A DNA stretch of 22,296 nucleotides from an uncultured Variovorax sp. (lineage in GTDB: Bacteria > Pseudomonadota > Gammaproteobacteria > Burkholderiales > Burkholderiaceae), in the NCBI GenBank assembly GCA_946478645.1, contig CAMLCW010000039.1:1-22296 (forward strand). Reading direction: 5' to 3'. Shown in pieces: positions 1-22,296 of this stretch. The notes under the pieces were generated by a model, which saw only the letters and a list, made by a program, of their open reading frames with translations, was not told the DNA's origin and made no database searches. Numbering within the stretch: the first letter of the stretch is position 1; each line of letters starts with the position of its first letter. Made by a program: the position numbers and the translations under genes.

Positions 1-1942
1 TGTTCATTGCCACGTCGGTGCCGGTGCCCATGGCCACGCCAACGTCGGCCCGCGCGAGCGCGGGCGCATCGTTGATGCCGTCGCCCGCCATCGCGACGAC
101 GCGCCCCTCGCGCTGCAGCCGCTCGACCAGCGCCAGCTTGTCGGCCGGCTTGACTTCGCCGTGCACCTCGGCGATGCCCAGCCTCGACGCCACCGCGCGC
201 GCCGTGGTGAGCCCGTCGCCGGTCGCCATGATCACGCGCAGCCCCGAGGCCTGCAGCGCCGCGAGCGCTTCCGCGGTGGTGGCCTTGACCGGGTCCGACA
301 CCGCGAGCAGGCCGGCGGGCCGGCCGTCGACCGCGAGGAACATCACGCTCGCGCCTTCGCGCCGCAGGGTTTCGGCCTGCGGCGCGAGCGCGTCGACCGT
401 CACCCCGAGCCGCGCCATCAGCGCCGTGTTGCCGAGCGCGAGCGCCCGGCCCTCGACGCGGCCGCTCACGCCGATCCCGCTTTCGGATTCGAAGCCGTCG
501 GCCGCTGCGAGCGGCAGGCCGCGTTCGCGCGCCGCCGCCACGATGGCGTGCGCGAGCGGATGCTCGCTGCCCTGGTCCAGGCTGGCCGCAAGGCGCAGCA
601 CCTCGTCCTCGTCGAAGCCCGCGGCCGCCACCGTGCGCTCGAAGCGCGGCCGGCCTTCGGTCAGCGTGCCGGTCTTGTCGACGATGAGCGCATCGACGCG
701 GCGGAAGTTCTCGATCGCAGCCGCGTCGCGGAACAGCACGCCCCGGGTGGCCGCCTTGCCCGTGGCCACCATGATCGACATCGGCGTGGCCAGCCCGAGC
801 GCACAGGGGCAGGCGATGATGAGCACCGCCACCGCATTGATGAGCCCGTGGGTCCAGCTCGGCGCCGGCCCGAGGAAGCCCCAGGCGAAGAAGGTCGCCA
901 CCGCGATGCCGATCACGGCCATCACGAACCAGCCCGCCACGTGGTCGGCCATGCGCTGCATCGGCGCGCGCGAGCGCTGGGCCTCGGCCACCATCTGCAC
1001 GATGCCCGCGAGCACGGTCTGCGAGCCGACCTTCTCCGACTGCATCACGAGCGCGCCGTGGGTGTTGAGCGTGGCGCCGATGAGCTTGTCGCCGGCGCGC
1101 TTGCCCACCGGCAGCGGTTCGCCGGTGAGCATCGATTCGTCGACCGCGCTTGCGCCCTCGATCACCACGCCGTCCACCGGCACCTTCTCGCCGGGCCGCA
1201 CGCGCAGCCGGTCGCCGACGTGCACGTGCGCGATGGGGATGTCTTCCTCGCTGCCGTCGGCGCCGATGCGCCGCGCCGTGCGGGGGGCGAGCCCGAGCAG
1301 CGACTTGATCGCGGCCGAGGTCTGCGAGCGCGCCTTGAGTTCGAGCATCTGGCCCAGCAGCGTGAGCGACACGATCACCGCGGCCGCCTCGAAGTACACC
1401 GCCACGCGGCCCATCGACATGAACGACGCGGGAAACACCTGCGGCGCCACCGTGGCGACCACGCTGTAGGCGAAGGCGGCCGAAGTGCCCAGCCCGATGA
1501 GCGTCCACATGTTGGGGCTGCGGTGGACCACCGACTGCGCGGCGCGCACGAAGAAGGGCCAGCCCGCCCACAGCACGATCGGCGCCGAGAGCACCAGCTC
1601 GATCCAGCTCTGCGTGGCCATGTCGAACCACTGCAGGCGGTGCCCGGCCATCGCGAGCACCGCCACCGCGACCGTGAGCGGCAGCGTCCAGAAGAAGCGG
1701 CGCTGGAAGTCGCGCAGCTCCGGGTCGCCCTTGCCGTCGCCGTCGTCGTCCAGGCTCGGCATCTCGGGCTCGAGCGCCATGCCGCACTTGGGGCAGTGGC
1801 CTGGATGGTCCTGGCGCACCTCGGGATGCATGGGGCAGATGTAGACCGTCCCCTCGGCGGAGGCGCCCGCGGGCGCTTCGCGGTGTGCGGGCGCCGCGTG
1901 GTGGTGATGGCCATGGTGATCGTGATGATGCGTACCGTTCAT
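1..1942 (-). CDS. Copper/silver-translocating CPx-type P1B ATPase (3' end cut off by window)
   Basis: Membrane pump that exports monovalent copper or silver from the cytoplasm using ATP. The first 647 codons are in the window; the C-terminus lies beyond base 1. The start at 1942 is preceded by AGGAG at good spacing. The N-terminus is His-rich ([11 protein letters not shown], residues 5-15), followed by a heavy-metal-binding domain with YICPMHPEV and CPKCGM motifs at about residues 35-60. No CxxC-type HMA domain is seen. Diagnostic motifs follow in order: [10 protein letters not shown] with the metal-site C378-P-C380 in a membrane helix, DKTGTL with the phosphorylated D422, and [10 protein letters not shown] from G620. 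CPC followed by ALGLATP is typical of the Cu+/Ag+ subgroup (CopA, SilP). A MerR-type promoter lies directly upstream, implying metal-induced expression. Metal choice is inferred from family and not shown. Confidence 0.93.
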
Positions 1943-1969
1943 TCGTGTCTCCTGCTGCGGAAGAACACC

Positions 1970-2000
1970 AGTCTGCACCTTGACATCATGTCAATGTCAA
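1970..2000 (-). promoter_or_regulatory. MerR/CueR-type promoter and operator for the copper ATPase
   Basis: On the minus strand a TTGACA -35 box (2000-1995) is followed by a 19-base spacer and a CAGACT -10-like box (1975-1970). The long 19-base spacer is the hallmark of promoters activated by MerR-family metal sensors. A perfect inverted repeat, TTGACAT-G-ATGTCAA (1980-1994), lies inside the spacer and begins right after the -35 box, as in merT and copA promoters. The ATPase start codon is 28 bases downstream. The regulator gene itself is not in the window. The -10 box is a weak match. Confidence 0.72.
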
Positions 2001-2123
2001 GCGGCCGAGTGGGCTGCGCGCAGGTCCGCAACGCGCGTGCGCTAAACTCCGCGCCGCCTGCAGCCGCGTCCAGCGCTGCGCCGTCATTGGCAACATGACG
2101 AGAACAAACCAAGGAAACTTCAA

Positions 2124-2519
2124 GTGAACCGTATCGAACTGGTCGAAAAGATCGCCACCACCCACAACGTCAGCAAGGCAGAAGCCGCCCGCATCGTCGA
2201 AACCGTCACCGGTTCGATCATCGCCGCCGTGAAGAAGGGCGACCCCGTGCAGCTCATCGGCTTCGGCACCTTCAAGCAGGTGGCCCGCGCCGCACGCACC
2301 GGCTTCAACCCGCAAGCCGGCGCCAAGATCAAGATCGCCGCGCAGAAGGTGCCGAAGTTCGTGCCGGGCGCTGCCTTCAAGGCCGCGATCGACCCGAAGG
2401 CCGCCAAGCGCAAGGCCGAGAAGGCCGCTGCCAAGCCCGCCGCCAAGAAGGCTGCACCGGCGAAGAAGGCCGCACCGGCCAAGAAGGCTGCTGCACCCGC
2501 CAAGAAGGCCAAGAAGTAA
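2124..2519 (+). CDS. HU-family DNA-binding protein with lysine/alanine-rich tail
   Basis: Nucleoid-associated protein of 131 residues. Residues 1-90 form the HU/IHF fold: an N-terminal helical part (NRIELVEKIA...SKAEAARIVE), the conserved GFGTFK turn near residue 50, and the arm region ending near PKFVPGAAFK. Residues 92-131 are a low-complexity tail with repeated PAKKA units, like the tail of eukaryotic histone H1 and the longer HU variants of some betaproteobacteria. The start is GTG at 2124, with AAGGA at 2111-2115. A possible -10 TAAACT lies at 2043-2048, but no convincing -35 was found. The gene stands alone and is followed by two hairpins. The tail probably adds non-specific DNA or RNA binding (inference). 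The canonical 90-residue HU of this organism may be encoded elsewhere. Confidence 0.95.
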   Translation: MNRIELVEKIATTHNVSKAEAARIVETVTGSIIAAVKKGDPVQLIGFGTFKQVARAARTGFNPQAGAKIKIAAQKVPKFVPGAAFKAAIDPKAAKRKAEKAAAKPAAKKAAPAKKAAPAKKAAAPAKKAKK

Positions 2520-2529
2520 TTGGCACGAA

Positions 2530-2549
2530 CGCAGCCATTGCTGGCTGCG
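2530..2549. other. Hairpin just after the HU stop codon
   Basis: Arms CGCAGCCA (2530-2537) and TGGCTGCG (2542-2549) pair perfectly over 8 bp with a 4-base loop. No T-run follows on the plus strand, so on its own it is not a classical intrinsic terminator. It may protect the 3' end of the HU mRNA or act together with the next hairpin. Confidence 0.55.
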
Positions 2550-2553
2550 CTCC

Positions 2554-2590
2554 CAAAAAAGCGAACGGCCCCTCTGGGGCCGTTTGCTTT
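2554..2590. terminator. Probable bidirectional terminator between HU and the LysR gene
   Basis: Stem GCGAACGGCCCC (2561-2572) pairs with GGGGCCGTTTGC (2576-2587), 12 bp with one G-T pair, around a TCT loop. Read on the minus strand it is followed by six Ts (complement of the A-run just before 2561), a strong intrinsic terminator for transcripts coming from the LysR gene. On the plus strand the tail is the weaker CTTTGG, serving HU. Confidence 0.8.
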
Positions 2591-2613
2591 GGCGAGTCCC
2601 GAGTGAACCCCAG

Positions 2614-2700
2614 CCCAGGGCACCCGCGGAACGGGCTTCGCCCGGCCGCTGGGTGCGCTCCCCAGTGGGGGAGGCGCCGAAGGCGCTTCGGGGGGCGTTC
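2614..2700. repeat. Structured intergenic repeat, copy A
   Basis: GC-rich repeat of about 87 bases directly abutting the LysR stop codon. It holds three nested or adjacent hairpins. The first is an outer stem GCACCCGCGG / CCGCTGGGTGC with an inner CGGGC-TTC-GCCCG. The second is CTCCCC-AGT-GGGGG. The third is GCGCC-GAA-GGCGC followed by TTCGGGGGGCGTTC. Related copies occur at 22141-22236 and from 22239 to the window end, with paired differences in the stems. It is non-coding: ORFs through it are by-products of high GC. Confidence 0.85.
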
Positions 2701-3598
2701 AAGAGATGCGCGAGAGGATCAGGTCGTGCAGCGTTTGCGCGGCCACCGAGAGGCTGCCTTCGCGCCGCTGCACGAGGTAGATGGTTCGCGTCAGGCCGGG
2801 GAGCGGCAGCGGCCGGGTCGCGAGCGTATCGCGCCGGAAGTGAAACAGCGTGAGCGCCGGCACCACGCTGATGCCGATGCCGGCCTCGACCAGCCCCATG
2901 ACGGTGGCCAGGTGCTCGACCTCGAACACCGCGTTGAGCCTGAGCGGATGCAGCGCGGCGTCGAGCGACTGGCGCACGCTGCTGTTGCGCGCCATCTGGA
3001 TGAAGGGCCAGGGCGCGAGCTGACGGGCGGTGAGGCGCGGCACCGCGGCGAGCGGATGGTCCTTGCGGCACACGAGGTGGAAGCGGTCGTCGCAGAGCTT
3101 GCGCCCGCGCAGGTCGCTCGCCGCGGCCGCACCCGCGCCCGTGGCGGCGAGCGCGAAGTCGGCCTGGTGGCTGCGCAGCTGGGCGATGCATGCATCCGAC
3201 AACGCATCGTGCAGCTCGACCGTGATGCCCGGCCAGGCCTGCATGAACTCCGACAGCACCGCGGGCAGCCAGCCCGCCGCGAGCGAGGGCAGGGCCGCGA
3301 TGCTCACGCGGCCCTTGCGCCGCTCGGCATGGTCGGCGAGGTCGCCGACCGCGTCCTGCATGTCGTCGAGCAGCCGGCGCGCCGACGGCTCGAACAGGCG
3401 GCCCTCGGGCGTGAGCTGCACGCTGCGGGTGTCGCGGTCGAACAGGCGCGCGCCGAGCGTCTGCTCGAGCGTGCGGATCAGCGCGCTGAACGCGGGCTGC
3501 GAGAGGTGGCAGGTCTGCGCCGCGCGCGTGAAGTTGCGCTGGTCGGCCAGCGCCATGAAGGCGCGCAGCTGGCGGGAGGAAAGGTCGGGCGCGGGCAT
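2699..3598 (-). CDS. LysR-family transcriptional regulator
   Basis: A 299-residue protein of the usual LysR length. Residues about 5-64 form the winged helix-turn-helix (LSSRQLRAFMALADQRNFTRAAQTCHLSQPAFSALIR...LGARLFDR). The rest is a periplasmic-binding-protein-like effector domain (residues about 90-295), with features such as the AGIGISVVPAL segment near the C-terminus. It is divergent from the binding-protein/c-di-GMP operon across a 161-base gap. By LysR convention it could therefore control that operon and itself; this is inference. No Shine-Dalgarno is visible before the start at 3598, so the start rests on the HTH position. The effector is unknown. Downstream it meets the structured repeat and a terminator. 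Confidence 0.93.
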   Translation of the reverse strand: MPAPDLSSRQLRAFMALADQRNFTRAAQTCHLSQPAFSALIRTLEQTLGARLFDRDTRSVQLTPEGRLFEPSARRLLDDMQDAVGDLADHAERRKGRVSIAALPSLAAGWLPAVLSEFMQAWPGITVELHDALSDACIAQLRSHQADFALAATGAGAAAASDLRGRKLCDDRFHLVCRKDHPLAAVPRLTARQLAPWPFIQMARNSSVRQSLDAALHPLRLNAVFEVEHLATVMGLVEAGIGISVVPALTLFHFRRDTLATRPLPLPGLTRTIYLVQRREGSLSVAAQTLHDLILSRIS

Positions 3599-3643
3599 CG
3601 GCGGGCGTGGGTTCGGAAGGTCGGTGCGCGAGGGAAATCCAGG

Positions 3644-3695
3644 CCTGCCATGGTAGGCGCGTGCCCTGGATGCAACATGCCTTCGTGCCTGCCAT
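3644..3695. promoter_or_regulatory. Candidate LysR operator region: repeated CCTGCCAT
   Basis: In the divergent gap, CCTGCCAT occurs at 3644-3651 within a near-palindrome CCTGCCATGGTAGG (one mismatched pair), and again at 3688-3695. The spacing is 44 bases, about four helical turns. LysR proteins often bind two same-face sites in such gaps. No footprint or second example is available here, so assignment to this regulator is a guess. Confidence 0.3.
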
Positions 3696-3759
3696 ACGGC
3701 ACCGCGAGAAAAACTGCGATTTTGTAAAAAAATTGTGACTTGCGGCGCTTTTCGGCATC

Positions 3760-4872
3760 ATGATTCAGGCGATGAAGTCCGGCGCAGCATCTCTGGCCAG
3801 GCGACATACCCTCGGGGTGCATGTTGCCGCTCTCTTTCTGGCTATCGCGGCGACGAGCAGCGCGGCGCAGCCGTCTGCGCCCGCGTCCCGGCCCGACGTG
3901 CGGCTGCGCATCGTCGGCGGGCTGGGCGGCCTGAACCAGTACACGCGCCACGAGGCGCGGTTCTGGAACGAGGACCTGCGGCGGTTGAGCCAGGGGAAGT
4001 ACGGCGCGACCATCGTGCCGTTCAACCAGGCCGGCGTCCCGGGCCAGGAGATGCTCAACCTCATGCGGCTCGGCGTGATCCCGTTCGGCACCGCGCTGCT
4101 GAGCCAGGTCAGCAACGAGTACCCCGAGCTGGGCGCGCCCGACATCGCGGGGCTGAATCCCGACATGGCCACCCTGCGCCGGGTCATCGGCGCGTTCCGC
4201 CCCTACCTCGAGCGCACGCTGCGCGAGCGGCACGGCGTCGAGCTGCTGGCCGTGTACGTCTATCCGGCCCAGGTGATCTTCTGCAGGCAGCCGGTGAAGC
4301 AGCTGGCCGACCTGGCGGGGCGCCGCGTGCGCGTGTCGGGCAACACGCAGGCCGACTTCGTGCGTGCGCTCGGCGGCGTGCCGGTGTTCACCGAATTCAC
4401 CGAGGTCGTCGCCAACATCCAGTCGGAGAACACGCAGTGCGCGATCACGGGCGCGATGTCCGGCAACGCGCTCGGGCTGCACAAGGTGACCCAGTCGCTC
4501 TACACCATGCCCCTCAGCTGGGGCATCGCGGTGTTCGGCGCCAACACCGACGCCTGGAACGCGCTGCCGCCCGAGCTGCAGGCGCTGCTGCGGCGCGAAC
4601 TGCCGAAGCTCGAGGCCGAGGTCTGGCGCGAGTCGGAGCGCGACACCGGCCACGGCATCGCCTGCAACACGGGCGCCGACGCATGCACCTCGGGCAGCAA
4701 GGGCGCGATGGTCGAGGCGCGGCCTTCGTCCGTGGACGAGAAACGCCGGCGCGAGATCTTTGCCGGCAGCGTGCTGCCGAAATGGCTGCAGCGCTGCGGC
4801 CGGACCTGCGTCGAGGTCTGGGAGCAGACCATCGGCCCCGTGGTCGGCATCAAGGCGCCCGTCGGCCAGTGA
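3760..4872 (+). CDS. Orphan TRAP-type (DctP-family) periplasmic solute-binding protein
   Basis: A 370-residue secreted binding protein. Residues 1-37 form a Sec-type signal peptide (charged MKSGAASLARRH, a hydrophobic stretch VAALFLAIAATS, then SAAQ). The start may be 3760 or the ATG at 3772. The mature part matches the TRAP binding-protein fold: an early NQYTRHEARFWNEDL segment and the LAGRRVRVSGNTQADFVRALGGVPV segment carrying the Arg that in this family usually contacts a ligand carboxylate. Six cysteines (C175, C227, C302, C309, C346, C350) and a C-terminal stretch of about 300-355 look unusual for the family and could form disulfides. No TRAP permease genes (dctQ, dctM) are nearby. Its stop overlaps the start of a GGDEF-EAL membrane protein by four bases (GTGA), suggesting a sensory rather than transport role. 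The ligand is unknown. Confidence 0.85.
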   Translation: MIQAMKSGAASLARRHTLGVHVAALFLAIAATSSAAQPSAPASRPDVRLRIVGGLGGLNQYTRHEARFWNEDLRRLSQGKYGATIVPFNQAGVPGQEMLNLMRLGVIPFGTALLSQVSNEYPELGAPDIAGLNPDMATLRRVIGAFRPYLERTLRERHGVELLAVYVYPAQVIFCRQPVKQLADLAGRRVRVSGNTQADFVRALGGVPVFTEFTEVVANIQSENTQCAITGAMSGNALGLHKVTQSLYTMPLSWGIAVFGANTDAWNALPPELQALLRRELPKLEAEVWRESERDTGHGIACNTGADACTSGSKGAMVEARPSSVDEKRRREIFAGSVLPKWLQRCGRTCVEVWEQTIGPVVGIKAPVGQ

Positions 4873-7844
4873 ACAAGTCGCTGCCCAGCCGCATCACCAG
4901 CTTCGTCGTCGGCGTGGCGGGGCTGTTTCTTGTCGCCGTCGTGGCGGTGGCGGCCGTCATGACCTGGCAGCTGCGCGAGCGGGCGATCGGCGAGGCCGAG
5001 GCGCATGCGGTGCAGTTCATCGGCGCATCGGAAGCCGCGCTCAACCGCTCGCTGCTCGGCGTGGACGTGCTGCTCGCGGGTTTCGGGCAGTTCCTGCGCA
5101 AGTCCTCCGAGGCCACCGTCGCGCGCGACATCGCCGAGCCCGAGACCGCGCTGCTGATCGAGAACGTGGTGCGCCAGAGCCTGCTGGTGCGGTACGTCGC
5201 CTTCCTCACGCCCGGCGGCTCGGTGCTGGGCTCGTCCGATCGTCGCGGCGCGGGGCTGGCGGTGCACCTGCCCGAGCGCTTCCTGAAGGAGGTCCTCGAC
5301 CGGCCGGGCGCCATGCTCGCCATCAGCACGCCCACGGTGAGCCCGGCGACCTCGCAGCAGGTGCTGTTCTTCGCGCGCGTGCTGCGCCTGGACGATGGCA
5401 GCCGGCTGGTCGCGGTGGCCGAGGTGCAGGTCTCGATGCTCGCCACGGTCCTGGCGCAGGGCGCCAGCCTCAAGGGGCTCGAGGTGACGCTGGAGCGCGA
5501 GGGCGGCCCGCTGCTCGCGAGCATTCCGCCGCGCGACGACCTGGCCGGCCGCACGCTGACGCCGATCCTGACCGAGCAGGCGAGCGACGGCCGCCCCCGG
5601 CGCATGATGTCGCGGCTCGGCGGCAAGCCGGCCATCGTGGCGGCGCGGCCGGGGCTCTACCGGAACCTGATGATCGTCGCGAGCATCCCGATCGACGCGG
5701 CGCTCGAAGGCTGGCGCCGGGAGCGCAACGTGATCCTGAGCGCGGCGCTGGCCTTCGCGCTGCTGATCCTCGGCATCGGCTATTTCGCAATGGCGCAGCT
5801 GCGGCGCCAGTGGCGTGCCCGCACGGAGCTGCTGCGCTCCAAGGCCACGCTCGACCAGGCGCTCGAAGCGATGGTCGACGGCTTCGTGCTGCTCGACCCG
5901 CAGGACCGCGTCGTGACCTGGAACCGCCGCTTCGTCGACTACTTTCCGTGGGCCGAGCCGCTGCTCGCGCCGCTCGCGCCGTTCGAGCGCATCGACGAGG
6001 AGAACGCCCGCCACCTGCTCGCGCAGAACGACCAGGAGCTCACGATGCTCAACGGCCAGGTGATCCTCGAGGTGAAGAGCCCCACGCCCGACGGCGGCAT
6101 GGTGTGCGTCTACCGCGATGTCACCGAGAAGAAGCGCCACGTCGCCGACATCCTCGAAGGCAAGGCGCAGCTGCAGGCCACGCTCGATGCGCTGCCCGAC
6201 GTGCTGCTCGAGGCCGGCATCGACGGACGCTGCTACCGCTTCCATTCGCCGCGCCGGCCCAAGCCGTCGATCAAGGTGCGCGAGCCGGTCGGCAAGCTGA
6301 TGTCGGACCTGCTGCCGAAGAATGCCGCCGCCGAAGTGATGGTGGCGCTGCGCGATGCCTTCGAGACCGGCTTCTCCTCGGGGCGGCAGTTCGAGAACCG
6401 CGCGGCCCGCGGCACCACCTGGTTCGAGATCTCGGTCTCGCGCAAGCTGATCGGCGAGGGTGCGGCCGCGCGCTTCATCGTCATCCTGCGCGACATCACC
6501 GAGGCCAAGCTGGCCGCGCGCGAGATCGAGCACCTGGCCTTCTACGACATCCTCACCGGCCTGCCCAACCGCCGGCTGCTGCTGCACAGGCTGCAGTCCA
6601 CGGTCGACGCGAACATTCGCCGGTCGCGCCACGGGGCGCTGCTGTTCCTCGACCTCGACGACTTCAAGACGCTCAACGATGCGCTCGGCCACGCCACGGG
6701 CGATGCGCTGCTCAAGCAGGTGGCCGTGCGGCTGCAGGACGGCCTGAGCGAGGGCGGTACGGTCGCGCGGCTCGGCGGCGACGAGTTCGTGGTGCTGCTG
6801 GAGAACCTGAGCGACGACGGCGCGGTGGCCGCGATGCAGGCCAACGCGGTCGGCGAGGCCGTGCTCGCGAACATCAACCGGACCTTCCAGCTCGGCGACC
6901 ACCAGTATCACAGCACCTGCAGCATCGGCGCCGTGGTCTTCAGCGGCGCCAACCAGTCGCTCGAGGACCTGCTCAAGCAGGCCGACATCGCGATGTATTA
7001 CGCCAAGTCGGCGGGCGGCAATGCGCTGCGCTTCTTCGAAACGGCGATGCAGACGGCGATCACCGCGCGCGCCACGCTCGAGAGCGAACTGCATGCGGCC
7101 ATCGAGGGCGAGCAGTTCGTGCTGCACTACCAGAGCCAGGTCGCCGCCGACGGCCGCATCGTGGGTGCCGAGGTGCTGATCCGTTGGGAGCATCCCGCGC
7201 GCGGCCTGGTGCAGCCCGGCGGCTTCATCGAGCTGGCCGAGGAGACCGGGCTGATCGTGCCGATCGGCATGTGGGTGCTCGAGACCGCCTGCAGGCAGCT
7301 CGAGCGCTGGCGCCACGATCCCAGGCGCAGCCACCTGCGGCTCGCGGTGAACGTGAGCGCGCGCCAGTTCCGCACCGACGATTTCGTCGACCGCGTGCGC
7401 GACGTGCTGCACCGCACCGGCGCCGACCCGACGCGGCTGGAGCTCGAGCTCACCGAGACCCTGCTGCAGGAGAAGGTGGCCGACACCATCGAGAAGATGC
7501 AGGCGCTCGCGGCGCTGGGCGTGCGCTTCTCGATGGACGATTTCGGCACCGGCTATTCGTCGCTCTCGTACATGACGCAGCTGCCGCTCAACCAGATCAA
7601 GATCGACAAGTTCTTCGTGCAGAACGTCGGCGTCGACCCGAAGGTGCAGATGATCATCCAGGCCATCATCGGCATGGCGCGCAATCTCGACCTCGAGATC
7701 GTGGCGGAAGGCGTCGAGACCGAGGCGCAGTTCGCGTTCCTGCAGGCGGCCCATGGCGCGATGCTGTGCCAGGGCTACCTGTTCAGCAGGCCGGTGCCGC
7801 TCGCGCAGTTCGAGGCGCTGCTCGGCGTCGAGATGGCGGGCTGA
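4869..7844 (+). CDS. Membrane sensor GGDEF-EAL protein (c-di-GMP cyclase/phosphodiesterase)
   Basis: A 991-residue inner-membrane c-di-GMP enzyme starting at GTG 4869 inside the stop of the binding protein; translation is probably coupled. Domains: TM1 (about 10-32), a periplasmic Cache-like sensor (about 36-286), TM2 (about 288-310), PAS (about 325-430), PAS (about 432-553), GGDEF and EAL. The GGDEF motif at 636-640 is canonical, but SEGG stands where the RxxD inhibitory site would be. The EAL signature is EVL at E768, with NVSARQF, ELTE, DDFGTGYSS (D890-D891), KIDK and AEGVE all present, so the phosphodiesterase residues look intact. Either or both activities are possible; family precedent includes bifunctional enzymes and ones with one silent domain. 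The preceding gene suggests that a periplasmic binding protein provides the input. A further cyclase gene follows after 28 bases. Confidence 0.93.
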   Translation: MNKSLPSRITSFVVGVAGLFLVAVVAVAAVMTWQLRERAIGEAEAHAVQFIGASEAALNRSLLGVDVLLAGFGQFLRKSSEATVARDIAEPETALLIENVVRQSLLVRYVAFLTPGGSVLGSSDRRGAGLAVHLPERFLKEVLDRPGAMLAISTPTVSPATSQQVLFFARVLRLDDGSRLVAVAEVQVSMLATVLAQGASLKGLEVTLEREGGPLLASIPPRDDLAGRTLTPILTEQASDGRPRRMMSRLGGKPAIVAARPGLYRNLMIVASIPIDAALEGWRRERNVILSAALAFALLILGIGYFAMAQLRRQWRARTELLRSKATLDQALEAMVDGFVLLDPQDRVVTWNRRFVDYFPWAEPLLAPLAPFERIDEENARHLLAQNDQELTMLNGQVILEVKSPTPDGGMVCVYRDVTEKKRHVADILEGKAQLQATLDALPDVLLEAGIDGRCYRFHSPRRPKPSIKVREPVGKLMSDLLPKNAAAEVMVALRDAFETGFSSGRQFENRAARGTTWFEISVSRKLIGEGAAARFIVILRDITEAKLAAREIEHLAFYDILTGLPNRRLLLHRLQSTVDANIRRSRHGALLFLDLDDFKTLNDALGHATGDALLKQVAVRLQDGLSEGGTVARLGGDEFVVLLENLSDDGAVAAMQANAVGEAVLANINRTFQLGDHQYHSTCSIGAVVFSGANQSLEDLLKQADIAMYYAKSAGGNALRFFETAMQTAITARATLESELHAAIEGEQFVLHYQSQVAADGRIVGAEVLIRWEHPARGLVQPGGFIELAEETGLIVPIGMWVLETACRQLERWRHDPRRSHLRLAVNVSARQFRTDDFVDRVRDVLHRTGADPTRLELELTETLLQEKVADTIEKMQALAALGVRFSMDDFGTGYSSLSYMTQLPLNQIKIDKFFVQNVGVDPKVQMIIQAIIGMARNLDLEIVAEGVETEAQFAFLQAAHGAMLCQGYLFSRPVPLAQFEALLGVEMAG

Positions 7845-7872
7845 CCCGCCGCAGCCGACCGAGGTCCAGACG

Positions 7873-10281
7873 ATGCCCGCACGCCGCTTCCGCCTGCCCC
7901 GGCTCAGCCTGCGCGCGCGCATGTCGGCGGGCGTGGCGGCGTTCGTCTTCCTTACCGCGGTGGGCGTCACCGCCGCGGCACTGTACCTGGTCAAGCGCAG
8001 CATGCAGGCCGCCATCGTCGACGAGGAGTTCGAGCGCATCTCGCAGATCGCCGATGCGGTGGACCAGAAGTTCCGCGGCCGGCGCACGCTGCTGAAGACC
8101 TTCGGCGACAGCATCGAGAGCCATCGCCTGCAGGGCGCCGCGGGGCTGCAGCCGCTGCTCGTTTCGCACCGGGCGCTGAAGGAGGCCTTCGACAACGTGG
8201 CCATCGCCGATCGCGCGGGCGAGATCGTGGCCAACTTCAACGGCGCGCACCAGATCGGCAAGGCCAACGTGGCCGACCGCGAGTACTTCGAACGCACCGT
8301 GGCCAACAAGGCCGGCGTGATTTCGAAGCCCTTTCGCAACCGCATCAGCGGCCTGCCGCAGATCGCGATGACCGAGCCCGTGCTCGACGCCCGGGGCGAG
8401 GTGGCCTACGTCGTCTCGGCCTTCGTCAACCTCAGCGCGACCAACTTCCTCGGCGAGCTCGCGAACGTGCGCTTCGGCGGCAGCGGCTACATGTTCATCA
8501 CCAGCCTCGACGGCATCGTCATCGACGACCCCGACGAGTCGCGGCTGCTGCAGCATGCGGTGGACGGTGGCGCCAACAGCGCGGCGCTCGGGCGCGCGCT
8601 GCAGGGTTTCGAAGGCACCTTCGAGGCGCCCGACCGCGGCGGCGCACCCGGGCTCTATGCCTTCAAGCGCATCCGCGAGACCGACTGGGTGCTCGGCGCG
8701 ATGTATCCGCGCGAGGAGGCGTTCTCGCGCATTGCGCAGGTCGAGCGCTTCGCCTGGCTCGGCACCTTCCTGCTCACGCTGCTGGCCGGCGGCTTCGCGT
8801 TCGCCGCCTCGCGTGCGCAGCTTGCGCCGCTCGCGCGGCTGCGCGAGCACATGCAGGTTTCGCGCAGCGCCGGCGACTACGCGCCCATGAGGGACGCGCC
8901 GCCCAAGGACGAGGTCGGCGACCTGTCGCGCACCTTCGACCTGCTGATGCAGGAGCGCCAGGCCTCGCAGCAGAAGCTGGCCGAGAGCGAGCGCTTCCTG
9001 CGCGACGTGACCGACCACCTGCCCGCGGTGGTGGCCTACTTCGACCGCGACGACCGCTGCCTGTTCGCCAATGCGGCGGGGCTGGCGATGCGGGGGCGCA
9101 CGCGCGCCGACATCGGCCGCATGACCATGCGCGATGCGCTGCCCGACGCGGTCTACCGCCAGCTCGAACCGCAGATCGCGAAAGTGCTCCAGGGCATTCC
9201 GTCGCGCACCGAAGGCACCTACGAGCGGCGCGGCCGGGAGGGCTTCTTCGAATGCCACCTGGTGCCCGACCTGCGCGACGGCGGCGAGTTGGCCGGCTAC
9301 TACGTGATGACCTTCGACGTCACCCAGCGCAAGCAGGCCGAGATGCGCAGCGCCGAGAGCGAGCGGCGCCTGCGCGGCCTGACCGACGGCGTGCCGGCGC
9401 TGCTGACCGAAGTCGACCTCGACGAACGCGTGGTGTTCTGCAACGGCCGGTACCGGACCTGGCTCGGCGTGGCGCCCGAGGCGCTGGTGGGCCGGCACCT
9501 GCGCGAAGCGCTCGGCGAGGCGCAGTACGCGCAGCGCAAGCCCTTCCTCGCGCGCGCCTTCGCGGGCGAGGTGGTGAGCTTCGAGCAGCCGGCCAGCCTG
9601 GTGATCGGCGAGCGCGTCCTGCAGACGACCTACCTGCCGCACATGGACGCCGAGGGTGCGGTGGTCGGCCTGTACATCCTGGCCAACGACGTGACCGAGC
9701 TCAAGCGCCAGCAGATGCAGCTCGATGCGCTGGCGCGCGAGGATGCGCTGACGGCGCTGCCGAACCGCCGCTCGTTCGAGGAGCACCTGCGCGATGCCCT
9801 CGCGCGTTCGCGGCGCTCGGGCCTCGCGGTCTGCCTGCTGTTCCTCGACGTCGACTACTTCAAGACCATCAACGATTCGCTCGGCCATGCGGCCGGCGAC
9901 GCCGTGCTGAAGGAGTTCGGGCGCCGGCTGCGCCAGAGCGTGCGCGAGACCGACATGGCGGCGCGCTACGCGGGCGATGAGTTCGTGATCCTGCTCGAGG
10001 CGCTGTCCGATCCGGCCGAGGGGCCGCACGTGGCGGGCAAGGTGCTGGCGGCGATGCGCCCGGAGTTCGTGCTGCCGGGCCGCAGCCTGCAGGTGACGAC
10101 GAGCATCGGCATCGCGGTGTCGGAGCCCGAGGAAGACCTCGTGTCGCTGCTCGCGCGCGCCGACACCGCGCTCTACGTGGCCAAGAAGGAAGGCCGCAAC
10201 CGCTTCATGGTGGCCGCGCCCCGCTCGCCATCGCCCGGCGGCAGCCCGCAGTGGCCGCGCCAGGAGCCTTCGGGCGGATGA
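7873..10281 (+). CDS. Membrane diguanylate cyclase with Cache, HAMP and PAS domains (AGDEF)
   Basis: An 802-residue protein that would make c-di-GMP from two GTP. ATG 7873 is preceded by GAGG; an upstream in-frame extension lies within the previous gene and is unlikely. Domains: TM1 (about 17-40), a periplasmic double-Cache sensor (about 45-290, with the FGGSGYMFITSLDGIVIDDPDE signature), TM2 (about 293-315), HAMP-like (about 316-375), two PAS domains (about 385-510 and 515-640), and a C-terminal GGDEF domain. The catalytic signature is AGDEF starting at A700, a variant known to be active in some cyclases. RETD at 691-694 fits the RxxD product-inhibition site at the right distance. There is no EAL domain. 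It is third in the operon with the binding protein and GGDEF-EAL protein, so both enzymes probably serve one c-di-GMP circuit. Confidence 0.92.
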   Translation: MPARRFRLPRLSLRARMSAGVAAFVFLTAVGVTAAALYLVKRSMQAAIVDEEFERISQIADAVDQKFRGRRTLLKTFGDSIESHRLQGAAGLQPLLVSHRALKEAFDNVAIADRAGEIVANFNGAHQIGKANVADREYFERTVANKAGVISKPFRNRISGLPQIAMTEPVLDARGEVAYVVSAFVNLSATNFLGELANVRFGGSGYMFITSLDGIVIDDPDESRLLQHAVDGGANSAALGRALQGFEGTFEAPDRGGAPGLYAFKRIRETDWVLGAMYPREEAFSRIAQVERFAWLGTFLLTLLAGGFAFAASRAQLAPLARLREHMQVSRSAGDYAPMRDAPPKDEVGDLSRTFDLLMQERQASQQKLAESERFLRDVTDHLPAVVAYFDRDDRCLFANAAGLAMRGRTRADIGRMTMRDALPDAVYRQLEPQIAKVLQGIPSRTEGTYERRGREGFFECHLVPDLRDGGELAGYYVMTFDVTQRKQAEMRSAESERRLRGLTDGVPALLTEVDLDERVVFCNGRYRTWLGVAPEALVGRHLREALGEAQYAQRKPFLARAFAGEVVSFEQPASLVIGERVLQTTYLPHMDAEGAVVGLYILANDVTELKRQQMQLDALAREDALTALPNRRSFEEHLRDALARSRRSGLAVCLLFLDVDYFKTINDSLGHAAGDAVLKEFGRRLRQSVRETDMAARYAGDEFVILLEALSDPAEGPHVAGKVLAAMRPEFVLPGRSLQVTTSIGIAVSEPEEDLVSLLARADTALYVAKKEGRNRFMVAAPRSPSPGGSPQWPRQEPSGG

Positions 10282-10356
10282 TGAAGCGCGTTCTTGCCCG
10301 GCGCGTTCTCGGCCTTGTCCTACGCCGAAGGTACCCCTGCTTGCCTAAATTGGCGG

Positions 10357-10371
10357 CACCGTTGCACGGTG
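10357..10371. other. Small hairpin upstream of the histidine kinase gene
   Basis: CACCGT-TGC-ACGGTG forms a perfect 6-bp inverted repeat in the 142-base gap between the cyclase and the kinase gene. It could be a protein site or mRNA leader hairpin. There is no T-run, so it is not an intrinsic terminator. Confidence 0.35.
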
Positions 10372-10423
10372 GCGCGCAGGATGCCTGTCGTCCGGATGCG
10401 CGGATTCTGGAGGAGCAAGCGCA

Positions 10424-12352
10424 ATGGCAGATTTCGGCGGCGGGAGTGCCCCCTTGAACCAACGCACTCTGACCGACGCCGACTACCGGCTGATGGTCGA
10501 CACGGTCATCGACTACGCGATCGCCGTGCTCGACCCCGGGGGCATCGTCATCAGCTGGAACGATGGCGCACGCCTGCTCAATGGCTACGAAGCGCCCGAG
10601 GTGCTCGGACGCCACTTCTCGCTCTTCTACCCGAGCGAGACGCTCGACCAGAGCCTGCCCGAGAAAGAACTCGAGACCGCGCGCCAGGCCGGGCGCGTCG
10701 AGCAGGAAGGCTGGCGGCTGCGCAAGGACGGCACCCGGTTCTGGGCCAGCGTCGTCCTCACCCGCATGAGCGGGCGCAACGGCGAGGTGCGCGGCTTCTC
10801 GCTGATCTGCCGCGACCTGAGCGAGCGCCGCCGGCAGGACGAGGCGCTGCGCATGAGCGAGGAGCGCTTCCGGCTGCTGGTGGAGGGCGTGAAGGACTAT
10901 GCGATCTTCATGCTCGACCCGGGCGGCCACGTGGTGAGCTGGAACCTCGGTGCGCAGAAGAACAAGGGCTACGAGGCCTCGGAGATCATCGGCCAGCATT
11001 TCTCGACGTTCTATCCGCCCGAAGTCGCCGCCACCGGCTGGCCTGAGCTCGAACTGCGCCATGCGCTGCGCGACGGACGCTTCGAGGACGAGGGCTGGCG
11101 CGTCCGCAAGGACGGCAGCCGCTTCTGGGCCAGCGTGGTCATTACTGCGCTGCACGACGCGAGCGGCCGGCATCGCGGCTTTGCCAAGGTTACGCGCGAC
11201 CTGACCGAGCGGCGCCGCGTGACGGCGCTCGAGGACGAAGGGCGCCGCGTCACGAACTTCCTCGCGATGCTCGGGCACGAACTGCGCAACCCGCTCGCGC
11301 CGATCTCCAACGCGCTCGAGCTGCTCAAGCGCGAGAAGACCGAATCGGCCGTGGTGCTGCACACCCGCGACATCATCGGACGGCAGCTTCGGCAGATGAC
11401 CCGCCTCGTCGACGACCTGCTCGACGTGGGACGCATCACCAGCGGCAAGGTCCATATCGAGAGCAAGCCGGTCCGGCTGCGCGACGCGATCGCCCAGGGC
11501 ATCGAGGCGGTACGGCCACTGATCGCGAGCAAGTCGCAGACCCTGCATTTCCCCCTCGGCGAAGCCGACCCGTGGATTGCAGGCGACAACGCGCGCGTAA
11601 TCCAGATCGTGAGCAACCTGATCCACAACGCGGCCAAATTCACCCAGAACGGCGGCAACATCCATGTGTCGCTGTCCCAGGCCGGCACCGACGCCGACAT
11701 CAGCGTGCGCGACGACGGTCCCGGCATCCAGCCCAAGGACCTGCAGCGCATCTTCGACCTGTTCGTGCAGGGCGAGCAGGACATGGCCAGGTCGCAGGGC
11801 GGCCTGGGTCTGGGGCTCAGCCTGGTGCAGCAGCTGGTCACGCTGCACGGCGGGCGGGTCAGCGCGTTCAGCACCGGCCGGGCCGGCGAGGGCAGCGAGT
11901 TCGTGGTGCAGTTCCCGACCACGCCGGCGCCCGCGACCATGCTCGAGTCCGAACCCCGTCCCGTGGGCGAGCAGCGCGTGCTGGTGGTGGACGACAACAA
12001 GGACGCCGCCGAGACCATGGCGCTGCTGCTCGAGGCGCTGGGCTACCGCTCGAGCATCGCGCACGACGGGCTCAGTGCGATCAAGGCCGTCAAGGCGCAG
12101 GACCCCGACGTGGTGCTGCTGGACATCGGCCTGCCCGACCTGAGCGGCCATGAAGTGGCACGGCGGCTGCGCGCCGAGCTGGTCAATCCGCCGGCGCTGA
12201 TCGCGATCACCGGCTACGGGCAGGCGAGCGACCGCGACACCAGCCTGGAGGTGGGCTTCAAGGCCCACATGACGAAGCCGGTCGACGTAGACCGGCTCTC
12301 GGCGCTGCTCGAGCGCCTGCTGGCGCCCAAGACAGGCGGCGACGCCGCTTAG
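10424..12352 (+). CDS. Cytoplasmic hybrid histidine kinase: PAS-PAS-HisKA-HATPase-REC
   Basis: A 642-residue soluble two-component sensor. Its start ATG follows GGAGGAG (10409-10415) at good spacing. No transmembrane segment is seen. Two PAS domains (about 20-135 and 150-265) are strikingly similar to each other, sharing DYAI..LDPGG, SWN.GA, HFS.FYP and RFWASVV, so one arose by duplication. The HisKA box LGHELRNPLAPI carries the phosphorylated H285. The ATPase boxes NLIHNAAKF, DDGPGI and GGLGLGL follow. A C-terminal receiver (about 513-635) has VLVVDDNKD, the acceptor D567 in LLDIGLPDLSG, and the late Lys in MTKPVD. No DNA-binding output is present, so phosphate probably passes to a separate partner or the receiver regulates the kinase. 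It lies 142 bases after the c-di-GMP operon in the same direction; a link is possible but unproven. Confidence 0.93.
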   Translation: MADFGGGSAPLNQRTLTDADYRLMVDTVIDYAIAVLDPGGIVISWNDGARLLNGYEAPEVLGRHFSLFYPSETLDQSLPEKELETARQAGRVEQEGWRLRKDGTRFWASVVLTRMSGRNGEVRGFSLICRDLSERRRQDEALRMSEERFRLLVEGVKDYAIFMLDPGGHVVSWNLGAQKNKGYEASEIIGQHFSTFYPPEVAATGWPELELRHALRDGRFEDEGWRVRKDGSRFWASVVITALHDASGRHRGFAKVTRDLTERRRVTALEDEGRRVTNFLAMLGHELRNPLAPISNALELLKREKTESAVVLHTRDIIGRQLRQMTRLVDDLLDVGRITSGKVHIESKPVRLRDAIAQGIEAVRPLIASKSQTLHFPLGEADPWIAGDNARVIQIVSNLIHNAAKFTQNGGNIHVSLSQAGTDADISVRDDGPGIQPKDLQRIFDLFVQGEQDMARSQGGLGLGLSLVQQLVTLHGGRVSAFSTGRAGEGSEFVVQFPTTPAPATMLESEPRPVGEQRVLVVDDNKDAAETMALLLEALGYRSSIAHDGLSAIKAVKAQDPDVVLLDIGLPDLSGHEVARRLRAELVNPPALIAITGYGQASDRDTSLEVGFKAHMTKPVDVDRLSALLERLLAPKTGGDAA

Positions 12353-12365
12353 GAGCCTGTCGGGC

Positions 12366-13217
12366 TCAGCCCGCGTGCGGCGGCTCGACCGGCAGCGCGC
12401 GCTTGTGCGCGCTCTTGCGGTGCGTGGCCAGGATGATGTCGCGCGCCGCGGCCGCGATCGGCTTGCCTTCGAGGAAGTCGTCGATCTGTTCGTAGCTGAC
12501 GCCGAAGGCGTCCTCGTCGGGCTTCTGCGGCACCAGCGATTCGAGGTCGGCCGTGGGCACCTTGAAGACCAGCTCCTGCGGCGCACCGAGCGCTTGCGCG
12601 AGCGCGCGCACGCGGCGCTTGTTGAGGCCGCTGAGCGGCGTCACGTCGGCCGCGCCGTCGCCGAACTTGGTGAAGAAGCCCATCAGCGCCTCGGCCGCGT
12701 GGTCGGTGCCGATGACGATGCCGTCGTGCGCGCCGGCCACCGCGAACTGCGCGATCATGCGCTGGCGCGCCTTGATGTTGCCGAGCACGAAGTCCTCGTG
12801 CGCGGCATCGCGGAAGCCGAGCTCGCCGGCCTTCAGCGCCGCGAGCATGGCGTCGGCGGCGGGCCGGATGTCGACCGTGAGCGTGCGGTCGGGCACGATC
12901 ACCTCGAGCGAGCGCTGGGCCTCGGCTTCGTCCTTCTGCACGCCGTAGGGCAGGCGCATCGCGATGAACGTGGCGGCATGGCCTTCGGCGCGCAGCCGTT
13001 CGACCGCGCGCTGCGCGAGGCAGCCCGCGACCAGCGAATCGACGCCGCCGCTGATGCCGAGCACCAGCGCCTTGAGCCCCGTGCCGCGCAGGTAGCCGGC
13101 CAGGAACGCCACGCGCCGCTCGACCTCGGCGGCCGCATCGAACACCGGCGCCACGTTCAGCGCCGCGATGATCTCGCGCTGCCTGGCGTCCACGGCAGCA
13201 AGTTCGCCATCACTCAT
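12366..13217 (-). CDS. nadE: Ammonia-dependent NAD+ synthetase
   Basis: A 283-residue cytoplasmic enzyme that makes NAD+ from nicotinic acid adenine dinucleotide, ATP and ammonia, the last step of NAD biosynthesis. The adenylation P-loop SGGVDS is at residues 56-61. Other NadE signatures are [48 protein letters not shown] (shared metal and substrate loop) and KVPTADLE. It lacks an N-terminal nitrilase-like glutaminase domain, so it uses free ammonia like the E. coli enzyme. A good AAGGAG sits before the start at 13217. It begins 30 bases after pldA and probably ends the rep/lipoprotein/pldA/nadE transcript. It converges tail-to-tail with the kinase gene, leaving only 13 bases between stop codons. 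Confidence 0.97.
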
Positions 13218-13247
13218 GATCCGCTCCTTCGTGTGTGTGCAAAGCGA

Positions 13248-14435
13248 TTAGAAGTCCACCAGGCTCAGCCCGATGCTCAGCACCGTGCGCTTGCGGTTGT
13301 AGTCCACCAGCGTATCGCCGTAGCCGTGGAACAGCTGCGTATGGAAGCGCAGGTTGCTCTTGGTCGGGTCGCCGATGGCCTTGAGCCATTCGAGCCGCAC
13401 CGAGCCGCGGCCGCTGTCGCGCAGGTTGTGGCGCACCGTCATGCCGAGCGTGTTGTCGCGGTCGAGGTTCCAGCGGCCCGTGACCTCGGCACGGCCGATG
13501 TAGCTGGAGATGTCGGGGTTGTCGTCCTTCGCGGCACCCTCCGAGAGACGCTGCCAGATGCGCCCGGTGATGCTGAAGCGGTCGCCGAGTTCGGCGCCGC
13601 CCATCAGGTAGACGCGGTTCCAGCTGCGCGACAGCGGCAGGCTCTGGCCGTTCGACTGGTGCACCAGGCCCACGCCCGCATAGCGCCAGCGCCAGCCGCC
13701 GGGCAGGTCGAAGTCGAGCGGGTACACGTACATCAGCTCCGGCTCGTGGTCGGTGGTGCGGAACGGGCGCGAGATTTCGCCGTTGAACAGTTGCCAGGTC
13801 GACTGCTGCGAATAGGCGAACCACAGCGAGTCCTTGCGCACCGGGTCGTTCTGCGTGAGCAGGCCCTGCGCGAGCTTGGTGCGCACCGACAGGCCGATGC
13901 GCATCTCGTTGGCCTGGTAGTCCACGGGCGTGCCGGTGTGGCCTTCGGACGGCGAGGTGGGCACGCCGGGCTTGCTGGTCGCGGCCGAGGCGGACACGTT
14001 GAGCGGGCGGTAGCCGCGGAACACGAAGGTGCCGCAATCGCTGCCGGTCTCGAGCTCCCAGAAGCGCGACAGCACCGAATACTGGCGGTCGCGGCAGCCC
14101 TCGCTGGTGGCGACCGAGACCACGCGCGTCGCGGGCATCGAGGCGTCCACCGGCTCTGCCGGCTGGGTGCTGGCCAGCACCGGCGGTGCCACCGGCACCG
14201 ACTCCGGCGGCAGCGTCTGCTGCTGCGCCCAGCGGTCGAAGCAGGCCAGGCGCGCCTCGTTGTTGCCGCCGAGCGCGGTGCACTGCTGCCAGGTCAGCTG
14301 GTCATCGGCGAGCGGGCTCGGCGGCTTGTCGACGGCCTGCGCGCCGGCGAGCGTCGCCGCGAACAGGCCGGGCAGCAGCAGCAGCCCGGCGGCGAAGGAG
14401 AAGCGGCGAGGGGGAAAGAGGGGGAGGGGGTTCAT
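13248..14435 (-). CDS. pldA: Outer-membrane phospholipase A (OMPLA)
   Basis: A 395-residue outer-membrane beta-barrel enzyme that hydrolyses acyl chains of phospholipids mislocalised to the outer leaflet, helped by calcium and dimerisation. Residues 1-33 are a signal peptide (FAAGLLLLPGLFAATLAGAQA). Residues about 35-130 are a Pro/Ala-rich extra N-terminal region with a C-rich patch, longer than in E. coli PldA. The catalytic block is unmistakable: VHQSNGQSLPLSRSWNRVY gives H259, S261 and N273, with the same 14-residue His-Asn spacing as H142/N156 of E. coli. The C-terminus ends in LSLVDF, an aromatic end typical of barrels. Its ATG overlaps the stop of the upstream lipoprotein gene (ATGA), so translation is probably coupled. 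Confidence 0.96.
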   Translation of the reverse strand: MNPLPLFPPRRFSFAAGLLLLPGLFAATLAGAQAVDKPPSPLADDQLTWQQCTALGGNNEARLACFDRWAQQQTLPPESVPVAPPVLASTQPAEPVDASMPATRVVSVATSEGCRDRQYSVLSRFWELETGSDCGTFVFRGYRPLNVSASAATSKPGVPTSPSEGHTGTPVDYQANEMRIGLSVRTKLAQGLLTQNDPVRKDSLWFAYSQQSTWQLFNGEISRPFRTTDHEPELMYVYPLDFDLPGGWRWRYAGVGLVHQSNGQSLPLSRSWNRVYLMGGAELGDRFSITGRIWQRLSEGAAKDDNPDISSYIGRAEVTGRWNLDRDNTLGMTVRHNLRDSGRGSVRLEWLKAIGDPTKSNLRFHTQLFHGYGDTLVDYNRKRTVLSIGLSLVDF

Positions 14436-14871
14436 TTTTTCTCTGCGGTCCGTTCCGTCTTGGTGAGCGTGAAGGGATGGGTGCTGTCGTCGTCGGCGTT
14501 GCGCCATGTGCCGGTGAATTCGCGCCCGCACGAGGCCAGCCGGAGCGTGCCCGACCAGACGCCGGTGATGCGCCGGCCGTCGCGCGATTCGTCGATCGCG
14601 AGCGTGCCCTGGTCGTCGACGTCGCCCGCGAGCTGGGCCACCGAGGCATCGGCGCGCGTGATGGTGCCGCGCACGCCCTCGTATTCGGGGTGCCGGTCGA
14701 GCCGCACCGCGGCGGTGGCGGCCTGGCCGTCGAAGCGCGCCTGCCAGTCGCCGTAGAGGGTGTCGACCGGCATTTCGCGCGCGCTGGCGGGGCAGCCGGG
14801 CGGTGCGCCCGGCGCGGCGCAGCCCGCCGCGAGCGCGGCCGCGGCCAGGAGGGCAAGGATTGGCTGCGGCT

Positions 14872-14875
<4 letters not shown>
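14432..14875 (-). CDS. Small predicted lipoprotein of unknown function
   Basis: A 147-residue protein. The N-terminus MKPQPILALLAAAALAAGC is a lipoprotein signal with lipobox LAAGC, so cysteine 19 is probably the lipidated residue. The mature part is short and beta-rich, with GDWQARFDG near the start and VWSGTLRL...FTGTWRNADD near the end, which suggests a small calycin-like barrel by appearance only. Two further cysteines (in PPGCPAS and LASCGRE) could pair. It sits between rep and pldA, overlapping both by four bases (ATGA at each junction), so it is co-translated with them. Neighbouring pldA hints at an envelope role. I do not recognise the family. Confidence 0.82.
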
Positions 14876-16977
<2,102 letters not shown>

Positions 16978-17089
16978 GAGGAGTGGGAACCGACGAAAGG
17001 CCGCAACGGGAAGGGCGGCGCGAAGCGGGCAATGATACGGGGCGGCGCTGCCCGCCACAGCGGCCGAAATTCACGATGCGGGACGCGGC

Positions 17090-17104
17090 GACAATCCCCG
17101 CGTG
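17090..17104 (+). promoter_or_regulatory. Possible -10 box giving a leaderless AEC transporter mRNA
   Basis: GACAAT at 17090-17095 ends six bases before the GTG start at 17102. With no Shine-Dalgarno visible, transcription could begin at or near the start codon. No good -35 is seen. The same layout occurs at hemE. Confidence 0.35.
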
Positions 17105-18118
17105 CTGCAGATATTCCTCGTTACCTTTCCTTTCTTCGCGCTGATCGCCGCGGGCTATGCCGCCGCGCGAGCAAGAATCCTGCCGCTCGACGCGATTCCG
17201 GGCCTCAACACCTTCGTGCTGTATTTCGCGCTGCCGTGCATGCTGCTGCGTTTCGGCGCCGACACGCCGATCGGGCAACTGCTCGACGGCAGCGTGGCAC
17301 TGGTCTGGGGCGTGAGCGCGCTGGCGGTGGTGGCCGGCGTGGTGCTCTTCACGCGCAACGCCCGCATCGGCTGGAACGACGCCGCCTTCGGCGCGCTGGT
17401 CGCGGCCTTTCCGAACACCGGCTTCATGGGCGTGCCGCTGCTGGTGGCGCTGCTCGGCGCCCAGGCCGCGGGGCCGATGATCATCACCATCGCGTTCGAC
17501 CTGGTCGTGACCTCGTCGCTGTGCATCGCGCTGTCGCGCCTGGACGGCGCCGGTGCCGGGCAGCACGGGCCCCGGCAGGCGGCGCGGCAGGCGCTGCGCG
17601 GCGTGCTGGTCAACCCGATGCCGTGGTCGATCCTGCTCGGCGTGCTGCTGTCGGCCGCGGCGTGGCGCCTGCCGGGGCCGGTCGATCGCACGGTGGCGAT
17701 GCTGGCGGACGCGGCGTCGCCGGTGGCGCTCTTCACCATCGGCGCGGTGCTGGCGCGCTCGGCGCTGCTGGCGCGCGAGCATGGCGCGAGCGCGGCCGTG
17801 GCGGCGGCCATGGGCACGCGCTCCGCGCTGCCGGCGAAGGCGCCGCTGGCCGACGTGGCGCCGGTGGTGCTCGTGAAGCTGGTCGCGCATCCGGTGCTGG
17901 TCTGGCTGATCGCGCAGGGCGCCGTCGCGCTCGGGCTGCCGCTGTCGCCGCCGGCGCTGATGGTGGTCGTGCTGGTGGCGGCGCTGCCGAGCGCGAGCAA
18001 CGTCTCGATGCTGGCCGAGCGCTTCGGCGCCGACAACGGCCGCATCGCGCGGATCATCCTGTGGACCACGGTCGCCACCTTCTTCAGCTTTCCGCTCGCC
18101 GTGAGCCTGCTGCGCTGA
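17102..18118 (+). CDS. AEC-family (auxin efflux carrier-like) transporter
   Basis: A 338-residue inner-membrane permease of the AEC/auxin efflux carrier family (TC 2.A.69); bacterial members export or import organic acids such as malate or malonate. About ten hydrophobic segments are visible. They begin with IFLVTFPFFALIAAGYAAA and include LNTFVLYFALPCMLLRFGA, AAFPNTGFMGVPLL (conserved AEC motif), PMIITIAFDLVVTSSLCIAL and the C-terminal ALPSASNVSMLAERFGAD. The gene starts with GTG 17102 and is divergent from rep across a 124-base gap. The substrate cannot be told from the sequence and no linked enzyme helps. A small membrane protein gene follows 94 bases later. Confidence 0.9.
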   Translation: MLQIFLVTFPFFALIAAGYAAARARILPLDAIPGLNTFVLYFALPCMLLRFGADTPIGQLLDGSVALVWGVSALAVVAGVVLFTRNARIGWNDAAFGALVAAFPNTGFMGVPLLVALLGAQAAGPMIITIAFDLVVTSSLCIALSRLDGAGAGQHGPRQAARQALRGVLVNPMPWSILLGVLLSAAAWRLPGPVDRTVAMLADAASPVALFTIGAVLARSALLAREHGASAAVAAAMGTRSALPAKAPLADVAPVVLVKLVAHPVLVWLIAQGAVALGLPLSPPALMVVVLVAALPSASNVSMLAERFGADNGRIARIILWTTVATFFSFPLAVSLLR

Positions 18119-18212
18119 GCTGCGTCGGCCATTCGGCTATGCTTGTTACGACTTCAGATGAGTACTTGAGTTTGCTAATCTGCTGCTAGAGTGTGGGCGA
18201 ATCAACGGATGA

Positions 18213-18419
18213 ATGGGTAGCAACATGGCCGTACTTGTTCGAATCCTGCTGTGGCTGGCCTGGGCCGGGGCTGCCGCCTGGTCGTGGCATGCCGGGCTGC
18301 TCGGTGCCGGCACCGCGCTCGCGCTGGGCGCGCTGAGCCTCGTCGTGTTCGCCTGGCCGGGGAGCATCGCGCGGCGCCGAGACGGTGAATTGCGCTACGT
18401 CGACATGGGAAAGCACTAG
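18213..18419 (+). CDS. Small hypothetical membrane protein (68 aa)
   Basis: A 68-residue protein with two predicted membrane helices (about residues 8-25 and 29-48: VRILLWLAWAGAAAWSW and LLGAGTALALGALSLVVFAW) and a basic, polar tail ending RRRDGELRYVDMGKH. A second in-frame ATG at 18225 gives a 64-residue version starting MAVLVRILLW, equally plausible. A GGATGA precedes the first start. It sits between the AEC gene and the convergent priA gene, whose stop codon lies 8 bases beyond its own. I do not recognise a family. It is probably real because the codon pattern and hydrophobic profile are coherent, but short GC-rich ORFs can mislead. Confidence 0.6.
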   Translation: MGSNMAVLVRILLWLAWAGAAAWSWHAGLLGAGTALALGALSLVVFAWPGSIARRRDGELRYVDMGKH

Positions 18420-18426
18420 ACGTCGC

Positions 18427-20556
18427 TCAGATGCTGTGCGGATCGACATCCACCAGCCAGCGGATCACGCCCTTGCCCTGCGGCGTGCGCCTGAGGGCAT
18501 GCAGCAGCGGCTGCCACTGCGCGAGCAGGCGCTGGAGCGCCGCGCGCGAGGGGCTTTCGATCAGCATCTGTGCCCGTTCCACATTGGCGACGCGCTGGAT
18601 CGCCAGCGGCACGGCGGGGTAGCGCACCACGCGGTCGGCGCCTTCCAGCGCCTCGGCGGCTTCGGCGGCGGCATTCAGGAAGGCCTGCGCGGCTTCCTGG
18701 GTGCGCGCGTCGGCACGCAGCAGCGCCTGGAACGCGAAGGGCGGCATGCCGGCGGCGGCGCGCTCCTCGAGCTGCTGGTGCGCGAAGGCCGCGTAGTCGT
18801 GCCGGCGCAGCGCGGCAAAGAGCGGATGCTGCGCATGGTGCGTCTGGATCCACATCTCGGCCGTGCTGCCCTGCGCGGCCAGGTAGGCGGCGTCGCGGCC
18901 GGCGCGGCCCGCCGACTGCATCAGGAGGCTGAACAGGCGTTCGGGCGCGCGGAAGTCGCTCGAGAACAGCGCGCCGTCGGGGTTCACGGCCGCCACCAAG
19001 GTGATGCGGCGGAAGTCGTGCCCCTTGGCAATCATCTGCGTGCCGACCAGCACGTCGACCTCGCCCGCATGCACGGCCGCGAGCTGCGATTCGAGCGCGC
19101 CCTGCTTGCGCGTGCTGTCGGCGTCGATGCGCGCGATGCGCACCGCGCTGCCGTCGGGCCGCTGCACCGCGGCGAACAGCTCGCCCAGGTGCTCCTCGAG
19201 CCGCTCGGTGCCGCGGCCCACGGGCGCGATGTCGGGGTTGCCACATGAGGGGCAGGCGCGCGGCACGCGTTCGGTGAAGCCGCAGTGGTGGCAGCGCAGG
19301 GTGCGGTCGATCTTGTGGAACACGCGGTAGGCGCTGCAGTGCGGGCATTCGCTCTTCCAGCCGCAGTCGGCGCAGGCCAGCACCGGCGCGTAGCCGCGGC
19401 GGTTCAGGAACATCATGCTCTGCTCGCCGCGCGCGATGCGCTCGCCGATGGCGTCGAGCAGCGCGGCCGAGAGCACCGTCTTGGGCGGCTGCAGGTTCAT
19501 GTCGACCAGCCGCACCGCGGGCAGTTCGCCGGTGCCGATGCGGGACGGCATCGCGAGCCGCGCATAGCGCCCGCCCGGGTCGTCGCCCGCGGCGGGACGG
19601 CTCTGGTGCCAGCTCTCGAGCGAGGGCGTGGCCGAGCCGAGGATGACCTTCGCGCCCTCGCGCTGGCCGCGCCACACGGCGAGGTCGCGCGCCGAGTAGC
19701 GCGCGCCTTCCTGCTGCTTGTAGCTCGGGTCGTGCTCCTCGTCGACGACGATGAGCGCGAGCCCGGGCATCGACGCGAACACCGCCATGCGCGTGCCGAG
19801 CACGATGCGCGCGGCCCCGCTGTGCGCCGCGAGCCAGCTGGCGAGCCGCTGCGGATGCGTCATGCCGCTGTGCATCGACACCACGGCCTCGTCGCCGAAG
19901 CGCGCCTTGAAGCGGGCCTCGAGCTGGGGCGTGAGGTTGATCTCGGGCACCATCACGAGCGCCTGCGCGGCGGGGTCGGCCGCCAGCAGGTCGGCCACGC
20001 ACCGCAGGTAGACCTCGGTCTTGCCGCTGCCGGTGCTGCCGACCAGCAGGAAGGTGCCGCTGCCTTCGGCGATGCGCGCCAGCGCGGCCGACTGCTCGGC
20101 ACTAAGCGCCACCGGGTGGGCCGATTCGGCCGTGCTGGCCACGGGCCCGGCCGCGCTCCGGCGCTTGAGCCGGCGGGCCAGCTGCGCGGTGCTCAGGTCG
20201 CGCAGCTGCGGTGGCAGCGCGGCCAGCGCGATCTCGCCGATCGAGCGCTGGTAGTAGCGCGCCGCGAAGCCGACCAGGTCGCGCCAGGCGTCGCCGAGCG
20301 GCGCCAGCCCGTCGAGCGCCGCGCCCACGGGCTTGAGCGCCATGCCGGCGTCTTCACCGCCGTCGCGCGCGACGGCCGCCTCCCAGACCACGCCGAGTAC
20401 TTCGCGCCGGCCCAGCGGCACCCGGACCAGCGTGCCCGGCACGAGCGGCGTGGCGCTGGCGTAGCTCAGCACATCGCCGAGCGCGCTGTGCGCCGGCGTC
20501 TGCACCGCGATGCCGATCTGCCACGGGAACGCATCGTCCGCCGTGGCCGTTGCCAT
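18427..20556 (-). CDS. priA: Primosomal replication restart helicase PriA
   Basis: A 709-residue superfamily 2 helicase that recognises stalled or broken forks and reloads the replicative helicase. The N-terminal 3'-end-binding domain (about 10-105) is followed by the helicase: GSTGSGKTEVYLR Walker A (K179), VVDEEHDPSYKQ (D272), LGSATPSLES. A zinc-binding block of four CxxC pairs (CADC, CPHC, CHHC, CPSC; C395-C438) precedes the second helicase lobe with VGTQMIAKGHDFRRITLV and QSAGRAGRDA. Length is close to that of E. coli PriA (732). The start at 20556 was chosen because an upstream in-frame extension is low-complexity; GGAG lies upstream. priA follows hemE on the same strand after a 434-base gap rich in DnaA-like sites. 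It converges with the small membrane protein gene. Confidence 0.97.
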   Translation of the reverse strand: MATATADDAFPWQIGIAVQTPAHSALGDVLSYASATPLVPGTLVRVPLGRREVLGVVWEAAVARDGGEDAGMALKPVGAALDGLAPLGDAWRDLVGFAARYYQRSIGEIALAALPPQLRDLSTAQLARRLKRRSAAGPVASTAESAHPVALSAEQSAALARIAEGSGTFLLVGSTGSGKTEVYLRCVADLLAADPAAQALVMVPEINLTPQLEARFKARFGDEAVVSMHSGMTHPQRLASWLAAHSGAARIVLGTRMAVFASMPGLALIVVDEEHDPSYKQQEGARYSARDLAVWRGQREGAKVILGSATPSLESWHQSRPAAGDDPGGRYARLAMPSRIGTGELPAVRLVDMNLQPPKTVLSAALLDAIGERIARGEQSMMFLNRRGYAPVLACADCGWKSECPHCSAYRVFHKIDRTLRCHHCGFTERVPRACPSCGNPDIAPVGRGTERLEEHLGELFAAVQRPDGSAVRIARIDADSTRKQGALESQLAAVHAGEVDVLVGTQMIAKGHDFRRITLVAAVNPDGALFSSDFRAPERLFSLLMQSAGRAGRDAAYLAAQGSTAEMWIQTHHAQHPLFAALRRHDYAAFAHQQLEERAAAGMPPFAFQALLRADARTQEAAQAFLNAAAEAAEALEGADRVVRYPAVPLAIQRVANVERAQMLIESPSRAALQRLLAQWQPLLHALRRTPQGKGVIRWLVDVDPHSI

Positions 20557-20677
20557 CGTTGAATCCCGCTCCGGGGGTGGGCTGGCGTTGGAGATAGGTC
20601 GTTCTCGCTGCGTAAGTTTGTTAAGGCTGCTTGGAGCAATGCCGCTTAAGTTATTGATTTTCAAGCGCTTTGGCAGT

Positions 20678-20699
20678 CATCCAGAGTTTGTGTGGATAA
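20678..20699. promoter_or_regulatory. DnaA box and imperfect mirror box upstream of priA
   Basis: TGTGGATAA (20691-20699) is a perfect consensus DnaA box TTATCCACA on the minus strand. Just before it, TCATCCAGA (20678-20686) is a two-mismatch box in the opposite orientation, so the two form an imperfect inverted pair. AT-rich TTATTGATTTTC lies alongside (20651-20662). Confidence 0.6.
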
Positions 20700-20730
20700 C
20701 TTTGTTGACAACCGGGCTCAACACGTCGGC

Positions 20731-20751
20731 GAGCCTTGCAGATCAAGGCTC
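20731..20751. other. Perfect 8-bp inverted repeat in the priA upstream region
   Basis: GAGCCTTG (20731-20738) and CAAGGCTC (20744-20751) flank CAGAT. There is no T-run next to it on either strand, so terminator activity is unlikely. It may be an operator or an mRNA leader hairpin of priA. Confidence 0.45.
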
Positions 20752-20813
20752 TCGCTGGAATGCCCGGAAAAAAAGCAAAACTCGAAACCTATATGAATCA
20801 ACCACTTAGGGGC

Positions 20814-20886
20814 GCTATCCGCAGGGGAGCAAAGTAGAAGCCGGCCCTTGGAATCTTGCGCAGTGCAACACGCGTTTTGTGCATAA
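20814..20886. promoter_or_regulatory. Two further DnaA-box-like sites
   Basis: CTATCCGCA (20814-20822) differs from TTATCCACA at two bases. TGTGCATAA (20878-20886), read as TTATGCACA on the minus strand, differs at one. With the pair at 20678-20699 they make a cluster of four within about 210 bases. Confidence 0.4.
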
Positions 20887-20990
20887 GTCAGGTGCGCCGA
20901 CCGCTTTTTTGCTTGACAAACCGGTTGCATGGCGTTTTGGGGCGCATGGCGCGGCCCGCAGCGTCGCCTGGAACCGCGCAGGTCCGATTG

Positions 20991-22100
20991 TTACTTGCGC
21001 AGCGCGCGCGACTGGCTGTGCACCGCCTGCACCAGCGCCGACACATGCTCGGGCGGCGTGAACTGGCTGATGCCGTGGCCCAGGTTGAAGATGTGCGTCG
21101 GACCCTGCTGCTCGCGGTCGGCGTGGGGTTTGCCGAAGGCCTGCAGCACCTTCGCCACCTCGGCTTCGATCTGCGCGGGCGGCGCGAAGAGCACATTGGG
21201 GTCGATGTTGCCCTGCAGGGCCTTGGCCTTGCCGTCGTTGCCCTCGCCGACCAGCCGGCGCGCGGCCGCGAGATCGACGGTCCAGTCGACGCCGAGCACT
21301 TCGCAGTCGAGCGCGCGCATGTCGTCGAGCCAGAGCCCGCCGCCCTTGGTGAAGACGATGCGCGGAACGGGTTGGCCGTCGGCGCCGTTGCGCTTCAGCC
21401 CGGCCAGCACGCGCGTGGTGTAGGCCAGGCTGAATTCCTGGAATGCGCCATCGGCGAGCACCCCGCCCCAGCTGTCGAACACCATCACGGCCTGGGCGCC
21501 GGCGTCGATCTGGGCATTGAGGTAGGCGGCCACCGCGTCGGCGTTGACTGCGAGCACGCGGTGCATCAGGTCGGGCCGGCCGTAGAGCATGCTCTTCACG
21601 AGCCGGTAGTCGCTCGAGCCCGCGCCCTCGACCATGTAGCAGGCGAGCGTCCAGGGGCTGCCCGAAAAGCCGATCAGCGGCACGCGGCCGTCGAGCGCCT
21701 TGCGGATCGAGGCCACGGCATCGAACACGTAGCGCAGCTTCTGCATGTCGGGCACTTCGAGCGCCGCCACTGCGGCTTCGTCGCGCACCGGGCGCGCGAA
21801 GCGCGGGCCTTCGCCCGCCTCGAACGACAGGCCGAGGCCCATCGCGTCGGGCACGGTGAGGATGTCCGAGAAAAGGATGGCGGCGTCGAGCGGATAGCGC
21901 GCGAGCGGCTGCAGCGTGACCTCGGTGGCGTAGTCGACGTTGGTCGCCAGCCCCATGAAGCTGCCGGCCTTGGCGCGGGTGGCCACGTACTCGGGCAAGT
22001 AGCGCCCGGCCTGGCGCATGAGCCAGACGGGCGTGTGGTCGGTGGCCTGGCGCCAGCAGGCCCGCAGGAAAGTGTCGTTTTGCAAAGGGGCGAAAGGCAT
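20991..22100 (-). CDS. hemE: Uroporphyrinogen III decarboxylase
   Basis: A 369-residue cytosolic enzyme that removes four carboxyl groups from uroporphyrinogen III to give coproporphyrinogen III in heme synthesis. Signatures: [14 protein letters not shown] (R29, R33) near the N-terminus, [14 protein letters not shown] with the catalytic-class D79, [22 protein letters not shown] and the C-terminal NLGHGI segment. The start was placed at ATG 22100 ([12 protein letters not shown]), where HemE homology begins. An in-frame extension to 22238 runs into the structured repeat and is not credible. No Shine-Dalgarno is present, but GACAAT lies seven bases before the ATG, so the mRNA may be leaderless. 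Next gene on the same strand is priA. Confidence 0.97.
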
Positions 22101-22115
22101 GGAGGCGATTGTCGC
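22101..22115 (-). promoter_or_regulatory. Possible -10 box giving a leaderless hemE mRNA
   Basis: On the minus strand GACAAT is followed by seven bases (CGCCTCC) and then the hemE ATG. A transcript starting at the usual distance from this box would begin at the start codon. No strong -35 is visible. Confidence 0.35.
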
Positions 22116-22140
22116 AGGGCGCTTCGCCGTTTTCTCTTCG

Positions 22141-22236
22141 CCAGTGCACCCGTGGAACGGGCTTTGCCCGGCCACCGGGTGCGCCCCCCAGTGGGGGGAG
22201 GCGGCTACACGAAGTGAGCCGCTTCGGGGGGCGTTC
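22141..22236. repeat. Structured intergenic repeat, copy B
   Basis: Related to copy A. The outer stem is GCACCCGTGG / CCACCGGGTGC, and the inner hairpin is CGGGC-TTT-GCCCG. Next comes CCCCCC-AGT-GGGGGG, then GCGGCT...AGCCGC, ending TTCGGGGGGCGTTC. Against copy A the outer arms differ by a paired change (CGCGG/CCGC to CGTGG/CCAC). The last stem has different sequence but still pairs. It sits upstream of hemE. Confidence 0.85.
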
Positions 22237-22238
22237 AT

Positions 22239-22296
22239 CCACCGTGGAACGGGCTTTGCCCGGCCACCGGGTGCGCCCCCCAGTGGGGGGAGGCGC
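22239..22296. repeat. Structured intergenic repeat, copy C (cut by window end)
   Basis: Almost identical to copy B over its first 53 bases, offset by 92 bases, so B and C are in tandem. The left edge differs (CCACCGTGG instead of GCACCCGTGG). The remainder lies beyond the window. Confidence 0.8.

Follow-up and report, generated by a model that had tools for sequence, protein, structure and literature searches.

A DctP-family binding protein encoded with a membrane GGDEF-EAL receptor in Variovorax: a putative periplasmic sensor pair

Gene arrangement at the locus

The window, a stretch of 22,296 nucleotides from an uncultured Variovorax sp., carries on its forward strand a gene for a DctP-family periplasmic binding protein (SBP) followed by a gene for a membrane receptor. 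The SBP gene (3760..4872, 370 aa) runs from an ATG at 3760 to a TGA ending at 4872, and the receptor gene (4869..7844, 991 aa) starts with a GTG at 4869-4871, such that stop and start share the four bases GTGA (4869..4872). A gap of 28 bases separates the receptor stop at 7844 from the ATG of a third forward-strand gene (7873..10281). On re-reading, these coordinates, the overlap and the gap agree exactly with an earlier sequence-only reading of the locus, which had also described the DctP-type protein as lacking permease genes; consistent with that description, three query proteins run against the window at E 1e-3 found neither DctQ nor DctM. A divergent LysR-type regulator gene on the reverse strand (2699..3598), a candidate local regulator, adjoins the pair in eight of the nine Variovorax loci, and a forward-strand gene for a PAS-PAS-HisKA-HATPase-REC hybrid kinase (10424..12352) lies downstream, likewise in 8 of 9.

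The third gene encodes a protein with dCache_1 (47.7 bits), two PAS_4 domains and GGDEF by Pfam, together with a sub-threshold HAMP match (22.3 bits, cut-off 25), an AGDEF motif and an RxxD site. It lies 3' of the pair in six of the nine Variovorax loci (L001, L002, L004, L005, L007, L009), while L003 and L006 have the same pair without it and L008 carries a different GGDEF gene. Because of those two loci, and because matches to its sensor part are confined to Variovorax loci, a three-gene unit was rejected: the third gene is a variable Variovorax neighbour outside the conserved unit. The unit with two c-di-GMP enzymes envisaged by the sequence-only reading thereby loses its second enzyme, which is a lineage-specific neighbour.

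The binding protein and the receptor

The SBP scores above the cut-offs of Pfam PF03480 DctP (57.6 bits against 23.4) and NCBIfam TRAP_S1 (87.2 against 50) and below that of NCBIfam TIGR00787 dctP (44.8 against 175); having passed TRAP_S1 and failed TIGR00787, it is a divergent DctP protein. DctP is its sole Pfam match at E 0.001, with no match to the ABC (polyamine) class. Its AlphaFold model (pLDDT 92) predicts a TRAP binding-protein fold, the best PDB match being 4n4u (TMt 0.89), and DctP7 (2pfy, TMt 0.83) is a structural relative with a known ligand, pyroglutamate. In alignment A2, which holds 48 of 68 sequences, R191 and a YPAQVIFC stretch are invariant, permease-linked relatives included, and R191 aligns with an arginine of the three solved relatives shown. 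We take this position to be the contact with the ligand carboxylate, as R147 is in SiaP, and since R191 is invariant in all 48 aligned proteins, ligand binding has probably been retained. Other residues are group-specific, at positions that include 157, 161, 166, 188, 208, 240, 255, 259 and 330; at 240, for example, 34 of 34 non-redundant sequences have L and 13 of 13 have W (a comparison that omits L057 and near-copies). These residues suggest an altered surface or pocket.

In the receptor, Pfam recognizes PAS_7, PAS_4, a GGDEF domain (residues 557-718; 6537..7022, forward strand) and an EAL domain (residues 740-975; 7086..7793, forward strand). The GGDEF motif, an EVL motif and the remaining EAL motifs sought are all present, and a search of the receptor (4869..7844) for an RxxD I-site found none. 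Against Pfam dCache_1 the receptor reaches only 19.4 bits, below the cut-off of 45. A model of residues 1-325 (pLDDT 85) has 3lif as its best PDB match (TMt 0.80) and 176 PDB matches at E <=0.001, and the 50 listed include many sensor domains of chemoreceptors or kinases, which are of the double-Cache type. The periplasmic part (residues ~36-285; 4974..5723, forward strand), the predicted docking partner of the SBP, is accordingly modelled as a double-Cache fold.

This periplasmic sensor domain is common to GGDEF-EAL and kinase receptors, and output forms across the receptor family comprise GGDEF-EAL, PAS-GGDEF-EAL, kinase, kinase-REC and kinase-REC-Hpt. Receptor alignment A1 covers 40 of 43 sequences. 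Among 40 of the 43 pairs, 26 outputs were classed by motif as c-di-GMP and 14 as kinase, with two changes on the tree; left out of the classing were L021 and two loci, L010 and L043, in which the receptor is cut by the contig end. In L021, where the gene order is reversed, the motif pattern failed and tblastn indicated a kinase. Pfam assigns kinase outputs to the receptors of L016, L032, L033, L040 and L046.

Distribution of the pair and its separation from permeases

The sequence-only reading had proposed searching for DctP genes without a permease beside GGDEF-EAL genes, and had reasoned that a pairing confined to one strain would speak against it. Many loci were found. A homologue search that picks up only relatives with common short peptide patterns yielded 67 SBP loci, of which 42 are receptor-adjacent, 24 are closely followed by DctM, one (L031) runs up to a contig end and none has both neighbours; recurrence in 42 of 67 loci is more than chance. 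A search for DctM alone, in flanks that reached 10 kb unless a contig end came sooner, gave no match in any of the 42 receptor-linked loci. The four-base overlap recurs in 27 of the 42 pairs measured (43 including the window, minus the reversed L021), a count made with a start-codon rule biased towards such overlaps. The pairing spreads across Beta- and Alphaproteobacteria, and it stays while flanks and output domains vary.

Neighbours were surveyed in two ways, by eye on the same strand and upstream only, and by SBP-family profile within 1.5 kb. Across 200 genomes from the family, 31 of the 34 close receptors lie next to such an SBP, as against 0 of 20 distant relatives; 22 SBPs have no receptor, and 21 of these adjoin DctM while one lies at a contig end. 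A split sensor match (G075) and a split SBP match (G017) were each counted once, and at least three of the genomes (G001, G005, G008) also contributed sequences to the search profiles. Several scans, this survey included, score only the best first-look candidates, and absence from them is no proof. No SBP-receptor fusion appeared: of 556 receptor homologues found, the 120 that were listed carry no PF03480 domain. Selenocysteine was considered for SBPs with one internal TGA (L080-L085) and rejected, as their tblastn alignments contain no stop, so the flagged TGA lies outside the aligned part; the TAA flagged in L086 likewise falls outside it.

A few receptors have other neighbours. One has no SBP beside it (L146), two are joined by the same four-base overlap to an ABC-type SBP_bac_8 gene (L087, L088), and a kinase-type receptor adjoins a divergent Peripla_BP_6 protein (L145). 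Upstream of the close receptor of L089 lie a DctM match, about 4 kb away on the same strand as the receptor, and a TctC gene (Pfam 243.5 bits), 323 bases away; that TctC gene was not counted as a partner, given the distance and the fact that TctC genes can be very numerous in this group, with 100 in C. testosteroni CNB-2 (PMC9602780).

Permease-linked relatives belong to the same SBP family, with a permease, and often catabolic genes, where the window's SBP has a receptor: their operons encode SBP, DctQ and DctM, often with a D-Glu_cyclase family protein, DUF2848 and an amidase. The D-Glu_cyclase family occurs in 27 of 41 permease-linked loci and DUF2848 in 26 of 41, whereas both are found in 0 of 42 receptor-linked loci. 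On the SBP tree, which is unrooted, coupling changes once (support 98/94; 0 of 500 shuffles as low), with receptor-linked SBPs on one side of the supported branch and permease-linked SBPs on the other. L046 sits on a long branch that the tree program flagged as possibly misplaced; the count stays at one when L046 is removed, when L057 is removed, and when both are removed along with L031.

Across 43 pairs, distances between SBPs correlate with those between sensors (r 0.93), which is no proof of contact because shared species history would give the same. In four receptors that lack a DctP partner, the sensor has diverged further than the output would predict: their residuals are -0.053 to -0.089, compared with -0.054 to +0.031 for 17 of the 26 GGDEF/EAL receptors paired with DctP, all uncorrected for kinship. 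The ranges overlap, L022, which has an SBP, standing at -0.054 and L088 at -0.053.

A candidate two-protein sensor and competing explanations

Dedicated binding proteins beside membrane kinases are known from LuxP-LuxQ, TorT-TorS, BctC-BctE and AioX-AioS, which involve other binding-protein classes and no c-di-GMP output, and a TRAP-family co-sensor of a kinase is known in DctB of B. subtilis, a DctP-family protein. The sequence-only reading knew of no described TRAP-class example, which was too strong, since DctB is presented as co-receptor of the membrane kinase DctS (PMC6978683). The present receptor family also has kinase-output members, which can be compared with DctB-DctS at the level of gene pairing. 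DctB-DctS-DctA includes the transporter DctA in the sensing unit and has a kinase output, whereas the window's pair has no adjacent DctM and a GGDEF-EAL output. In Vibrio cholerae, liganded NspS, a polyamine sensor homologous to ABC-type binding proteins, is considered to act on MbaA, and the two proteins interact through the periplasmic domain of MbaA (PMC8079147, PMC9993111); homologues of this pair have been studied in Sinorhizobium meliloti. In both systems the SBP gene immediately precedes the gene for a membrane GGDEF-EAL protein, and the receptor has an EVL motif; they differ in that the SBP here is of the DctP class. Among the open-licence papers listed, none was found that describes a TRAP-class binding protein with c-di-GMP output.

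The best reading by analogy is that the pair may work like NspS-MbaA with an unrelated binding-protein class, and we consider it probable that SBP and receptor form a two-protein periplasmic sensor recruited from transport. The SBP would capture a small ligand, perhaps of carboxylate type, and in one state, open or closed, would dock on the receptor's dCache domain; docking would alter, in one direction or the other, the balance between c-di-GMP synthesis by GGDEF and breakdown by EAL. Recruitment from transport is probable because the SBP's nearest kin beyond the receptor-linked group are binding proteins of transporters, although the unrooted tree leaves that direction presumptive. The sequence-only proposal of a DctP protein and GGDEF-EAL receptor as a sensing unit thus gains from a pairing that is widespread, permease-excluding and preserved through changes of output, while its extension to two enzymes falls away.

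Binding proteins can function in trans, and the SBP might instead supply a TRAP permease whose genes lie at another site, while the receptor detects the same nutrient independently by means of its dCache domain; the two genes would then be co-regulated and no more. In V. paradoxus NBRC 15149 one DctM gene does lack a neighbouring DctP gene, and a distant permease using this SBP was the outcome that the sequence-only reading had named as damaging; yet the other 14 of its 15 DctM genes adjoin their own DctP gene. The separation of receptor-linked from permease-linked SBPs by one branch, and the group-specific residues at positions such as 240, also argue against uptake, which we regard as unlikely. 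Direct ligand binding is frequent in dCache domains (PMC10104139), which favours the uptake explanation and means that the SBP might be dispensable, a point against the sensor pair.

An SBP that acts as a ligand sink or antagonist, competing with the dCache domain for ligand or blocking the receptor only when empty, would be expected to show an identical gene arrangement, and the present results fit both this and docking; retention of the pair during output exchange would favour docking over mere depletion, and we hold the antagonist role to be improbable. That operon history keeps the genes together without joint function might be argued from the third gene and flanking genes, which differ between strains, and from the one receptor lacking an SBP, but the pair is kept across Beta- and Alphaproteobacteria despite changing flanks and outputs, and adjacency separates close from distant receptors in the 200 genomes; an incidental neighbourhood is very improbable.

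If the sensor pair is real, control of c-di-GMP by external binding proteins extends to the TRAP class. The locus is also a clean case where a single tree split divides an SBP family into members encoded with a permease and members encoded with a receptor, whose group-specific residues can be tested. A broader and more doubtful idea is that the dCache scaffold is a two-sided adaptor that takes unrelated binding-protein classes and drives varied outputs, DctP having been taken once from an operon for transport and catabolism and the signal being a lactam. Its inputs would mostly be DctP, with SBP_bac_8 and possibly TctC and Peripla_BP_6 as further classes; the D-Glu_cyclase family, amidase and DUF2848 neighbours of the transport relatives, together with the pyroglutamate of DctP7, point to 5-oxoproline or a similar lactam. 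Evolution has exchanged the output domain of this receptor scaffold, and perhaps its input protein too, which makes the docking rule testable through natural partners.

The window genes and their conserved pairing

The binding-protein (SBP) gene at 3760-4872 encodes a protein that scores over the cut-offs of DctP in Pfam and of TRAP_S1 in NCBIfam but under that of TIGR00787 dctP (NCBIfam). Its nearest named homologues in a homologue search are Variovorax proteins, which marks the window as Variovorax-like. The adjoining receptor gene (4869-7844), with a GTG start at 4869 within the stop-codon overlap, encodes PAS_7, PAS_4, GGDEF and EAL domains; a motif search found the GGDEF motif, EVL at the EAL position and all remaining EAL motifs sought, and no RxxD site upstream of GGDEF. 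No DctQ or DctM match was found anywhere in the window, in agreement with the sequence-only reading of an orphan DctP protein that lacks permease genes and overlaps the receptor start. The third gene (7873-10281) encodes a dCache/PAS/PAS/GGDEF protein with an AGDEF motif, an RxxD site (motif search) and a HAMP match slightly under the cut-off. An ordinary neighbour is the NAD+ synthase gene at 12366-13217 on the minus strand (NCBIfam, 377 bits).

The SBP structure model, built from 48 sequences (pLDDT 92), resembles TRAP binding proteins, with 4n4u (BB0719 of Bordetella bronchiseptica) as the best match and 2pfy (DctP7, pyroglutamate) as the next. Receptor residues 1-325, modelled from 40 sequences (pLDDT 85), form one domain flanked by two long helices. 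Its top match, 3lif, is an extracellular domain from a putative histidine kinase, and many chemoreceptor sensor domains follow. On the basis of this model the periplasmic domain is read as a double Cache fold, which Pfam barely detects: against a dCache_1 cut-off of 45 bits, the window receptor scores 19.4 and the related receptor L046 scores 41.7, still under the cut-off.

The SBP-receptor pairing is real, conserved and well beyond chance. Scanning a collection of species genomes with the window SBP yielded 67 loci, of which 42 have an adjacent membrane receptor, 24 have DctM just downstream (with absence called from two tblastn queries over flanking stretches of at most 10 kb), none has both, and one, L031, stops at a contig end. 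The pairing is thus not confined to one strain. The second c-di-GMP enzyme, which the sequence-only reading had included in the unit, falls outside it, as the pair has the third gene behind it in Variovorax alone (6/9 loci). A -4 overlap is present in 27 of 42 pairs measured, under a start-codon rule that favours overlap, and gene order is reversed in one locus (L021). On a maximum-likelihood tree of 68 SBPs, a single change separates receptor-linked from permease-linked proteins, along a branch with support of 98/94 that appears in 98% of 200 bootstrap trees; shuffled states required a mean of 19.9 changes, and none of 500 shufflings was as low as one. The tree program flagged the long branch L046 as possibly misplaced, and one change still suffices in trees without L046, without L057 (support 100/99), or without L046, L057 and L031. 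Because the tree is unrooted, gain of a receptor cannot be told from loss of a permease. In genome G017, the SBP gene of one pair (contig C1, 2229261-2230273) was matched as two pieces, seemingly in different reading frames.

Receptors with exchanged outputs or other partners

All receptors share one part, the periplasmic sensor and its pair of membrane helices. Classed by motif, 40 of 43 pairs comprise 26 GGDEF/EAL and 14 kinase outputs, and output type requires two changes on the SBP tree. Pfam assigns a kinase to L046, kinase-REC to L016, L032 and L040, kinase-REC-Hpt to L033, GGDEF-EAL to L039 of the alphaproteobacterium Ancylobacter, and GGDEF-EAL without PAS to L014. Because the SBP stays adjacent while the cytoplasmic part of the receptor changes, this exchange suggests that the pair works in the periplasm, and is the strongest argument obtainable from sequence.

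Two profiles were run on 200 genomes sampled evenly across the family to which V. paradoxus NBRC 15149 belongs: that of the sensor gave 34 close (E < 1e-50) and 20 distant (1e-20 to 1e-33) matches, and that of the SBP gave 53 genes. An SBP of the window's family adjoins 31/34 close receptors versus 0/20 distant ones, and no other binding protein was seen upstream of the latter among same-strand neighbours judged by eye. Of the 22 receptor-less SBPs, 21 have DctM adjacent, and L143, the remaining one, is at a contig end. Three close receptors lack a DctP partner, and these are informative. In two, an SBP_bac_8 (ABC-type) gene (L087, 4565-5983; L088, 4715-5977) precedes and overlaps by 4 bases that of the window-family receptor; in L089 a TctC gene lies 323 bases upstream, and a DctM match is found ~4 kb upstream on the receptor's strand.

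In 385 alphaproteobacterial genomes, a window-family SBP lies within 1.5 kb of 5/17 receptor loci, including four of the best five. The odd one among these five (L111, in wider view L145) has a Peripla_BP_6 gene in the SBP's place, a divergent gene at 4973-6226 (-; 280 bits) adjoining a kinase-type receptor at 6476-8752 (+). In 300 genomes of the order, the SBP was found at 2/6 receptor loci, both in genomes already encountered in the survey (G001, G101). At the third-best locus (L129, in wider view L146), the receptor (6246-8996) is flanked by the SDR and EamA genes of locus L015, with no space for an SBP between them, and a natural loss of the binding protein is likely. EamA-type transporter genes also recur within a few kb of pairs in several lineages (L011, L014, L015, L018, L021, L026, L027, L033, L035-L038).

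A docked SBP would hold the receptor's sensor domain in place, and loss of the partner would be followed by drift of that domain. Sensor identity was regressed on output identity for 17 paired receptors (136 pairs), with four unpaired receptors added. Residuals of the unpaired receptors are -0.071 (L146), -0.082 (L087), -0.053 (L088) and -0.089 (L089), and overlap the paired range of -0.054 to +0.031 at the paired Pseudacidovorax receptors L022 (-0.054), L023 (-0.048) and L029 (-0.048). With ranges overlapping and relatedness uncorrected, the direction of the residuals fits drift after partner loss.

Ligand pocket and transport relatives

R191 and the stretch YPAQVIFC are invariant across 48 aligned SBPs, receptor- and permease-linked alike; beyond these, L113 has YPAQVLFC, L114 has YPAQVMFC, and L080-L086 are of a GPQ type. 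The stretch aligns with FPHQVIF of 4n4u and WPPQGIY of DctP7. Given this conservation in both kinds of SBP, receptor-linked proteins have probably kept the ligand pocket and may share a ligand class with their permease-linked relatives. Sixteen positions distinguish the two kinds (34 versus 13 non-redundant sequences), among which position 240 is L in every receptor-linked SBP of that set and W in every permease-linked one.

Neighbour families were taken from Pfam for eight proteins of permease-linked loci and two EamA proteins of receptor-linked loci. By tblastn, 41 permease-linked loci include D-Glu_cyclase matches in 27, DUF2848 in 26 and an amidase in 12, and LysR or GntR regulator genes also occur there; D-Glu_cyclase and DUF2848 matches were found at 0/42 receptor-linked loci, and a weak amidase match (26-32% identity) was seen at eight Variovorax receptor loci, ~4 kb away from the SBP. 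TRAP operons with D-Glu_cyclase, DUF2848, amidase and LysR/GntR genes are seen in Alphaproteobacteria, Betaproteobacteria and Thermodesulfobacteriota (L044, L045, L048, L061 and L070-L075, for example). The D-Glu_cyclase family has links with 5-oxoproline. Those links, the family name and DctP7 lead us to guess at 5-oxoproline or another lactam as candidate ligand.

Known co-sensors and orphan DctP genes

DctB of B. subtilis belongs to the DctP family. It has been described as a co-receptor of the kinase DctS, together with DctA (PMC6978683). The action of SBPs on chemoreceptors, kinases and c-di-GMP enzymes is presented as an accepted general mechanism, with at least 13 SBP families reported as binding receptor domains (PMC9602780), and NspS-MbaA is the c-di-GMP example of an SBP-driven receptor (PMC8079147). 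Literature searches covering open-licence papers turned up no described TRAP-class SBP with c-di-GMP output. A word search of the main text of one c-di-GMP sensing review gave nothing for DctP, a silence that weighs little because NspS is missing there too (PMC8846402). The mechanism class is already known, and it is the combination of SBP and receptor, with its evolutionary trail, that appears new.

The SBP is best explained as a co-sensor recruited out of a transport family. That it serves a permease encoded elsewhere in the genome is possible but not suggested: in V. paradoxus NBRC 15149, where 19 DctP matches and 17 DctM matches (read as 15 genes) were paired by position, one DctM gene has no adjacent DctP and could be such a permease, whereas 14 DctP genes have DctM adjacent. 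Five orphan DctP genes are left, two of which adjoin GGDEF genes, namely the window-type SBP and one of another DctP subfamily; with only 10 GGDEF matches over the cut-off in this genome, such adjacency is unlikely by chance. In two Variovorax genomes (L133, 5672-8912; L134 of strain ISL-81, 5769-9138), the DctP gene of this second subfamily immediately precedes the gene of a HAMP-GGDEF-EAL membrane protein, with no DctM nearby. This receptor is matched at 1e-8 in 3/200 family genomes, only G001 being close (80% identity), and in L133 a REC-PAS-GGDEF-EAL gene lies upstream of the DctP gene.
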